Assembly (NCBI GenBank): GCA_022828105.1
Contig: JAJEJC010000008.1
Span: forward strand, 372,001 to 436,000
Reading direction: 5' to 3'
DNA from: Dehalococcoidia bacterium
Lineage (GTDB): Bacteria > Chloroflexota > Dehalococcoidia > Bin125
DNA: 64,000 nucleotides
Below the pieces are notes generated by a model, which ran no database searches, was not told the DNA's origin, and saw only the letters and a list, made by a program, of their open reading frames with translations. This document shows, in pieces, positions 1-64,000 of this stretch. Made by a program: the position numbers and the translations under genes. Numbering within the stretch: position 1 is the stretch's first letter; each line of letters begins with the position of its first letter.

Positions 1-1
1 C

Positions 2-1093
2 GGCATCCAGGACGAGGCACGCGCCAACCGCGAGGAGTGGGACGCCGAGCACGCCCAGCGCGACACCGTCAACGAGCGGGACATCGCCGAACTCGTCGGC
101 GAAATGACCGGCATCCCCGTCAGCCGGATGCTCGCCGACGACGATGTCAAACTGCTGCGCATCGAAGAAGAGCTGCATCACCGCGTGATCGGACAGTCCG
201 AAGCCGTCACCGTCGTCTCCGACGCCATCCGCCGCGCCCGCGCCGGACTCAAGGACCCCACCCGGCCGATTGGTTCGTTCATCTTCGTCGGACCGACCGG
301 CGTCGGCAAGACCGAACTGGCCAAAGCGCTGGCCGAGTACCTGTTCGACTCGGAAGACGCTCTCGTCCGGCTCGACATGTCCGAGTACCAGGAGCGACAT
401 ACGGTCAGCCGGATCGTCGGCGCGCCTCCGGGATACGTCGGCTACGACGACGGCGGCGGCCTGACCGAACTGGTCCGCCGACGGCCCTTCCGCGTCGTCC
501 TGCTTGACGAGATCGAGAAGGCCCACCCCGACGTGTTCAATCTCCTGCTCCAGGTCCTCGACGACGGCCGCATCACCGACGGGCAGGGCCGCACCGTCGA
601 CTTCCGCAACACCATCGTGATCATGACCAGCAACCTCGGCACGACTGCCCGGTTGGACAATCGGATGGGATTCGCCGGCTCGCACGAGGAACGCGCCCGC
701 GATTGCGAACGCGCGCTCAAGGACTTCTTCCGGCCTGAGTTCCTCAACCGCATTGACGAGATCGTCTGCTTCGACCCGCTATCGGAGGAGGAGCTACTCG
801 AGATCGTCGATCTGATCGTCAACGAGGAGCGAGCCCGGCTCGCGGACATGGGCCGCGATATCCGCTTCAGCGACGCCGCCCGCCGCCGGCTCGCCGAGGA
901 CGGGTATGACCCTGCCTTCGGCGCGCGCCCGCTGCGCCGCCTGATCCAGCGCCGGATCGAGAACCCGCTCAGCAAGATGCTGATCGGCGGCGAGTTTCCC
1001 GAGGGCGCGACGATCGAAGTGGACTACGACGGAGGAGAATTCCGCTTCCAGACCTCGGAGTCGGGCGTGGAGGCCGAGCCGGTCACAGCCTGA
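2..1093 (+). CDS. clpC: ClpC-type Clp protease ATPase, C-terminal part (5' end outside window)
   Basis: The frame is open from base 2, so the gene starts before the window; 363 codons remain. They carry the second AAA+ module of a Clp/Hsp100 unfoldase: Walker A GPTGVGKT (nt 290-313), Walker B LLDEIEKA (about nt 500-523), the pore-type loop [10 protein letters not shown], the arginine-finger region [11 protein letters not shown] and the C-terminal D2-small domain. After the sensor-1 TSNLG comes a loop with the tripeptide MGF (nt 665-673), where ClpA/ClpC carry the IGL/VGF ClpP-docking tripeptide that ClpB lacks. I therefore call ClpC, a ClpP partner in protein degradation, rather than the disaggregase ClpB. 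The N-terminal domain is not visible to confirm this. A GC hairpin follows the stop. Confidence 0.85.
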
Positions 1094-1096
1094 AGT

Positions 1097-1118
1097 CGCC
1101 CCCGCGCAGGCGGGGGCG
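1097..1118. repeat. GC-rich hairpin, palindrome family 2
   Basis: A perfect 9-bp stem (CGCCCCCGC / GCGGGGGCG) with a GCAG loop lies 3 nt after the clpC stop. The flanking AAGTCG plus the arm recur at 36206-36344. No T-tract follows, so it could be a weak terminator of clpC or a REP-like element. Confidence 0.7.
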
Positions 1119-1143
1119 CCCCTGCATCCACCCGGCTCGCGTA

Positions 1144-1149
1144 TAGACT
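1144..1149 (+). promoter_or_regulatory. candidate -10 box TAGACT for the crotonase gene
   Basis: TAGACT matches TATAAT at four positions and lies 29 nt before the ATG at 1179. The same hexamer recurs upstream of several other genes in the window. No convincing -35 box is visible. GGAGG at 1170-1174 gives this gene a normal leader with a Shine-Dalgarno sequence. Confidence 0.4.
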
Positions 1150-1178
1150 CCAGACATCAACCACTTCCTGGAGGTCCA

Positions 1179-1988
1179 ATGACTACCCTCGCACCGCCGA
1201 TGACGGAGACGCTGCTCTACGAAGAGCGCGGGCACGTCGCCATCATCACGCTGAACCGACCGGAACGCCTGAACGCGATTTCCAACGAAATGCTGGAAGC
1301 GCTCTCCGCCCAGCTGATCGCCTGCCAGCGCGAGCCCGACATCCGCGTCATCGTCCTGACCGGGGCCGGACGCGGGTTCTGCTCCGGACTCGACCTCGTC
1401 GACCAGCAGCAGCGCATGTCGACCGGCGAAGGCCGGCCCGGCTACTCGCTCTTCGACCTGCGCGACGCCCCGCCGGTTGTGCTGCAGAAGATGGACAAAC
1501 CGGTGATCTGCGCGCTCAATGGCGCGGCGGCGGGCTACGGCATGGACATGGCCTTGCTGGCCGACATCCGCGTCGCCTCCGACCGCGCCAAGATGGGCGC
1601 GGTCTTCGCACGCCGCGGCGTCCTGCCCGAGTCCGGCGGTACCTGGATCCTGCCGCGGCTGCTGGGCTGGGCCCGAGCCGCCGAGGTCGCCTTCCGCGGC
1701 CGCGTGCTCGACGCACAGGAATCGCTTGAGGTCGGCCTGGTCAACGAGGTCGTCCCGCACGACGAGCTGATGACGCGCACGATGGAGCTGGCGGAGGAGA
1801 TCGCCGCCAACGCGCCGCTCTCCGTCCAGGCGACCAAACGGATGATGCGCCTGGGCATGGACGAACCGTTCGAGGCGGCTGTTGATCACATCTACCTCCA
1901 GCTCCTGCCCCTCTTCGGCTCCGAGGACTTCAAGGAAGGCGTCCGCTCCTTCATGGAAAAGCGCGACCCCAACTTCCAGGGCCGATAG
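1179..1988 (+). CDS. enoyl-CoA hydratase/isomerase (crotonase) family protein
   Basis: A 269-aa crotonase-fold protein acting on CoA thioesters in the cytoplasm. The first oxyanion-hole segment GRGFCSGLDL and the segment NGAAAGYGMD are clear. GGAGG at 1170-1174, 4 nt before the ATG, fixes the start over a second Met at codon 8. Of the two hydratase glutamates (rat E144 and E164), the first aligns with Asp and the second with Phe. Instead there is LPESGGTWILPR, the pattern seen in PaaG-like isomerases. A classical hydratase is therefore less likely than an isomerase or other crotonase. The substrate is unknown. It stands alone between clpC and a DinB gene. Confidence 0.88.
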   Translation: MTTLAPPMTETLLYEERGHVAIITLNRPERLNAISNEMLEALSAQLIACQREPDIRVIVLTGAGRGFCSGLDLVDQQQRMSTGEGRPGYSLFDLRDAPPVVLQKMDKPVICALNGAAAGYGMDMALLADIRVASDRAKMGAVFARRGVLPESGGTWILPRLLGWARAAEVAFRGRVLDAQESLEVGLVNEVVPHDELMTRTMELAEEIAANAPLSVQATKRMMRLGMDEPFEAAVDHIYLQLLPLFGSEDFKEGVRSFMEKRDPNFQGR

Positions 1989-1994
1989 CTCCCT

Positions 1995-2042
1995 CTCCCC
2001 CCGCAACGCGGGGGGAGATGTCCTGTCAGGACAGAGGGGGGC
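1995..2042 (+). repeat. palindromic repeat family 1, copy 1
   Basis: Two stem-loops in tandem. Stem 1 is CTCCCCCCGC / GCGGGGGGAG with loop AAC (1995-2017). Stem 2 is TGTCCT / AGGACA with loop GTC (2019-2033). A GAGGGGGGC tail follows. Stem 2 differs from copy 4 (TGTCCC / GGGACA) by a compensated pair. Confidence 0.8.
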
Positions 2043-2065
2043 ATTCCCGCAGAGAGGCAACGACG

Positions 2066-2614
2066 ATGCCCCAACGACCGATCAGCGACAACGAGATCGA
2101 CCGGGTCTCCGGCTACCTGCTGGCGCAGGGCGAGAAGTACCGCTGGCTCGAACTCTGGCCGCGCGTCGTCGACGCCCGGATCGACTTCCTCAACACCCTC
2201 AACCGGGTTTCGGCCGAGCAGGCCGCCTGGAAGCCGACGCCCGACGACTGGAGCATCGAGGAGGTCGCGCAGCACGTGCTGGACGGCTCGCGCCGCAACG
2301 CCGACATGATCGCCAACCTGTCCTACGGACGCGAGCCCAACCTCGGGCCGCAGGGCATCGGCGCGATCGATCCGGCGCAGCGCGCCGCAGCGCTGGACTG
2401 GCCCGAGCTGGTCAACACGCTGATCGAAGACTCGCGCCTGTTCGGCAACGTGATCGACGGATTGCCCGAGCCGCCGTCCTACGAGATCCGGCCCGCGCAC
2501 CCGTTCTTCGGGCCGCTCCACTCGCGCGCCTGGTTCATGTTCCAGCGCGTTCACGACCTCGACCACGTCAACCAGGTCAACGAGATCAAGGAAACCGAGG
2601 GCTACCCCGCTTAG
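2066..2614 (+). CDS. DinB-like (DinB_2) metalloenzyme-fold protein
   Basis: 182 aa from the ATG at 2066, which has AGAGAGG 8 nt upstream. An in-frame extension back to 2018 would run into the intergenic repeat and is not used. The protein looks like a four-helix DinB/YfiT-type fold: DDWSIEEVAQHVLD near residue 55-70 and a C-terminal HDLDHVNQV give the usual His ligands for a divalent metal. Members include thiol-dependent transferases (bacillithiol or mycothiol type) and many without known substrate. It lies between two copies of palindrome family 1 and is followed by an LLM oxidoreductase. Confidence 0.8.
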   Translation: MPQRPISDNEIDRVSGYLLAQGEKYRWLELWPRVVDARIDFLNTLNRVSAEQAAWKPTPDDWSIEEVAQHVLDGSRRNADMIANLSYGREPNLGPQGIGAIDPAQRAAALDWPELVNTLIEDSRLFGNVIDGLPEPPSYEIRPAHPFFGPLHSRAWFMFQRVHDLDHVNQVNEIKETEGYPA

Positions 2615-2698
2615 GCTCTCCCCCCGCTCTGCGGGGGGAGATGCCAACCATCCCCTTTCTCCCCCCTTTGGGGGGAGATGCCGAAGGCAGAGGGGGGC
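2615..2698 (+). repeat. palindromic repeat family 1, copy 2 (two units)
   Basis: Unit 1 (2617-2643) has the CTCCCCCCGC / GCGGGGGGAG stem only. Unit 2 has CTCCCCCC / GGGGGGAG with loop TTT (2659-2677), then TGCC-GAA-GGCA (2679-2689) and the GAGGGGGGC tail. It fills the gap between the DinB gene and the LLM gene. Confidence 0.8.
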
Positions 2699-2718
2699 GT
2701 TCCAGAAGGTAGTGAGTC

Positions 2719-3765
2719 ATGCGCGTCGCCATCGGGATGCACCGCGACGGGATCAACGACTGGGACTCCGCCGTCCGCTACGCCCGCGAGGCGGAACGGC
2801 TGGGCGTCTTCTCCTTCTGGTCGGCCGAGGCCTGGGGCCACGACGGGATCACCCCGCTGGCCTACCTGGCCGGCAAGACCGAGACGATCAAGCTCGGCAC
2901 GGGCATCATCCAGGGCGGCACCCGATCCCCGGCGCTGGTCGGCATGACCGCGATGAGCCTGCAATCGATGTCGGGCGGCCGCTTCATGCTCGGACTGGGC
3001 ACCTCGGGACCGCAGGTCGTCGAGGGCTGGCACGGCGTGCCGTTCGCCGGAGCGGTGTCCCGACTCAAAGAAACCGCCGAGATCGTGCGCATGGTTTGCA
3101 ACGGCGAGCGCGTGATCTACGAGGGCAAGCATTACACGCTGCCGCTGCCGGACGGCGAGGGCAAAGCCCTGCGCTCGGGCGCTCCGCCGGTTGAGCCGCC
3201 GCCGATCTACCTCGCCTCGCTCGGACCCCGCAGCCTGCAGATCTGCGGCGCCGTCGCCGACGGCTGGCTCGGCACCTCCTTCATCCCCGAGACCGCCGAT
3301 GTGTTCATCGACGACATCCGCGCGGGGGCAGAATCGGCCGGACGCAGCCTCGACGACATCGACCTCGAAGCCGCCGCGGGGATTGAGTTCACCGACGATC
3401 CCGAAGAGGCGGGCAAACGACATGCCCGTGGCATGGCCTTCACGCTCGGCGCGATGGGCTCGGCCAAGACCAACTTCTACAACGACGCCTTCTGCCGCCA
3501 GGGCTGGGACGATGTGGCCAAGGAAGTCCAGCGGCTCTGGATCTCCGGCGAACGGGACCTGGCCCGCGACCGCGTGCCGGTCGAACTCGCCTTCAAGGTC
3601 AACATGATCGGCACGGACGCCGATGTCCTCGAGCGGCTGCGTGTCTACCGAGACGCCGGCATCAACACGATCCGCGCCGGCATCGCCGGTGAGACGGTCA
3701 ACGACCGCATCGCCAACCTCGAACGCTTCATGCACCTGGTCAACGAGGTCAACGCCGAGGATTGA
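2719..3765 (+). CDS. LLM-class (luciferase-like) F420/FMN-dependent oxidoreductase
   Basis: A 348-aa TIM-barrel protein of the bacterial luciferase-like family. Its opening MRVAIGMH, the segment ETIKLGTGIIQGG, GGRFMLGLGTSGPQVVEGWHG and PPPIYLASLGP are typical of the F420-dependent branch (Mer or glucose-6-phosphate dehydrogenase FGD-like). Because cofE and npdG lie in the same window, F420 is the likely cofactor, but FMN cannot be excluded. The substrate is unknown. GAAGG lies about 10 nt before the ATG. The 3' end overlaps the convergent UnbV gene by 17 bp. Confidence 0.87.
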   Translation: MRVAIGMHRDGINDWDSAVRYAREAERLGVFSFWSAEAWGHDGITPLAYLAGKTETIKLGTGIIQGGTRSPALVGMTAMSLQSMSGGRFMLGLGTSGPQVVEGWHGVPFAGAVSRLKETAEIVRMVCNGERVIYEGKHYTLPLPDGEGKALRSGAPPVEPPPIYLASLGPRSLQICGAVADGWLGTSFIPETADVFIDDIRAGAESAGRSLDDIDLEAAAGIEFTDDPEEAGKRHARGMAFTLGAMGSAKTNFYNDAFCRQGWDDVAKEVQRLWISGERDLARDRVPVELAFKVNMIGTDADVLERLRVYRDAGINTIRAGIAGETVNDRIANLERFMHLVNEVNAED

Positions 3766-5524
3766 TCGTCTCGAAGCCGGACGCGCCTTCGGTGACGCGA
3801 ATCCACGAGTTGGCCGGCACGTCGTTGAGCGTGGTGACCAGGCCGCTGGCCGGCCAGCGGATGACGATGTCCGCCGTGCCCGAGCCCGCCAATCCGAAGT
3901 GCAGGGCGTCCTCGCTCTGGCCGAGGAAGTGACTGGACACACCCGCCTGCCGGATCTGTTCCGGCAGGCCGTCGGCGAACACCGACACCTTCGCGCCCAG
4001 GCCCTGGCGATTGCTGGTCACTCCCTCGAGCGACAGGCGCAGCCAGCCGCCGACGTCCCGCGACTGGTTGCGGTAGAACAGCGGCTCCGACGCGTTGTTG
4101 ACGACAAAGACATCAAGGTCGCCGTCGTTGTCCGCGTCGAAGACGAGCAGGCCCTTGCCGTCCTCAATGTCGTCTAATCCGACATCCGTATTGCGGCTGC
4201 GGAACCGGCCCGAGCCATCGTTCTCCCAGTAGCGCGTGGCGTCGGCGTCGAAGCCGGGCATCATCTCCATGCCGTTCGTCATCGTCAAGTCAAGATCGCC
4301 GTCGTTGTCGGCGTCGAAGAACGCAGCGCCCCAGCCCCATGATCCATTGCGCACGCCGGCCGCGTCGGTTGTGTCGCTGAAGCGTCGATCGCCATCGTTG
4401 CGGAACAGCCGGTTGCCGTCGCGCAGACCTTGCTCTCCGGAACCCGGGCTGCCCGTGCGGAACGAGAACACCGAGGTCACGAACCAGTCCAGGTCGCCGT
4501 CAGCGTCGTAGTCGCCGAAGGTCGTGCCCATCGCGTTCTGCGCCGTGCCGACACGCGCATCGAGTGTGCCGTCGCTGAATGTGCCATCGCCGTTGTTCCA
4601 GAACAGGCGGCTCGTGCCGAAGTCCGAAGCGACCGCCAGATCCGGCCAGCCGTCGTCGTCGAGGTCGACAAACGTAGAGCCAAATGCAAACGTCCCCTCG
4701 GTCAACTCGTTCTGGGTTTGTGACACGACCTGATCCATGCCGACGCCTGCCGATTCCGTCACATCCTCGAAGTGGCCGGGCCGCTCCGGGCCGAGATTGC
4801 GAAGCAGTCGCACGCCCGCAACCGCCTCGCCGACCAGTTGCGATGGGCGCCACTCGGTCACGTGCAAGTCGAGGTAGCCGTCAAGGTCGTAGTCGCCGAA
4901 CGTCGCCGAGAAGCCTATCCGCCGGTCGCCCGTATCGACCGCCGCCCCGCGCGCCACACCCTCTTCCGAGAACACGCCGTCCTCATTGACGAAGAGGTAG
5001 TGCCGCGTGTCGCCGACCGTGGTGACGAACAGGTCAAGATCGCCGTCGTTGTCGATGTCGCCCCAGGCCGCGCCGTTGCTGGCCAGCTCCCAGCGGCTCA
5101 GTCCGGCCGACTCCGAGACCTCCTCGAACTCGCCGTCGCCGCGATTGCGGAAGAGCAGGTCGTGGCCGTCCATGCGGGTCACGATCAGGTCGATCGCGCC
5201 GTCGCCGTCGAAGTCTCCCGCCGCCGCGCCGCCGGTCATCCGCTCGGCGTCGCAGAGCGTCCCTTGGCGCTCTTCCTCGGTCGGCCGCGAGATGTTGTCG
5301 AACAGACAGTCGCCGGGCGGCCGCGCCTCAAACTGGACATAGCTCAAGCCCGCGGCATCAGCCGATTCGCGGAACTGGGTGTCGGGAGTCGGCGCGGACA
5401 CCACGGGCCCATCCGCCTGCGTAGGAATCTCATCGCTGCATGCGGCGCCCCACAGCGCAACAAGCGCAATCAGTGCCGATACCAGGGTCACGCGTAATCC
5501 GGTCATGGCGGATACTGCCTGCAT
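3749..5524 (-). CDS. FG-GAP/VCBS repeat lipoprotein with C-terminal ASPIC/UnbV domain
   Basis: A 591-aa exported protein. An N-terminal hydrophobic segment ends in LWGAAC, a lipoprotein-like box with Cys29. About seven calcium-binding repeats of the form D-x-D-x-D-G-x-x-D follow (GDFDGDGAID, GDIDNDGDLD, GDYDLDGYLD, VDLDDDGWPD, GDYDADGDLD and two FDADNDGDLD). These build a beta-propeller, followed by an ASPIC/UnbV module (RQGLGAKVSVFADG). Such CRTAC-type proteins are surface proteins of unclear role. The frame is open to 5605, but that start would overlap the divergent CoA-transferase gene. I chose the ATG at 5524; the ATG at 5506 is an equal alternative and gives a shorter signal peptide. Confidence 0.82.
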   Translation of the reverse strand: MQAVSAMTGLRVTLVSALIALVALWGAACSDEIPTQADGPVVSAPTPDTQFRESADAAGLSYVQFEARPPGDCLFDNISRPTEEERQGTLCDAERMTGGAAAGDFDGDGAIDLIVTRMDGHDLLFRNRGDGEFEEVSESAGLSRWELASNGAAWGDIDNDGDLDLFVTTVGDTRHYLFVNEDGVFSEEGVARGAAVDTGDRRIGFSATFGDYDLDGYLDLHVTEWRPSQLVGEAVAGVRLLRNLGPERPGHFEDVTESAGVGMDQVVSQTQNELTEGTFAFGSTFVDLDDDGWPDLAVASDFGTSRLFWNNGDGTFSDGTLDARVGTAQNAMGTTFGDYDADGDLDWFVTSVFSFRTGSPGSGEQGLRDGNRLFRNDGDRRFSDTTDAAGVRNGSWGWGAAFFDADNDGDLDLTMTNGMEMMPGFDADATRYWENDGSGRFRSRNTDVGLDDIEDGKGLLVFDADNDGDLDVFVVNNASEPLFYRNQSRDVGGWLRLSLEGVTSNRQGLGAKVSVFADGLPEQIRQAGVSSHFLGQSEDALHFGLAGSGTADIVIRWPASGLVTTLNDVPANSWIRVTEGASGFETINPRR

Positions 5525-5580
5525 TGCAATCGCGCGCTTCAGCGTTCGCTCGTGCGCACGCGCTTGAAGGGTAAACGACA

Positions 5581-6879
5581 ATGACCACAACCCACGACGG
5601 CTCACCGCATCCAGGTCCGCTGAGCGGCATCCGCGTGCTGGAGTTCTCGCAGATCATCGCCGGACCGTTCGGCTGCCAGAATCTGGCCGACATGGGCGCC
5701 GAAGTGATCAAGGTCGAGCCGCCCGAGGGCGAGGCCTGGCGCCAGTTCTCGCAGTTCATCCCCGACGAGTCGAAGTGGTTCCAGTCGCTCAATCGCGGCA
5801 AGCGTTCGCTCGTCCTAGCGCTGCGCGAGCCCGAGGCGCAGGCGATCAGCCACCGGCTGATCCCGGAGGTCGACGTAGTCGTGATCAACTACCGGCCTGA
5901 CGTCGCCGCCCGCCTGGGCATCGACTACGACACCCTTCGGGCGATCCGCAGCGACCTGATCTACGTCGACAACACCGCCTTCGGCCGGCAGGGACCGTGG
6001 GCGCAGCGGCCGGGCTACGACATCATCGCCCAGGCGGTCTCGGGGCTGATGGCGCTGGACGGCAAGCTGGACGACAACGGGACCGCGCCCTCTCCGGTCT
6101 CGTCGCCGGTGGCCGACTACGGGACGGGGATCGTGATCGCGCTGGGCGTCTGCGCGGCGCTGTTCCATCGGCAGAGCACCGGCGAGGGTCAGATGATCGA
6201 GACGACGCTGCTCAACACGGCGCTGGCAATGCAGGGCAGCAGCGTGATGCAACTGCCTGCCGCCGACGCGATCCCACTGGCCAAGATGGCGCAGGTCAGC
6301 GAGCTGCGCGAGGCGGGCGCATCCTATGCGCAAATCCAGGAGGCATACAAGGATCGCGGCGCGCAGGGCGCGCTGAACATCTACTACCGATGCTACGAGA
6401 CGCGCGACGGCGCGGTCGCGATCGGCGCGCTCTCGGCCTCGCTCTGGGCGAAGGTGCGCGAGGCGCTGGAGACCGACTTTCTCGGCTTCGCCGACCCCGA
6501 GTTGGACCCGACCGACCCCAATCAGTTTGCCGAAGCGACACGCCGGGTCCGAGAGATCGAGGCCCACGTCCGATCGTTCAGCACCGAGCACTGGCTCGAG
6601 CGATTCGACGAGTGCGGCGTGCCCAGCGGACCGATCAACTTCGCCGAGGAACTGGCCGACGAGCCGCAGGTCGTGGCCAACGGGATGGTCGTCGATCTGA
6701 ACCACGACCTGTCGGGTCCCCAACGCCAGGTCGGACCGCTGTTCAAGATGAGCGCCACGCCGACCGCGCCGCAGGGCTCGTCGCCGCCGCTGGGCCGTGA
6801 CACGGATGAGATCGTGGCAAGCGCGGGCTACAGCGAATCAGAACTGGGCGACCTGCGATCGCGCGGCATCATCGCCTAG
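5581..6879 (+). CDS. CaiB/BaiF family CoA-transferase
   Basis: A 432-aa class III CoA-transferase that would move CoA between acyl-CoA and a free carboxylic acid. Seen are the N-terminal GIRVLEFSQIIAGPFG, GAEVIKVEPPEGE, NRGKRSL, the NYRPDVAARLG segment and RPGYDIIAQAVSGLM. The Asp of that last motif is the expected catalytic residue that forms the glutamyl/aspartyl-CoA intermediate. Length fits the family. The acyl substrate is not predictable. The gene diverges from the UnbV lipoprotein gene 56 bp away and its stop overlaps the end of the convergent carboxylesterase gene by 4 bp. Confidence 0.9.
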   Translation: MTTTHDGSPHPGPLSGIRVLEFSQIIAGPFGCQNLADMGAEVIKVEPPEGEAWRQFSQFIPDESKWFQSLNRGKRSLVLALREPEAQAISHRLIPEVDVVVINYRPDVAARLGIDYDTLRAIRSDLIYVDNTAFGRQGPWAQRPGYDIIAQAVSGLMALDGKLDDNGTAPSPVSSPVADYGTGIVIALGVCAALFHRQSTGEGQMIETTLLNTALAMQGSSVMQLPAADAIPLAKMAQVSELREAGASYAQIQEAYKDRGAQGALNIYYRCYETRDGAVAIGALSASLWAKVREALETDFLGFADPELDPTDPNQFAEATRRVREIEAHVRSFSTEHWLERFDECGVPSGPINFAEELADEPQVVANGMVVDLNHDLSGPQRQVGPLFKMSATPTAPQGSSPPLGRDTDEIVASAGYSESELGDLRSRGIIA

Positions 6880-8381
6880 AGCACGCCATCCCAGGCGGCG
6901 ACTTCTTCGCCTCGGTAATCTTCTTCGACTCGGGCGGATTCTCCCAGGACGATGGTCTGGCGGGTCTGGGCGTCCCAGGCGGGCCAGGGCAGATTGTCAG
7001 TGGCTGGATTGCCCGTTCGGGCGAAGGCGAGCCAGGTGTCCATGGTCAGCTCGGCCAGAGCGTTGGCCGCGACGCCTTCGCCGGCGAACTCGGAGGCGAC
7101 CGTGTGGGTGCCGAAGACGAACGGGATGTCGAGCGCGTGGCAGGAGCCGAGCGCGCCGTCGAGCATCGGCGACTTCCAGTCGAACAGGTAGCTCCAGGTC
7201 TGCTCGCTGTGCTGCGCCTGCGCGTCGAGCAGGCGCTGGGCGGGGACCCTGAACAGTTCGTCGCCCGAAGCGGCGGTCTGGATCTCGTAGGGCGTGACCG
7301 GTTCGCCGCGCGCCTCGCGGGCGGCGCGGTAGATGTCGTAGAGGTGACGCCCGTCACCGTGCAGACCGTCCATCACCGCAATTGCGTCCTCTTCGTTCGG
7401 CGGCTCGGTCGGGACCATGGCCGCGAACAGCTTGCTCTCCTCGTCGAGGCAGCCGATCAGCGCGGAGACGCCGGAGGCCTGGCCGGCGCGCACCGCGTCG
7501 ATCGGCATCGAGGTCAGGAACTCGCCGTCAACGATCGGCCGGAACGGCATCTCCGGCTGTTTGCCCGCCTCCATGGCGACGTAGAGCATCTGCTCTTCCA
7601 GTTTCGCCTGCGCCGCGATGATGTCTTCGACCGACGCGGATTGCAGGGCGGCCGCGTCATCCGGGTCGACGCCCAGCAGTTCGCAGAACATGCGGCCGTG
7701 CTCGACCGCCTGCGGATCCTCGATCCCATGGTGGCCTGCGCCCGACTGCGGGATCGCCTTGTGGAACAGGCCCGCCGCCTCGGGCGAGCCCATCAGCGAG
7801 GCCACGGACATGCCGCCTGCGGACTCGCCGAAGATGGTGATGTTGGCGGGGTCGCCGCCGAAGGCGGCGATGTTGTCGCGCACCCAGCGCAGCGCGGCGA
7901 CCTGGTCGCGCATGCCGAAATTCGATTCCTCGAACGCGGGCAGGTGCAAGAAGCCCAGCGCGCCGAGTCGGTAGTTGATCGTGACCACCACGACATCGCC
8001 GCGCGAGGCCAGCATCTTGCCGTTGTAGAGGCCTTCGCTGCCGGAGCCGATCGTGAACGCGCCGCCGTGAATCCAGACCATCACCGGTCGCGCCGCGTCG
8101 TCGGTGCCCGGCGTCCAGATGTTGAGGAACAAACAGTCCTCCGACTGCTCCTGCGGCGCGGCGCCGATCATCGCATCCAGCGCCTCATTGGGAATCTGCG
8201 GCGCCATCGGACGGAACGACTCACAATCCAACACGTCGTCCCAACCGGGATGCGGCCGCGCGACACGGAAGCGCAGGTCGCCCACCGGCGGCGCGGCAAA
8301 GGGAATGCCGCGATAGACGCTGAGCCCGTCTTCCGATGATCCGTGAATCCGTCCAGCTTCGGTCTGGATGATCGATGCCAT
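6876..8381 (-). CDS. type B carboxylesterase (first paralogue)
   Basis: A 501-aa alpha/beta-hydrolase of the carboxylesterase/cholinesterase family. Signatures in order: RGIPFAAPPVGDLRF, EDCLFLNIWTPG, VWIHGGAFTIGSGS (oxyanion hole) and GESAGG with nucleophile Ser187. A distal LGSCHALDIPFVFG segment carries the likely catalytic His. GGAG lies 8 nt before the ATG. No signal peptide is visible, so it is probably cytoplasmic. It is a close paralogue of the gene at 53078, sharing long runs around HGGAFTIGSGSE and FGESAGGMSVASLM. The natural ester is unknown. Confidence 0.9.
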   Translation of the reverse strand: MASIIQTEAGRIHGSSEDGLSVYRGIPFAAPPVGDLRFRVARPHPGWDDVLDCESFRPMAPQIPNEALDAMIGAAPQEQSEDCLFLNIWTPGTDDAARPVMVWIHGGAFTIGSGSEGLYNGKMLASRGDVVVVTINYRLGALGFLHLPAFEESNFGMRDQVAALRWVRDNIAAFGGDPANITIFGESAGGMSVASLMGSPEAAGLFHKAIPQSGAGHHGIEDPQAVEHGRMFCELLGVDPDDAAALQSASVEDIIAAQAKLEEQMLYVAMEAGKQPEMPFRPIVDGEFLTSMPIDAVRAGQASGVSALIGCLDEESKLFAAMVPTEPPNEEDAIAVMDGLHGDGRHLYDIYRAAREARGEPVTPYEIQTAASGDELFRVPAQRLLDAQAQHSEQTWSYLFDWKSPMLDGALGSCHALDIPFVFGTHTVASEFAGEGVAANALAELTMDTWLAFARTGNPATDNLPWPAWDAQTRQTIVLGESARVEEDYRGEEVAAWDGVL

Positions 8382-8423
8382 GTCGCCGCTCCAATCAGCT
8401 CTGCTGCGTTCTCGCCGCGCAGG

Positions 8424-9065
8424 CTACTGCGAACTCAAGAGCGGCGCGGTGCTGAAGACGACGCGGAAGGGTTTGCAGTAGATGATCACCGAGTTGATGT
8501 CGTCCGGATCGAGGTCCGAGGGCAGCTCGTAGTTCTGGTTGCCAACGTTGCCTTTCAGCCTAGCCAGCTCGACGTAGCCTGCATCGGCGATGTCGCCGCG
8601 GCCTTGGGGATCGGGATGCGGGCTGACGAGCACGAACAGGGCCGGCCCGTTGGTCACGCGGAAGTCCTCGAAGCGGAGGACGTGGGAGCCGTCTTCGAGC
8701 TGGTAGAGGGTTGCCGAGCCCTCGCCCTGATGGAAGGCGTCGCCGTCGACGAAGCCGCCCGTCTTGAGCGCGACCACGTCGGGCTCCTGCATCGCCTCGG
8801 GCATCGCCTCTTCCACCACGATCTCCAGCTTCGAGGCGGCCGACATCATCACCGTCGCCTCGTCCTCGGTCAGTGCCTCCGGAATCGTGGCGTCGGCAGT
8901 GAGGGGAAACGCCTCATCGACGACGGTGTCGAAGAAGAGCGGCCGAATCAGCCAACCGGCGAGCAGCAGCAGCGGGATCGCGGCGGCGATCATGCCAGCC
9001 AGCGCGATGCGGCCGTTCCTGGTCGTCCAGAGCCAGGTCAAGAGTCGTCGAACGAGTTGGAGCAT
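8424..9065 (-). CDS. membrane-anchored DM13-domain protein
   Basis: 213 aa with an N-terminal transmembrane segment (about residues 18-42), a short variable stretch and a C-terminal DM13 domain (about 100-213). DM13 hallmarks are GGFVDGDAFHQGEG, LEDGSHVLRFEDFRVTNGP, LKGNVGNQNYELP and YCKPFRVVFSTAPL. The single conserved Cys in this last motif is proposed in the family to take part in redox or electron transfer. The domain should face the outside. GGGGAGG, 6 nt before the ATG, is a strong Shine-Dalgarno sequence. It may form a unit with the downstream esterase on the same strand (42-bp gap). Confidence 0.82.
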   Translation of the reverse strand: MLQLVRRLLTWLWTTRNGRIALAGMIAAAIPLLLLAGWLIRPLFFDTVVDEAFPLTADATIPEALTEDEATVMMSAASKLEIVVEEAMPEAMQEPDVVALKTGGFVDGDAFHQGEGSATLYQLEDGSHVLRFEDFRVTNGPALFVLVSPHPDPQGRGDIADAGYVELARLKGNVGNQNYELPSDLDPDDINSVIIYCKPFRVVFSTAPLLSSQ

Positions 9066-9171
9066 GGTGTCCTCCCCTGCTGGGTCCTGTCCTGGCTACA
9101 AATGTATGCAGAATGCGGCGCGGCGGGGATTAGGCTCAGGGGGTAATCACACTGGAAGGGTTGGGGACGAC

Positions 9172-10404
9172 ATGACCGCAACCGTTGGCAACACAGGCAT
9201 CAGCATCGACGCGCTGTCCCGGCTCGACCGGCACCTACTGGAACGCTACATCCAGCCGGAGAAGATCGCCGGCTGCCTGACGCTGATCTCGCGGCGAGGG
9301 GACATCGCGCACCTGTCGGCGATGGGCTCGATGGATCGCGAACGCGGCAAACCGATGGCGACGGACACGATCTTCCGCTTCTACTCCATGACCAAGCCAA
9401 TCACGTCGGTCGCGCTGATGCAGCTCCACGAACAGGGCATGTTCCAGCTCACCGATCCGGTCAGCCGATTCATCCCGCAGTGGCGCGACCTGCAAGCGAT
9501 GGCTGATCCCGACGGGCCGGTCACGGACACTTGCCCACCGGCGCGTCCGATGTCGATGCGCGACGTGCTCTCGCACCAGAGCGGGCTGACCTACGGCTTC
9601 ATGGAGGTAATGGGCGCAGGGCTCGAACGCGCCTACAACCAGGCCGGGGTCTATTCGGCCGGAGCGATGAAGGGCCGCGACCTGCAATCGATGATCGACC
9701 GACTGGCGGAGCTGCCGCTCAAGTTCTCGCCGGGTGACCGCTGGAACTACGGCGTATCAACCGATGTCTGCGGCTACCTCGTGCAGACGATCTCCGGGCA
9801 ACGCCTTGACGAATACCTGAAGAAACACATCTTCGAACCGCTGGGCATGGTCGACACTGCCTTCGACGTGCCGGCCGAGAAACTCAACCGCTTCGCCGCC
9901 AACTACGAGCGCGGCCCCGACAAGCAACTGCGCCTGCTCGACGATCCGGCGACCAGCCACTACGCCGAGCCGCAGACGTTCTTCTCGGGCGGCGGCGGAC
10001 TGGTCTCGACGGCGCAGGACTATCACCGCTTCTGCCAGATGCTGCTCAGCGGCGGCGAACTCGACGGCCAACGGTTGCTCGGACCCAAGACAATCGAGCT
10101 GATGACGATGAATCATCTGCCCAACGGCGAAGACCTCTCGCAGCGCGCCCTGGGCGGCTTCTCCGAGACGGCCAACGACGGGGTCGGCTTCGGTCTCGGC
10201 TTCGCCATGATCGTCGACATCCCGCGCACCCAAAACGTCGGCTCAATCGGCGAGTACTACTGGGGCGGCGCCGCCAGCACGATCTTCTGGATCGACCCGC
10301 TGGAGGACATGATCGTCATGTTCCTCACCCAATTCATGCCCTCCGGCACCTTCAACTTCCGAGGCCAGATCAAGCAGATCCTCTACCCGGGCCTGGTGGA
10401 CTGA
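9172..10404 (+). CDS. serine hydrolase, beta-lactamase class C / EstB-like
   Basis: 410 aa from the ATG at 9172, which is preceded by GGGGA. A longer in-frame start at 8764 would lie antisense inside the DM13 gene and is rejected. The penicillin-binding-protein fold is shown by S72-M-T-K75 (the nucleophile SxxK), the Tyr motif in RWNYGVSTDVCGYLV and the C-terminal YYWGGAASTIFWIDP. These match EstB-type esterases better than resistance beta-lactamases. No export signal is seen. It likely cleaves esters or amides of small molecules. A second, more distant member lies at 59498-60634. Confidence 0.87.
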   Translation: MTATVGNTGISIDALSRLDRHLLERYIQPEKIAGCLTLISRRGDIAHLSAMGSMDRERGKPMATDTIFRFYSMTKPITSVALMQLHEQGMFQLTDPVSRFIPQWRDLQAMADPDGPVTDTCPPARPMSMRDVLSHQSGLTYGFMEVMGAGLERAYNQAGVYSAGAMKGRDLQSMIDRLAELPLKFSPGDRWNYGVSTDVCGYLVQTISGQRLDEYLKKHIFEPLGMVDTAFDVPAEKLNRFAANYERGPDKQLRLLDDPATSHYAEPQTFFSGGGGLVSTAQDYHRFCQMLLSGGELDGQRLLGPKTIELMTMNHLPNGEDLSQRALGGFSETANDGVGFGLGFAMIVDIPRTQNVGSIGEYYWGGAASTIFWIDPLEDMIVMFLTQFMPSGTFNFRGQIKQILYPGLVD

Positions 10405-10409
10405 ACAGC

Positions 10410-10415
10410 TAGACT
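10410..10415 (+). promoter_or_regulatory. candidate -10 box TAGACT before the cyclase gene
   Basis: TAGACT lies 38 nt before the ATG at 10454, directly after the preceding stop. It is the same hexamer as at 1144, 39856 and 45783. No clear -35 box is seen. Confidence 0.35.
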
Positions 10416-10453
10416 GCGACGCAAATTCGCTGCCAATCGAACCTGGATTTGAG

Positions 10454-11434
10454 ATGGCCGACGTACCTGAGACCCTCCCGACCTACGACCAGCTTCCCTA
10501 CAAGCCGGGCAATCCGGCCAAGACGGCGTGGGGGCTGTTCGGCGACGACGACCAGGTGGGCATGTTCAACCTGCAGACGCCGGACAAGATTGTCCAGGCG
10601 GCGTCGCTGATTCGCAAGGGCTCGATGTTCCCAATGAACTGGGACCAGTCGATGCCCAGTCCGCCGCTCTACAACCGCGGCGCGGTGCGGCACACCGTGA
10701 TGCGCCGGGCGGGCTTCGGACACCACGGCGACGACGTGCTGGACAACTTCTACACGCAGCAGTCGTCGCAGTGGGATGCGCTGACCCACGTCGGCGACTT
10801 CGAGCACGGATTCTGGGGCGGGGTGACGAGCGAGTGGCTGCTCGAACACCGGGACTCGCCCAAGCTCGGCATCGAGCACTGGGCCAAGCGCGGCATCGCC
10901 GGCCGCGCCGTCCTGCTCGACGTGGGCCGCTGGTTCGAGTCGCAGGGTCATCCGCTGCCGATGGACGAGTACCGCCCGATCACGGCGGACGAGTTGGAGG
11001 CTTGCCGCGCGGCGCAGGGTGTCGAGCTGCGTGACGGCGATGTGCTGCTGATCCGGATCGGCTGGATCGGCTGGTACGAGCAGACCGACATGATGACCCG
11101 CCAGGCGCTCTCGCAGATGCCCAACCTGGCGTTCCCGGGTCTGGGCTGCTCGGAGGAGATGGCGGCCTACCTCTTCGACCACCACCCCTCCGCGGTCTGT
11201 TCCGACAATCCCGCGCTGGAATCCTGGCCGCCGCCCAACTTCGCCGACCCGGACGGCTTCCTGCACCACTGGATCATCGGCCGCTTCGGCATGGCGATCG
11301 GCGAAATGTTCACGCTCGACGCCCTGGCCGACGACTGCGCCGAGGACGGCGTCTACGAGTCCTTCTTCGCCGCCGCGCCGCTCAATGTGACCGGCGGCAC
11401 AGGCAGCCCGCCGAACGGCCTGGCGATCAAGTAG
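10454..11434 (+). CDS. cyclase family protein (kynurenine formamidase-like)
   Basis: A 326-aa member of the metal-dependent cyclase/formamidase family (PF04199 type). The metal-site motif appears as SSQWDALTHVGD, a variant of the usual HxGTHxD signature in which the Asp and the His remain. Later Asp, His and Glu residues (DVGRWFESQG, LRDGDVLLIRIGW, GRFGMAIGEMF) fit the fold. The length is larger than that of KynB (about 210 aa) and closer to the long cyclase branch found near catabolic genes. The substrate is unknown. There is no operon partner; a repeat follows. Confidence 0.82.
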   Translation: MADVPETLPTYDQLPYKPGNPAKTAWGLFGDDDQVGMFNLQTPDKIVQAASLIRKGSMFPMNWDQSMPSPPLYNRGAVRHTVMRRAGFGHHGDDVLDNFYTQQSSQWDALTHVGDFEHGFWGGVTSEWLLEHRDSPKLGIEHWAKRGIAGRAVLLDVGRWFESQGHPLPMDEYRPITADELEACRAAQGVELRDGDVLLIRIGWIGWYEQTDMMTRQALSQMPNLAFPGLGCSEEMAAYLFDHHPSAVCSDNPALESWPPPNFADPDGFLHHWIIGRFGMAIGEMFTLDALADDCAEDGVYESFFAAAPLNVTGGTGSPPNGLAIK

Positions 11435-11465
11435 GAGTAGCCTAGGTTGGAGCATCCCGAGGGGA

Positions 11466-11551
11466 GCCCCCCTCTGCCTGCGGCATCTCCCCCCGCTCCG
11501 CGGGGGGAGACGGGAATGGACCCGCATCTCCCTCTGCTGAGCAGGGAGGTG
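11466..11551 (-). repeat. palindromic repeat family 1, copy 3 (inverted orientation)
   Basis: Read on the minus strand it has CTCCCCCCGC / GCGGGGGGAG with a 3-nt loop (11487-11509), then TGCC-GCA-GGCA (11475-11485) and the GAGGGGGGC tail. A looser CCTCTGC-TGA-GCAGGGAGG hairpin follows at about 11528-11549. It fills the gap between the cyclase and the macrodomain gene. Confidence 0.75.
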
Positions 11552-11582
11552 GGTATGCGAATGACGGACTGAGGCGTAGCTG

Positions 11583-12116
11583 ATGACCGACACGCAGATT
11601 GAGATCATCCAGGGTGACATCACCGGGCAGGATGTCGACGCGATCGTCAACGCCGCGAACAACCATCTCTGGATGGGCGCAGGCACGGCCGGCGCAATCG
11701 TCCGCGCCGGCGGGCGCGAGATCGAGGACGAAGCAATCCGTCAGGGGCCGATCGAAGTCGGCCAGGCCATTGTCACCGGTCCCGGCAATCTGTCCTGCAA
11801 ACACGTAATCCATGCCGCGGCGATGGGACAGGATCTGCATACCTCGGCCGACAAGATTCGCGCTTCGACCGACAACGCACTGCGACGCGCCGAAGAGTTG
11901 GGCCTGTCGTCGGTCGCATTTCCCGCGCTCGGCACCGGCGTCGGCGGATTCGACTACGCGCAGGCGGCGGAGATCATGCTGACCGTCTGCTACGAGCACT
12001 CGGGCGACGACCGCAGCGTGCGCACCGTCCGATTCGTCCTCTTCGACCAGCGCGCATTTGAAGCCTTCGACCAGGTCGCTCGCAATCTCGCGTCGGCCGA
12101 CCAGGTGCACCAGTAA
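11583..12116 (+). CDS. macrodomain protein (ADP-ribose binding/hydrolysing)
   Basis: A 177-aa single-macrodomain protein. Seen are IEIIQGDITGQDVDAIVNAANN (with the Asp that contacts adenine), the glycine loop MGAGTAGAIVRAGG, a C-terminal FPALGTGVGGFDYAQAAEIM phosphate-binding loop and the last strand VRFVLFD. Such proteins bind ADP-ribose or hydrolyse ADP-ribosyl or O-acetyl-ADP-ribose esters. The loop lacks the GGGGVDGAIH of MacroD/YmdB and is closer to archaeal Af1521-like domains. GAGG lies 8 nt before the ATG. The cellular role is unknown; the next gene is 40 bp downstream. Confidence 0.88.
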   Translation: MTDTQIEIIQGDITGQDVDAIVNAANNHLWMGAGTAGAIVRAGGREIEDEAIRQGPIEVGQAIVTGPGNLSCKHVIHAAAMGQDLHTSADKIRASTDNALRRAEELGLSSVAFPALGTGVGGFDYAQAAEIMLTVCYEHSGDDRSVRTVRFVLFDQRAFEAFDQVARNLASADQVHQ

Positions 12117-12156
12117 GCGCCCGCCGCTCAACACGCTCAGCCTCGAGGAGACCACC

Positions 12157-12516
12157 ATGTCCCGCCAAATCGACCACTGTCAGCTCCAGGTCCAACTGAC
12201 GCCCGGTTCCGGGGCGTGGACCACGGTGACCGAGTTGAGCGAAGCCGAATGGACCGGCTTTGCGCCGGCGGGATGCGGCGTCGACCAGGGACGCGTCATC
12301 GCGTTGCCCGACGACTCCGACTCGGCCCTGCTCGATCCGGACGCACCCGACCGAACCTGGCGCCTGGTCGATCCGCAGGGGCAGCCGCTGTTCGAGTTCC
12401 TTGGCTTTGTAGACGATCGCCGTCCCCGAGCGAAGGGTCGCATTGTGCTCGGCATCAGTACCACGCCCGAGTTGCTCGGCGACTGGAGCGAGCTACAGCC
12501 TGCCGCCGCCGACTGA
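12157..12516 (+). CDS. hypothetical protein, 119 aa
   Basis: A start at the ATG 12157 is favoured by GAGGAG 6-8 nt upstream; an in-frame extension to 12058 would overlap the macrodomain gene. It is a soluble, acidic protein without recognised motif. The N-terminal half looks beta-rich (CQLQVQLTPGSGAWTTV) and repeats of DP/DD follow. It sits between the macrodomain gene and the cobalamin adenosyltransferase gene. I do not recognise a function. Confidence 0.6.
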   Translation: MSRQIDHCQLQVQLTPGSGAWTTVTELSEAEWTGFAPAGCGVDQGRVIALPDDSDSALLDPDAPDRTWRLVDPQGQPLFEFLGFVDDRRPRAKGRIVLGISTTPELLGDWSELQPAAAD

Positions 12517-12533
12517 CGGAACAAGCGCGCGGA

Positions 12534-12539
12534 TACAAT
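12534..12539 (+). promoter_or_regulatory. -10 box TACAAT 6 nt before the pduO-type start (leaderless pattern)
   Basis: TACAAT matches TATAAT at five of six positions. It ends 6 nt before the ATG at 12546, where +1 would be expected, and no Shine-Dalgarno sequence is present. This fits a leaderless transcript. Confidence 0.5.
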
Positions 12540-12545
12540 CACGGC

Positions 12546-13127
12546 ATGCCTCACTACACGCGATCGGGAGATGATGGCTCCACGACCCTGTGGGGCGGCG
12601 GTCGCATTGCCAAGGATCACCCGCAGCCCGAGGCATATGGCGCGATTGACGAGGCGTCTTCCGCGCTGGGCCTGGGCCGCGCCTTGTCCATCGATCCGCG
12701 CACGCGAGAAATCGCAATTGACATCCAGCGGCGGTTGTACCTGATCATGGCGGAACTCGCCGTCGCTCCCGGCAAGCCGATCCCGGACGATTTCGCCACC
12801 TCGGCGGAACACGTCGACCAGCTCGAAGCGTGGGCGGCGGAGCTGGAGTCGCTCGCGCCGCCGCCGAACGAGTTTGTGCTGCCGGGCGGATCGCCCGGAT
12901 CCGCCGCGCTCGACCTGGCCCGAACGACCATCCGTCGCGCCGAACGCGAGACCGTACGCCTGCGCGGCCACGGCCATCCGGTCAACGACCACACGATTCG
13001 CTATCTCAACCGCGCGTCCTCAGTCTTGTTCGACCTCGCCCGGTATGAGGAGCAACAGGCCGGCGTCGAAACGATCCGATCTCGCGCTGCCGGCGGCACG
13101 GCCAGCGTCGACGCGGCGGCGCAGTGA
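12546..13127 (+). CDS. pduO: cob(I)alamin adenosyltransferase, PduO type
   Basis: 193 aa. It would transfer adenosyl from ATP to cob(I)alamin to make coenzyme B12. The family signatures are the N-terminal TRSGDDGSTTLWGGGR ATP-binding stretch, the EAYGAIDEASSALG helix and NEFVLPGGSPGSAALDLART with IRRAER, which form the trimer interface and active site. The start at 12546 gives the canonical N-terminus MPHYTRSGD. It has no Shine-Dalgarno sequence but a TACAAT box 6 nt before it. The stop overlaps the GTG start of the next gene. No B12-dependent enzyme is visible in the window. Confidence 0.9.
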   Translation: MPHYTRSGDDGSTTLWGGGRIAKDHPQPEAYGAIDEASSALGLGRALSIDPRTREIAIDIQRRLYLIMAELAVAPGKPIPDDFATSAEHVDQLEAWAAELESLAPPPNEFVLPGGSPGSAALDLARTTIRRAERETVRLRGHGHPVNDHTIRYLNRASSVLFDLARYEEQQAGVETIRSRAAGGTASVDAAAQ

Positions 13128-14362
13128 ACGCCATGTCCGCCACGCCGCTCGCGATGATCTCCGACGACTCATCCCTCAAGATCGCGCAAATCGAAGGCGA
13201 GGGGGCTGACTGGCAGGCCAATGTCGAGTCGCGGCTGGAGATGCGGACCGAGGGCATGGTCTTCATGTGGCCGTCCTGGTCCCCGGACGGCGAACGGCTC
13301 ACGGTCTCGGCATCGTCGCAGCGTCAGGACGATCCGCGGCTGGAACTCTGGAGCGTGCCGCGCAGCGGTGGAGCGCCGGAGGTCATGTTTCGCAATCCGC
13401 GCGACGGACGCCAGGTCATCGCCGCCGGCCTGGCTCACTACGTGCACTGGGCTCCGTCGGGGAGAGCGCTGGCCGTGGTCGGCAATGTCGGCAGCGGGCT
13501 CGCCGTCAACCTCGTCGCGGCAAACCGGCCCGGAGAAGCACAGCGCCTGGTCGACGGCGCGCCGCTCTACTTCTCCTGGGCGCCGGACGGCCGCGCGATT
13601 CTCGTACACCGTGCGGCGCAGCTCGTCCTCTTCGACCTCGCCGCCGGCGCGCAGGGTCCGCAGCAGATCCTGCGCGCGCGTCCCAGCTTCCGCTCGCCCG
13701 CCTGGTCGCGCGACGGCTCCTCGATCTACTTCGCCAAGCCACGGCCCGGAGGCGGCGCGACTCTGGCCCGGGTACAACGCGCCGAGGTCGGATCCGCAGG
13801 CGAGCATGACGAACTGATGGACCTGAGCGGTCCGGCATCCTTTGTCACCGCCCGCAGCGACGACCGGCTGGCTGTGCTGACGCTGGGACCGGGAGATACG
13901 GAAGGGCGACAGTTGTCGATCCTCGATCCCGACACCGGCGGACACGTGCCGATCGTCGACCGAGCCATGAACGGCGTCTGCTGGGCGCCCGACGGGAGCG
14001 CGCTGTTCGCCTTTGAACCCCAGCCGTCGAGCACGATGATCGGTCTCACCCGCTACGATCTCGACCGCAACGGAGAGTTCGCCGGCAGTATGCGCTTGGC
14101 TCGCTTTCAACCATCGGCCGAGTTCGCCACGATGCTCAACTTCTACGATCAATTCGCCCATTCGCACCAGGTGGTCAGCCCCTGCGGACGCTGGATCACC
14201 TTCGCCGGGCTCGCGCTCGGCAACGGAGGTTCGGGCCGGCGCGGATTCGGACCCCAGAATGGTTGCTATCTCGTCCCCAGCGACGGCTCGGAAGCGCCGC
14301 GCCGGATCGGAGCGGGTAGCATCGCCTTCTTCCCCTCGTTCCTAGCTGACGAGGCAGGCTAG
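13124..14362 (+). CDS. TolB-like / WD40-like beta-propeller protein
   Basis: 412 aa with repeated PD40-type blades: WPSWSPDGERLTVSAS, VHWAPSGRALAVVG, FSWAPDGRAILVH, PAWSRDGSSIYFA, VCWAPDGSALFAF and a last HSHQVVSPCGRWITFAG. This looks like the propeller of TolB or of prolyl oligopeptidases without the peptidase domain. No signal peptide is seen. The GTG at 13124 overlaps the adenosyltransferase stop (GTGA), so coupling is likely; the ATG at 13133 is an alternative start. It probably acts as a binding or scaffolding protein. The ligand is unknown. Confidence 0.75.
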   Translation: MNAMSATPLAMISDDSSLKIAQIEGEGADWQANVESRLEMRTEGMVFMWPSWSPDGERLTVSASSQRQDDPRLELWSVPRSGGAPEVMFRNPRDGRQVIAAGLAHYVHWAPSGRALAVVGNVGSGLAVNLVAANRPGEAQRLVDGAPLYFSWAPDGRAILVHRAAQLVLFDLAAGAQGPQQILRARPSFRSPAWSRDGSSIYFAKPRPGGGATLARVQRAEVGSAGEHDELMDLSGPASFVTARSDDRLAVLTLGPGDTEGRQLSILDPDTGGHVPIVDRAMNGVCWAPDGSALFAFEPQPSSTMIGLTRYDLDRNGEFAGSMRLARFQPSAEFATMLNFYDQFAHSHQVVSPCGRWITFAGLALGNGGSGRRGFGPQNGCYLVPSDGSEAPRRIGAGSIAFFPSFLADEAG

Positions 14363-14369
14363 TCAACTC

Positions 14370-14807
14370 ATGGCGTGCACCACCGAGTCGGAACGCCTCT
14401 TGCGCAACAACGATTTGCGCGTCACCCGTCAGCGCCTGGCCGTGCTCAAGGCGCTCCGCCACGCCGATCAGCACATCACAGCGACCGACGTCTACGCGCG
14501 AGCCAGGGACGAGGCCGCCGATCTGAACGCATCGACGGTCTACCGGACGCTGACCCAGCTCCGCGATCTGGGCTTGGTCTCGCAGACCGATCTCGGCGGC
14601 GGCGAACGCACCTTCGCCTGGCGCAGCGAACGGCCGCATCACCATCTGGTCTGCACCTCCTGCGGCCGGATGACGGAGCTGGACCACGATCTGCTGGCCA
14701 ACTTCGCCGATCAACTGCAGCGCGACTTCGGCTTCGAAGCGCATCCCGATCACTGGGCCGTCTACGGGCGCTGCCAGGACTGCAACACCCGAGAGCATCG
14801 ATCGTGA
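14370..14807 (+). CDS. Fur-family transcriptional regulator
   Basis: A 145-aa winged-helix regulator. The N-terminal DNA-binding part includes LRVTRQRLAVLKAL and NASTVYRTLTQLRDLGLV. The dimerisation part has HHHLVCTSCGRM with C95/C98 and CQDC with C135/C138, a structural zinc site, plus a His run (H90-92) near the regulatory metal site. This fits Fur, Zur or PerR; which metal is sensed cannot be decided. It begins 7 nt after the propeller gene, and its TGA overlaps the GTG of the polyprenyl synthase. It therefore heads, or is coupled to, the hopanoid operon. Confidence 0.9.
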   Translation: MACTTESERLLRNNDLRVTRQRLAVLKALRHADQHITATDVYARARDEAADLNASTVYRTLTQLRDLGLVSQTDLGGGERTFAWRSERPHHHLVCTSCGRMTELDHDLLANFADQLQRDFGFEAHPDHWAVYGRCQDCNTREHRS

Positions 14808-15856
14808 CCGACCAACCGGCGGCCTTGAGCCGCTACCACGACGCAGTGCAGGCGCAGATGCGCGCGGCCTTCCCGACCGGCTCGCTGCCGATATACGACA
14901 TGGCGCGCTATGCCCTCGGCTGGCAGGACGAGAATGGCGAGCCCGCCAACGCGTCCGGCAAGGGCGCCCGCGCGGCGTTGACCATGCTCGGCGCGGAGGC
15001 GATTACCGATGATGCGGCAGCCCTAGAACGAGCCGCGGCAGGAGCGGCGGCGGTTGAGCTGGTGCACAACTTCTCCCTCGTGCATGACGACGTCCAGGAC
15101 GGCGATCTTGAACGCCGCGGCCGGCCGACGGTCTGGACCATCTGCGGTGTCGCGCAGGCCATCAACACCGGCGACCTGATGCGTGAACTCGCGGATGCCG
15201 CGCTGCGGCGGGCGCTGACACTCGGCGCGCCGGCCGAGTCGGTGCTCGAAGCGAGCCGCCGCCTGAATCATGCCACCATGCTGATGATCGAGGGACAATA
15301 TCTGGACCTGACCTTCGAGCAGCGCCTCGATGTCGAGGTCGACGAGTATCTCGGCATGGTCGAGCGCAAGACGGGGGCGATGATGGGCGTCTCGCTGGCG
15401 ATCGGCGCGACGCTGGCGGGCGCGTCGCAGGAACAGGCCGACGCATTGGACCGGGCCGGGCGGCGGCTGGGACGCTGCTTCCAGATGCGCGACGACTGGC
15501 TGGGAATCTGGGCCGATCCGGACGCGCTGGGCAAGCCCACTGACGCAGATATTCGCCGGCGCAAGAAGTCGTTCCCGATTCTCTTCGCGCTCAGCCAGGC
15601 GCCCGCGGACGCGCGGCGCGAGTTGACCGAGATCTACCGCAGCGCCCTTGACGACGAAGGCAACGATCTGCCGGACGCGCAGGTCGAATGGGTCCACCAT
15701 CTGCTCGACGAGATCGGCGCCGACGACGCCACGGATCAGGCCGCGCGCGAGGAGTACGAGGCGTTCCGCACCGAACTCAGCGCCTGCCGGCCGCGACCGC
15801 AGGCCGTGTCCGACCTCGAGGCGCTGGCCCTGTTCACGCTCGAGCGCGACCGCTAG
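14804..15856 (+). CDS. polyprenyl (probably farnesyl/geranylgeranyl) diphosphate synthase
   Basis: 350 aa from the GTG at 14804, overlapping the Fur-like stop. It is a class I prenyl elongase: the first Asp-rich motif DDVQD (residues 95-99) follows VELVHNFSLVHD, GRPTVW is present, and the second Asp motif appears as MRDDWLGIWAD with ALGKPTDADIRRRKKSFP. The Asp spacing of the first motif is the short bacterial type, and small residues precede it. I expect C15 or C20 products. Next to shc and hpnCDE it likely supplies farnesyl diphosphate for squalene. Chain length is inferred, not seen. Confidence 0.88.
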   Translation: MTDQPAALSRYHDAVQAQMRAAFPTGSLPIYDMARYALGWQDENGEPANASGKGARAALTMLGAEAITDDAAALERAAAGAAAVELVHNFSLVHDDVQDGDLERRGRPTVWTICGVAQAINTGDLMRELADAALRRALTLGAPAESVLEASRRLNHATMLMIEGQYLDLTFEQRLDVEVDEYLGMVERKTGAMMGVSLAIGATLAGASQEQADALDRAGRRLGRCFQMRDDWLGIWADPDALGKPTDADIRRRKKSFPILFALSQAPADARRELTEIYRSALDDEGNDLPDAQVEWVHHLLDEIGADDATDQAAREEYEAFRTELSACRPRPQAVSDLEALALFTLERDR

Positions 15857-15865
15857 CGAGCCGCC

Positions 15866-17797
15866 ATGTCGAACCGTCCGACTCCGGTCGCCGACACGAC
15901 ACTCGCACGCGCGCTGCAGCGAGCCACCAACTGGTTGGTCGACCAGCAGGACGAGGCCGGGTTCTGGTGGGGCGAACTGGAATCGAATCCGTCGATCACG
16001 GCCGAGTACCTGCTGCTCACGCACCATCTTGGCGTCGGCGACCGCAGCGAGTGGGACGGCATTGCCCGCTATCTCCGCGCGCAGCAGCGGCCCGCGGGAT
16101 TCTGGGCGCAGTACCTGGACGGTCCGGGCGATGTCTCTACATCGGTCGAGGCGTACTTCGCGCTCAAACTGGCCGGCGACGACCCCGACTCGCCGCACAT
16201 GAGCCGCGCCCGGGAGTGGATCCTCGACCAGGGCGGGATCGTCCAGGCCCGGGTCTTCACCAAGATCTGGCTGGCGCTGTTCGGCGAGTTCGACTGGGAT
16301 CGGCTGCCGGCGATGCCGCCCTGGATCAACCTGCTGCCGTCCTGGCTGCCGGTCAACCTGTACGAGTTCGCGAGCTGGGCGCGGGCGACGATCGTGGGAA
16401 TCACGGTGATCATGACGCTGCGCCCCACAGCGGCGTTGCCGGCCGGCGCGGGCGTACCGGAGCTATGGGTGCGTTCCTCGGATCGGCGCCGATTCGCGGT
16501 GCCGCCGCCCAAGAGTCCGTTCTCGGCCAGCGGCGTGCTTTATGTCGTCGATGCGCTGCTTCGACTGCTGGATCGGAACCGGATTCGACCGTTTGAGCAC
16601 CGCGCCCTCGCCTTCTCGGAACGCTGGCTGCTCGATCGGCAGGAAGCCGACGGCTGCTGGGGCGGCATCCAACCGCCCTGGGTCTACGCCATCCTCGCGC
16701 TGCGCGCGATGGGATACTCGCTCGACCATCCGGTGCTCAGACGGGCGCTGGACGGCTTCGCTCGTTTTACCTGGAAGCAAAACCACGCCCAGGGAGAACA
16801 AATCTGGACCGAGAGCTGTCAATCGCCCGTCTGGGACACCTGCCTGGCCGCGGTCGGTCTGCTCGATGCGGGGCTCGATCCCCAGCATCCGGCGCTGCAG
16901 CGCGCCGCACAGTGGATGCTGCGCGAGCAGGTGTTGGCCGGCGGCGACTGGCAGGTCAAGAACCCTGATACCCCGCCCGGAGGCTGGGCCTTCGAATTCG
17001 ACAACGACGTCTATCCCGACATCGACGACACCGCCGTCGTGATGATGGCCCTCGAGCGCATTCCTTTGCCCGGACTGGAGTCCGAGCGCCAGCTCGCCCT
17101 CGACCGCGGCCTGCACTGGATGCTCTCGATGCAATCGTCGAACGGCGGCTGGGGCGCGTTCGATGTCGACAACGACAAGGCCTTTCTGGCCGAGATACCG
17201 TTCGCCGACTTCGGCGAACTGCTCGATCCACCAACCGCCGACGTGACCGCCCATGCGCTGGAGTACATCGGCCAGCTGGGGTACAGCGGCCAGTATCCAC
17301 CGGCCAGCCGAGGCCTGCGCTTCCTCTACGACCTGCAAGAGCCGGACGGCTCCTGGTGGGGCCGCTGGGGCGTCAACTACATCTACGGACTCGGCGCAGC
17401 CTTGCCCGCCCTGGCCGCGTTGGGCGAGCCGATGTCAGCCCCGCCAGTCCGCAATGCCGTCCAGTGGCTCTTCCGTCACCAGTTGCCGGACGGCGGCTGG
17501 GGCGAGTCCTGCGATACCTACGCCGATCCGTCCCTGCGCGGGATGGGTCCGTCGACGCCGTCGCAGACCGCCTGGGCGCTGATGGCCCTGATCGCCGCCG
17601 GCGAGCCGGAGCACGAGTCGGTCTCGCGCGGCGTTGAGTACCTGATCGATCGCCAGCGCGAGGACGGCAGTTGGGACGAACCGGAGTTCACCGGTACCGG
17701 CTTCCCGTCGGACTTCATGATCAACTACCACCTCTATCGCCACTACTTCCCGCTGATGGCGCTGGGCCGCTACCAGCGCGCGATTGCGCCTGGCTGA
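15866..17797 (+). CDS. shc: squalene-hopene cyclase
   Basis: A 643-aa membrane-bound triterpene cyclase that turns squalene into hopene/hopanol. The acid catalyst motif DXDDT is DIDDT at residues 385-389, in YPDIDDTAVVMM. Several QW repeats are visible (QQDEAGFWWGELE, DRQEADGCWGGIQP, QSSNGGWGAFDVDND, LQEPDGSWWGRWG, QLPDGGWGESCDTY, DRQREDGSWDEPEFTG). YADPSLRGMGPSTPSQTAWAL is close to the C-terminal cyclase signature. Length is normal. It begins 9 nt after the polyprenyl synthase stop, in one operon with the squalene genes downstream. Confidence 0.96.
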   Translation: MSNRPTPVADTTLARALQRATNWLVDQQDEAGFWWGELESNPSITAEYLLLTHHLGVGDRSEWDGIARYLRAQQRPAGFWAQYLDGPGDVSTSVEAYFALKLAGDDPDSPHMSRAREWILDQGGIVQARVFTKIWLALFGEFDWDRLPAMPPWINLLPSWLPVNLYEFASWARATIVGITVIMTLRPTAALPAGAGVPELWVRSSDRRRFAVPPPKSPFSASGVLYVVDALLRLLDRNRIRPFEHRALAFSERWLLDRQEADGCWGGIQPPWVYAILALRAMGYSLDHPVLRRALDGFARFTWKQNHAQGEQIWTESCQSPVWDTCLAAVGLLDAGLDPQHPALQRAAQWMLREQVLAGGDWQVKNPDTPPGGWAFEFDNDVYPDIDDTAVVMMALERIPLPGLESERQLALDRGLHWMLSMQSSNGGWGAFDVDNDKAFLAEIPFADFGELLDPPTADVTAHALEYIGQLGYSGQYPPASRGLRFLYDLQEPDGSWWGRWGVNYIYGLGAALPALAALGEPMSAPPVRNAVQWLFRHQLPDGGWGESCDTYADPSLRGMGPSTPSQTAWALMALIAAGEPEHESVSRGVEYLIDRQREDGSWDEPEFTGTGFPSDFMINYHLYRHYFPLMALGRYQRAIAPG

Positions 17798-17865
17798 GGA
17801 AACGGCTGCGCAAGCGGCTACCATGGCAGCAAACCAGAGAGGCGTGCACGCAGAGAGGGGGCAGC

Positions 17866-18549
17866 ATGACGACCACGCAGAGCTCCGGCGCTGACATTGA
17901 GATGCACCAGCTGCCTCGCGACCTGCGCAGCGGCGAGCGCACGATCCGGCTGCGCCACCTGGCGAGCGACGACGGCAACGCCTTGCTGGACTTCGGCCGG
18001 CGGCAACCGGGCGAGGACCTGCTGTTCCAGGAACGAGACATCACCAACGTCGCCGACATCGGCGACTGGATTCATGAGACCGACGCGGGCCGGATCCGTT
18101 CGGTGGTGGCGGAGGAGAATGACCAGATCATCGGCTACGCCACAATCGAGCGCGGTCGTCTCCGCTGGACCCGCCATGTGGCCGAGATCCGGGTGATGGT
18201 CGACGTGAGCGCCCGCCGTCTGGGGCTGGGACACGTGCTGCTGGGTCTGGCCTTTGAGGGCGCGCTGGCGGACGAAGTGTCCAAGATCATCGCGCAGATG
18301 ACGCCGGACCAGGTCGGCGCGCGCAAGATCTTCGAGCGCCTGGGCTTCGTCGAGGACGCGGTACTGACCCGCCACGTCGCCTCGGCCGACGGTGAACTGC
18401 ACGACCTCGTCGTAATGCGATTCGACACCAAGCAACGCCTGCTCTGCAAGGAGTGCGGTCAGTACGTGCTGACGCTGATTCCGCTGCAGGGCAAGCAACT
18501 GTGCTGGTCTTGTTACGAGATCCTCGATCTCGAACTTGGAGCCGGATAA
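17866..18549 (+). CDS. GNAT acetyltransferase with C-terminal zinc-ribbon-like CxxC pairs
   Basis: 227 aa from the ATG at 17866, with GAGAGGGGG upstream. Residues about 20-180 form a GNAT domain: IRLRHLASDDGNALLDF, VVAEENDQIIGYATI, VMVDVSARRLGLGHVLLGLAFE (acetyl-CoA loop, with RRLGLG in place of RGxGxG) and VGARKIFERLGFVEDAV. The last 45 residues hold CKECG and CWSCYE, two CxxC knuckles 20 residues apart that would bind zinc. The acceptor is unknown; the zinc knuckle may recognise it. The gene lies inside the hopanoid operon between shc and dodecin. An amine-bearing hopanoid or a protein are both possible substrates. Confidence 0.82.
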   Translation: MTTTQSSGADIEMHQLPRDLRSGERTIRLRHLASDDGNALLDFGRRQPGEDLLFQERDITNVADIGDWIHETDAGRIRSVVAEENDQIIGYATIERGRLRWTRHVAEIRVMVDVSARRLGLGHVLLGLAFEGALADEVSKIIAQMTPDQVGARKIFERLGFVEDAVLTRHVASADGELHDLVVMRFDTKQRLLCKECGQYVLTLIPLQGKQLCWSCYEILDLELGAG

Positions 18550-18575
18550 GCGACAGCCGGGAATCGGAGGACCGC

Positions 18576-18815
18576 ATGGCGGAGCATCGAGATCACACCT
18601 ACAAGATCATTGAACTGGTCGGCTCGTCCCCGGATGGGGTCGATCAGGCCATCCGCAACGCAATCTCACGCGCGGGAGAAACCCTGAAAAATCTTGACTG
18701 GTTCGAGGTGCGCGAGATCCGCGGACCGATCCAGGACGGCGAGATCGGCTGGTTCCAGGTCAAGCTGGGCGTCGGTTTCCGCATCCTCGACCCGGCCGAC
18801 CTCGAAGACGACTAG
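18576..18815 (+). CDS. dodecin-like flavin-binding protein
   Basis: A 79-aa protein of dodecin size and pattern: YKIIELVGSSPDGVDQAIRNAI, then LKNLDWFEVREIRGPIQDGEIGWFQVKLGVGF. Dodecins form hollow dodecamers that store flavins between paired Trp residues; here WFEV supplies the expected Trp. GGAGG lies 7 nt before the ATG at 18576. It is placed between the GNAT/zinc-ribbon gene and hpnC. A flavin store could serve the flavoenzyme HpnE further on, which is inference. Confidence 0.88.
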   Translation: MAEHRDHTYKIIELVGSSPDGVDQAIRNAISRAGETLKNLDWFEVREIRGPIQDGEIGWFQVKLGVGFRILDPADLEDD

Positions 18816-18827
18816 TCCCCATCGCCG

Positions 18828-19748
18828 ATGACGACTTCCAGCGCCGAAACGGCCTTCGCCGGCGACGCCTCCGACGCTCTCGATTGGTGCCGCCGCTATT
18901 CGCGTCGGCACGGCGAGAACTTCACGGTCGTCAGTTGGTTCCTGCCTCGTGAGCTGCGCGCGCCGATGTTCGCCGTCTACGCCTTCTGCCGCTTCACCGA
19001 CAACATCGGCGACGACCCCGACGCTGCCCCAGCCGAGCGCCTCGAACGGCTCGACACGTGGCAGGCGGACCTGGAGTTGGCGTTCGACGGTTCGCGCCCG
19101 CAACACCCCATCCATGTCGCCCTGCAACACGTGGCCGGACACAAACCGCTTCGTCCCGATCCCTTCCGCCGCCTGATCGAAGCCAACCGCGTGGACCAGC
19201 GCAAGAACCGCTACGAGACGTTCCAGGACGTGCTCGCCTACTGCGACCTCTCCGCCAATCCGGTCGGCCAGATGGTCTTGCAGCTCTGGGACATCGACAC
19301 GGAGACCGACGAGGGCCGCTACCGCGTCGAACTGTCGGACGCGACCTGCACCGCGCTCCAGATCGCCAACCACTGGCAGGACGTACGCCGCGACTATATC
19401 GACCAGCACCGGCTCTACCTGCCGCTCGACGAGCTGCGCGGATTCGACCTCTCCGAGCGCGACATCGCCGATGGCATTCGCGACCGGCAGTGCCCGGACC
19501 GATTTCGAGAGATGATGCGCTTCCAGGTCGATCGGGCCGAGGCCCACTTCCGCAAGGGCGAGCGGCTGCTTGACGAGGTGCCGCCCGAACTGGCGATCGA
19601 CCTGCGCCTCTTCACCGACGGCGGCCGCGCCGTGCTCAAGGCGATCGAACGCCAGAACTACGACACGCTCAGCCGCCGGCCGAGGGTCGGCAAGGTCACC
19701 CGGGCCTGGCTGGCGCTGCGCGCCGCCGTGCAACTCAAACTAGCCTGA
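18828..19748 (+). CDS. hpnC: squalene synthesis enzyme HpnC
   Basis: 306 aa of the trans-isoprenyl squalene/phytoene synthase family. Seen are HGENFTVVSWFLPRELR, AVYAFCRFTDNIGDDPDA (first Asp-rich region), YCDLSANPVGQMVLQLW and QIANHWQDVRRDYIDQHRLYLP (second Asp-rich region DVRRD). ENF(T/P)V and SANPVG are characteristic of HpnC rather than HpnD. In the three-step route HpnC acts after HpnD, turning presqualene diphosphate into hydroxysqualene. It starts 12 nt after dodecin and is followed 7 nt later by hpnD. Confidence 0.93.
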   Translation: MTTSSAETAFAGDASDALDWCRRYSRRHGENFTVVSWFLPRELRAPMFAVYAFCRFTDNIGDDPDAAPAERLERLDTWQADLELAFDGSRPQHPIHVALQHVAGHKPLRPDPFRRLIEANRVDQRKNRYETFQDVLAYCDLSANPVGQMVLQLWDIDTETDEGRYRVELSDATCTALQIANHWQDVRRDYIDQHRLYLPLDELRGFDLSERDIADGIRDRQCPDRFREMMRFQVDRAEAHFRKGERLLDEVPPELAIDLRLFTDGGRAVLKAIERQNYDTLSRRPRVGKVTRAWLALRAAVQLKLA

Positions 19749-19755
19749 CGCCACC

Positions 19756-20661
19756 ATGCTGCGACGCATCGATCCTCAGATCGCCAGTGCCTATCGCGAA
19801 TGCCAGGCCTTCACGCGCCGGCGTGCGACCAACTTCTACATCGCATTCTCCGCCCTGCCCGCTCACAAGCGGCGCGCGATCTATGCCGCATATGCCTACG
19901 CCGGCACGGTCGACGATGCGGTCGACGACGCCGGCACGCAGGACGAGCGCGCCGCCGCCCTGGCCCAGGCCGAAGGATTGCTGAGCGCCGTCTACGACGG
20001 CGGCAGCGCCGAGCCGCACTGGCTGGCGACCGGCCTTGGCGATGCCGTCAAACGCTTCGACATACCCCGTGAGCACTTCGACGAACTCGTGCTCGGCATG
20101 GAGCACGACCTGACCGTCACGCGTTACGAGACCTTCGCCGAACTGGAGCAGTACTGCTATCGCGCGGCGTCGGTGATTGGCCTGATCTGCATCTGCATCT
20201 TCGGCTACGACCGCACGCAGACCCAACTCGCGACGCAATCAGCGATCGCCATGGGCAAGGCCCTGCAGATCACCAACATCATGCGCGATGTCAAGGAAGA
20301 TGCCGAGCGCGGCCGCATCTACCTCGCTCAGGAAGACCTGGCGCGGCACGGCGTCTCCGAGCAGGACATCCTCACCGGCGCTTATGGCGAGCCGTTTCGA
20401 CAGCTCATGGCCGACTACGCGCAGCGGGCCTACGCGCTGTACCACGAGGGCGACCAACTGATCCCGTTGCTCAGCGGACCGCGCAGCCGCGCCTGCTGCA
20501 ACGGTCTGCAAGGCGTCTACCGAATGATCCTCGACGCGATTGTCGCACACGAGTACGACGTGTTTAGCCAGCGGGTATCTCCCTCGCGCGCCGGACGAGT
20601 GCTGCGCTTGCTCGAACTCTGGCTGCTCGGTTCGCTGCCCAACCTCGCTCGCGTACGCTAA
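19756..20661 (+). CDS. hpnD: presqualene diphosphate synthase HpnD
   Basis: 301 aa, a paralogue of hpnC in the squalene/phytoene synthase family. Motifs: TRRRATNFYIAFSALP, AYAYAGTVDDAVDDA (first Asp-rich site, variant DDAVDD), LEQYCYRAASVIGLICICIFG and ALQITNIMRDVKEDAERGRIYLA (DVKED). HpnD condenses two farnesyl diphosphates to presqualene diphosphate. The gene lies between hpnC and hpnE, with the GTG of hpnE 7 nt after its stop. A phytoene synthase role is possible on sequence alone, but the neighbours argue for squalene. Confidence 0.93.
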   Translation: MLRRIDPQIASAYRECQAFTRRRATNFYIAFSALPAHKRRAIYAAYAYAGTVDDAVDDAGTQDERAAALAQAEGLLSAVYDGGSAEPHWLATGLGDAVKRFDIPREHFDELVLGMEHDLTVTRYETFAELEQYCYRAASVIGLICICIFGYDRTQTQLATQSAIAMGKALQITNIMRDVKEDAERGRIYLAQEDLARHGVSEQDILTGAYGEPFRQLMADYAQRAYALYHEGDQLIPLLSGPRSRACCNGLQGVYRMILDAIVAHEYDVFSQRVSPSRAGRVLRLLELWLLGSLPNLARVR

Positions 20662-20668
20662 ACGCGTT

Positions 20669-22075
20669 GTGAGTCCGACCGAGCCGAACGCTCCCATTGC
20701 CGTCATTGGCGCCGGTCTTGCCGGGCTGACGGCCGCCCTCGACCTCGCCGACGCCGGACGCGATGTCATCCTCGTTGAACGCCGACCCTTCCCGGGCGGC
20801 AAGGCCTACTCTTTCACCGATCCTAAGCACGACGTCGTACTCGACAACGGGCAGCACATCACGATGCCCTGTTGCACGGCATTCCAGGACCTGATCGAGC
20901 GAATCGGCTGCGCCGATGTCGTTCGTTACCAACCGCACCTCGATGTCGCCGTGATCGATCCCGACTCCAACGGCCGGCGAGTCAGTGTGTTGTCCGGGCA
21001 ACCGCCAGGTGCGCTCAGGCATCTGGGATTGAACCGCTTGCCGGCCCCGCTGCACCTGGCTCCGTCGCTGCTTGGCTACGAGCACCTCAGCATCGGCGAG
21101 AAATCCAGGCTCGGATTCGCCCTGCAGCCGATGCGGCGGATCACCGAGGCCGAGCGGATGGCGCTCGACCGGCAGTCCTTCGCCGACTGGTTGCGCGCGC
21201 ATCACCAGACGGAGCGGGCGATCGAGCGGTTCTGGGATCTGATCGTGTTGCCGACCTGCAACGACCGCAGCGAAGCCGTTTCCGCGGCTCAGGCGATATT
21301 CGTCTTCCAACGCGGATTTATCCACGATCGGGATGCCGCGAACATCGGCCTCTTTGCGCGCGGCCTCGGAGAGATGGCCGACACGGCGCTGAAGCGCCTG
21401 TGCGAACGCGGCGCGCGGGTTGAGCTTGGCCACTCGGTGCGAGCCCTGGTCATGCAGGAGAGTCAGGTCAGAGCGATCCGCTACGGCAGAGACCGCACGT
21501 TGGAGGTCGGCGCGGTCGTCCTCGCGCTGCCGCCCGACTCGGCGTTCGAATTGATTCCGGCCGGCTGGCGCAGGCGCGAACCATTCTGGCGCCTCGCCCA
21601 ACACGAGCTCAGCCCAATCGTCAACGTGCACTTGAAGTGGGACCGCAAAGTCATGCGTCGCGACTTCGTCGCCGTGCTCGATCCCGACGCCCAGTTCATC
21701 TTCAACCGCTCGCAGATGCACGGCTGGCCGACGCCTCCGCAATGGATCTCCGTCTCCCTCAGCGGAGCGCACGATCTGGTTGACCGCTCACGGCAGGAAG
21801 TCATCGAGCGAGTAGAGCGCGCCGTGAGGCGAGCCTTGCGCCGAACGGACGGGGCCGCGTTGCTCGCGACTCGCGTGGTCAAGGAGCAAGCGGCGACCTT
21901 CCGACCCAAGCCGGGCATGAACGCGCACCGCGTGCGTCCGCGCACGCCGATCGGCAATCTCGTCCTGGCCGGCGCATGGACGGCCACCGGCTGGCCCGCG
22001 ACGATGGAGTCGGCCGTGCGCAGCGGCCACGCCGCGGCCCAGTCATTGATTGACCAAGAGGAGACCTGGACATGA
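20669..22075 (+). CDS. hpnE: hydroxysqualene dehydroxylase HpnE (FAD-dependent)
   Basis: 468 aa from a GTG at 20669, which leaves the dinucleotide motif VIGAGLAGLTAALDLADAG near the N-terminus; longer in-frame versions overlap hpnD. It is a flavin amine oxidase/phytoene desaturase-like protein. Further signs are RPFPGGKAYSF, DNGQHITMPCCTAFQDL, the WRRREPFWRLAQHELSPIVNV segment and the C-terminal FAD site VLAGAWTATGWPATMESAVR. HpnE reduces hydroxysqualene to squalene, completing the three-gene route. Its stop overlaps the ATG of the RidA gene. Confidence 0.93.
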   Translation: MSPTEPNAPIAVIGAGLAGLTAALDLADAGRDVILVERRPFPGGKAYSFTDPKHDVVLDNGQHITMPCCTAFQDLIERIGCADVVRYQPHLDVAVIDPDSNGRRVSVLSGQPPGALRHLGLNRLPAPLHLAPSLLGYEHLSIGEKSRLGFALQPMRRITEAERMALDRQSFADWLRAHHQTERAIERFWDLIVLPTCNDRSEAVSAAQAIFVFQRGFIHDRDAANIGLFARGLGEMADTALKRLCERGARVELGHSVRALVMQESQVRAIRYGRDRTLEVGAVVLALPPDSAFELIPAGWRRREPFWRLAQHELSPIVNVHLKWDRKVMRRDFVAVLDPDAQFIFNRSQMHGWPTPPQWISVSLSGAHDLVDRSRQEVIERVERAVRRALRRTDGAALLATRVVKEQAATFRPKPGMNAHRVRPRTPIGNLVLAGAWTATGWPATMESAVRSGHAAAQSLIDQEETWT

Positions 22076-22479
22076 CCGAACGCCGACGCGTGCATTCCAA
22101 TCCTCAGCTCGAGCAGCAGTTCGCCTACTGCCGAGCGATTCGGATTGGCAACCTCATCCATGTCAGCGGCACGGCCGCCGTCGAGCCGGACGGCAGCGTG
22201 ACGCCCGGCGGCGTCGGCCCGCAGACCGCCCGATGTCTGGCCATCATCAAGAACGCACTGGAAGAACAGGGCGCGTCGCTCGCCGATGTCGTACGCATCC
22301 GCATCTACATCACGAGTATCGGCGAGTACGAGGCCACGTCGGAGCACCTCCGCGCCGCCTTCGCCGATGCGCCGCCGACCTCCACGATGGTCGAGGTCAG
22401 CGGCCTGATCGATCCGCAGATGATGGTCGAGATCGAGGCCGAGGCGATTATCGACCCTGAGCGCGTCGCAGCGGATTGA
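22072..22479 (+). CDS. RidA-family protein
   Basis: 135 aa of the YjgF/YER057c/UK114 family, with [38 protein letters not shown], an Arg in [11 protein letters not shown] at the position used to bind the carboxylate of imines, and a C-terminal [10 protein letters not shown]. RidA hydrolyses reactive 2-aminoacrylate/imine intermediates to keto acids. The ATGA overlap with hpnE makes it the last gene of the hopanoid operon, although no link to hopanoids is known. The 3' end overlaps the convergent GGQ gene by 32 bp. Confidence 0.88.
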
Positions 22480-22987
22480 GTCCGCGCCGCTCGCGCATCT
22501 CGTTCGTTTTCGCCCACAGGTGCGGCTCCGAGGCGAGCAGCTTGGTCAACTGGTTCGAGGAGCAGCCGAGCAGCGCGGCGCAATCCGCGACGGAGCCGTC
22601 GACCGCCGCGAACAGGTCCAGCAGCGGCCCGACGCCTGTCCAGAACTCCCGATGCCGAGCCCCCACTCGCTCCTTGCGCGGGACTTCGCCGGCAACCGTG
22701 CGCGGCAGTATCCGCTGCAGTGCGGGCGGCGGATGATAGGCCTCCATGGCCGGTTCGGTCCTGACCTCCAGGGCGATCCCGCGGCGCAGACGAGCCAGGG
22801 CCGTCGACCGATTCTGATGCTGTGAGCGGCGCTCCGAGGCGTAGCCGACCACGCCGGTCGGTTCGTGGGTCAGGCGGACTGCGGAGTCGGTCTTGTTGCG
22901 GTGCTGTCCGCCGGGGCCGGAGACCCGGAAGCGCTCGAACTCACACTGCGCAAGCAAGTCCTCGTCCGAGAGCGCCAGCCAATTCAC
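22448..22987 (-). CDS. release-factor-like protein with GGQ domain
   Basis: 179 aa with the peptidyl-tRNA hydrolysis motif GPGGQHRNK (GGQ at residues 26-28) in [22 protein letters not shown], as in class I release factors and ArfB/YaeJ. There are no codon-recognition domains. The C-terminal 60 residues ([19 protein letters not shown]) look helical and helix-turn-helix-like instead of the Lys/Arg-rich disordered tail of ArfB. A ribosome-rescue or quality-control hydrolase is likely. The GTG at 22985-22987 has a GGGGG run just upstream. The gene follows the permease by 19 bp on the same strand. Confidence 0.82.
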
Positions 22988-23006
22988 GTCCCCCGCTCGA
23001 TCCCGC

Positions 23007-24764
23007 TCAAATATCGACCGTCGCCGGCGCAGGAGCGAGCTCCGACGACTTCGAGATCTCGAAGCTGATGTACTGCCAGTCCGAGATCGTTGTGTGGTTC
23101 ACGTGCGACGCCATCTCGTTGAGCAGCACCAACCCCAAGTCGCGCAAATCCTCGCTCTCGGCTTCGACCAAATCCGGCGGCAGGTCGGGCATCTCGATAT
23201 CGCGCGCTTCCGAGCGGTCGGTGATCATCACGTCGACCGTGCTGTCGTCAGGGGATAGCTCGATTCGCAGCGTGCGGTCCGGCTCGCCCTGTGCCGACAG
23301 ATGGGTGAAGACTTCCTCCAGGCACAACTCCAACTGGTTGGCAGCGCGGAGAGGCAGCCGCATCGACTCCGCCGACCGCTGCGCGAACTCAAGCACCGCC
23401 GGGAGTTCCTCGACGTCGGCGCGTCCGCGCCAGCGGAAGCGCTTGCGCGGGGCAAGCCGGAACAGCGCCGTCAGCGCCACGGCCAGCACCGACGACGCGG
23501 AGATCGAGTTACCCGCGATCGGTTCCAGCGCGTCGGGAATCTTGTCCATGAAGAACAGGCCGTTCTGAGCCGCAAAGCCCCCCCAGAACGCGACCCCGAT
23601 GATCAGCGTCGTGCGCCCGTTGATTCCTCCCGACACCGCGAGCTGCAGCCCCATCACGAACAGCAGCAACATCGTGACGAACGTCACCGCGCCGATTGCG
23701 GCCAGCGGCAGGTCGAGGACGAAGCCGGTTACCACCGGGAAGAACGCAATCACGATCATCAAACCCGCGCCGTAGAGCGCGACCCAGCGCGAGCCCACGC
23801 CGATGACCGGGATCATGCCCGTCGGGGACGAGTAGGTCGTATTGGGCGTGGTGCACATGATCCCGGCCAGGGCGTTGCCGACCGCGTCGGCGTTGAGCGC
23901 GCCGCGCACCGACTCGTAATCAATCCTGCGGAATCTGCGCTGCGAGACCTTCTGCACCGCGATCGCGTCGCCCACCGTCTCGAAGGTGCCGGCCAGGGTC
24001 GCGATCACAAACGCGCCCAGCACGGCGAACGCCTCGCCGGTCAGAGGGAAGGTCGGCGTCTCCCACTCGCCGATCGGAAAGCCCACAATCGCCGCTTCGC
24101 TGGTCTGTGTGAAGTGCCAGTCGCCCGTAGCCAGGGCGGTCAAGGAACCGGCGGCGATACCAAGAATCGGCGACCATAAGCGATAGCGAGCAGGCGCCCA
24201 GACAATCATCGAGATCATCACAATCGCGGCGACCGCGCCGATCAGCAGGAACTCGGACGAGCCTTGCTTGCCCTCGACAAACGCGCCCTGCCACTGATCG
24301 AGCGCAATCGGGACGACGAGCACGGCCACCGACATGACCACGACGCCGCCTACAGTGGGTGTAAAGATGGTCCGCAGCACCCGGAAGAAGTGCGCGATCA
24401 GCCACTCGGTGGGCGCGGCGATCAGCGCCAGCGCGGCGACGAATCCGATTCCGGCCAGCTCGATCGCGTCCATCGTCGCGGCGAAGAACGCGCCCGAGGT
24501 GCCCATGAAGAGCATGTATCCCGAACCGACGCGGCCCAGCCGGATCGCCTGCACGGCAGTGGAAAGCCCGGCCGTGAGCAGTGTTGCCGAGACGAGAAAG
24601 GCGGCCTGATCGAAGCTGACGATGCCTAGTGAGCGCATCAGGATCGGCAGGAAGATCGCGCCCGAGATCACGAACAGCGCGTTCTGCAGCCCCAGTCCGG
24701 CCGCAATCACGACGGGCGGCCGCTCGTCGACCGCGTAGCGCAGGGGCGTTTCCCGTTCTCGCAT
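23007..24764 (-). CDS. NCS2/UraA-type nucleobase permease fused to a C-terminal anti-sigma-like ATPase (HATPase_c_2) domain
   Basis: 585 aa. Residues about 15-440 form a polytopic NCS2 transporter: [20 protein letters not shown] (TM1, QN where UraA has QH), [15 protein letters not shown] (a Glu like UraA E241) and [20 protein letters not shown] (TM10; Ser where UraA has Glu290). Residues about 445-580 resemble RsbW/SpoIIAB-type GHKL ATPase domains: [21 protein letters not shown] (N-box, with the Asn replaced) and [18 protein letters not shown] (G-box-like end). A sensor or regulated transporter is plausible, with the ATPase domain in the cytoplasm. A TAGACT box lies 9 nt before the ATG. Confidence 0.85.
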
Positions 24765-24773
24765 CGCCCGCGT

Positions 24774-24779
24774 AGTCTA
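24774..24779 (-). promoter_or_regulatory. -10 box TAGACT for the permease gene (leaderless pattern)
   Basis: On the minus strand TAGACT ends 9 nt before the ATG (24762-24764), and the 9-nt spacer contains no purine-rich Shine-Dalgarno stretch. It is the same box as at 39856 and 45783. Confidence 0.45.
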
Positions 24780-24830
24780 AGGCGAGCAGTCGCATCGGCA
24801 GCCGATCAAGTGAGTCAAGCGAGGCATCCC

Positions 24831-25664
24831 ATGACATCCGGTCAGACCGCCAGTGTGAACGGACTTCAGCTGCACTACCTCGATCACGGAGGCGAGGCGC
24901 CGGTCGGCGCGGTGGCGCTACACGGCTTCGCGCTCAACTGTCACTCCTTCGACGAAGTCGCGCCCGCGCTCTCGGACCGGCTGCATTGGTACGCCCTCGA
25001 TCAGCGCGGTCACGGACACTCGGACCGAGCGGCCGAGCTATCCGACTACTCTCGCGATCACATGGCCGCCGATGTCGGCGGGTTCATTGACGCGCTCGGA
25101 CTCGATCGGCCGGTCGTGCTGGGACACTCGATGGGCGGGATGAACGCAATGACCTTCGCCGCCCGACATCCGGATCAGCTTCGCGCGCTGGTACTGATTG
25201 ACGTGGGGCCGGGCGTCAGCGTCGACGGCGCCCAGCAGGTGCGGCAGTTCGTCCAGGGGCCGTACGAACTGGACTCGCTGGACGCATGGGTCGACATGAC
25301 CCACCAGTACTACCCGTTCCGCTCGAAAGAGGGGATTCGCAAGCGGCTGGAAGTCTCGCTACGCGAGACGCCCGAGGGCAAGATGGCGAAGATGTTCGAC
25401 GAACGATTCCGCGAGGCCGACTTTCGCGGCGTTGCCGACGGACGCGACGGCATCTGGGAGACGGCCAACGCGCTCTCGGTGCCCACGCTCCTGCTGCATG
25501 GCGAGAACAGCCCGGTACTCAAGCGGGAACAGGCCGAGGAGTTTGCCGACAAGGTCGACGTCGTGCGATTGATCACGATTCCCGACGCCGGCCATTCCGT
25601 CGCCGGCGACCAGCCCGAGGCGTTCACCGAAGCGGTGCGGGACTTCCTCAACGATGTCCTCTAG
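24831..25664 (+). CDS. alpha/beta hydrolase
   Basis: 277 aa from the ATG at 24831 with GCGAGG upstream; a GTG at 24810 would add seven residues. The fold is clear: VALHGFALNCHSF (oxyanion region), YALDQRGHGHSDR, the nucleophile elbow GHSMGG with Ser100, an acid in LLLHGENSPVL and the catalytic His in IPDAGHSVAGDQPEAF. It is a cytoplasmic hydrolase of about standard size; the substrate is unknown (ester, lactone, or C-C hydrolase of a ring-cleavage product). The stop overlaps the start of the next gene by 11 bp. Confidence 0.88.
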   Translation: MTSGQTASVNGLQLHYLDHGGEAPVGAVALHGFALNCHSFDEVAPALSDRLHWYALDQRGHGHSDRAAELSDYSRDHMAADVGGFIDALGLDRPVVLGHSMGGMNAMTFAARHPDQLRALVLIDVGPGVSVDGAQQVRQFVQGPYELDSLDAWVDMTHQYYPFRSKEGIRKRLEVSLRETPEGKMAKMFDERFREADFRGVADGRDGIWETANALSVPTLLLHGENSPVLKREQAEEFADKVDVVRLITIPDAGHSVAGDQPEAFTEAVRDFLNDVL

Positions 25665-26238
25665 CGGCTCAGCCTCACCGTCCGGCCGCGGCGCGCGAGG
25701 CAGATCCTCGCTGCTGATCCCCATCATCGGCATGATCATCGGCTTCATCGCCGCGCTCTTCCTGCTGCGCGAACTGGACATCTTCGAAGGCGATCCGGCG
25801 CCGCCTGGACTGCAGGTCAACGAGTCCTGCGACTATCCGCCGGGCAGCTACTTCGACCAGCTCTGCAACCTGGTGGCGCGGGCAACCGTCGAGATTCAGA
25901 CCGCGATCGATCCGGAGACGGCGACCATCTGCGTGGAGCAGGATGTCGATTGCCGCCTGCACCGCGAGAACCTGCGCCAGGGCCTACCGACCAGCGAGCG
26001 CTTCCGTGACGCACTCTTCGACCTGCCGCCACCCGAGCACGCCGACGACTGGCATCAGCGCTATCTGCGGGCGGTCGCGTTCCTGCACAGTGGATACAGC
26101 GCGCAATTCGCGGCGCTGCAGGAAGACGACCGCAGCGCGTTCCTGCTGGCGCATGAACAGACCACGCAGGCAGCACTGGACGCGGCCGCCCTCTTTGAGG
26201 ACTTCCAGATCGCCTTCACCGACAATCGGGCGCCATAA
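25654..26238 (+). CDS. membrane-anchored hypothetical protein
   Basis: 194 aa. A Ser/Gly/Arg-rich N-terminus is followed by one transmembrane helix (about residues 19-42, SLLIPIIGMIIGFIAALFLL), and the rest should lie outside. The outer part has four Cys in CDYPPGSYFDQLC and CVEQDVDC, possibly two disulfides, and a helical C-terminus. No known domain is recognised. The 11-bp overlap with the hydrolase gene suggests co-translation. A hairpin follows the stop. Confidence 0.7.
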   Translation: MSSSGSASPSGRGARGRSSLLIPIIGMIIGFIAALFLLRELDIFEGDPAPPGLQVNESCDYPPGSYFDQLCNLVARATVEIQTAIDPETATICVEQDVDCRLHRENLRQGLPTSERFRDALFDLPPPEHADDWHQRYLRAVAFLHSGYSAQFAALQEDDRSAFLLAHEQTTQAALDAAALFEDFQIAFTDNRAP

Positions 26239-26258
26239 TCCTGGTTCGACTCCAGGAT
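26238..26258. terminator. hairpin between convergent genes
   Basis: ATCCTGG / CCAGGAT with a 7-nt loop starts on the last base of the upstream stop and lies between convergent genes. No T-tract is present on either strand, so it would be an imperfect bidirectional terminator. Confidence 0.45.
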
Positions 26259-26296
26259 CGTCTTGAGCTGGTACTCAGACTGACCACGGGATCCCC

Positions 26297-27058
26297 TCAG
26301 CGGAACAGGTCCGTCTCCGCCGGACGCACCAGTGCGGAGTGATCAAACTCTTCAACCGGAATGTTGAGACCGCGCACGACGGCGACCGGCACCTGGTCGA
26401 GCTTGTTCATCACCGGCTCGGCGGCGGAGGCGAGCTCGTCCACGATTGCCATTTCGGTCACGCGCAGGTCGTAGCCCTCCGCATCGACCTCGCCGACGTA
26501 GGAGCGGATCGGATTCATGCCGCTGACGCCGATGGCGACGTTGGTCAATCCGTTGCGCCAGGGCCGTCCGAAGGTGTCGGTCACGATCACCGGGACGTCG
26601 ATCTGGCCTCGCTCCACGAGACCACGGCGGATTGCTGCAGCGGAGGCGGAGGAGTCAACCGGCAACAGTGTGACGGCGCCGCCGCCGCCGACGTTGGACT
26701 GATCCACGCCGGCGTTGGCGCAGACCCAGCCCTCGCGAGTCTCGGAGACGATCAAGCCGCGCGTCATGCGCACGATGCGCTTCGACTCCTGCAGCACCAG
26801 CTCGACCGCGCGCGCGTCCTTCTCCCAGTCATCGGCCCACTCCTGAGCGAACTGTCCGGCGCTAACGTCGTCGAGGCGGATCATGCGGCCCTCCGCCTTG
26901 GAGACGATCTTCTGCGTCACCACCAGTACGTCGCCCGCTTCAAGCGGCGTCTCCTGCGCTGTCAGGGCGGCATCGATCAGTGCGGCCAGGTCGTCACCCG
27001 CAACGACCTCGGGCATGCCGCCGACGGCGAAGACGCGGTACTCGGAGGGAGGCGCCAT
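26297..27058 (-). CDS. cofE: coenzyme F420-0:L-glutamate ligase
   Basis: 253 aa. CofE adds gamma-linked glutamates to F420-0 using GTP. Family signatures are GDVLVVTQKIVSKAEGR, the IVRMTRGLIVSETREGWVCANAGVD stretch (seen in parts), LLPVDSSASA, VIVTDTFGRPWRNGLTNVAIGVSG and a GYDLRVTEMAIVDELASAAE segment. Length matches stand-alone CofE; the FMN-binding FbiB-type C-terminal domain is absent. The start overlaps the npdG stop by one base, so the two form an F420 operon. cofC, cofD and cofG/H are not in the window. Confidence 0.94.
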   Translation of the reverse strand: MAPPSEYRVFAVGGMPEVVAGDDLAALIDAALTAQETPLEAGDVLVVTQKIVSKAEGRMIRLDDVSAGQFAQEWADDWEKDARAVELVLQESKRIVRMTRGLIVSETREGWVCANAGVDQSNVGGGGAVTLLPVDSSASAAAIRRGLVERGQIDVPVIVTDTFGRPWRNGLTNVAIGVSGMNPIRSYVGEVDAEGYDLRVTEMAIVDELASAAEPVMNKLDQVPVAVVRGLNIPVEEFDHSALVRPAETDLFR

Positions 27059-27723
27059 CAGTCGATCCCCACCATGCGTACCGCCGCCTGTGTCTTGTAG
27101 CGCATGTTCATGCCGATAATCAGCGCGGTCAGATCCTCCACAAACTTGGACATCGAAAGCGGCCCTGCGTCGATCGGCCGCAGGTCAGGCATCTTTCCGA
27201 CCAGTTCGACTACCTGTTGCTTGGCGTCGGCGTCGTCGCCGGTGATCAAGACGTCGCCCTCCATCGGATCGGAGAGCTTCTGCAGCTTGCGCGCGCTCAG
27301 GTTGTGGAACGCGCCCACGACCCGTGCCTCGGGCAGCAGCGCCTGCGCCTGCTCGGTCGCCGATCCTTGCGGCACATCTGAGATGCCAGGCACGCGATTC
27401 TCCATCGTCAGCGGCACGGCCGCGTCGATCACCAGCTTGCCGCCGATGGCGTCCCGCAGGTCGTTGAGCGTCGCTTCGTGTCCGTCGAACGGCACCACGA
27501 CGATCACCACATCGGACTGCTCGACGACATCGCGGTTGACGCCGCCGTCGGCATCGGCCGAGCCGCCGGCCTCGGCGACAGCGTCGCGGATCGTCTGGGC
27601 GGCGTCCTCAGCGCGTTCGATCCGGCGTGAGCCAATCAAGACTCGCTCGCCGGCCATCGCCAGCCGCATCGCCAATCCCAGGCCTTCCGGTCCGGTCCCT
27701 CCGATGAATCCAATCGTCGCCAT
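27058..27723 (-). CDS. npdG: NADPH:F420 oxidoreductase
   Basis: 221 aa from the ATG at 27723, preceded by AGGAG with a 5-nt gap; a GTG two codons earlier is less well placed. It transfers hydride between NADPH and F420. The N-terminal Rossmann motif IGFIGGTGPEGLGLAMRLA followed by VLIGSRRIERA (Ser/Arg for the NADP phosphate) and the C-terminal SMSKFVEDLTALIIGMNMRY match the Fno/NpdG family. It is coupled with cofE and would feed reduced F420 to enzymes such as the LLM proteins encoded in this window. Confidence 0.93.
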   Translation of the reverse strand: MATIGFIGGTGPEGLGLAMRLAMAGERVLIGSRRIERAEDAAQTIRDAVAEAGGSADADGGVNRDVVEQSDVVIVVVPFDGHEATLNDLRDAIGGKLVIDAAVPLTMENRVPGISDVPQGSATEQAQALLPEARVVGAFHNLSARKLQKLSDPMEGDVLITGDDADAKQQVVELVGKMPDLRPIDAGPLSMSKFVEDLTALIIGMNMRYKTQAAVRMVGID

Positions 27724-27817
27724 TCCCACTCCTGATCTACGCCTAAACTGAAAGCGGTTCGCGCCGCACGCACGACATCAAGGCTAACGCCCAAGCCCCT
27801 GAGACTCCCCGCAGACC

Positions 27818-28687
<870 letters not shown>

Positions 28688-28695
28688 CAGTCATC

Positions 28696-29544
28696 ATGAT
28701 CTCTAAACCGATCTCGGATCTGGACGCCTACGATGCAGCCGAGCCGCGACGGCCGCGACTCAGCCGTCCCGATCTGCGTCCCACGCTGACCTGGATCCTG
28801 CCGCCCCTGGTCGCGTTGGTGCTGCTTGCCGTGGCCGTCGAACTCTGGGTGCGCCTTGGCGACGTCTCGATCTGGCTCATGCCCCGTCCGACCTCCGTGA
28901 TCGAAAGCTTCTTCGTCGACTTCGGTCGCTACTTCAACGAAGGGCTGAAGACGCTCGCCGTGTCGCTCGGCGGTCTGGCGATCGGCACCGCCGCCGCAAC
29001 CCTGCTGGCCGCCGGAGTGGCTCACTCCAACATCCTCGAACGCGCCGTGCTGCCCATCGCCATCATGGTCAAAGTAACCCCGGTCGTGGCTCTGATCCCG
29101 CTCTTCATCATCTGGCTGGGCCACGGCTGGAACCCAAAGATCGCCATCGCTGCGCTGATCACGTACTTCCCCGTGCTGATCAACGCAATCGCCGGCTTCC
29201 GCGACATCGACCCGCGGATGCACGACTTCTTCCGCTCCGTCAATGCCTCAACCTGGGAGATCTTCCGACACCTGCGCTGGCCGGCCGCCGTGCCGTACCT
29301 CTTCGCCTCGCTCAAAATCTCAGTCACCCTCTCCCTGATCGGAGCGGTGGTGGCCGAGTTTTTCCTCTCCGGACAGGGCGGTCTGGGCGCGGTGATCTGG
29401 ATTGAACAGAACAGTCTGCGACTGGAACAGGTCTTCGCCTCGGTGCTCATGCTGACCATCATCGGCATGACCCTGTCGACCGCCGTGGTCGTCGCCGAAC
29501 GGCTCTTCTCCTGGCGTCTCGACCAACCCGTCACCGCCTCATAA
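28696..29544 (+). CDS. ABC importer permease (SsuC/TauC family)
   Basis: 282 aa with about six transmembrane helices. The cytoplasmic EAA loop is visible as RHLRWPAAVPYLFASLKIS, followed by GAVVAEFFLSGQGGLG, a conserved end of the BPD_transp_1 domain. An N-terminal extension of about 25 charged residues precedes the first helix. It starts 8 nt after the ATPase stop. With the ATPase and the NMT1-like lipoprotein it forms an importer for a small organic or anionic solute (sulfonate, nitrate or pyrimidine type). The exact substrate is not decidable here. Confidence 0.9.
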   Translation: MISKPISDLDAYDAAEPRRPRLSRPDLRPTLTWILPPLVALVLLAVAVELWVRLGDVSIWLMPRPTSVIESFFVDFGRYFNEGLKTLAVSLGGLAIGTAAATLLAAGVAHSNILERAVLPIAIMVKVTPVVALIPLFIIWLGHGWNPKIAIAALITYFPVLINAIAGFRDIDPRMHDFFRSVNASTWEIFRHLRWPAAVPYLFASLKISVTLSLIGAVVAEFFLSGQGGLGAVIWIEQNSLRLEQVFASVLMLTIIGMTLSTAVVVAERLFSWRLDQPVTAS

Positions 29545-29564
29545 GCTCAGTCTCTGGAGCAACC

Positions 29565-29840
29565 ATGACCACGCCCGAATCCTCACCCGATGACCAGGAC
29601 AACACCGACTACCGCCTGCCCCAGCAGCAAGAGGCAAGGCAAGCCGACGCCGTCGTGATCAAATTCTCCAACGACGGCATGGTGCTGGAGCTAGAAGGCG
29701 ACGATGTCGACCTGGGCACCGACCTCAAGGTCCGCAACGAGCACCGACTGATCGCCGAGTTCCGTCGCGACGCCGTCGACGGCTGGTGGTACAAGTCCTC
29801 CGTAATCTCGGAGCCGAGGCGGTTGGAATCCGACGCCTGA
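29565..29840 (+). CDS. small hypothetical protein in the ABC importer operon
   Basis: 91 aa, acidic, soluble. TGGAG precedes the ATG by 6 nt. The C-terminal half (DAVVIKFSNDGMVLELEGDD, VRNEHRLIAEFRRDAVDGWW) looks like a small beta-rich domain. No family is recognised. It lies between permease and binding-protein genes, so it may be a regulator or accessory subunit of the importer, though this is only positional. A 153-bp gap to the next gene holds no clear hairpin or riboswitch. Confidence 0.65.
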   Translation: MTTPESSPDDQDNTDYRLPQQQEARQADAVVIKFSNDGMVLELEGDDVDLGTDLKVRNEHRLIAEFRRDAVDGWWYKSSVISEPRRLESDA

Positions 29841-29993
29841 CCGATCCACAGCGGCCAACTTGCCCCATCAACGCGCCGTTCATAAGCTGAGGACGGTCGC
29901 TATCGCCGCGGCAACCCCGTGGAAGCGGCTCCGGCCAGCCGGCCCGGCCATATGAACTGCCCGGCAAGCGCCCAGCCCAGGAGCCCAGCGCCC

Positions 29994-31034
29994 ATGCCCA
30001 CGTTCGCCGTATCCATTCGCAAACCCCTCGCCCTCGCGTTTGCCGCCGCCGCTGCGGCCGCGATCGCCTTTAGCGTCGCCTGTTCGGGCGACGACTCCGA
30101 CGATCTGCTGTCGATGACCTACATGGGCGGCTTCGTGCCGCAGGCCAATCTGCCCTTCGTCGCGGTCTACGTCGCCGAGGAACAAGGCTTCTTCGCCGAG
30201 GAAGGTCTGGAAGTCGACATTCAACACGCCGGCTTCACCGGCAGCCACAAGAGCCTGATCCTGGCCGGCGAAATTGACATCACCACATTGCCTGCCTCCG
30301 AAATGCTGCAGGTCCGCGCCAATTCCGGCGCTCCCTATGTCGCGGTGATGCTCTTCGGTCAGCGCGGCGACTTCGGCTACGCCGTGCTCAACTCCTCAGG
30401 CATCGAATCGCCCGCCGATTTCGCCGGCCGCAACGTCGGATTCAAGGGCATCGTGCAGTCCGAGTTCCACGCCATGCTCGCCGCGCATGGCCTGACGACC
30501 AACGACATGACCATGAGAGACGTCGGGTTCAATCCGGTCGTACTGGTTGAGCAGCAGGTCGACGTTTACCCCGTCTTCCTGTCCAACGAGCCGGACACCC
30601 TGACCCGCAATCTGAACCAGGAGATCACCGTCTTCGAGGCCGCCGACTACGGCGTGCCCACCCTCGGCGTGGTCTACCTGGTGACCGAGGAGTTCCTGGA
30701 GGACGAGACCAACCGCGAGAAGCTCGAACGCTTCCTGCGCGCCACGATCCGAGCCTTCGAGTTTGCCGTCGAGGACCCGGCAGCGGCGATCGAGTCGACC
30801 GAGGCGTTCCTCGCCGAAGATCCGCCGCCCGACCTGGTTCACGAGCGCTTCATTCTCGACACCGAGATCGAGAACGCGCTGAGCGACCTGACCCGCGCCA
30901 ACGGCGTCGGCTGGTTCACCCAACAGCAGTTCCGAGCCCTGACCGACGTGCTGCTTGAGTACGGCGCGCTCGAGAACGACATCGACATCGAGCAGGCAAT
31001 CGACCGGTCGTTCCTGGAATCAATCCACCGCTAG
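29994..31034 (+). CDS. ABC importer substrate-binding lipoprotein (NMT1/THI5-SsuA type)
   Basis: 346 aa from the ATG at 29994, which has AGGAG 10 nt upstream; an in-frame start at 29919 would put 25 polar residues before the signal peptide. The N-terminus is a lipoprotein signal ending in SVAC with Cys30, then SGDDSDD. The mature part has VAVYVAEEQGFFAEEGLEVDI, FTGSHKSLILAGEIDITTLP and GRNVGFKGIVQSEFHAML, which are typical of NMT1-like periplasmic-binding folds. It captures the ligand outside the membrane for the importer at 27818-29544. The ligand could be a pyrimidine precursor, sulfonate or nitrate. Confidence 0.88.
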   Translation: MPTFAVSIRKPLALAFAAAAAAAIAFSVACSGDDSDDLLSMTYMGGFVPQANLPFVAVYVAEEQGFFAEEGLEVDIQHAGFTGSHKSLILAGEIDITTLPASEMLQVRANSGAPYVAVMLFGQRGDFGYAVLNSSGIESPADFAGRNVGFKGIVQSEFHAMLAAHGLTTNDMTMRDVGFNPVVLVEQQVDVYPVFLSNEPDTLTRNLNQEITVFEAADYGVPTLGVVYLVTEEFLEDETNREKLERFLRATIRAFEFAVEDPAAAIESTEAFLAEDPPPDLVHERFILDTEIENALSDLTRANGVGWFTQQQFRALTDVLLEYGALENDIDIEQAIDRSFLESIHR

Positions 31035-31071
31035 CGGGCGGCGACGACCCGGTGAAATCCAACTGCGCGCG

Positions 31072-31569
31072 CTAGGCGCGGCTGCGCAGGAACTTCTCCT
31101 GGCCCGGTGTCGGCTTGTCGTCCGGGTAGTGCAGCTTCTTGAGTTCCGGTCGGCGCGGGAAGATGTGGACGGCGTCCCAGCCGCAGGACTGCTCGCAGAG
31201 CCGGCAGCCGGTGCAGTTCTTCTCGATCACGACCGCTTGGCCGAAGAAGTCCGAGGCGGCGTCGGTGAAGTCCAACTCAAGCGCGTCGAACGGGCAGACA
31301 TTAATGCAGATTTCGCAGCCTGAGCCGATGCACTTGTCCGCGTCGACCTGCGCCTTGGGCCATTCCTTCTTGGCAAACTTGCGGCAGATGTCGCCATCCT
31401 CGTCGAGGATGCACTCCACCGGACAGACCGCGCCGCAGGCGCCGCAGTCGATGCACAGCGCCGGATCGATGTAGTGGATCGCGTTGCGCTCGCCCCAGAT
31501 CGCATTGGTCGGACAGCGATTCGTGCAGGCGGTACAGCCGATGCAGGTTTCAACGATGTCGTATGCCAC
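31072..31569 (-). CDS. poly-4Fe-4S ferredoxin-type protein
   Basis: 165 aa from a GTG at 31567-31569, chosen because GAGGAG lies 6 nt upstream; the frame is open to 31617. Four Cys clusters are present: CIGCTACTNRCP, CIDCGACGAVCP, CIGSGCEICINVCP and CTGCRLCEQSCG. At least three are regular CxxCxxCxxxC(P) 4Fe-4S sites; the third carries an extra residue (CxxxxCxxCxxxCP), as in 7Fe-type or Zn-containing ferredoxins. A 45-residue linker rich in acidic residues and Lys separates the pairs. It would be an electron carrier. No partner oxidoreductase is adjacent. Confidence 0.85.
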   Translation of the reverse strand: MAYDIVETCIGCTACTNRCPTNAIWGERNAIHYIDPALCIDCGACGAVCPVECILDEDGDICRKFAKKEWPKAQVDADKCIGSGCEICINVCPFDALELDFTDAASDFFGQAVVIEKNCTGCRLCEQSCGWDAVHIFPRRPELKKLHYPDDKPTPGQEKFLRSRA

Positions 31570-31676
31570 AACCGGCTCCTCTACGCTCCCGGTGCATCCT
31601 GCCACGAGTATATCCACAGGGTGAAACAGCGTTCAATCGGCTGCGTCACCGTTCATCCGGCCAGCTCGTATGCACC

Positions 31677-31682
31677 TATAGT
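31677..31682 (+). promoter_or_regulatory. candidate -10 box TATAGT
   Basis: TATAGT matches TATAAT at five of six positions and lies 31 nt before the ATG at 31714. No good -35 hexamer is seen at 16-18 nt spacing. Confidence 0.4.
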
Positions 31683-31713
31683 GATTGTGAGGCGGTCGGG
31701 ATTGGTACACACT

Positions 31714-33078
31714 ATGCGTCGCACTCTTTCGCGTGGGCCCCGGTCGCTGCTCGCCCTCACGCTCGCCCTGGCCCTGTTCTCCACGCTCGCCGTCGCCTGC
31801 GGCGGTGACAACACCGACACCGCCGAAACTCAACAATCCGAACAGAGCCAGCAGGCCGACCAGGCAGCCGCCTCCGCTCAGCAGCAACAGCAGGCGCAGC
31901 CGATCGACGCGGCCGAACAGCAGTCGGCGTCGCAGGCTTCCCAGCAGACGGCGCCGGCCCAGGAGCAGGCCGAGCAGCAACAGAGCCAGTCACCCGAACA
32001 GGACGCCGCCGACCAGGGCCAGGCGCAGGAGACCGATCAACCGGTCAGCGATCCCGACCGCGACACGCTGCTCGAAGGCGAACTCTTCGCCTCGATGATC
32101 GGCGACGACGACACGGAGCGCGTGTTCCGCTTCGAGGCCGCCGCAAGCGCCTGGCTGCGCATCTTCGTCGACGGTAAGGGCGGCATGGACCCGGTCCTCA
32201 CCTTGCTCGACCCCGAAGGTGTCGAAATCGCCGTCAACGACGATCTTTCGACCACCAACCGCGACTCCCTGCTCATCGCCCAGGTGCCCACCGAAGGCCT
32301 GCAGTTCATCCGTGTGCAGCCGTTCGACTCCAACAGCCGAGGCGACTTCATCATCCAGGTGCAGACGATCACGATCGGCGCGGACGACGACAACGCCATC
32401 ATCGCGGTCGGCACCAGCGCCGACGGCCGTCTCAACGCGCCGGGCGATGTCGACGTGTTCGAGTTCCAGGTCGAAGAGGGTCAACAGGTGTTCGTCCTCG
32501 TTGACGGCGACACCGGCGTCGATGTCTTCGCCCAGCTGTTCCAGCCCGGCGGCGACCTGCTCCAGATCGACGACGACGGCGGTCACGGCCTGGACTCCGA
32601 GATCTACTTCACCGCCGAAACTGCCGGCCTCTGGAGGCTCGAAGTCTGGCCTGCCTCCAACAAGGTCGGCCAGCGCCAACTGATCGGCGCGTATCGGGTC
32701 ACCGTCGAGGAGGGCCTGCCGACCACCGCCGTCAACGAAGCCGTCGCCAGCGACCTGGCCGCCGCGGCGCTGACCTTCCTCGAAGCGCTGCGCAGCGGCG
32801 ACTCGCTCACCATCCTCGCCCTCGCCGGACCCGAAGCCCTCACGATCTGGGGCTGGGACGATGCGGACGACGTCGGTCGCGACGTTCAGAAAATCCAGTC
32901 GATCGATCTCGGCGGCGAGATCCTGCAATCCGTTTCATTCGGCGACGTGTTGCACTCCGCCCGCGGCCGGGTCTATCTCCAGTTCAGCGAAGACGACTGG
33001 ATGCGCTTCGAACTGATTCAACTCGGCGGCCGCTGGCTGGTCGACGACTGGGCGCACAGCATCGGCCCGCCGAGCTGA
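31714..33078 (+). CDS. lipoprotein with Gln-rich linker and two PPC-like domains
   Basis: 454 aa from the ATG at 31714. The signal peptide (residues 1-28) ends in LAVAC, with Cys29 as lipid site. Residues about 36-110 are a low-complexity Gln/Ala/Glu linker with runs such as QQQQQAQ. Two bacterial pre-peptidase C-terminal (PPC) domains follow: DTERVFRFEAAASAWLRIFVDG with DPVLTLLDPEGVEIAVNDD, then GDVDVFEFQVEEGQQVFVLVDG with FAQLFQPGGDLLQIDDDGG. The last 100 residues form an unassigned beta-rich domain like SnoaL/NTF2-type tails (WMRFELIQLGGRWLVDDW). It probably spans the wall on the outer face. Function is unknown. Confidence 0.78.
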   Translation: MRRTLSRGPRSLLALTLALALFSTLAVACGGDNTDTAETQQSEQSQQADQAAASAQQQQQAQPIDAAEQQSASQASQQTAPAQEQAEQQQSQSPEQDAADQGQAQETDQPVSDPDRDTLLEGELFASMIGDDDTERVFRFEAAASAWLRIFVDGKGGMDPVLTLLDPEGVEIAVNDDLSTTNRDSLLIAQVPTEGLQFIRVQPFDSNSRGDFIIQVQTITIGADDDNAIIAVGTSADGRLNAPGDVDVFEFQVEEGQQVFVLVDGDTGVDVFAQLFQPGGDLLQIDDDGGHGLDSEIYFTAETAGLWRLEVWPASNKVGQRQLIGAYRVTVEEGLPTTAVNEAVASDLAAAALTFLEALRSGDSLTILALAGPEALTIWGWDDADDVGRDVQKIQSIDLGGEILQSVSFGDVLHSARGRVYLQFSEDDWMRFELIQLGGRWLVDDWAHSIGPPS

Positions 33079-33168
33079 CGTTTGCCCGACCACTTGCGCG
33101 CTCCACCTGCTGATATCGTCACGGAGTATCTCGCACGCACTTGACCCTGAGCAGGTGGAGCAGACGCC

Positions 33169-33615
33169 ATGACCGACCAACACCACGACGCCGACGGCCC
33201 GCTTGACGAAGTCATCGTGATGACCAATGGCGCCGACGCCGACTGGTCCAACCATCGTTCCGGCATGTCGATCCAGTTCGGCGTCTCCGGCGAACTGTCC
33301 GGCTCCAGCGAGGTCTTCATGACCCGCCAGAAGATTCCCCCCGGGATGTACTCCACGCCGCACTGGCACGTCAACTGCGAGACCGCGATCTACATCCTCC
33401 AGGGGCCGGTCACGATGACCTACGGCGAGCAACTGGAGCACGTGCACGAGTGCGAGAGCGGCGATTTCCTTTACGTGCCGCCGCGATCGATTCACCAGCT
33501 CAGCAACCCTCGCCAGGACAGGGAAGCCGAGGTCGTGCTCTGCCGCAATGCCGCCGAAGAGATCGTGGCCGAGGTCGACATCCCCGGCGCTCCGGGCTGC
33601 TCGCCAGCCGAATAG
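33169..33615 (+). CDS. cupin-domain protein
   Basis: A 148-aa single-cupin protein. Metal-ligand motif 1 is seen as TPHWHVNCETAIYILQGPV (two His and a Glu), and motif 2 as SGDFLYVPPRSIHQL with the final His. It could be a small metal-dependent dioxygenase, isomerase or sugar-binding cupin; nothing narrows this. A purine-rich GGTGGAGCAG precedes the ATG. It is convergent with the GltD-like gene. Confidence 0.85.
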   Translation: MTDQHHDADGPLDEVIVMTNGADADWSNHRSGMSIQFGVSGELSGSSEVFMTRQKIPPGMYSTPHWHVNCETAIYILQGPVTMTYGEQLEHVHECESGDFLYVPPRSIHQLSNPRQDREAEVVLCRNAAEEIVAEVDIPGAPGCSPAE

Positions 33616-33671
33616 CACTGCCGAGTAGCAGTGAACGAGTCCAGAGGACAACCCAGTGCGCAGCCGGCCGA

Positions 33672-35234
33672 TCAGCCGGCCGCCATCGCCAGTGAGCGTT
33701 CGGCCTGCAGTTCCTTCAGGTAATCAAGCATCGCCGGGACGGCTGCGTGCGCGCCGGCCAACGCGGTCACCACCAGGTCTGCGCCCACCACATTGTCGCC
33801 GCCGGCAAAGACCCCCGGCCGCGAGGTGCGGCCCTGCTGGTCGACAATCACCGCGCCCCAATCATCGACGTCGATCCCCGAGTCGGCGTACATCTCCCGG
33901 CCCACGTCGTAGCCGACCGCGACGACGAATGCGTCGCAGTCGATCACGAACTCCGAGCCCGCCACCGGCGTCGGTCGCCGGCGTCCGCTCGCGTCCGCTT
34001 CGCCCAGGCTCATTCGTGCGCACTCCACGCCGACGACCGCGCCGTCCCGCTCGATCAGACCGACCGGCGTCGTCAGGTACTCGAATCTCACGCCCTCCTC
34101 ACGGGCGTGACGCCGTTCCTCTTCGCGCCCAAGCATCTCGTTCTCGGTGCGGCGATAGAGCAAGGTCACCTGCTCGGCGCCCAGACGAACCGCAGAGCGG
34201 ACACAGTCCATCGACGTGTCGCCGCCTCCGACCACGACCACGCTGCGGCCTACGTCTGGCGTCGACCGCAGGGCCGTCGGCAACATCCGGTCGTCCAGGT
34301 TTGCCCGGACCAGGAACTCGGTCGCGCTGTAGACCCGAGGCAACCGTTCACCGTCCAGTCCGAGCCGCTTGCCCACGCTGGCGCCGTGTCCGAGGAACAC
34401 CGCATCGTACTGCGACAACTCCGCCCAACCGATGTCGACCCCGACGCGGGTCTCGAAATGGAACTCAACCGATGCCTGTCGCAGCGCCTCGACTTTTTCG
34501 TCCACGATGTCCTTGGCCGTCTTGAAATTGGGGATGCCATAGCGCAGCACACCGCCCCCGGCGGGCCAGGCGTCGAACACCGACACGCCATGACCGGCCG
34601 TGCGCATCTGCTCGGCTACGGCCAACCCTGCCGGTCCCGCGCCGACGACGGCCACGCGCTGCCCGCTCTCCTGCTTCGGAGTCGGTACCGGGAAACCGCC
34701 GCGTTGCTTGCGGTCCCAATCTCCCAGGAACGCCTCCAGTTTGCCGATCGCCACCGGCTTGGCGTTCTTGGCGATGACGCAGACCCCCTCGCAGAGCGCC
34801 TCCTGCGGACACAACCGCCCGCAAAGCTCCGGCATCTCCGAGGTCTGGCGGAAGATATCCGCGGCGTCAGCCAATTTGCCTATCTCCAGAAACGCCAGCG
34901 CGCCGGGAATGTCGTTGTCGATCGGACAGGCCTGGGTGCATGGCGCGGCGGGACACTGGATGCAGCGCTGCGCCTCGAACATGGCAGGGCCGGCGGTGTA
35001 GCCGAAGTACACCTCGTCCCAGTTGTGGACGCGGTCGTGCGGCGTCTGCTTGGTGACGTGATGCGGCGGAATCCGCAATCGCTGACGGCGATCAATCGGT
35101 TGACCGGCGCGCGTCAATTGCTGTTTGCGCTGCTTGCGTGCCCGCTTTGGCGGCGGCTGCCGCTTGTCTGTTGCTGCTCGTGGCGCCGGGGGTTCCGGCT
35201 CGTCACTGCTGGACTCGGTCATCTCGTCCGACAT
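33672..35234 (-). CDS. GltD-like FAD/NAD(P) oxidoreductase with 4Fe-4S domain and basic N-terminal extension
   Basis: About 520 aa, the size of a glutamate synthase small subunit. The N-terminal ~50 residues are Lys/Arg/Pro-rich (KRARKQRKQQLTRAGQPIDR). A two-cluster Fer4_20 domain follows (CIQCPAAPCTQACP, CGRLCPQEALCEGVC), then the FAD motif VVGAGPAGLAVAEQM and the NAD(P) motif VVVGGGDTSMDCVRSA. Such modules bring NADPH electrons to GltB, to dihydropyrimidine dehydrogenase or to NfnA. No such partner is nearby. The frame is open to a GTG at 35246. The ATG at 35234 is my choice, and starts a few codons later are possible. Confidence 0.85.
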   Translation of the reverse strand: MSDEMTESSSDEPEPPAPRAATDKRQPPPKRARKQRKQQLTRAGQPIDRRQRLRIPPHHVTKQTPHDRVHNWDEVYFGYTAGPAMFEAQRCIQCPAAPCTQACPIDNDIPGALAFLEIGKLADAADIFRQTSEMPELCGRLCPQEALCEGVCVIAKNAKPVAIGKLEAFLGDWDRKQRGGFPVPTPKQESGQRVAVVGAGPAGLAVAEQMRTAGHGVSVFDAWPAGGGVLRYGIPNFKTAKDIVDEKVEALRQASVEFHFETRVGVDIGWAELSQYDAVFLGHGASVGKRLGLDGERLPRVYSATEFLVRANLDDRMLPTALRSTPDVGRSVVVVGGGDTSMDCVRSAVRLGAEQVTLLYRRTENEMLGREEERRHAREEGVRFEYLTTPVGLIERDGAVVGVECARMSLGEADASGRRRPTPVAGSEFVIDCDAFVVAVGYDVGREMYADSGIDVDDWGAVIVDQQGRTSRPGVFAGGDNVVGADLVVTALAGAHAAVPAMLDYLKELQAERSLAMAAG

Positions 35235-35322
35235 CTCAGCCAACACGCCTCTCGCTCCGAACCGTGCGACTCGCTTCCATCATACGGCTCAGAACGCCCT
35301 GGACGGCTGCTAGCCTCGAATC

Positions 35323-36195
35323 ATGCCCGACGATCTCACGCAACGTTTAGTAAAACCTGACGATCTTCGCCTGGCCCGACAGTTCGGCGCGCTCGCGCGA
35401 GGCAATGCGCACAGGATCCGGCTCGATCTCTGTTGCTTCCTGATCGGCCGCATAGTCGATCCCGGCTTCAACCAGTTCGAGTCGCTGACCCGCCTGGAAC
35501 AGCTGGCCGACGCCGCGCGCGGCGACGCCGCATCCTCCGTCTCGTCGCGCGTCGATCGCCTCAGTCGCGTGCTCTTCGAGGAGCGCGGATTCCGCGGCGA
35601 CACCGACACCTACTACGAGCCTCACAACTGCTGCCTGCACGCCACCCTGGAGCACGGACAGGGGATGCCGATCACGTTGGCGGTGCTAATGATCGAGGTG
35701 GGCCGGCGGATCGGGCTGGAACTGGAGGGAGTCGGCGCGCCGTTCCACTTCCTGGTCAAGTACCGCGACCCGGACGCCGGCGTGGAGCGCTACCTGGACC
35801 CGTTCCGCGGCGGCCGCGAGATTGACCGCCACGCGCTGGTCGAACGCCTCGCCGCGATGAATCGCGGCGTCGGCCCCGAGCCGGAGTCGTTCCTCGCCGC
35901 CGTGACCAAGCGCCAGGTGCTGCAACGCATCCTGACCAATCTCAAGGGCGCCGCCGTGCGCAAGCGCGAGTACCATGCGGCAATCTCGGCCACCGATTTC
36001 CTCCTCGCGCTCTCGCCCTGGTCGCTGGAAGACCGGCGCGATCGCGGCCTGCTCTGCTACCAGACCGGTCAATACATCGAAGCCCTCGACGACCTGCAGC
36101 AGTACCACGAACACGCCGCCGAGGCTCCCGACGCCGAACGCGTCGCCGAGTTCATCGAACGAGTCCGCGTCCGCATCGCCGAAGGCAGCCCCTGA
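35323..36195 (+). CDS. SirB1-like transglutaminase-fold/TPR protein
   Basis: A 290-aa protein of the SirB1 family. The central transglutaminase-like core holds EPHNCCLHATLEHGQGMPITLAVLMIEVGRRIG, where Cys, and further on His in GAPFHFLVKY, and Asp in YLDPFRGG correspond to the Cys-His-Asp triad. In SirB1 proteins Asn often stands before the Cys. The C-terminal part from about residue 200 is a single TPR-like hairpin (LLCYQTGQYIEALDDLQQY). The role is unknown; proteases and protein-binding have been proposed. A TAGCCT stretch lies 6 nt before the ATG. Confidence 0.82.
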   Translation: MPDDLTQRLVKPDDLRLARQFGALARGNAHRIRLDLCCFLIGRIVDPGFNQFESLTRLEQLADAARGDAASSVSSRVDRLSRVLFEERGFRGDTDTYYEPHNCCLHATLEHGQGMPITLAVLMIEVGRRIGLELEGVGAPFHFLVKYRDPDAGVERYLDPFRGGREIDRHALVERLAAMNRGVGPEPESFLAAVTKRQVLQRILTNLKGAAVRKREYHAAISATDFLLALSPWSLEDRRDRGLLCYQTGQYIEALDDLQQYHEHAAEAPDAERVAEFIERVRVRIAEGSP

Positions 36196-36205
36196 CGCCT
36201 CACTT

Positions 36206-36344
36206 AAGTCGGCCCCGCGTAGGCGGGGCCTGAGAGCGCCCACCTCCCGGCCGCGCCTCCGCCTCACTCAAGGTCGGCCCCGCGCAGGCGGGGCCTTGCA
36301 GTGCCCATCTGGTCGAGGGCCCCCGCCTGCGCGGGGGCGACTTT
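36206..36344. repeat. three copies of GC palindrome family 2
   Basis: Two same-orientation hairpins, GGCCCCGC-GTAG-GCGGGGCC (36211-36230) and GGCCCCGC-GCAG-GCGGGGCC (36276-36295), and one inverted copy at about 36319-36344 that is the reverse complement of the hairpin after clpC (1097-1118). They fill most of the 289-bp gap after the SirB1-like gene. Arms differ by paired changes (GGCCCC/GGGGCC versus GCCCCC/GGGGGC). Confidence 0.8.
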
Positions 36345-36388
36345 CCTTGGGGCTGCGTCGATCGTCAGCGACAGCCTGGCGTTTCCGC

Positions 36389-36394
36389 TATATT
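36389..36394 (+). promoter_or_regulatory. candidate -10 box TATATT before yjbQ
   Basis: TATATT matches TATAAT at five of six positions. It lies 21 nt before an in-frame ATG at 36416 and 90 nt before the ATG at 36485, so it does not settle the yjbQ start. Confidence 0.4.
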
Positions 36395-36484
36395 CAAACG
36401 TGGCGGTCGTCGGGAATGCTGCAACCGACGGTCCGGTCTTCATTCTTCATCCGATCATCTCGCAGCCTGAGAAACCAAAGGGGA

Positions 36485-37006
36485 ATGGCCAACGCGACAG
36501 CCCTGCGCAGCGTCAATGGGGCTGTGCCGAACAGCGAAGTGCCTGCCAACGCCTTCCGTCACATCCACGACGAGCTTCGATACCGCACCGAAGATGGTCC
36601 GTCGTTCCGTGACATCACCGAAGAGGTGCGCGCCATTGTGCATCAATCCGGGGTCGGCTTCGGGCAGGTCTCGGTGTTCTCACAGCACACGACCGCTGCC
36701 ATCATCCTGCAGGAGCACGAACCGTTGCTCCTCGACGACCTCCGCGACCGGTTGATCGCATGGGCTCCGCCCGGCGTTTACTACCGGCACAACGACTTCG
36801 AGATCCGAACCGTCAACATGCACGAGAACGAGCCCGAGAATGGCCACTCGCATGTCCAGCACATGATTCTGGGCACGTCCGAGACCATTCCCGTGCTCAG
36901 CGGCGATCTGCACATCGGAGAGTTCCAATCGATCTTCCTGGTCGAACTCGACGAATCGCGCGATCGGCGAGTCAGTGTGACGGTGCTCGGAGTCCCCGGC
37001 GAGTAG
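36485..37006 (+). CDS. yjbQ: YjbQ family protein (UPF0047)
   Basis: 173 aa from the ATG at 36485; a longer start at 36416 would add 23 residues outside the conserved region. The family core is complete: FRDITEEVRAIVHQSGVGFG, VFSQHTTAAIILQEHEP, YYRHND, a NGHSHVQHMILGTSETIPV segment with the conserved His pair and GEFQSIFLVELDESRDR. These beta-sandwich trimers bind metal through the His residues. Some have weak thiamine-phosphate synthase activity, but the true role is unsettled. Repeats lie upstream; MidA follows 85 bp on. Confidence 0.88.
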   Translation: MANATALRSVNGAVPNSEVPANAFRHIHDELRYRTEDGPSFRDITEEVRAIVHQSGVGFGQVSVFSQHTTAAIILQEHEPLLLDDLRDRLIAWAPPGVYYRHNDFEIRTVNMHENEPENGHSHVQHMILGTSETIPVLSGDLHIGEFQSIFLVELDESRDRRVSVTVLGVPGE

Positions 37007-37078
37007 GTCGAGGCAGACCCGGAGCCCATCAGGGACCCAACCAGCGACCGCCTCGGCATCCGCCGGGGCGGTCGTTCG

Positions 37079-37084
37079 TATACT
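37079..37084 (+). promoter_or_regulatory. -10 box TATACT 7 nt before the midA-like start (leaderless pattern)
   Basis: TATACT matches TATAAT at five of six positions. It ends 7 nt before the ATG at 37092, and the spacer CAACCCC has no Shine-Dalgarno character. Transcription would begin at or next to the start codon. Confidence 0.5.
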
Positions 37085-37091
37085 CAACCCC

Positions 37092-38255
37092 ATGTCCTCC
37101 GGCGGCCCGGCGACCTTCGACCCACTGGCCGTGACGCGGCCGACGCCCGACACGCCGCTGGCCCGCATCCTCGCCGAGCGCATCCGCACCGATGGTCCAC
37201 TGAGCTTCCGCGACTGGATGGATGCGTGCCTCTATCACCCCGATCTGGGTTACTACCGCCGCGGTCAACCAACCGTCGGCCGCGAGGGAGACTTCCTGAC
37301 CAGTCCCGAAGTGCATCCGCTCTTCGGCGCAGCGCTGGGACATGTGGCGGTCGCACTCTGGCACTCGATGAATCGGCCGAGCCCGATGCGCGTGACCGAA
37401 GTCGGTCCCGGCACCGGCGCACTGGCCGAGTCGATGCTTAATCAGATCGGCGCGAACGAGCCGGATCTGCTCAGCGCGATCGAACTCACCCTGGTCGAGC
37501 CGGACGAACAAGCCGCCGACGCCCAGCACCGGCGGCTTGCGCACTTCCGCGGCATCAGTCACGCTCCGTCGATTTCCCGGCTCCAGCCGGGCCAGCAGTT
37601 CGTGTTCGCCAACGAACTGCTCGACGCCGTACCTGTGCATCTGCTCCAGGTCGTCGACGGCGATTGGCGGGAGTGCGACGTCGACCATTCGCCCGGCCGG
37701 GGCTTCCGGCTCCGCCCGGGAGCAGTCGCCGACGAACCGTTGCGTGAGACCCTGAGCGACGTCCAGCCCTCTGACGGGCTGGTCGCTGAGGTTTCGCCCG
37801 AACGCGGCGAAATCATCTGCGCGCTCGGACGCGCAGTCGCCGAACCCGGCCTCCTGCTGCTGTTCGACTACGGCTATCGACGCGAGCGTCTCTATGCGCC
37901 GTGGCGGCGACAGGGCACGCTGATGACGTTTCGCAAGCACGTGCCAGGCGACGATCCGCTCGCCTATCCAGGCGAACAGGACATCACCTGCCACATTGAT
38001 ATCGACCAGGTGGAGGAACACGCGCTGGCCTCGGGCCTCACACCATTGGCCGAGCTGTCCCAGTCCGAGTGGTTGCACCAACTCGGCGCAGCGCTGTTCC
38101 CGGCCGTCGCCGACGCGGACGGTAGCACGGCCGCCTATCTTGCTGCCCGCCGCGCCGCGGAGACGCTCACCGATCCCGCGGGCCTGGGCCGAGTTGCCGT
38201 GCTGGGCTACACGCGAGGTGAGATCCCGACATTGCCGGGCTGGACGTCGAGATGA
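37092..38255 (+). CDS. MidA/NDUFAF7-like SAM-dependent protein methyltransferase
   Basis: 387 aa of the DUF185/MidA family. Signatures are the N-terminal SFRDWMDACLYHPDLGYYRRG, GDFLTSPEVHPLFGAALG, the SAM site VTEVGPGTGALAESML, FVFANELLDAVPVHLL and GLLLLFDYGYRRERLYAPWR. Mitochondrial NDUFAF7 dimethylates an Arg in complex I subunit NDUFS2; bacterial homologues are less studied. No complex I genes are in the window. The stop overlaps the peroxiredoxin start by 4 bp, so the two are coupled. Confidence 0.88.
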   Translation: MSSGGPATFDPLAVTRPTPDTPLARILAERIRTDGPLSFRDWMDACLYHPDLGYYRRGQPTVGREGDFLTSPEVHPLFGAALGHVAVALWHSMNRPSPMRVTEVGPGTGALAESMLNQIGANEPDLLSAIELTLVEPDEQAADAQHRRLAHFRGISHAPSISRLQPGQQFVFANELLDAVPVHLLQVVDGDWRECDVDHSPGRGFRLRPGAVADEPLRETLSDVQPSDGLVAEVSPERGEIICALGRAVAEPGLLLLFDYGYRRERLYAPWRRQGTLMTFRKHVPGDDPLAYPGEQDITCHIDIDQVEEHALASGLTPLAELSQSEWLHQLGAALFPAVADADGSTAAYLAARRAAETLTDPAGLGRVAVLGYTRGEIPTLPGWTSR

Positions 38256-38683
38256 TCGAAGCAGGCGACCAACTCCCCGACACGAACCTCAACCTCAACG
38301 CGTACCTCGGCGAGGGTCCGCTCGTGGTGCTCTTCTACACGGAGGCGGCGACGCCGCTTTGCACCCAGCAACTCTGCTCGTTCCGCGACGACGAAGAGAT
38401 GATCCTCGAGCTCAACGCCTCGGTCGTCGCCGTCTCCAGCGATCCGCCCGATGTCCTGGAACGCTTCAAGAGCGAGCATCGCCTCCCGTTCCCGCTGCTC
38501 TCGGATCCCGAGCTCAACGCGGCGAGGGCATTCGGCGTCGACGATGTCGACAGCAAGCGCGCTCGCCGCGCCGCCTTCGTCGCCGATGCGCAGGGGATCG
38601 TCACGCTGGCAATCCCCTTCTACCAGCCGAACAACCTCGACGACTATCAACGCATCTTCGAGGCGCTGGGACTGGACATCTAG
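38252..38683 (+). CDS. bcp: Bcp/PrxQ-type peroxiredoxin
   Basis: A 143-aa thioredoxin-fold peroxidase. The active site is YTEAATPLCTQQLCSFRD: peroxidatic Cys37 and a second Cys42 five residues on, as in PrxQ enzymes that form an intramolecular disulfide reduced by thioredoxin (trxA is at 61942). The usual Gly after Pro is replaced by Leu. VVAVSSDPPDVLERF and LPFPLLSDPE follow. It overlaps the MidA-like gene by 4 bp, and its last base is the first base of the next GTG. Confidence 0.88.
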   Translation: MIEAGDQLPDTNLNLNAYLGEGPLVVLFYTEAATPLCTQQLCSFRDDEEMILELNASVVAVSSDPPDVLERFKSEHRLPFPLLSDPELNAARAFGVDDVDSKRARRAAFVADAQGIVTLAIPFYQPNNLDDYQRIFEALGLDI

Positions 38684-39858
38684 TGTTCGCTGCCTTCGAC
38701 GCGCATGCCGACACGATCCTCAACGAGCAGATCACAATCTGCGAAATCCCTGCGCCGACGCACCAGGAAACGGCGCGCGCGGATTATGTTCAGCGGCAAT
38801 TGGCGGCGATCGGGCTTGCAGTCCAGCAAGACGAGGTCGGCAACGTCATCGCCCGGCATCCCGATCCGGCGCCCAACCCGCTCGTGCTGAGCGCGCACCT
38901 CGACACCGTCTTCCGACCCGACCAGGCCGTCGCCGTCGCTCGTCCCGGACAACCGAATCCCTACCGAACCGGCGAGATCGTTCCCGAGAGCGAGTACCAC
39001 GCTCCCGGCATCTCCGACGCCGCAGCCGGGCTCGCCGCGATGCTCGCCGTGGCGCGCGCACTGAGCGGCAACGAGGCGCAGCGGCAGATGCTATACCTGG
39101 CCACGGTTGGCGAGGAAGGACGCGGCGATCTGCGCGGGGCGCGCCAGTTCTGCAGCTCGCCGCTGGGCCGTTCCGCCCGCGCATTCATCACCATCGACCA
39201 TTCCGATCCCGGCACCATTGTCCACAGCGGGATCGGCTCCCGCCGCTACAACGTCCAGTACCGCAGCAGCGGCGGACATAGCTGGGCCCACTTCGGGCGC
39301 TACAACCCGGCCTTTGCCCTCGCCGCCGCAGCCGATCGCCTCGCCGACATCCGCACGCCAAGCAGTCCCCGCACGACCTTCAACGTCGGCGTCGTCCAGG
39401 GCGGAGCAACCGTCAACGCCATTCCCGAGCTCGCCCAGATGGACGTAGACCTGCGCAGCGAGTCACCCGAGCAGCTCGATCTGCTCGACGCCGATCTGCA
39501 GGAGAGCATCCGGCACGGGCACGAAAAGGAGCTGCGACGCCGCGCTCCGGGCGCGCTCGACCCGGTCGTCACCCGGATTGGAGATCGACCCGCCGGCACG
39601 ACGCCGCCCGACTCGGCGCTGGTCGCGGCCGCCCGCGCCGCGCTCGAAGATGAGGACCTGCAGCCCCGACTGATCGCCGCTTCGACCGACGCCAACGCGG
39701 CGATCGCGGCCGGCATACCCGCGATCGCAATGTGCTGGGGCGGCCGCTCCGACAACCAGCACAGCGTCCGCGAGTGGTTCGATCCCACCGATCGCAGCCG
39801 CTCGCTGCGCGTGATCGCCAAGACCCTGCTCACTCTTGCCGGGTCGGAGGCTGGATAG
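38683..39858 (+). CDS. M20-family metallopeptidase/deacylase
   Basis: 391 aa from a GTG that shares one base with the TAG of the peroxiredoxin gene. Metal and catalytic motifs of the M20 family: LSAHLDTVF (first His, Asp), GISDAAAGLAAML (bridging Asp), VGEEGRGDLRGAR (catalytic Glu pair) and ITIDHSDPG (Asp), with a final His in GGRSDNQHS. The lid/dimerisation domain lies between (HSWAHFGRYNPAFALA). Longer in-frame starts overlap the two previous genes and are not used. It probably cleaves a dipeptide or N-acyl amino acid. Confidence 0.87.
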   Translation: MFAAFDAHADTILNEQITICEIPAPTHQETARADYVQRQLAAIGLAVQQDEVGNVIARHPDPAPNPLVLSAHLDTVFRPDQAVAVARPGQPNPYRTGEIVPESEYHAPGISDAAAGLAAMLAVARALSGNEAQRQMLYLATVGEEGRGDLRGARQFCSSPLGRSARAFITIDHSDPGTIVHSGIGSRRYNVQYRSSGGHSWAHFGRYNPAFALAAAADRLADIRTPSSPRTTFNVGVVQGGATVNAIPELAQMDVDLRSESPEQLDLLDADLQESIRHGHEKELRRRAPGALDPVVTRIGDRPAGTTPPDSALVAAARAALEDEDLQPRLIAASTDANAAIAAGIPAIAMCWGGRSDNQHSVREWFDPTDRSRSLRVIAKTLLTLAGSEAG

Positions 39859-39861
39859 ACT
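39856..39861 (+). promoter_or_regulatory. -10 box TAGACT 6 nt before the IscU-like start (leaderless pattern)
   Basis: TAGACT contains the stop codon of the M20 gene and ends 6 nt before the ATG at 39868. No Shine-Dalgarno sequence lies in GGACAC. Confidence 0.45.
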
Positions 39862-39867
39862 GGACAC

Positions 39868-40272
39868 ATGCCCGACGAAGACCTGCGCGCCTACAGCGAG
39901 ATCGTGATCGACCACTTTCAGCATCCGCGCAACGCCGGGGTGCTGGACGACGCCAACGCCGTCGGCGAGGATCGCAATCCCGTCTGCGGCGACCACATGA
40001 AACTGATGCTGCGGATCAACGCGGGCGAAATCGCCGAGGCCCGCTTCCAGACTCGCGGCTGCCCCGCCGCCATCGCGACCAGCAGCATGGCGACCGTCGT
40101 GCTCACAGGCATGAACGTCGAGGACGCGGCCCAGCTCAAGCGGCAGGATTTCGTCGACGCCGTCGGCGGCCTGCCCAAGGCCAAGATCCACTGTTCGGTG
40201 CTGGCCGCCGCGGCGCTGAAGCAGGCGCTCAGCCACTACTGCTCCCAGACTCCGGCCAGCCAGTCCGCGTGA
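39868..40272 (+). CDS. IscU/NifU/SufU-type Fe-S scaffold
   Basis: 134 aa. The three cluster-ligand cysteines stand in NPVCGDHMKL (Cys40, followed by the conserved Asp), RGCPAAIATSS (Cys65) and KIHCSVLAAAAL (Cys109). The opening YSEIVIDHFQHPRNAGVL is the IscU/SufU signature. It lacks the insertion of Gram-positive SufU. Scaffolds pass nascent 2Fe-2S or 4Fe-4S clusters to apoproteins; molybdenum hydroxylases need such clusters. The TGA overlaps the GTG of the CoxM-like gene, which supports this link. No IscS/SufS is in the window. Confidence 0.9.
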   Translation: MPDEDLRAYSEIVIDHFQHPRNAGVLDDANAVGEDRNPVCGDHMKLMLRINAGEIAEARFQTRGCPAAIATSSMATVVLTGMNVEDAAQLKRQDFVDAVGGLPKAKIHCSVLAAAALKQALSHYCSQTPASQSA

Positions 40273-40919
40273 ACGAGCTGCGCTTCCCGCTCAACCGCTC
40301 CGTGCTGGACCTGCAGAGCCAGGGCGAGAACGCGATCAACGATTGGTTCTCCTTTTCCAACTCGGTCACGACCATCCGCATCTGCCTCGAGGACCCCGCA
40401 CAACACGGGCTGGCGGCTGCCTTGATTGTGCTCGACGCTCAGTTGGAGTTGGTGGACGGCAAGGCCGTACACCTCGACGAGCGACTGCTCGACACCGGCG
40501 GCGTCGACATCGATGGACGCGAGGGCGCAGCGGCGGCGACGGAACTGGTCCTCCCGCGAATCCCTCGCGGGGCGCATACGGCCAGTGCCGCGACGAAGCA
40601 CGACCCTGACCTCAGCGCGTCCGCTCGCCTCTCGCTCAACGGCGATGCCGCGGTCGTACTGGCCGGCGTCGCGCCGCACCCGATCCGCGCACGCCAGATC
40701 GAGTCTGCCGTACGCGGACGACAGCTCTCCGACCGGGTGATCGACCTCGCCGCGCAGACCGCGCGGAGCGAGGCGCAGCCGTACGGTGTCGGCGACCTCA
40801 CCAACGCCACCGCTGTGGACAATGTGGAAGACGCAGTCAAGCGCCTGTTCCGACGCCTCCGAGACCGGATCGACGAAGCACAGCCTCATGATCGCCGCCA
40901 TCCTCCTCGCCGCCGGTGA
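40269..40919 (+). CDS. N-terminally truncated CoxM-like protein (CO_deh_flav_C domain)
   Basis: 216 aa from a GTG. The C-terminal 100 residues match the end domain of medium (FAD) subunits of CO/xanthine dehydrogenases: LAGVAPHPIRARQIESAVRG, ELVLPRIPRGAH before it, and the final helix VEDAVKRLFRRL. A short preceding part (LAAALIVLDAQLEL) resembles the end of the FAD-binding domain. The first ~120 residues of a normal CoxM, with the FAD-binding glycine motif, are absent; the upstream frame is the IscU-like gene, so this is not a mis-set start. Whether it binds FAD is doubtful. It overlaps mocA by 32 bp. Confidence 0.72.
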   Translation: MNELRFPLNRSVLDLQSQGENAINDWFSFSNSVTTIRICLEDPAQHGLAAALIVLDAQLELVDGKAVHLDERLLDTGGVDIDGREGAAAATELVLPRIPRGAHTASAATKHDPDLSASARLSLNGDAAVVLAGVAPHPIRARQIESAVRGRQLSDRVIDLAAQTARSEAQPYGVGDLTNATAVDNVEDAVKRLFRRLRDRIDEAQPHDRRHPPRRR

Positions 40920-41478
40920 GTCCACCCGCATGGAAGAGCCGAAGCAACTGCTCGACTGGCGCGGTCAACCGCTCGTCGCCGCTCAGGTGTCTGCACTGCT
41001 CGAAGCGGGCTGCCGACCGGTCGTTGTCGTGCTGGGAGCGCACGACCGCCAGGTTCGCGCCGCAATTCCCTCCCGTGCCGACGTACAGACCACAACCAAC
41101 CGCAACTGGCGTGCAGGCCGGGCCACGTCAATCCGCGCAGGCGCCCGCGCCGTGCCGTCGAGCGTCGACGCCGTGGTCGTCGTCTCCGTCGATCAACCAA
41201 CCGACGCCTCGGTTGTGGGGAAACTGGAGTCGGCACTGGTCCGCTCGCCCGACGCGCAGATCGCCGTGCCCCTGCACCACAGCCGCAACGGCCACCCGCC
41301 CATCTTCCACTCACGACTGCTCTCCGAGCTACAGCGCGTGACGGAGCGCCAGGAGGGGTTGCGGGAGCTCCGACGGCGTCACGCCGAGCGCACTATCTTC
41401 GTGGAGATGGACAACCCGATTGTGACACTCAACCTCAATACGCCCGACGCCTATCGCCGCGCGATTGCGCTCCTCTAA
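40888..41478 (+). CDS. mocA: MocA-like molybdenum cofactor cytidylyltransferase
   Basis: A 196-aa NTP-transferase. AAILLAAGESTRMEEPKQLL is the nucleotide-binding signature of MocA/MobA-like enzymes; VVVVLGAHDRQVRAAIP, VVVSVDQPTDASVV (metal Asp) and HSRNGHPPIFHSRLL (GHP motif) follow. MocA transfers CMP to molybdopterin to give the cytosine dinucleotide form used by CO-dehydrogenase-like and aldehyde oxidases. It begins within the last 32 bp of the CoxM-like gene. No catalytic (large) or 2Fe-2S (small) subunit is present here. Confidence 0.87.
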   Translation: MIAAILLAAGESTRMEEPKQLLDWRGQPLVAAQVSALLEAGCRPVVVVLGAHDRQVRAAIPSRADVQTTTNRNWRAGRATSIRAGARAVPSSVDAVVVVSVDQPTDASVVGKLESALVRSPDAQIAVPLHHSRNGHPPIFHSRLLSELQRVTERQEGLRELRRRHAERTIFVEMDNPIVTLNLNTPDAYRRAIALL

Positions 41479-41547
41479 ACTGCATCAGGTGCAAGAAATC
41501 GCGTTGACCCCCCAGCACCGCGCAACGGCCAAGGCAGGCGCGCCGGA

Positions 41548-41553
41548 TAGAGT
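41548..41553 (+). promoter_or_regulatory. -10 box TAGAGT before hpnH (leaderless-like)
   Basis: TAGAGT ends 9 nt before the ATG at 41563. No clear Shine-Dalgarno sequence; GGATGACTG is the spacer. TTGACC at 41504-41509 is too far for a -35 of this box. Confidence 0.4.
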
Positions 41554-41562
41554 GGATGACTG

Positions 41563-42570
41563 ATGGCCACACCGCTCAGACAAACGATCCAGGTCGGCAA
41601 GTACGTCGTCGGGCAGCAACTGCGCCGAACGGAACGCTATCCGCTCGTGCTGATGCTCGAACCGCTGCTGCAATGCAACCTGGAGTGCGCCGGCTGCGGC
41701 AAGATTCAACACCCCACCGACATCCTGCGCCGGCGCCTGACGCCGCAACAGTGCTGGGACGCGGTCGAGGAGTGCGGCGCGCCGGTCGTCGCCATCGCCG
41801 GCGGCGAGCCGCTAATCCACAACGACATCGTTGAGATCGCCAACGGCTTCACTGATCGCAAGAAGTTCGTCTACCTCTGCACCAACGCCATCCTGCTCGA
41901 GCGCAAGCTGCAGGATTTCGAGCCCAATCCCTATCTCACGTTCTCCGTCCACGTGGACGGCTTCGAGCAGGACCACGACGACTCCGTCTGCCGCGACGGC
42001 GTCTGGGATGTCGCCATCCGCGCGATCGAGGCGGCCAAGGCACGTGGCTTCCGCGTCACCACCAACAGCACGTTCTTCCTCGGCGCGCAGCCCGATCGCA
42101 TCCGGAAGATGTTCGACAAGCTGATGGAGATCGGCGTCGACGGCCTCATGATCTCGCCCGGCTACCCCTACGAGAAGGCTCCCGACCAGGAGCACTTCCT
42201 CGCCCGCAATCAGACCAAGGAACTGTTCCGCGAGATCCTCGACGACCCGCCCAGGCACTGGAAGTTCAATCACTCCGAACTCTTCCTCGATTTCCTCAAG
42301 GGAGAGATCGAGTACGACTGCACCCCGTGGGGCAACCCCACCTACACCGTCTTCGGCTGGCAGCGGCCCTGCTACCTGATGGACGAGGGCTATGCCGATA
42401 GCTGGCAAGAGTTGATCGACGAGACCGAGTGGGAGAACTACGGCGTTGCCTCGGGCAACCCCAAGTGCGTCGACTGCATGGTTCACTCGGGCTACGAAGC
42501 CTCGGCCGTGATCGACGCGACGACCAACGTCAAGGCCGGCCTGCGCAGTTTCGTCGGCTCGATTCGCTAG
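41563..42570 (+). CDS. hpnH: adenosylhopane synthase HpnH (radical SAM)
   Basis: 335 aa. The 4Fe-4S/SAM site is C38-x3-C42-x2-C45 in LEPLLQCNLECAGCGKIQHP, which is distinctive of HpnH. APVVAIAGGEPLIH (GGEP motif for SAM), LTFSVHVDGFEQDHD and C-terminal CYLMDEGYADSW and GNPKCVDCMVHSGYEASA also fit. HpnH joins a 5'-deoxyadenosyl radical to diploptene, the first step to extended, side-chain hopanoids. It lies 24 kb from shc, after mocA, with a TAGAGT box 9 nt before the start. Confidence 0.95.
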   Translation: MATPLRQTIQVGKYVVGQQLRRTERYPLVLMLEPLLQCNLECAGCGKIQHPTDILRRRLTPQQCWDAVEECGAPVVAIAGGEPLIHNDIVEIANGFTDRKKFVYLCTNAILLERKLQDFEPNPYLTFSVHVDGFEQDHDDSVCRDGVWDVAIRAIEAAKARGFRVTTNSTFFLGAQPDRIRKMFDKLMEIGVDGLMISPGYPYEKAPDQEHFLARNQTKELFREILDDPPRHWKFNHSELFLDFLKGEIEYDCTPWGNPTYTVFGWQRPCYLMDEGYADSWQELIDETEWENYGVASGNPKCVDCMVHSGYEASAVIDATTNVKAGLRSFVGSIR

Positions 42571-42695
42571 CGGCATTCACCTCATCGGGCTGCATCCTGC
42601 CTCGACAGAGTTCGAGTGTCTCTCGCTTCTGCAAGAATTCCAATCGACCGCGGCCCTGGCCGCAGCGGCGCGTTGTCGTGTAAGGAGATCTCACG

Positions 42696-44108
42696 GTGTC
42701 AAGACAAGAACCAGGCCCTGCGCCGACCATCGAGAGCCAACCGCCGACCCAACTTGCCCCGGCGATTCCACTGGAAGAAGTTGGCCGGATCGCCGACCGG
42801 GTCCAGGAACTGATCGCCGCCGGCAACGAAGCGGCGGCCTGGCAGCGACTGCGCCAGCTACATCCCGCCGATGTCGGGCTCATCCTTGCCGGGCTGCCGC
42901 GTACCAGCAGCGAGGCGCTGTTGGAGATCATGTCGCCGCAAACGGTGACCTGGATGTTGCATCACATGAACCCGGTCGAGGCCAGCCGACTCGGCGCTCG
43001 ACTAAGCATCCAGACCCTGTCGTTCGTGCTCGACCAGGTCAATCCCCGCCATGCCCTGACGGCCCTGCAGAGACTCCCCATTCGACGAGCGCGGGAAGTG
43101 GCCGAACAGTTGGACCAACCGATTGTTGACAACGAGCTGCTTGGTCAGGACCCCAACACTGCCGGCGCCCTGATGACCGATCTGTTTGTTGCCATTGAGG
43201 CCGACGCGCGCATCACCGAGTTGCGGACCGCGCTCGAGGCGCTGCAAGAGGACCGTAACCGGCTGACGTACCTCTATGTCCTCAACGCCGAGGGCATGCC
43301 GGAAAGCCAGATCTCCATGGTCGACCTGGCACTGGCATCGGCCGATGACACCGCCTCCTCAATCGCCGCTCCCTTGACCGCGGTCGTGTCCGTCGACACG
43401 CCGGCCCAGGAGTGCGCCCGGCTGCGGCGTCACTACAACCTGACCCAGCTACCCGTGATCGAAGGCAATCAGCTCATCGGCGTGATCTTGCCCGACGAAC
43501 TGCTCGGCGTCACCGTCGAAGAGGACACCCGCCAGATGCTCCAGGTCGCCAACGTTCCCGGAGAGCGCGCCGATGGCCCGATGGCCGCCTCGATTCGCAC
43601 TCGGCTGCCCTGGTTGACGATCAATCTGGCAACAACCTTCCTCGCCGCCGCCACGATCTCCCTCTTCGAATCCACGCTGGCACAGCTCGTCGTGCTTGCC
43701 GCATTTCTCCCGGTCGTCGCCGGACAGGGCGGGATCGGGGGGACGCAAACGCTCACGCTGATCGTCCGCGCCATCGCCCTGGGCGAACTCGTCGGCGTAC
43801 GGGCCAAGCGGCTGCTGGTCCGCGAGGCAATCCTCGGCCTGCTGCACGGAATCTGGCTCGGGTTGCTGGTCGCTGCCATCGCCGTGATCTGGCAAGACAA
43901 CCTGGGACTCGCGCTCGTGCTGGGATTCGCCATGCTCGGCAACATGGTGATCGCCGGAACCGTCGGCGCGGGCGTGCCGCTGCTCATGAGACGCGTCGGC
44001 ATCGATCCCGCCGTTGCCTCGGCCGTCGTTGTCACCACCTTCACCGACGTCTTCGGCTTCCTGCTCTTCCTCGGCATCGCCCAGGCCGCGATCAGCCTGC
44101 TCGTCTGA
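42696..44108 (+). CDS. mgtE: MgtE-type magnesium transporter
   Basis: 470 aa from a GTG with AAGGAG 8 nt upstream. Three MgtE parts are visible. Residues about 30-145 are an MgtE N-domain of helical repeats (LRQLHPADVGLILAGLP). Residues 150-285 are a CBS pair (GALMTDLFVAIEADARI; LTAVVSVDTPAQECARLRRH). Residues 300-470 are a five-helix channel with VVAGQGGIGGTQTLTLIVRAIALGEL. The channel motif has the Gly-rich bend that lines the Mg2+ pore. The usual Asn-Ala of GGNAGTQ is Ile-Gly here. I saw no M-box riboswitch in the 125-bp leader. Confidence 0.92.
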   Translation: MSRQEPGPAPTIESQPPTQLAPAIPLEEVGRIADRVQELIAAGNEAAAWQRLRQLHPADVGLILAGLPRTSSEALLEIMSPQTVTWMLHHMNPVEASRLGARLSIQTLSFVLDQVNPRHALTALQRLPIRRAREVAEQLDQPIVDNELLGQDPNTAGALMTDLFVAIEADARITELRTALEALQEDRNRLTYLYVLNAEGMPESQISMVDLALASADDTASSIAAPLTAVVSVDTPAQECARLRRHYNLTQLPVIEGNQLIGVILPDELLGVTVEEDTRQMLQVANVPGERADGPMAASIRTRLPWLTINLATTFLAAATISLFESTLAQLVVLAAFLPVVAGQGGIGGTQTLTLIVRAIALGELVGVRAKRLLVREAILGLLHGIWLGLLVAAIAVIWQDNLGLALVLGFAMLGNMVIAGTVGAGVPLLMRRVGIDPAVASAVVVTTFTDVFGFLLFLGIAQAAISLLV

Positions 44109-44122
44109 CCCCCGCGCGGCGT

Positions 44123-44896
44123 CTACACCAACCGGAAGCGGACCCCGCAGAGCATTACCGTCGACTCGTCCTCGGACACCCTGAGGTCGTGGTGTCGAGC
44201 GGCGGTGATCACGTGCTCGCGATCGGGCACGGCGACATCTAACCCGCCCAGACCTTCGCCGCGGCCGTCGCTGTCCTCGACGAAGCGCAGCACGGCGTCG
44301 TCCAGATCGATCGTCGGATGGCCGTCGGCGTCCGCCGAGACCGGCCGCTGGACCACCTGCGACCAGCGGGCCGCCATCGCGGCTGGATCGCCGCCCTGCA
44401 GCTCGGCGGCGGTCATGGCGCTGACGAACTGCGCGCGCCGCGATTCCAGCGCGTGCTCGCGCGGGCCGGCAGGGTTCCAGGGGCCGTCGGGCGCGTCGCC
44501 GTCGCGGTTCCAGCGCAGTTCGGCGATGGCGCCGGGCACATCCTTGGGATGCAGCTGGATGCCGTCGGTTTCCTCGTTCGCTGAGTCCAGCACCAGTCGG
44601 ATGCCGAGCGATGCGACGTGCGCGCGCCGCTCAGCGATGTCGTCGCACTGCATGATCACCATGTAGCCGCCGTCGCCGCCGCGACGCTGGATGAAGCGTC
44701 CGCCGGCCGTACCCGGCTGGAAGGGCGAGACGACCTCCAGGAATCCGTTGCCCAGCGGCATCAGGAAGTTGTGCAACCCGAACCGAGCCAGGCCGGGATC
44801 GCGATGGCAGACTTCGAGTCCGAAGACGCCGCGCAGATGCGCCTCAACATGGTCGAGGTCCTGCGCGACGAGACAGATCTGGCGCATCCGCAGCAT
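44123..44896 (-). CDS. VOC-family (glyoxalase-fold) protein
   Basis: 257 aa, two vicinal-oxygen-chelate modules. The N-terminal one shows RQICLVAQDLDHVEAHLRGVFGLEVCHRD and NFLMPLGNGFLEVVSPFQPG; the second is weaker (AAMAARWSQVVQRPV, LGGLDVAVPDREHVITAA). It resembles glyoxalase-like domain proteins (Glyoxalase_3 type). Metal ligands cannot be assigned with confidence. GGGAGGAG, 6 nt before the ATG, overlaps the end of the upstream crotonase. The two form a minus-strand operon, so a role in the same CoA-ester pathway is plausible. Confidence 0.78.
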   Translation of the reverse strand: MLRMRQICLVAQDLDHVEAHLRGVFGLEVCHRDPGLARFGLHNFLMPLGNGFLEVVSPFQPGTAGGRFIQRRGGDGGYMVIMQCDDIAERRAHVASLGIRLVLDSANEETDGIQLHPKDVPGAIAELRWNRDGDAPDGPWNPAGPREHALESRRAQFVSAMTAAELQGGDPAAMAARWSQVVQRPVSADADGHPTIDLDDAVLRFVEDSDGRGEGLGGLDVAVPDREHVITAARHHDLRVSEDESTVMLCGVRFRLV

Positions 44897-44911
44897 CTCG
44901 GACTCCTCCCG

Positions 44912-45697
44912 CTAGCGGCCCGTGAAGACCGGACGTCGCTTCTCGACGAAGGCTTTGCGCGCCTCGATCGAATCCTCGCTCTCGCCCACGCGGCGCATCC
45001 GATCCGCCTCGCGCCGGACGGCCTCCGAGAGCGGAATCGTGAACGCGTCGTTGAGGTTGTTCTTAATCTCCGCGATCGCGCCGGGATGCGAGTCCCGCAA
45101 CTGTGCGGCGACCTGCAAGACGTTGGGCATCAACTCCTCGGGGTCGAACGACCCGTTGGCGAGTCCGAGCGACATCGCCTCCTCCGCGTTGACGCGGTCT
45201 GGCAGCAGGTACATCTCCCGAGCCTTGCCCATCCCCACCAGCCGCGGCAGCAGCCAGGTGCCGCCGAAGTCGCCCGAGAACCCGACCCTCAGGAACGCGG
45301 TGTAGAGGTACGCCGTCGTCGACATGTAGCGCAGGTCGCAGGCCAGCGTGATCGAACAGCCCGCGCCGGCCGCGCCGCCATTGATCGCGGCGATGGTCGG
45401 CTTCGGCATCTGGTGCAGCAGCACCGAGGCGCGCTCCTGGTTGGTCAGCGAGTAGATGCTCTGCTCGAGGTTGCGAATGTCGCCGCGTCCGGTGTCCTTG
45501 AGGTCCCCGCCGGCGCAGAACAAGCGCCCCGCACCGGTCAGGATCACGACGCGCACGTCATTGTCCGCCGCAGCCTGCTCGCAGGCCAGGGGCAGCTCGT
45601 TGAGCATCGTCCCGTTGAGCGCATTCAGCGACTCCGGGCGATTCAACGTGATCGTGCAGATTCCGTCCTCATCGTCATAGAGCAGGGTTTCGTACAT
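44912..45697 (-). CDS. enoyl-CoA hydratase/isomerase (crotonase) family protein
   Basis: 261 aa from the ATG at 45697, which has AAGGA 7 nt upstream; a TTG one codon earlier is in frame. ICTITLNRPESLNALNG, TGAGRLFCAGGDL (oxyanion hole) and INGGAAGAGCSITLACDLR are clear. The two hydratase glutamates align with Ser and Phe, and SGDFGGTWLLPR stands in the active-site loop, as in the other crotonase at 1179. PaaG-like isomerase chemistry is more likely than hydration. It is co-transcribed with the VOC protein and lies between mgtE and hpnG, facing away from both. Confidence 0.88.
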   Translation of the reverse strand: MYETLLYDDEDGICTITLNRPESLNALNGTMLNELPLACEQAAADNDVRVVILTGAGRLFCAGGDLKDTGRGDIRNLEQSIYSLTNQERASVLLHQMPKPTIAAINGGAAGAGCSITLACDLRYMSTTAYLYTAFLRVGFSGDFGGTWLLPRLVGMGKAREMYLLPDRVNAEEAMSLGLANGSFDPEELMPNVLQVAAQLRDSHPGAIAEIKNNLNDAFTIPLSEAVRREADRMRRVGESEDSIEARKAFVEKRRPVFTGR

Positions 45698-45782
45698 CAA
45701 GCGTTCCTTCGGCTCGGTTCGGTCGGTCCGGTCGATAGGGCTCAGTCTACTCGTCGCGGGCAGCGCTGCCGCCGCGCTGGCG

Positions 45783-45788
45783 TAGACT
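45783..45788 (+). promoter_or_regulatory. -10 box TAGACT before hpnG
   Basis: TAGACT ends 7 nt before the ATG at 45796. The spacer GACGGAG contains GGAG directly next to the ATG, too close for a normal Shine-Dalgarno sequence, so a leaderless start is possible. Confidence 0.45.
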
Positions 45789-45795
45789 GACGGAG

Positions 45796-46500
45796 ATGCT
45801 TACCGTCACCGCCGCCTTGCCCTGGGAAGCCAAAGCCGCCCGCGCCGGTCAAGCCATTGCCGGCCGCGGCCGCGTACGCATCATTACCAGCGGAGTCGGC
45901 CCTCAGCGCGCTCGCCAGGCGGCCGAGGATGCAGTGGAACAGCGCCCCGACCAGGTCATCAGCATCGGCGTCGCCGGAGGCTTGACCAACAACCTGCGCC
46001 GCCCGTCGATCACGATCCCGACCAAGATCATCCGCCAGAGCGACGGGGCCCAGTTTCAGTCCGACGACGAGTTGCGCAAGCAGATCGTGCGCCTGCTGAA
46101 CCAGGCCGACATCTTCTGGCAGTCGGTGACCAGCATCACCACGCCCGAGATTCTCTTTACGCGGCCGGAGAAGCGAGAAGCCGCCGAGACCGGCGCCGAG
46201 ATCGTGCAGATGGAGGATGCCGAATGGGCCGACCTGTGCGCCGCCGCAGGGGTTCCATTCGCGTCGATCCGCGTGGTCATGGACGCGCTCGACGACGACA
46301 TTCCCAACGAGGTGGTCCAGTGGCGCGGCAAGCCGTCAGCGCTCGACATCGCCGTTGGCGCCATTCGGCGGCCCGGGTTGCTGCCCGAGCTACTGTCTCT
46401 GGGCATCCAGCGACAGTCGGCCATCCAGGAACTCGAACGCGCGATGACGCTGATCATTCCCGCAATGACGCCCGAGCTGATCAGCGCTGACGTCGACTAG
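45796..46500 (+). CDS. hpnG: HpnG-like adenosylhopane nucleosidase/phosphorylase
   Basis: 234 aa of the purine nucleoside phosphorylase/MTA-SAH nucleosidase fold. TAALPWEAKAARAG, IITSGVGPQRARQAAEDAV, VISIGVAGGLTNNL and IVQMEDAEWADLCAAAGVPFASIRVVMDALDD (the M-E-D/S motif and the catalytic Asp) are visible in order. HpnG releases adenine from adenosylhopane to give ribosylhopane, the step after HpnH. Placement right before hpnA and 4 kb after hpnH supports this call over MTA nucleosidase. Confidence 0.85.
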   Translation: MLTVTAALPWEAKAARAGQAIAGRGRVRIITSGVGPQRARQAAEDAVEQRPDQVISIGVAGGLTNNLRRPSITIPTKIIRQSDGAQFQSDDELRKQIVRLLNQADIFWQSVTSITTPEILFTRPEKREAAETGAEIVQMEDAEWADLCAAAGVPFASIRVVMDALDDDIPNEVVQWRGKPSALDIAVGAIRRPGLLPELLSLGIQRQSAIQELERAMTLIIPAMTPELISADVD

Positions 46501-46517
46501 CCCACGAACCGAACAAC

Positions 46518-47519
46518 GTGAAACGCGCGCTCGTCACCGGCGCGAACGGATTCATCGGCGCGCACGTCGTCCGCGCCGCGCTCGACGCCGGCGCGGAGGT
46601 CCGAGCCATGGTCCGCGTGGCCAGCGACCAACGCAGCCTCAACGGCCTGCCGATCGAAATCGTGCAAGGCGACCTCTCCCACCCCGCGTCGCTCGCCGAC
46701 GCACTGACCGGCGTCGACACGCTGTTCAACGTCGCCGCCCGCTACGACCTCAGCCGCCGCGCCCGGGCCGACGCCTATCGAGCCAACGTCGACGGCACGC
46801 GCAACCTGATGCGCGCCGCGCTCAGGGCGCACGTTGACCGCGTCGTGCACACATCGTCGGTCGCCGCAGTCGGACCGCCGCGCGACCCCGCTCGTCCCGC
46901 CGACGAAACGCAGTGGGCAACCGTCGAGGATGCACCAGGTCCGTACGAGGAGACCAAGATCCTCAGCGAGCGGCTGGTCCATGAGCTGGTCGAATCGGAA
47001 GGGCTGCAGGCCGTCTGCGTGCTGCCCACTGCGCCGATCGGACCGCTGGACCTGAAACCCACGCCCACCGGCCGATTGATCCGCGATGCGGCCAACGGTT
47101 CGATGCCCGCCTACATTCGCACCGCCGGCCTCAACGTGGTGCACGTCAGGGACGTGGCGGCAGGACACGTCAACGCCGCCGCCATGGGCCGGAGCGGGGA
47201 GCGCTACATCTTGGGCCACAAGGAAGGCAACCTGACGCTGCGGCAAATCATCGAGCGCGCCGCGGCAGCCGGAGGCGCGCACCCACCTCGTCTGGCGATT
47301 CCATCGTCGCTGGCCTACGCTGCTGCCGTTGTGGATGAGTACCTGATCAGCGCCCTGACGCGGCAGCGGCCACGTGCCACAATCGCCGGCGTCCGACTCG
47401 CGAAACATCGCCAGTGGTTCAACCCAGGCAAGGCGGTCGAACAACTCAACCTCCCGCAAACCGACCTCGAAACGACATTTTTCGAGGCGGTCCGCTCGTT
47501 TCGTACACTCAACGAATGA
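46518..47519 (+). CDS. hpnA: hopanoid-associated NAD-dependent epimerase/dehydratase HpnA
   Basis: 333 aa from a GTG. It is an extended short-chain dehydrogenase: VTGANGFIGAHVVRAALDAGAEVRAMVR (Rossmann), NVAARYDLSRR, a catalytic Ser in VVHTSSVAAVG and the YEETK motif (Tyr and Lys). APIGPLDLKPTPTGRLIRD is characteristic of the HpnA group. HpnA is linked to hopanoid head-group sugars, although its reaction is not firmly known. The gene follows hpnG by 17 bp, and its TGA overlaps the ATG of the SDR gene. Confidence 0.9.
   Translation: MKRALVTGANGFIGAHVVRAALDAGAEVRAMVRVASDQRSLNGLPIEIVQGDLSHPASLADALTGVDTLFNVAARYDLSRRARADAYRANVDGTRNLMRAALRAHVDRVVHTSSVAAVGPPRDPARPADETQWATVEDAPGPYEETKILSERLVHELVESEGLQAVCVLPTAPIGPLDLKPTPTGRLIRDAANGSMPAYIRTAGLNVVHVRDVAAGHVNAAAMGRSGERYILGHKEGNLTLRQIIERAAAAGGAHPPRLAIPSSLAYAAAVVDEYLISALTRQRPRATIAGVRLAKHRQWFNPGKAVEQLNLPQTDLETTFFEAVRSFRTLNE
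47504..47509 (+). promoter_or_regulatory. -10 box TACACT 6 nt before the SDR start
   Basis: TACACT inside the end of hpnA ends 6 nt before the ATG at 47516. TTCGAG at 47481-47486 gives a 17-nt spacing but only a weak -35. It may be an internal promoter. Confidence 0.35.
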
Positions 47520-48382
47520 ACAATCACACCCAACCTCCAACCGTCCTCATCACCGGCGCCAACAGCGGCATCGGACAGGCCGCCGCGACCGAACTGGCGC
47601 GCCGAGGCTGGCACGTCTTCGCCGCCGCGCGCTCGCCCGAGCGCGGACAGGCCGCCGTCTCCCAGATTCAGAAAGAAAGTGGCTCCATCGCCGTCGAACT
47701 GCTGGAAATGGACCTGGCCTCGTTTGCCTCAGTCCGGCGAGGCGTGGACGAACTGCTGGAACGCACCGAGCGCCTCGACGTCCTGGTCAACAACGCGGGT
47801 CTCACCCTCAACCAGCGGCAGCTCACCGACGACGGTCTCGAGACGATGATGCAGACGAATCACCTATCCCCCGTCCTGCTCACCTCGCTGCTGCTGCCCA
47901 AGCTGCTCGAGTCGGACGACGCCCGGGTCGTCAACGTCAGCTCGCGCGTCTACGAGCGCGTTGATGCGATGCCGCTCGACGACCTCAACTTCGAGCATTA
48001 CTGGGGCGGAATCCGGCCCTATTGCGCGACCAAGCTGGCCAACATCCTCTTCACCAACGAACTGCATCGCCGGACGCACCAGCTCGGATTGGCGAGCTTC
48101 TCGGTCCACCCCGGCGTCGTGGCGACCAGCTTCATGCGAAACTTCCCTGCCCCAATGCGGGCCGCCCTCAAGCTCGCGCGACCCTTGCTGCGCAATCCCG
48201 AGCAGGGCGCGGCGCCAGTCGTCGAGCTGGTCACCGAGCCGGACCGCCGCGCCGACGCCGGCGAGTACTTCGACCGCCATACCCGCACGGACCAGCAACC
48301 ACAGGCGAGCGACCGTCAAGCGGCCGAACGACTCTGGGATCGCTCCAACGAAATCACCGGAGCGGAGTGGCCGGCATCATGA
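47516..48382 (+). CDS. short-chain dehydrogenase/reductase (SDR), retinol-dehydrogenase-like
   Basis: 288 aa; its ATG overlaps the hpnA stop. Cofactor motif VLITGANSGIGQAAATELARRG, then the DVLVNNAG motif, catalytic Ser in VVNVSSRVYER, and YCATK (Tyr, Lys). PSVHPGVV-like FSVHPGVVATSFM follows. This pattern is the RDH/WWOX-like branch that reduces or oxidises lipophilic alcohols with NADP(H). Being coupled to hpnA, a hopanoid or lipid substrate is an attractive but unproven guess. It is followed with a 4-bp overlap by a DinB protein. Confidence 0.88.
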   Translation: MNNHTQPPTVLITGANSGIGQAAATELARRGWHVFAAARSPERGQAAVSQIQKESGSIAVELLEMDLASFASVRRGVDELLERTERLDVLVNNAGLTLNQRQLTDDGLETMMQTNHLSPVLLTSLLLPKLLESDDARVVNVSSRVYERVDAMPLDDLNFEHYWGGIRPYCATKLANILFTNELHRRTHQLGLASFSVHPGVVATSFMRNFPAPMRAALKLARPLLRNPEQGAAPVVELVTEPDRRADAGEYFDRHTRTDQQPQASDRQAAERLWDRSNEITGAEWPAS

Positions 48383-48876
48383 AGAATTCCAGGCGAGAAG
48401 ACCTGATCGCCGCCTTGCAGGAAGACAGCGAGGAGTTCCAGGAGGCGGTTGCCCAGCTCCCTGAGGAGGCGTTCGAGCGAGGCGTCTACGAACAGGGCTG
48501 GAACGCCCGGCAACTGCTCGCCCACATCGCCGCGATCGAGTGGACCTATCCCCGACTGATCGAGCGAGCCGAGCAACGCGCCGCCGGAGATGACGTCCCC
48601 CAGGGCGGCGGAGCCGGATTCGACATGGACGCTTACAACGCCAAGCAGGTCGCCCGCCGCGACGATCAGCCGGTCGAACAACTGCTCACCGAGTTCCGCC
48701 GCAACCGAGCCGAGACAATCGACGCCATCCGAGCCGCCGACGAAGACCTGCTCCAGCAGCCCACCAGATCAGCCGGAGGCGTCGAAGGCACCCTCCTCGA
48801 CGTCCTCGAAGGCGTCGCCGTCGGCCACGTCCGCGAACACATCAACGATTTGCTCAGGGGCGCTCGCTCCGACTGA
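48379..48876 (+). CDS. DinB/mycothiol-transferase-like (DUF664-type) protein
   Basis: 165 aa with a helical-bundle pattern. GWNARQLLAHIAAIEWTYPRL gives the first His, and VGHVREHINDLL the last two His of the DinB/MDMPI metal site. In mycothiol- or bacillithiol-using bacteria such proteins are thiol transferases; here the thiol is unknown. The ATGA overlap with the SDR gene shows coupling. It is distant from the DinB protein at 2066. Convergent with the acyl-CoA dehydrogenase gene 8 bp away. Confidence 0.82.
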   Translation: MKNSRREDLIAALQEDSEEFQEAVAQLPEEAFERGVYEQGWNARQLLAHIAAIEWTYPRLIERAEQRAAGDDVPQGGGAGFDMDAYNAKQVARRDDQPVEQLLTEFRRNRAETIDAIRAADEDLLQQPTRSAGGVEGTLLDVLEGVAVGHVREHINDLLRGARSD

Positions 48877-48884
48877 GATCGCCC

Positions 48885-50066
48885 CTACTGACGCGGGAGT
48901 TGCAGACCCCGTGTCGCGATGATGTTGCGCTGAATCTCCGACGTACCAGCCGCGATCGTGCTTGGCACACTCGACATGTAGGCGCGACCGATCCGCGCCG
49001 CCAGCGGCGCGTCCGGGTCCTCCGGATCGATCCGCTGTGAGTGCAGACCCATCATGTTGACGCCGAAACGGGCGACGCGCTGGCCGAGCTCGGAGCCGAA
49101 CATCTTCGACATCGACGCCTCGTGGTTGGGAACCAGGTCCTGCGACTGCATCCAGACGACGCGGTAGGAAATCAGCTTGGCGATCTCCGACTCGATCATC
49201 AGGTTGGCCAGACCGTTGCGGACGCCCGGGTCGTTGATCAGCTTGTCTCCGCCGCGACGGCCGGGGCGCTCCGCGGCGTAATCGGACATCAGCTCGACGC
49301 TCTTGCGCGAGGTCGCCGACCAGGCCACGCCTGAACGCTCGAAGTCGAGCAACGTCGCCGCGACGTACCAGCCGCGGTTGTACTCGCCCATCATGTTCGA
49401 AGCTGGCACGCGCACGTCGGTGAAGTAGACCTCGTTGAAGCCGTGTTCGCCGAGCATGTTGATCAGCGGCCGCACCTCAATCCCGGGCGACTTCATGTCG
49501 AGCAGGAAGTAGGAGATGCCGCGGTGCTTGGGCGCCTCGGGGTCGGTGCGCGTCAGCACGTGGATCCAGTCCGCATGGTGCGCGCCCGATGTCCAGATCT
49601 TCTGCCCGTTGATCACGAAATCGTCGCCGTCGCGAACGGCGCGGGTCTGCAAACCCGCCAGGTCCGAGCCGTTACCCGGCTCCGAGAAGCCCTGCGCCCA
49701 GTACGACTCGGCGTTGGCGATCCGAGGCAGATGCTCCTGGCGCTGCGCCTCGGTGCCGTGCAGCATCAGACAGGGACCGACCATCGAGATGCCCTGGCCG
49801 CCCGAACCCGGCGCGCCTCGGTAGGCCGCTTCCTCGCGGTAAATCATCTGCTGGATGTGACTCGCGCCGCGGCCGCCGTACTCCTCCGGCCAGGCCATCG
49901 TCAGCCAGCCCTTGGACGCCGCCCGCTTCTCAAACGCGCGCTCGGCCTCGTAGAAGGAGTCGTCGCCCGGTTCATTCGATCCCTCGGGCGGGACCCAGTT
50001 GTTGTCGATGAAGTCAACCACCTCTGAACGGAAGGCGTTGTCGGATTCGTTGAATTGATAGTCCAT
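48885..50066 (-). CDS. acyl-CoA dehydrogenase
   Basis: 393 aa with the three ACAD domains: an N-terminal helical part (SDNAFRSEVVDFIDNNWVPP), a middle beta-domain (YWAQGFSEPGNGSDLAGLQTRA, KIWTSGAHHADW) and a C-terminal helical part ending PSTIAAGTSEIQRNIIATRG, where flavin contacts lie. It oxidises an acyl-CoA to the enoyl-CoA with FAD, passing electrons to ETF. Specificity is unknown; the middle-domain pattern is like large-subunit steroid or branched-chain ACADs. GAGGAG precedes the ATG by 6 nt. Confidence 0.93.
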   Translation of the reverse strand: MDYQFNESDNAFRSEVVDFIDNNWVPPEGSNEPGDDSFYEAERAFEKRAASKGWLTMAWPEEYGGRGASHIQQMIYREEAAYRGAPGSGGQGISMVGPCLMLHGTEAQRQEHLPRIANAESYWAQGFSEPGNGSDLAGLQTRAVRDGDDFVINGQKIWTSGAHHADWIHVLTRTDPEAPKHRGISYFLLDMKSPGIEVRPLINMLGEHGFNEVYFTDVRVPASNMMGEYNRGWYVAATLLDFERSGVAWSATSRKSVELMSDYAAERPGRRGGDKLINDPGVRNGLANLMIESEIAKLISYRVVWMQSQDLVPNHEASMSKMFGSELGQRVARFGVNMMGLHSQRIDPEDPDAPLAARIGRAYMSSVPSTIAAGTSEIQRNIIATRGLQLPRQ

Positions 50067-50151
50067 GCGTGACTCCTCGGGCTCATGCAGCCGTTCGCAA
50101 CCTGCGGTCAGGCGGGAACATTATAGGCCCAACCTAGCGGGCAGCGGGCCT

Positions 50152-50157
50152 TACGCT
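50152..50157 (+). promoter_or_regulatory. TACGCT box 6 nt before the flavoprotein start
   Basis: TACGCT fits TANNNT and ends 6 nt before the ATG at 50164. The 6-nt spacer GAGGTC contains GAGG, too close for a usual Shine-Dalgarno sequence. Weak evidence alone. Confidence 0.3.
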
Positions 50158-50163
50158 GAGGTC

Positions 50164-51306
50164 ATGTGGGACGCCATCGTGATCGGGGCGGGGCCGGCGG
50201 GAGCTACAGCGGCACGGCGGCTCAGCGTCGCCGGCGCGTCGACGCTGCTGCTGGAGAAGCAGCCGCTGCCGCGCTACAAGGCCTGCGGCGGCGGCGTGCC
50301 GGCGCGGACGTTGGAGCTACTGGACGGGCTCGACATCTCGCCGGTCAGCGAGGGCTGCGTCGACACCATCGACATCTCCCGTTATGGCCAGCCTCACTTC
50401 CGCAAGACATCCGACCGTCCGCTGGCCTGGATGGTGATGCGCGATCGCTTCGACCAGTTCCTGACCGAGCTTGCGGTCGAAGCGGGCGCAAACCTGCGGG
50501 ACGCGACGCCGGTGCAGTCGATCGTCGAGCGGGACGGCTGTTACGAGCTCGAGACGCCGAGCGGGTCGGTTCGGGCGCGTCATCTGCTCGCCGCCGACGG
50601 CGCGACGGGTCCGACCACGCGCTGGCTCGGTATCGACTCGGCCCCAACCCGAAGCGCCGCCTACGAAGTCGAGGTCGCCGCGCCCCCTGCCGCGCTGGAG
50701 CACTGGCGCGGAGCCGCCAACGTCGATGTCGGCTACCGGCCATGGGGCTACGGCTGGGTCTTCCCCAAGGCGGGCAAGCTCTCGGTCGGGGTCGTGACCG
50801 CGCCCGGGCGGGGCCGCGCGATCCGCAAGCAGACCGACCGCTATCTCGCCCACCTCGGTCTCGCCGACGCGGACGTGCTCAACGTCCAGGGCCACCCGGT
50901 CCGCTACCGCCGCTCGGTCCGCGAGCCGGTCGCCCGTGACCGCGCCCTGCTGCTCGGCGACGCCGCCGGTCTGGCCGACGAGTTCACCGCCGAGGGCATC
51001 GCCTACGCCGTCCACTCGGCCAACCTCGCCGCCGAGGCCGTGCTCAGCTCCGGTGATGTCGCCGACGCGTACACCGCATCGATCGACCGGTTCGTCCAGC
51101 CCGAACTCGATGCCGCGCGGACGATTTCGCGCCTCTACTACTGGTGCGTCACCACCTGGCCCTGGCTCGCGCTGAAGACATCGAAGCACGTCAACTACCT
51201 CTGGCGCGCCTTCTTCCGAGTCATGCGCGGCGAATCGACCTACGCCAGGGAGCTGTCAGTGCTGCCCGGCGCTGGGCTCGTCCAATCCCTGGCAGCATCG
51301 GCGTAG
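50164..51306 (+). CDS. geranylgeranyl reductase-family flavoprotein
   Basis: 380 aa. The N-terminal FAD motif AIVIGAGPAGATAARRLS is followed by LPRYKACGGGVPARTLELL, the family's Cys/Gly-rich motif, and later LLLGDAAGLADEFTAEGIAYA, the second FAD signature. Related enzymes (ChlP, archaeal GGR, menaquinone reductase MenJ) reduce isoprenoid double bonds. In this genome menaquinone or a lipid are candidate substrates. The C-terminal RLYYWCVTTWPWLALKTSK segment may sit at the membrane. Confidence 0.88.
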   Translation: MWDAIVIGAGPAGATAARRLSVAGASTLLLEKQPLPRYKACGGGVPARTLELLDGLDISPVSEGCVDTIDISRYGQPHFRKTSDRPLAWMVMRDRFDQFLTELAVEAGANLRDATPVQSIVERDGCYELETPSGSVRARHLLAADGATGPTTRWLGIDSAPTRSAAYEVEVAAPPAALEHWRGAANVDVGYRPWGYGWVFPKAGKLSVGVVTAPGRGRAIRKQTDRYLAHLGLADADVLNVQGHPVRYRRSVREPVARDRALLLGDAAGLADEFTAEGIAYAVHSANLAAEAVLSSGDVADAYTASIDRFVQPELDAARTISRLYYWCVTTWPWLALKTSKHVNYLWRAFFRVMRGESTYARELSVLPGAGLVQSLAASA

Positions 51307-51330
51307 AATGATCCCGTCAATCGGAGCGAC

Positions 51331-52059
51331 ATGTCCAACCGCGATGCCCACACTTCGACTCAGACCCTGGTCCGCTACCGCCTGCCGGACCCGCCTGAAC
51401 GGCATCCGGACGAAGTGACCTCCTACGACTACGTCCACCTCGTTGGCAATCCGCACTTCCTCGCGCGGCACTTCGGCCGTCCCGAGACCACGCTCGTTAC
51501 CGCCGAAAAATTCGTCACCGCCCAACTCCGCTCGCGGTCGGTGCGCGTGCCCGACCTGCTGATCGCCTTCGATGTCGATCCAGACTTGTACTCCGAGCAG
51601 AACGGTTACGTGATCGCGGACCAGGGCAAGCCGCCCGACTTCATCCTGGAAGTGGCGTCGCCGAGCACCGCGCGGATTGACACGGTCGACAAGCGCGAGG
51701 ACTACGCCGCATTCGGAGTGAAGGAGTACTGGCGCTTCGATCACACAGGCGAGTCGCATGGCACGCGTCTGGCCGGAGATCGATTGGTCGGCGACCATTA
51801 TGAGCCGATCGCAATCAAGGAGATCGCGCAGGGAGTCCTACAGGGGGAAAGCGAAGCCCTGAACCTCTGGTTGCGCTGGAAGGACGGCGAGTTGGGCTGG
51901 TACGACCCGGCTACCGGCGAGCACATCCCCACCTTCGACAGCAGCCAGGCCGAGTTAGCCGCCGAGCGCACAGCCATCAACGCCGAACGCGAAGCCCGCC
52001 AAGCGGCGGAGCAACGAGTCCGCGAGCTGGAAGCCGAACTGCGCCGCCTGCGGGAGTGA
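51331..52059 (+). CDS. Uma2-family (DUF820) restriction-endonuclease-like protein with C-terminal coiled coil
   Basis: 242 aa. The PD-(D/E)XK core is visible: VRVPDLLIAFDVD (Asp), PPDFILEVASPST (Glu-Val) and KREDYAAFGVKEYWRFD (Lys). These families are abundant in Cyanobacteria and Chloroflexota, and their biological role is unclear. The final ~45 residues (QAELAAERTAINAEREARQA, then EQRVRELEAELRRLRE) form a charged coiled coil, common in Uma2 proteins. A TAGAAT box overlaps the previous stop, 21 nt before the ATG, and CGGAGCG gives a Shine-Dalgarno sequence. Confidence 0.85.
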   Translation: MSNRDAHTSTQTLVRYRLPDPPERHPDEVTSYDYVHLVGNPHFLARHFGRPETTLVTAEKFVTAQLRSRSVRVPDLLIAFDVDPDLYSEQNGYVIADQGKPPDFILEVASPSTARIDTVDKREDYAAFGVKEYWRFDHTGESHGTRLAGDRLVGDHYEPIAIKEIAQGVLQGESEALNLWLRWKDGELGWYDPATGEHIPTFDSSQAELAAERTAINAEREARQAAEQRVRELEAELRRLRE

Positions 52060-52104
52060 GCCTCCCAGCAGAGTGCGGCCAGCGACGCCGAGAGAGTTGA
52101 CGAG

Positions 52105-52329
52105 GTGGGAGTCCTGAACTGGAGTTGGGCCCGACTCGTCCTGGACGGCCCGCCTGACATTGCAATCTTCGCTGCGTTTGCTGGGCTCTTTCTGGGTATC
52201 CCGCTTGTGGTGGTGATGATCGGAGCAGCGTTCATGACGATTACCCGACGACGGAAACGAGACGCCTTCCTGTTCGCCTCACTCTTGGCCCTCCTGACCG
52301 TCATCAGTGTCATCGTTGCCACGAGCTAA
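52105..52329 (+). CDS. small two-helix membrane protein
   Basis: 74 aa from a GTG, with GAGAGAG about 9 nt upstream. Two hydrophobic segments (IAIFAAFAGLFLGIPLVVVM and ASLLALLTVISVIV) flank a basic loop (TRRRKRD), giving a plausible small membrane protein. No family is recognised. It lies 45 bp after Uma2 and 6 bp before the endonuclease III gene. Coding status is less sure than that of its neighbours. Confidence 0.5.
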   Translation: MGVLNWSWARLVLDGPPDIAIFAAFAGLFLGIPLVVVMIGAAFMTITRRRKRDAFLFASLLALLTVISVIVATS

Positions 52330-52335
52330 AAGGTC

Positions 52336-53055
52336 ATGCCTCGCCCACGCCAGACCCCCAATCCCCTCCGACCCACCGCGATCGTCAACCGCCTGATCCG
52401 CGAAGCACCGCTGACGCCCTGGCGCGCGACCTACGATCCTGTGACCGAGCTCGTCCTCACGCTGCTCTCGCAGAACACGTCGGACACCAACTCCGGGCGG
52501 GCTTTCCAGCAGCTCTTGAAGCGCTATCCCGACTGGGACGTGGTGCTTGAAGCGCCGGTCGAGGAGCTGGAGGAGACGATCCGGCCCGGCGGTCTGGCCC
52601 GAACCAAGGCCCCGCGCATGCAGGCGCTGCTCTCCCAACTGCGCGAGCGGCTGGGTCCCGACTGGGACGCCTCGCGGCTTGTCGACATGCCGATCGACGA
52701 AGCGAAGACGTGGCTCACCGAGCTGCCCGGCGTCGGACCGAAGACCGCCGCCTGCGTGCTGCTCTTCTCCCTCGGCCGGCCGGCGCTGCCGGTCGACACG
52801 CACGTTCATCGAGTCTCGCAGCGGCTCGGCCTGATCGGCTCGAAGGTCGCCGCGGTGCCCGCCCACGACATGCTGGAGGCGCAGTTGCCGCCCGACAAGT
52901 ACTACGACTTCCACGTCACGCTGATCCGCCATGGCCGCCGCGTCTGCCACAAACAGCGGCCGAAGTGCGGCGAATGCGTGCTGCTCGATCGCTGTCCCGG
53001 CGCGGATGACTTCATCTACGCCTGGCGCCGAAGCTGTAGCCTCATCACGGTCTGA
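52336..53055 (+). CDS. nth: endonuclease III
   Basis: A 239-aa DNA glycosylase/AP lyase. The helix-hairpin-helix is LPGVGPKTAACVL with catalytic Lys136; Asp154 in PALPVDTHVHRVSQRLGL is the second catalytic residue. The 4Fe-4S loop is intact at the C-terminus: C-x6-C-x2-C-x5-C in VCHKQRPKCGECVLLDRC. It removes oxidised pyrimidines in base-excision repair. The N-terminal ~30 residues are an extension over E. coli Nth. The 6-bp gap behind the small membrane gene suggests co-transcription. Confidence 0.93.
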   Translation: MPRPRQTPNPLRPTAIVNRLIREAPLTPWRATYDPVTELVLTLLSQNTSDTNSGRAFQQLLKRYPDWDVVLEAPVEELEETIRPGGLARTKAPRMQALLSQLRERLGPDWDASRLVDMPIDEAKTWLTELPGVGPKTAACVLLFSLGRPALPVDTHVHRVSQRLGLIGSKVAAVPAHDMLEAQLPPDKYYDFHVTLIRHGRRVCHKQRPKCGECVLLDRCPGADDFIYAWRRSCSLITV

Positions 53056-53077
53056 AGACTGAATGAGGAGTCGAGTC

Positions 53078-54607
<1,530 letters not shown>

Positions 54608-54617
54608 CGGCTCCCCC

Positions 54618-54638
54618 AGTCCCTGCTTCACGCAGGGA
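54618..54638. terminator. hairpin after the carboxylesterase gene
   Basis: GTCCCTGC / GCAGGGAC with loop TTCAC, 10 bp after the stop. No T-tract. A similar hairpin with a TTTCACT loop stands at 56172-56194. Confidence 0.45.
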
Positions 54639-54712
54639 CCCGCTCGGCTCCCGCGCAACGCAGAAACCGGGCCTTACCCTGCGCACTGAATAGCTCACCA
54701 AAGGACCGCCCA

Positions 54713-55675
54713 ATGCCACTCACCCCGATTCGCAAGGACCAGCTCAGCAAAGTCGGCGTCGGCGTTCAGCGACCCGAGGATGTCGTCGTCTCCCGCGACG
54801 GCCGCGTCTGGATGTCCGATCAGGCCTCGGCCGCCGCCGAAGCGCTGCCCGACGGCATGCTCAACCGCGTCGGCAACGCCGGCGGCGCGCCCAACGGCAA
54901 CAACATGGACACCGAGGGCCGGATCATCATCGCCAACGTCGGCGGACTCGACGGCCAGGGATCAGACGATTCCGGCTCCGGACCCGTCCAGCGCCTCGAC
55001 GTCGACACCGGCGACATCGAAGTCCTCGCCGATCAGATCGACGGCATTCCGCTCGTCGCATCCAACTATCCGCACGTCGACTCCCAGGGCCGCATCTGGG
55101 TGACCCACTCGACCTCGCGCTCAGGCGGCGACGCATTCTCCGGCGACCCCGACGGCTTCCTCTTTCGCATCGAGACCGACGGTTCGCTGACGATGCTCGC
55201 CACCGAGATCGAGTTCGCCAACGGGATCACGCTCGACCCGCGCGAGGAGCACGCCTACGTCTGCTCGACGACCGGTTGCCACGTGCTGCGCTACCCGATC
55301 AACGCCGATGGCTCCCTGGGTGATCCGGCGGTCTACGGTCCCCAACTCGGCAAGACCGTCGCCGATCTGGCCGCCATGCGTCCGCTGACGGCCGAGCAGC
55401 GCGGCGAACTCGGCCTCACCGACGGCTGCGGCTTCGACCAGGAGGGTAACCTCTGGGTCACCCTGCCGATGTCGAACAAGGTCGTCGCAATCACGCCGCA
55501 GTTCGAGGTCGTCACGATGATCGAGGACCTCGAAGGAGAGATCATGCAGGCGCCGACCAACGTCAGCTGGGGCGGCGACGACATGTGCGACCTCTACATC
55601 GGCTCAATCCGCAGCGACTACGTCGTCCACGCCCGCTCCCCCATCCCCGGCGAGCGCCTCGTCCACCAGCGCTAA
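54713..55675 (+). CDS. SMP-30/gluconolactonase-like beta-propeller hydrolase
   Basis: 320 aa. AAAGGACC lies just before the ATG. Repeated propeller strands are seen: GVQRPEDVVVSRDGRVWMSD, NGNNMDTEGRIIIANVGG, VDSQGRIWVTHSTS and FANGITLDPREEHAYVCSTT, with NGITLDP as the strongest SMP-30 signature (metal Asn). Members hydrolyse lactones or related esters using a divalent metal; the substrate here is unknown. It has no signal peptide. Palindrome family 1 follows right after the stop. Confidence 0.86.
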   Translation: MPLTPIRKDQLSKVGVGVQRPEDVVVSRDGRVWMSDQASAAAEALPDGMLNRVGNAGGAPNGNNMDTEGRIIIANVGGLDGQGSDDSGSGPVQRLDVDTGDIEVLADQIDGIPLVASNYPHVDSQGRIWVTHSTSRSGGDAFSGDPDGFLFRIETDGSLTMLATEIEFANGITLDPREEHAYVCSTTGCHVLRYPINADGSLGDPAVYGPQLGKTVADLAAMRPLTAEQRGELGLTDGCGFDQEGNLWVTLPMSNKVVAITPQFEVVTMIEDLEGEIMQAPTNVSWGGDDMCDLYIGSIRSDYVVHARSPIPGERLVHQR

Positions 55676-55683
55676 CAGACATC

Positions 55684-55797
55684 TCTCCCCCCGCTCCGCG
55701 GGGGGAGATGTCCCGTAGGGACAGAGGGGGGCTCCGCTCAACCGGATTCTCCTCTCCCCCCGCTCCGCGGGGGGAGATGCCGATGTTAGTGGGGGGC
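55684..55797 (+). repeat. palindromic repeat family 1, copy 4 (two units)
   Basis: Unit 1: CTCCCCCCGC / GCGGGGGGAG, loop TCC (55685-55707), then TGTCCC-GTA-GGGACA (55709-55723) and the GAGGGGGGC tail. Unit 2: the same first stem (55753-55775), but the second stem has decayed (TGCCGATGTTAGTGG). Confidence 0.8.
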
Positions 55798-55809
55798 TAC
55801 GCTCCTCGT

Positions 55810-56160
55810 ATGCCCTCACTCCGCAGCCGCCTCTGGCCCCGCGACCGGCTCGCGATCGCGATCCTGCTTTACGCAATCTGGATTCCCTTCATCGTCGTGC
55901 TCGTCGTCTACGTCGACGACAACAACGAGGAACCGGCAACCGCCGAGATACAAGTCGAAGAGGACGAGCCCGACGACTTCGCCGAGACCGTCGGCTGGAC
56001 CTGGGGCGTGCTCTGGATCGGCTACGCCGCCCTCGCCGCCTGGCTGGCCCGGATCAAGGGCCGCGACCCCGTCCGCTGGGGTCTCGCCAGCCTGCTCACC
56101 TTCATCGCCCTCTTCCCCTTCCTCGCCGTCGCCCCCGAGCGCAAACAACACCTGCCCTAA
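55810..56160 (+). CDS. small membrane protein, hypothetical
   Basis: 116 aa from the ATG at 55810. Three hydrophobic segments: LAIAILLYAIWIPFIVVLVV (about 14-33), TWGVLWIGYAALAAWLA (about 63-80) and GLASLLTFIALFPFLAVAP (about 90-109), separated by an acidic loop (EVEEDEPDD-like) on one side. No family is recognised. The start lies 13 bp after palindrome family 1, so the leader contains a repeat. An in-frame extension upstream encodes only the repeat and is rejected. Confidence 0.6.
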   Translation: MPSLRSRLWPRDRLAIAILLYAIWIPFIVVLVVYVDDNNEEPATAEIQVEEDEPDDFAETVGWTWGVLWIGYAALAAWLARIKGRDPVRWGLASLLTFIALFPFLAVAPERKQHLP

Positions 56161-56171
56161 CCGCCCCCGCC

Positions 56172-56194
56172 GGTCCCCGTTTCACTCGGGAACC
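56172..56194. terminator. hairpin after the small membrane protein gene
   Basis: GGTCCCCG / CGGGAACC with one mismatch and a TTTCACT loop, 11 bp after the stop. No T-tract follows. Confidence 0.4.
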
Positions 56195-56197
56195 AGC

Positions 56198-56240
56198 TTG
56201 ACTTCTGTCGCTCAACGGCCAATAGTCAGAACATACGTAC
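56198..56240 (+). promoter_or_regulatory. promoter with SOS-box-like operator upstream of the 119-aa gene
   Basis: TTGACT (56198-56203) and AATAGT (56221-56226) are spaced by 17 nt and match -35/-10 at five and four positions. GAACATACGTAC (56229-56240) lies where transcription should begin. It differs by one base from GAAC-N4-GTTC, the core of Gram-positive LexA boxes. A near-identical 12-mer stands at 58625-58636. Confidence 0.5.
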
Positions 56241-56263
56241 ATCATAAGGCGAGGAGCCGCTCC

Positions 56264-56623
56264 ATGCCCAACCCCTACCACTACCAAGCACACATCGACC
56301 GGCTCTGGCGGCAAGCCAACAGCGACGCCCCCGCCTACAAGCAGCTCAAAGCCCTCAAGACCCTCGTCCGCGAGATGTTCCCGCCCAACCCCAACGCCGC
56401 CCGCAACCACCGGCTCTACCACAACACCGACCCCTACGACGTCGCCCGCCACCTCCTCCGCGACCTCCACTCAGTCTCTCCCCCCGCTTCCAGCGGCGCG
56501 AGATGTCACGCTGCCCCTTCCCCCTCTCCCCCCGCTTCCAGCGGGGGGAGATGTCCCGTAGGGACAGAGGGGGGCTCCCCGCCCGAAGACCAACCACCCG
56601 AAGAAGAAGACGACCCCCTTTAA
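56264..56623 (+). CDS. hypothetical protein whose C-terminal half is encoded by repeat sequence
   Basis: 119 aa from the ATG at 56264 with GAGGAG 7 nt upstream. The first ~69 residues (IDRLWRQANSDAPAYKQLKA, LLRDLH) look like a normal small helical protein. From residue ~70 to ~107 the frame runs through two copies of palindrome family 1, giving the low-complexity SPPASSG / GGRCPVGTEGG stretch; an acidic tail PPEEEDDPL follows. The repeat seems to have entered the 3' end of the gene or the frame reads through into it. No family recognised. Its promoter carries an SOS-like box. Confidence 0.55.
   Translation: MPNPYHYQAHIDRLWRQANSDAPAYKQLKALKTLVREMFPPNPNAARNHRLYHNTDPYDVARHLLRDLHSVSPPASSGARCHAAPSPSPPASSGGRCPVGTEGGSPPEDQPPEEEDDPL
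56472..56575 (+). repeat. palindromic repeat family 1, copy 5 (inside a coding frame)
   Basis: Unit 1 (about 56475-56507) is decayed. Unit 2 has CTCCCCCCGC / GCGGGGGGAG with loop TTCCA (56525-56549), then TGTCCC-GTA-GGGACA (about 56552-56566) and the GAGGGGGGC tail. Confidence 0.78.
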
Positions 56624-56785
56624 TCCACCCCAAACTCTCCCGCGCGTTTTTTTTCTTCCCGGCCGATCACCCGACCCCGGCCCCGCCGTGCGCATCGCGG
56701 CATGCTCCATCGCCCAAACCACAATGCGCCCCCCCGTCTGGCATACTGTCCGCACACAATCAGGATTCGATTGAAGGAACTCACC

Positions 56786-58495
56786 ATGCACGATCTCGTC
56801 ATCCGCAACGGACTCGTCGTCGACGGCACCGGCGCGCCCGCGCGCAAGGCTGACCTGGCCATCGACGACGGCGTCGTCGCCGCCATCGGCGAAATCAACG
56901 ACCTCGGCCGCGAGGAAATCGACGCCGACGGCCTGCTGGTCACGCCCGGCTTCGTCGACATCCACACTCACTTCGACGGTCAGATCACCTGGGACCCGCT
57001 GCTCACGCCGTCCTTCTGGCACGGTGTCACCACGGTCGTCTTCGGCAACTGCGGCGTCGGCTTCGCGCCCGCCGCGCCCAACCGCCGCGACTGGCTGATC
57101 GGCCTGATGGAGGGCGTCGAGGACATCCCCGGTTCCGCGCTCGCCGAGGGCATCCAGTGGAATTGGGAATCGTTCCCCGAGTACCTCGATTTCCTCGACA
57201 CGCTGCCCAAGGCGATCGACATCGGGACGCAGGTGCCGCACGGCGCGGTCCGCGCCTACGTGATGGGCGACCGCGGCGCGCGCAACGAGGACGCCAACCC
57301 CGAGGACATCCAGGAAATGGCGGCGATCGTCAAGGAAGGCCTGCAGGCCGGCGCGCTCGGCTTCACCACCTCGCGCACGCTGGCGCACCGCGCCATCGAC
57401 GGCGAGCCCGTGCCCGGAACCTTCGCGGCCGAGGACGAGCTGTTCGGCATCGGCCAGGCGCTCAAGGAACTCGGCACCGGCATCTACGAGGTTGCCCCGG
57501 CCGGCGTGACCGGTGACGACGCCAACGCGCCTGAGCTGGAGATCGCCTGGATGCGCAAGCTCTCGGCCGAGATCGAGCGGCCCGTCAGCTTCGCCATGGT
57601 CCAGTTCGACAACGAGCCGGAAGCCTGGCGCGACGCGCTGGACCGCTCGCTCGAAGCGCTTGAGGACGGCGCGGAGCTGTATCCGCAGGTCGCGGCGCGC
57701 GGCATCTCGCTGCTGCTCACCCTGCGTGGACGCCACCCCTTCATCCACTCGCCCAGCTACCGCGAGTTGGACGAGCTCGACTGGGCGGAGCGCGCCGCCG
57801 CCATGCGCGATCCGCAGCGTCGCGAGAAGATCCTGAGCGAGGTCGAGGCGCCCGACGCCGCGCTCGGCTTCATCATGTGGCACAAGCTCTACCCGATGAC
57901 CGATCCGCCCAACTACGAACCCACCGCCGACGATTCGGTCGCGGCGCGGGCCGAAGCGTGTGGACAGACTCCGCTGGAGTTCGCCTACGACTTCCTCAGC
58001 CAGGGCGACGGCCAGAACGTCCTCTTCGCCCCGCTCTTCAACTACGCGCACAACAACCTCGACGCCACCCGCGAGATGATGATGCACCCGCGCGTGGCGA
58101 TGGGCCTCTCCGACGGCGGCGCCCACTGCGGCGTGATCTGCGACGCGTCAATGCCAACCTTCATGCTCACCCACTGGTCGCGCGACCGCAGCCGCGGCGA
58201 GACGCTGCCGCTGGAGTGGGTCGTCAAGCGCATGACCAACGACACGGCCGAGCTCTACGGGCTGGGCGATCGCGGCACGCTCGAAGTCGGCAAGAAGGGC
58301 GACGTCAACGTGATCGACTACGACGCCCTCCAGCTTGAGCCGCCGCAGGCGGTTCACGACCTGCCGACCGAGGCAATGCGCCTAATCCAGAAGTCGCGCG
58401 GCTACGTCGCCACCATCGTCAGCGGAGAAGTCATCTCCCGCCACGGAGAAGAAACCGGAGCCCGCCCCGGCCAACTCATCCGCGGCGCCCGCTAA
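56786..58495 (+). CDS. D-aminoacylase / N-acyl-D-amino-acid deacylase family amidohydrolase
   Basis: 569 aa from the ATG at 56786, with AAGGA 8 nt upstream. Amidohydrolase features: the small beta-domain LVIRNGLVVDGTGAPARKADL, VTPGFVDIHTHFDGQITWDP (metal HxH), GVTTVVFGNCGVGFAPA with the Cys ligand of D-aminoacylases, the catalytic Asp in GLSDGGAHCGVICDASMP, and GRGTLEVGKKGDVNVID-like C-terminal beta-strands. The insert between strands is long, as in this family. The natural substrate may be an N-acyl-D-amino acid, hydantoin-like or other amide. A 162-bp gap precedes it. Confidence 0.88.
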   Translation: MHDLVIRNGLVVDGTGAPARKADLAIDDGVVAAIGEINDLGREEIDADGLLVTPGFVDIHTHFDGQITWDPLLTPSFWHGVTTVVFGNCGVGFAPAAPNRRDWLIGLMEGVEDIPGSALAEGIQWNWESFPEYLDFLDTLPKAIDIGTQVPHGAVRAYVMGDRGARNEDANPEDIQEMAAIVKEGLQAGALGFTTSRTLAHRAIDGEPVPGTFAAEDELFGIGQALKELGTGIYEVAPAGVTGDDANAPELEIAWMRKLSAEIERPVSFAMVQFDNEPEAWRDALDRSLEALEDGAELYPQVAARGISLLLTLRGRHPFIHSPSYRELDELDWAERAAAMRDPQRREKILSEVEAPDAALGFIMWHKLYPMTDPPNYEPTADDSVAARAEACGQTPLEFAYDFLSQGDGQNVLFAPLFNYAHNNLDATREMMMHPRVAMGLSDGGAHCGVICDASMPTFMLTHWSRDRSRGETLPLEWVVKRMTNDTAELYGLGDRGTLEVGKKGDVNVIDYDALQLEPPQAVHDLPTEAMRLIQKSRGYVATIVSGEVISRHGEETGARPGQLIRGAR

Positions 58496-58504
58496 CGACC
58501 CACT

Positions 58505-58598
58505 TCTCTCTCCCCCGCTCTGCGGAGGAGGCCTCGCTGACGACTCTTTCCCCTCTCCCCCCGCGGAGCGGGGGGAGATGCCGAAGGCAGAGGGGGGC
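58505..58598 (+). repeat. palindromic repeat family 1, copy 6 (two units)
   Basis: A decayed unit (58505-58530) is followed by a full unit: CTCCCCCCGC-GGA-GCGGGGGGAG (58555-58577), TGCC-GAA-GGCA (58579-58589) and the GAGGGGGGC tail. It lies between the amidohydrolase and the SPL-like gene. Confidence 0.78.
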
Positions 58599-58610
58599 AC
58601 GCTCGTACGC

Positions 58611-58648
58611 TTGAACTTCTCATAGAACATATGTACTCTCTAGTACAT
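58611..58648 (+). promoter_or_regulatory. promoter/operator of the SPL-like radical SAM gene
   Basis: TTGAAC (58611-58616) and TACTCT (58634-58639) are spaced 17 nt apart; TACTCT ends 7 nt before the ATG at 58647. GAACATATGTAC (58625-58636) lies between them and nearly matches the box at 56229. A second dyad ATGTAC-N6-GTACAT (58631-58648) covers the start site. This would allow tight repression, perhaps by a LexA-like factor. Confidence 0.45.
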
Positions 58649-59486
58649 GCTGCAACTCTCCCTTTTCGACCCCAACCCCACACCGGACCGCCCCGCCACC
58701 CAGGGCGTCGCCGATGTCATCTACGCCGACGCTTCCGCCATCCTCGCCCGACCCACCGGCCGGCTCGCCGACCTCGACTTCGTGATCAATCCGTACCAGG
58801 GCTGCACCTTCGCCTGCACCTACTGCTACGCCGCCTTCTTCGTCCCCGAGGAGGAACAGCGCGAACGCTGGGGACAGTGGGTCCGAGTCAAGACCAACGC
58901 CATCGCCAAGCTGCGCAACTCCCGTCAGGACCTGCGCGGCAAGACCGTGCTGATGAGCAGCGCCACCGATCCCTATCAGCCCGTCGAGGCAAGGCTGGAG
59001 CTGACCCGCTCGCTCTTGCCCATCCTCGCGGCGCGAGGCACGAATCTGGCGGTGCTCTCCCGCAGTCCGTTGGTCACGCGCGACATCGACCTGTTCAAGA
59101 CCTTTGAGCGGATCAACATCACGATGAGCATCACTACCGACTCGGACGAGGTGCGCAAGCGCTTCGAGCCGCAATGCGCCAGCATCGACCGGCGCTTCGA
59201 GGCGCTGCGTGAACTCACCGAGGCCGGCTTCCGCACCAGGATCAACGTCGCGCCGCTGCTGCCGCTCACGGACGTCCGGTCGTTCGCCGAGCGCATCCTC
59301 GATGCCGGCGTCTCGCGGGTCCACATCAACACGTTCCACGAGGCGTCCGGCCCGTTCGCTTCAGGCACGCGCCGACCGGCGCTCGCGATTGCTGATGAAA
59401 TGGACTGGACAGAGGCGCGCCGCACCCGCGTCGAGCGTGAATTGCGCAGCTACCTGAACGAGGGAGGACGGCAGCTCGCCGCCTGA
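58647..59486 (+). CDS. SPL-family / Rv2578c-like radical SAM protein
   Basis: 279 aa. The 4Fe-4S motif is C53-x3-C57-x2-C60 in VINPYQGCTFACTYCYA. KTVLMSSATDPYQPVEA, VLSRSPLVTRDIDLF and NITMSITTDSDEVRKRFEP follow, a pattern shared by SplB-like (spore photoproduct lyase family) proteins of non-spore formers and Rv2578c. The reaction is unknown; DNA-lesion repair is a family-based guess. An SOS-box-like site upstream would fit that guess. No Shine-Dalgarno sequence is seen. Confidence 0.84.
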   Translation: MLQLSLFDPNPTPDRPATQGVADVIYADASAILARPTGRLADLDFVINPYQGCTFACTYCYAAFFVPEEEQRERWGQWVRVKTNAIAKLRNSRQDLRGKTVLMSSATDPYQPVEARLELTRSLLPILAARGTNLAVLSRSPLVTRDIDLFKTFERINITMSITTDSDEVRKRFEPQCASIDRRFEALRELTEAGFRTRINVAPLLPLTDVRSFAERILDAGVSRVHINTFHEASGPFASGTRRPALAIADEMDWTEARRTRVERELRSYLNEGGRQLAA

Positions 59487-59497
59487 CCGCCCGGCCG

Positions 59498-60634
59498 CTA
59501 GAGGCTCGCGTACACCGCGTCAATCATCGGCTTCCAGCGCGGATCCGCTCCAAGGCCGCCGGACATCTGATTCATCACATAGCCGAATCCGATACCCGCG
59601 TCAGGATCGGCAAAGCCCAGCGAACCGCCTGCCCCGGAGTGGCCGAACGTCCGTGGATTCGGGCCCCACTCATATCGCCCGCCGGCCGTGCTGAGGATGA
59701 AGCCCAGCGAGCGACGGACCAGGAAGCCGAGCACCATGTCCTCTCGGGCCGCATGCTCAGTTGGTCCGCAGACTTCCAACGCTTCAGAAGAAATCAGATC
59801 GCCGCCGCCCTGGGCGAGCGCCGAGTAGATCGTCGCCAGCGAGCGTCCGTTGCCGTGACCGTTGGCCGCCGGAAACTCGGCCGCCCGCCACTCGCGCGAG
59901 TTGACCTCACCGGCCAGTCGCGGCGCGGCCAGTCCCAGCGCCTTCGTCGCGAGGTTGTCCTCGCTGCTGACCCCAATCGGAGGCGCGCCGGGCGCAGCGA
60001 TCAACTCGGCGGTGCGCGCATCCTCCGACCCGGGCAGACCGATGTAGAAGTCGATGCCCAGCGGCCTGGCAATCTCGTCCCGCACAAACTCCCCGCATGA
60101 CCGTCCATCAATCCGCCGGATCACCTCACCGATCAACCAGCCGTACGTGATCGCGTGGTAACCCATGCCCTCACCGGGCGACCAGAGCGGCGCCTGACGC
60201 TCGAGCGCCGCGACCATCAGCTCCCAGTCCAGCGCCGCGCCGTCGGACAGCTCCCCATCGACGCCCGCGAGCCCGGCCTCATGGGTCAGCAGCTGTCGGA
60301 CCTTGATCTCCGACTTGCCCGCCTGCCCGAACTCCGGCCAGTAATCGACGACCGGACGCTCCACATCAAGCTCGCCGCGGTCAATCAGCATCGCCGCAGC
60401 CACGGCGGCGATGCCCTTGGTCGACGAGTAGACGTTGGCAATCGTGTCCCGCTCCCAGCTTCGCGAATGAGCTTCGTCTGCAAATCCGCCCCACAGATCG
60501 ACAACGGTCTCACCGCCGACGATCACGCAGAGCGACGCGCCGAGCTCACCGTGATCGGACCAGTTGGCTGCAAAGGCGTCGCGAACCGCGCCGAAGCTCG
60601 GTTCGCAGTGGCCGTGCAGTTCGACGGCGGCCAT
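59498..60634 (-). CDS. serine hydrolase, beta-lactamase class C / EstB-like (second)
   Basis: 378 aa. S70-S-T-K73 (SxxK) stands in TIANVYSSTKGIAAVAAAML, the second motif in GMGYHAITYGWLIGEVIRR, and the third in RTFGHSGAGGSLGFADPDAG (HSG). VRQLLTHEAGL is the conserved helix end. This is the LACTB/EstB branch; no signal peptide. It starts 4 nt after the stop of the LLM gene, on the same strand, so the two are probably translated together. Its similarity to the hydrolase at 9172 is limited to the motifs. Confidence 0.88.
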   Translation of the reverse strand: MAAVELHGHCEPSFGAVRDAFAANWSDHGELGASLCVIVGGETVVDLWGGFADEAHSRSWERDTIANVYSSTKGIAAVAAAMLIDRGELDVERPVVDYWPEFGQAGKSEIKVRQLLTHEAGLAGVDGELSDGAALDWELMVAALERQAPLWSPGEGMGYHAITYGWLIGEVIRRIDGRSCGEFVRDEIARPLGIDFYIGLPGSEDARTAELIAAPGAPPIGVSSEDNLATKALGLAAPRLAGEVNSREWRAAEFPAANGHGNGRSLATIYSALAQGGGDLISSEALEVCGPTEHAAREDMVLGFLVRRSLGFILSTAGGRYEWGPNPRTFGHSGAGGSLGFADPDAGIGFGYVMNQMSGGLGADPRWKPMIDAVYASL

Positions 60635-60638
60635 CGAG

Positions 60639-61805
60639 CTAGTCCGCCGGGACTGCGGCTGGACGACCCGAGAGCTCCTCCGGCAGCGTCGCCTCGAGCT
60701 CGTGGATCGCCGGCAGCACGTCTGATGCGAACAGGCGCATGCTGCGCTCCGCCGTGTCGGCTGGCATCCCGCCCGAGACGCGGAAGTTGCAGATCAGCTC
60801 TTCCGCGGCCGTCATCTGCTGGATGTGCTTGAGCTTCTCGATTACCTGTTCCGGTGTGCCCCAGGCCTGCGGCGTCGCCGCGTAGCGGGCGCGCTGTTCG
60901 GGAGTGGTCTTTTCGTTCGTCTTGCCGAACTCGGCGTAGTACTTGTAGCCCTTGGTCGCCGCGAAGCGCGCGGAGTCGGAGAAGTTGTAGTGCCGCTCGA
61001 CGCTCTCCTGGAACTCACCGGTGTGCTGCACCATCACGTCCCAAGCCTCGTCTTCGCTGTCGAAGCAGGCGACGTTTGCGACGACGGTCGGCTGTCGCGG
61101 CTGCCAGCCGTTGTTGACACGAATCTCATTGAAGCGCTGGACATCGACCTGATACTCCTCCCACTTCTTGGAGTTGGTGAAGAGCATGCCAAGACCTGCG
61201 TTGGCCGCGATCTCCAACGTCTCTGGCGAGATCCAGGCGACCCGCATCGAGTCCAGCAACTGTTGTGGATTGCGCGGGCGCGGGCGGATCGTCGTCTCCG
61301 GAATTGTGTAGAAGTCGCCCTCGTGTGAGAAGTACTCCTGGGTCAGCGCCTTGCGCACCACGTCCAGGGACTCCATGAATCGGTCGCGCGACTCGCCCAT
61401 CGGAGAGCGGAAGGCGTCGAACTCTCGCTTGGCCGCGCCTCGGCCCAATCCGAGCGTCAACTTGCGGCCCTGGAGCATGTTGTCCAGCACCGTGATCTGC
61501 TCCGAGATCGCTACCGGGTCGTACCAGGGCAGCACGATCACCATCGTGCCGAAGTCGATCCGCTCCGTCTTACCGGCGAAGTAGGTCAGGTTCTGCAACG
61601 CGCCCGAGGTCATGATGTAGGGCGAGAAGTGGTGGTCAATGCACCAGTAGGAATCGAACCCCAGCGGCTCCACCAGCCCGCCGAGGTGCAGGTCTTCCTC
61701 ATAAACCTGCTGATCGCTGATTGGCATCTCCTCAGAGCCTGCGTGCGTCTCGAATCGATCCCAATCGGTGTAGTTCTGGAAGTTGAAGTGAACGCCGACC
61801 TTCAT
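60639..61805 (-). CDS. LLM-class flavin-dependent oxidoreductase (second)
   Basis: 388 aa from the ATG at 61805; 20 further in-frame residues upstream lack family match. MKVGVHFNFQNYTDWDRFE, EEDLHLGGLVEPLGFDSYW, TERIDFGTMVIVLPWYDPV and RKLTLGLGRGAAKREFDAF follow the bacterial luciferase/alkanesulfonate monooxygenase pattern. It is closer to FMN-dependent LuxA-like monooxygenases than the LLM protein at 2719. It would oxidise a small organic substrate. A serine hydrolase is translationally coupled downstream, suggesting a short catabolic pathway (oxidation, then ester cleavage). Confidence 0.86.
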   Translation of the reverse strand: MKVGVHFNFQNYTDWDRFETHAGSEEMPISDQQVYEEDLHLGGLVEPLGFDSYWCIDHHFSPYIMTSGALQNLTYFAGKTERIDFGTMVIVLPWYDPVAISEQITVLDNMLQGRKLTLGLGRGAAKREFDAFRSPMGESRDRFMESLDVVRKALTQEYFSHEGDFYTIPETTIRPRPRNPQQLLDSMRVAWISPETLEIAANAGLGMLFTNSKKWEEYQVDVQRFNEIRVNNGWQPRQPTVVANVACFDSEDEAWDVMVQHTGEFQESVERHYNFSDSARFAATKGYKYYAEFGKTNEKTTPEQRARYAATPQAWGTPEQVIEKLKHIQQMTAAEELICNFRVSGGMPADTAERSMRLFASDVLPAIHELEATLPEELSGRPAAVPAD

Positions 61806-61866
61806 CTGACCTGCCTCGTTTCCGAATCCGGATGTTGCGCGTAACCCGCGCAGGATACGCGACACA

Positions 61867-61892
61867 GGCCGACGGCGTCAGCGCCGTCGGCC
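61867..61892. terminator. strong hairpin after trxA
   Basis: A perfect 11-bp stem (GGCCGACGGCG / CGCCGTCGGCC, loop TCAG) lies 50 bp downstream of the trxA stop, before the LLM gene. There is no T-tract, but it is the strongest single hairpin outside the repeat families. Confidence 0.5.
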
Positions 61893-61941
61893 CGCGAGCT
61901 TCGTAGTGGGGATGGGATGCGATCCAGGCGGACCGGGCGAA

Positions 61942-62268
61942 CTAGGCGAGTACTTCGTCGAGCCGCTTCGCGAGGTCGCTCTTGGGGCGGAAGCCGACGA
62001 TCTGGCCGGCCACTTCGCCGCCCTTGAAGACGAGCAACGTCGGGATGCTGCGAATGCCAAACTCGGTGGCAATGCCCGGATTCTCGTCGGTGTTCAACTT
62101 GTAGAACGCGACACGCCCGTCGTATTCCTCCGAGAGCTCGTCCACGATCGGCGCGACCATGCGGCAGGGACCGCACCACGGCGCCCAGAAATCGACCAGC
62201 ACCGGCAGGTCGTTGTCCTTCACGTCGGCCTGGAAGCTTGCGTCCGTCACTTCCTGGGGCTTTGCCAT
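61942..62268 (-). CDS. trxA: thioredoxin
   Basis: 108 aa with the active site W31-C-G-P-C35 in VLVDFWAPWCGPCRMVAPIV, the cis-Pro loop GIRSIPTLLVFKGGE and the usual C-terminal helix. It reduces protein disulfides in the cytoplasm with thioredoxin reductase, and could reduce the Bcp peroxiredoxin encoded at 38252. GGAGG precedes the ATG by 6 nt, and a TTGACA box lies further upstream. Confidence 0.96.
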   Translation of the reverse strand: MAKPQEVTDASFQADVKDNDLPVLVDFWAPWCGPCRMVAPIVDELSEEYDGRVAFYKLNTDENPGIATEFGIRSIPTLLVFKGGEVAGQIVGFRPKSDLAKRLDEVLA

Positions 62269-62285
62269 CTGAATCCTCCAAGCAG

Positions 62286-62315
62286 TCTGTAATCAAACGG
62301 TCTCTGACCTGTCAA
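62286..62315 (-). promoter_or_regulatory. trxA promoter
   Basis: On the minus strand a perfect -35 TTGACA (62310-62315) is followed after 18 nt by TACAGA (62286-62291), a weak -10. It lies 18 nt before the ATG at 62268, with GGAGG in between. Confidence 0.5.
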
Positions 62316-62349
62316 ATGTACCGTATCCGCGCGCCGATTCGAGCGATGA

Positions 62350-63447
62350 TCAGCGCCGCTCGTAGCGCCAAGTGTCGCTCACCTGACCATCGGATCGCTG
62401 CGGTTCGGACATCTCCGAGTCATCTTCCACCGGCGCGGTCCCAGCGACCGCATCGCGGATCGCTTGCACGACGCCCGACTGCACCACGCTGCGCGCCGAT
62501 CGGATGCCGCTGGTCACCGCCTCGGCATTGGCCCGACCGTGGCCGACCAGCACCGCACCGTCGATCCCGAACAACGGCGCCGAGCCGACTTTCGCGTAGT
62601 CCCAGTGCGAACGCAGGCTGCGGAACGCGCCACGCATCAACCAGGCCCCCGCCATGTGCAGCGGATTCGCCTCGATGCTCCGGCGCAGCTCGCCAAACAG
62701 CTGCTCGGCGACGCCTTCCGTCAACTTGACCGCCACGTTGCCGGTGAACCCGTCCGAGACAATCACGTCGGCCGCGCCGCCGACCATTCGGTTTGCCTCG
62801 ACGTTGCCGACGAAATTCTGCTCCTGGCGCGCCAGGAGCTGGTACGCCTCCTGGTGCAGATTCGTACCCTTCAGCTCCTCTTCGCCCACATTGAGCAGCC
62901 CCACGCTGGGATTGCGATGCCGCAGCACGCGCTCGACGTAGGCGCGTCCCATCGTCGCGAACTGCCCGAGATGCTGCGGCCGCGCCTCGACATTGGCGCC
63001 CACGTCCAGCAGCAGCGAGGTCGTGCCGCGGCCGTTGCGGAACAGCGCGCCCAGCGCCGGGCGGGCGACGCCCGGTATGCGGCCCAGAGTAAACAGCGAA
63101 CCGGCCATCACCGCGCCCGTGTTGCCGAACGAGAGAAATGCGTCCGCTTCACCGTCGGCGAGCAGGCACAGGCCAACCATGATCGAGGAGTCTCGCATTC
63201 GCCGCACCGCTGTCGGCGGCGCGTCCATACTGATCGCTTCAGAGGCCTCCTGGATGCGGAGATTACGCTGCGCCGCCGGCATCAGACTGCGAATCTCGCG
63301 TCCCCGCCCCACCAGGATGATGTCCACGTCAAGCTCCCGCGCCGCGCTCATCGCGCCCTTGACGATCGCCGCCGGCGCGTGATCGCCGCCCATCGCATCC
63401 ACGGCCACCGTGATCGGACGCTGCCCCTGGTCACTCCTCCGCTGCAT
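62350..63447 (-). CDS. plsX: phosphate acyltransferase PlsX
   Basis: 365 aa from the ATG at 63447, with GGGGG 4 nt upstream; 32 further in-frame residues upstream are not conserved. ITVAVDAMGGDHAPAAIVKG is the family signature; RDSSIMVGLCLLADGEADAFLSFGNTGA, LLLDVGANVEARP and VIVSDGFTGNVAVKLTEGVAE follow. PlsX converts acyl-ACP to acyl-phosphate, the donor for PlsY in phospholipid synthesis. The usual neighbours rpmF and fabD/fabH are not adjacent. Confidence 0.95.
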   Translation of the reverse strand: MQRRSDQGQRPITVAVDAMGGDHAPAAIVKGAMSAARELDVDIILVGRGREIRSLMPAAQRNLRIQEASEAISMDAPPTAVRRMRDSSIMVGLCLLADGEADAFLSFGNTGAVMAGSLFTLGRIPGVARPALGALFRNGRGTTSLLLDVGANVEARPQHLGQFATMGRAYVERVLRHRNPSVGLLNVGEEELKGTNLHQEAYQLLARQEQNFVGNVEANRMVGGAADVIVSDGFTGNVAVKLTEGVAEQLFGELRRSIEANPLHMAGAWLMRGAFRSLRSHWDYAKVGSAPLFGIDGAVLVGHGRANAEAVTSGIRSARSVVQSGVVQAIRDAVAGTAPVEDDSEMSEPQRSDGQVSDTWRYERR

Positions 63448-63508
63448 AGTGCCCCCAGTCGACTGGTCGTGTCCGCCAGGCCGTCCTAAAACTGCCCGAT
63501 CTGGTCTG

Positions 63509-64000
63509 CTAGCGAACGCCCTCCTCAGCGTCCTCTGTGTCATTGCATCGGAATCCTTCGATCAACGGTAATGCAACCGTCTCCGGCTCCTCCGGATCGA
63601 GCACGTGCAGCACAAACTCTCGTCCGCTGTCATTGCAATACCACGCGTAGGAACGGACCATCATCACTCCAGTGCCAAACGGCGTCTCGGTCTCCCCGCT
63701 GCGCGCCGGACGACCATCGATCGATCCCGCATCGACGAATCCGCTCACGTTCTCAATCCCTAGGGAATCTCGAAGCGACTGTGTGATTGCGGTGTCTCCG
63801 TCGTAGAATGCTTCGCCCAGCGTCTGCCAGGTGAGTACGGCCTTGAGCGCCGTCGTCGACTGGAGCACGAAAATGCCGGCCTGATCGCTTGGCGGGTTGT
63901 CCGTCGGCTGGCCGAACTCCTGCGCAAAGTCGCCCGTGTCGTAGTCAAGCACAAAGTCGAAGCGCTCGTAACGCCCCGGACGGGCTGCAATCTCCAGCGG
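63509..64000 (-). CDS. hypothetical protein, C-terminal part (start outside window)
   Basis: The frame is open to the last base, so 163 residues of the C-terminus are visible. They include TTALKAVLTWQTLGEAFYDG, SGFVDAGSIDGRPARSGE, a single CNDSG and an FRCNDTED near the end. No known domain is recognised; Cys pairs suggest an exported protein. It stops 61 bp before the plsX start on the same strand. Confidence 0.65.
   Translation of the reverse strand, partial: PLEIAARPGRYERFDFVLDYDTGDFAQEFGQPTDNPPSDQAGIFVLQSTTALKAVLTWQTLGEAFYDGDTAITQSLRDSLGIENVSGFVDAGSIDGRPARSGETETPFGTGVMMVRSYAWYCNDSGREFVLHVLDPEEPETVALPLIEGFRCNDTEDAEEGVR

Follow-up and report, generated by a model that had tools for sequence, protein, structure and literature searches.

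In the SLC26/SulP transporters, a 7+7 membrane architecture of the UraA type is followed by a cytoplasmic C-terminal STAS domain, a member of the partner-switching repertoire, and this tail is required for stability and function (reviewed in PMC8256260). In the SLC5-STAC-histidine kinases, such as CbrA and CrbS, a transporter and a signalling domain that contains GHKL are fused (PMC7096432, PMC5715377). The gene examined here, which lies in a 64,000-nucleotide stretch of a Dehalococcoidia genome (the whole stretch is referred to as the window hereafter), combines an NCS2/SLC23 permease with a degenerate domain of the RsbW/SpoIIAB type (Table 1). Its nearest parallels are the SulP-STAS transporters, which belong to the same membrane superfamily and carry the complementary tail, and the SLC5-kinase transceptors. 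The differences are as follows: the SulP tail is a STAS domain, whereas the tail here is of the RsbW type, a STAS partner, and sits on a different transporter family; the SLC5 fusions have an intact kinase, another transporter family, and another GHKL class. No published description of an NCS2-RsbW fusion was found in the searchable literature, with subscription papers lying outside the search.

Each part of the protein can also be compared with its own family. Like the NCS2/SLC23 members (PbuX/XanP, UapA, and UraA), the membrane part matches PF00860 from end to end and, in the window protein, carries the TM8 motif E-T-x-G-D; it differs from them in falling under the TIGR03173 and TIGR00801 cut-offs, in having lost both the His of TM1 and the [QE]-N pair of TM10, and in the extra C-terminal domain. 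The tail shares the sequence family (HATPase_c_2), the predicted fold, and the N-box Glu with RsbW and SpoIIAB, while it differs in being membrane-tethered, in lacking the Mg-binding Asn and the G1 and G2 glycines, and in having no cognate sigma or STAS gene adjoining. NCS2 permeases with a soluble C-terminal domain of another kind, a urate-pathway enzyme of the UraD type (OHCU decarboxylase), were seen in Rubrobacter and Rhodococcus. They represent a separate and functionally transparent kind of transporter-enzyme fusion. The membrane part of the Rubrobacter protein is placed in the canonical clade, and uraD, uraH, and pucL are located directly downstream of the Rhodococcus gene.

Table 1. 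Positions of the fused gene, its parts, and the other genes mentioned in the text
Feature	Sequence	Position	Strand	Basis or remark
Fused gene P0001 (585 aa): NCS2/SLC23 permease and degenerate RsbW/SpoIIAB-like domain	Window	23007..24764	(-)	Single ORF, Pfam, full-length orthologues
NCS2/SLC23 membrane part, residues 15-436	Window	23457..24722	(-)	Xan_ur_permease, TIGR03173 alignment, UapA alignment
TM8 motif FETVGD, residues 261-266	Window	23967..23984	(-)	E262 aligns with UapA Glu356
TM10 stretch TTYSSPTG, residues 309-316	Window	23817..23840	(-)	S313-P314 replace Gln/Glu-Asn of the NAT signature
C-terminal RsbW/SpoIIAB-like (GHKL) domain, residues 445-575	Window	23040..23432	(-)	HATPase_c_2, predicted fold, RsbW/SpoIIAB matches
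N-box remnant EVFTH, residues 484-488	Window	23301..23315	(-)	His in place of the Mg-binding Asn; Glu484 retained
G1-box position DRSEA, residues 516-520	Window	23205..23219	(-)	Glycines missing
RF-1-domain (GGQ) gene	Window	22448-22987	(-)	Same strand as the fused gene, starting 19 bases downstream
Hopanoid-type run	Window	15866-22479	(+)	Its last gene, RidA-like, directly precedes the fused gene
SpoIIE phosphatase and HATPase in one ORF, then STAS gene	L056 (same genome, contig C4)	8141-10563
DUF1330-like small gene	L058	8930-9277		20 bases downstream of a fused permease gene (L003 type)
SulP transporter with its own STAS tail	L067 (G117, genus g66)	3006-4631		Few kb from a fused gene
SulP transporter with its own STAS tail	L070 (G033, genus g66)	12136-13752		Few kb from a fused gene
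'Hypothetical protein'	L046 (Thiodictyon plasmid)	24125-25534	(-)	N-terminus resembles the window tail
NCS2-UraD fusion	L109 (Rubrobacter)	953-2950
NCS2-UraD fusion	L113 (Rhodococcus)	4929-6842

The initial annotation had described an NCS2 permease fused to a GHKL domain, and both the fusion and its coordinates proved right: the reading frame on the minus strand is uninterrupted over 585 codons. In Pfam, Xan_ur_permease (PF00860) covers residues 24-392 (E = 4.1e-41; 141 bits against a curated cut-off of 27; profile positions 6-376 of 389), and HATPase_c_2, against which a check of the C-terminus had been suggested, covers residues 449-556 above its curated cut-off (E = 2.3e-10; 41-45 bits against 27.4). 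In NCBIfam, the permease part aligns to TIGR03173 (pbuX-like) over residues 24-435 under the curated cut-off, its match to TIGR00801 is likewise under the cut-off, and the RsbA anti-sigma family is matched below threshold over the tail. Separate assemblies hold seven full-length orthologues of 87-96% identity and one more of 63% identity, and the fusion is retained in every one of them. A frameshift splitting two genes, or a chimera, is excluded by the one ORF and by the full-length orthologues in separate assemblies. Judged from the sequence, the product is one polypeptide composed of an NCS2 permease and an RsbW/SpoIIAB-type domain. In the membrane part, dN/dS (Nei-Gojobori, against the window gene) lies at 0.03-0.06, and in the C-terminal domain at 0.06-0.22, which indicates that the tail changes faster than the membrane part, yet is clearly constrained by purifying selection.

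The fusion is not confined to this gene. Two further fused paralogues, 24-28% identical overall, are present in the same genome, and a search in other Chloroflexota, as had been proposed, found full-length fused proteins in 32 of 400 genomes, which belong to five families. Eight genomes were closely examined: they carry 1-6 fused copies each, and 3-6 outside the genus of the window. Fused homologues were also found on plasmids of Azospirillum thermophilum (two), Pseudoroseomonas, and Candidatus Thiodictyon syntrophicum (two), where they are annotated merely as 'solute carrier family 23 protein'. A plasmid search with the tail alone gave one weak match, and no relatives were found in virus collections. 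In a 'hypothetical protein' encoded in the same Thiodictyon plasmid region as the fused permeases (L046), the N-terminal region resembles the window tail (29% over 92 residues), and the C-terminal part that follows is unrelated.

A maximum-likelihood tree of the membrane part alone was constructed from 26 NCS2-RsbW fusions and 16 unfused or otherwise fused NCS2 proteins of Bacteria and Archaea. The sampled NCS2-RsbW fusions, all 26 of them, fall into a single clade (100% ultrafast bootstrap), and the Chloroflexota and proteobacterial fusions are sister clades. A single ancient fusion is the simplest reading of this tree, which a broader reference sample could alter.

The fold of the tail was predicted for residues 436-585 from a shallow alignment of nine sequences, and the resulting model (mean pLDDT 76.7, pTM 0.74) was the confident one of five, the others staying at approximately 35. 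The best solved Foldseek matches to this model were RsbW and SpoIIAB (E = 4e-5 and up, with 4e-5 to RsbW chains). In VIA-align, the Z scores were 12.6 for RsbW (6m37 and 8ih8; 2.3 Å over 109 residues for 6m37_C) and 12.4 for SpoIIAB (1tid_A), while those for histidine-kinase ATPase domains were 6.3 or less. This contrast points to the anti-sigma kinase type and not to any GHKL domain, and the tail is predicted to have the Bergerat fold of that type. Thus, the resemblance of the C-terminus to RsbW/SpoIIAB noted in the initial annotation is upheld by both the Pfam match and the structure prediction. The full-length model had a pLDDT of 42.8, and the membrane fold was therefore taken from the sequence.

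Searches against PDB sequences were weak: the tail alone gave a best E of 0.36, a profile of close orthologues reached E = 0.04 to RsbW, and a profile of the paralogues found no meaningful match. The degenerate paralogue tails were therefore assigned by profile comparison, in which the window-type tails matched the other Chloroflexota paralogue tails at 95.5%, and the Chloroflexota paralogue tails matched the intact HATPase of the SpoIIE protein of the same genome at 88%. The proteobacterial tails matched the Chloroflexota paralogue-tail profile poorly (11%); these fusions were tied in through the membrane-part tree and a weak HATPase_c_2 match of an Azospirillum tail (E = 0.0013). Outside the subfamily of the window, Pfam saw HATPase_c_2 in 2 of 28 Chloroflexota tails (best E = 0.0013), and it was not detected by Pfam in the other two fused copies of this genome. 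The subfamily of the window is the one whose tail is still recognizable, and most tails of the family escape the domain databases.

The motifs were counted in an alignment of 62 fused proteins. The N-box Glu (E484) and Val555 are present in all 62 proteins and His557 in 59, while the Mg-binding N-box Asn (position 488) is gone from 61 and found in 1. This position is occupied by His in the window protein and by His or Tyr in its close orthologues. The altered N-box Asn had been noticed before and is confirmed as His488, but the damage is wider than was noted: no in-register glycine motif of the G1 (DxGxG) or G2 (GxG) box is found among the 62 proteins. Asp516 of the G1 box is kept in the subfamily of the window (10 of the 62). 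It appears from the alignment that the ATPase apparatus has been lost while a partner-facing Glu has been kept. Because of these losses at the ATP site, the tail is not classed as an anti-sigma kinase, despite its RsbW-like sequence and fold. We take Glu484 to be the counterpart of Glu49 of RsbW, by an ungapped alignment with the RsbW sequence and not by structural superposition. In the crystal structure of the RsbV-RsbW complex, Glu49 of RsbW contacts the phosphorylatable Ser56 of RsbV (PMC7340262). The other RsbW contact residues, Arg23 and Asp42, are not conserved in the tail according to the ungapped alignment, and the invariant Glu484 could be retained for structural reasons.

As for the membrane part, the initial annotation was correct in that the Glu of FETVGD is kept and that a Ser replaces the TM10 Glu in TTYSSPTG: E262 falls on Glu356 of UapA, and S313 falls on Gln408. 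The side chains of these two UapA residues hydrogen-bond xanthine, and the Q408P substitution lowers the xanthine affinity more than 100-fold (PMC4837479). The window protein retains both E262 and D266. Among the 62 fused proteins, 33 have Glu and 22 have Lys at position 262, and the NAT signature [QE]-N-x-G of TM10, which reads SPTG in the window protein, is lost in all. The unfused Chloroflexota NCS2 proteins L099 and L100 keep the TM8 and TM10 motifs (QNIG/ENVG). The TM10 motif is also missing from L012 and L013, the unfused proteins that the tree places closest to the fused clade, indicating that its loss is not specific to the fusion. Since the Gln/Glu-Asn pair of TM10 is gone, the protein probably does not transport or sense a classical nucleobase bound in the manner of UapA or UraA, and the paralogues with Glu and those with Lys in TM8 probably handle different solutes. 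The family-wide TM10 loss and the TM8 Lys make 'nucleobase' uncertain as the substrate.

Taken together, these results are best accommodated, with a probability of about one half, by a non-catalytic regulatory or dimerization tail on a transporter or a transporter-derived receptor. An ancient elevator-type subfamily of SLC23/NCS2 would have acquired an RsbW/SpoIIAB-type domain once. The number of membrane spans in SLC23 proteins is even, from which the tail is inferred to be cytoplasmic; there it would serve as a protein-protein module that neither hydrolyzes ATP nor phosphorylates. In the simplest modes, the tails would pair within the SLC23 homodimer, or the tail would bind a soluble partner, and this contact may stabilize or gate the membrane part in an action resembling that of the STAS tail of the SLC26/SulP transporters. 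Nucleobase sensing coupled to a regulatory protein, as the initial annotation suggested, is possible; a coupling to a STAS partner is also possible, and weakly supported.

A more specific alternative, which we consider tentative, is a partner-switching transceptor: the membrane part would sense a solute, and the pseudo-RsbW tail would capture or release an unphosphorylated STAS protein, thereby linking the solute supply to a SpoIIE-HATPase/STAS pathway and gene expression. It is consistent with this alternative that the STAS-binding class is the sole strongly matching domain class, that the one invariant N-box residue is the Glu which touches the STAS serine in RsbW, and that CbrA is a known example of a transporter joined to a signalling ATPase (PMC7096432). 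The genome of the window holds one SpoIIE-HATPase and STAS pair, in which the ORF of the sole SpoIIE phosphatase also encodes an intact HATPase (N-box LDELLTN; GGLGL) and the STAS gene (10228-10563 of L056) comes next; no sigma factor was seen adjoining this pair. However, this pair is on another contig, and BLAST searches with the genome's own copies found no STAS or SpoIIE gene near the fused gene, where a STAS neighbor had been proposed as a check, or near approximately 50 related Chloroflexota loci.

Of the 32 genomes bearing the fusion, 31 have SpoIIE, as do 177 of the 368 others of the same Chloroflexota sample, a co-occurrence which was not taken as evidence of linkage because it follows lineage and is confounded by descent. 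On the Thiodictyon plasmid pTs417, the two fused genes are followed at 3-9 kb by genes for a STAS protein, a SpoIIE phosphatase, and an HATPase fragment, and within 9 kb also by a solute-binding protein gene, with xanthine dehydrogenase genes beyond; however, such linkage was seen in Thiodictyon only, and in this transposase-rich region a single linkage can be chance. Neither Azospirillum locus has STAS or SpoIIE: the neighbors are guanine deaminase and urate hydroxylase genes at one locus, and glycogen/trehalose genes together with an ECF sigma/ChrR pair at the other. The missing counterparts of Arg23 and Asp42 also speak against a STAS-capturing tail, and 3-6 receptors acting on one or two switches would be odd unless they compete. 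When generalized across phyla to a class of transporter-derived receptors, in which the SLC23 part would control partner switching via a non-catalytic, STAS-capturing tail of the RsbW type, the proposal is doubtful.

An ordinary nucleobase transporter with a functionless relic tail is improbable. The retained E262 and D266 of the window protein and the location of proteobacterial relatives near guanine deaminase, urate hydroxylase, and xanthine dehydrogenase genes would suit such a transporter, whereas the substrate residues of TM10 are lost, and the tail is kept across phyla and in many paralogues, under purifying selection and with invariant residues. Least probable is ATP binding at a non-canonical site of the tail, by which transport would be gated or a partner phosphorylated: the predicted GHKL fold, the catalytic-base Glu in 62 of 62 proteins, and the Asp516 of the window subfamily would allow it, but the absence of the Mg-binding Asn from 61 of the 62 and of any in-register D-x-G-x-G or G2 GxG motif speaks against a working kinase and against the ATP-gated transport initially suggested. 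Some pseudo-ATPases still bind nucleotide, and the loss of the motifs does not prove that ATP is no longer bound; ATP-gated transport by the fused protein is nevertheless unlikely, as the nucleotide-binding residues are lost across the family.

Several other genes were observed around the fused genes. The RF-1-domain gene downstream of the window gene is kept beside the fused gene in eight related loci, and the two are likely co-transcribed. The hopanoid-type run, which is composed of a squalene-hopene cyclase-like gene, two squalene/phytoene synthase-like genes, a FAD-dependent desaturase-like gene, and the RidA-like gene at its end, is largely conserved in the orthologous loci. A DUF1330-like small gene accompanies the L003-type fused permease in the locus listed in Table 1 and in seven others. 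The neighborhood was rejected as a guide to function in Chloroflexota, since the loci share no purine or partner-switching genes. A SulP-STAS neighbor was also rejected as a general link, because it occurs only within one genus (g66).

At the minimum, these findings describe a widespread SLC23 subfamily whose tail is missed by the databases and for which a nucleobase substrate should not be assumed. The SulP transporters with a STAS tail, the function of which is debated, are an existing meeting point of partner switching and membrane transport, and in the present fusions the domain on the same membrane superfamily is that of the STAS partner. Should the tails bind STAS proteins, there would be a direct link at the membrane between solute transport and sigma-type regulation, and the question of why STAS domains sit on anion transporters would become testable from the other side. 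A class of STAS-capturing receptors, if true, would be the mirror image of the SulP-STAS transporters and would represent, beside the SLC5-kinase fusions, a second route from transporter to signal receptor.
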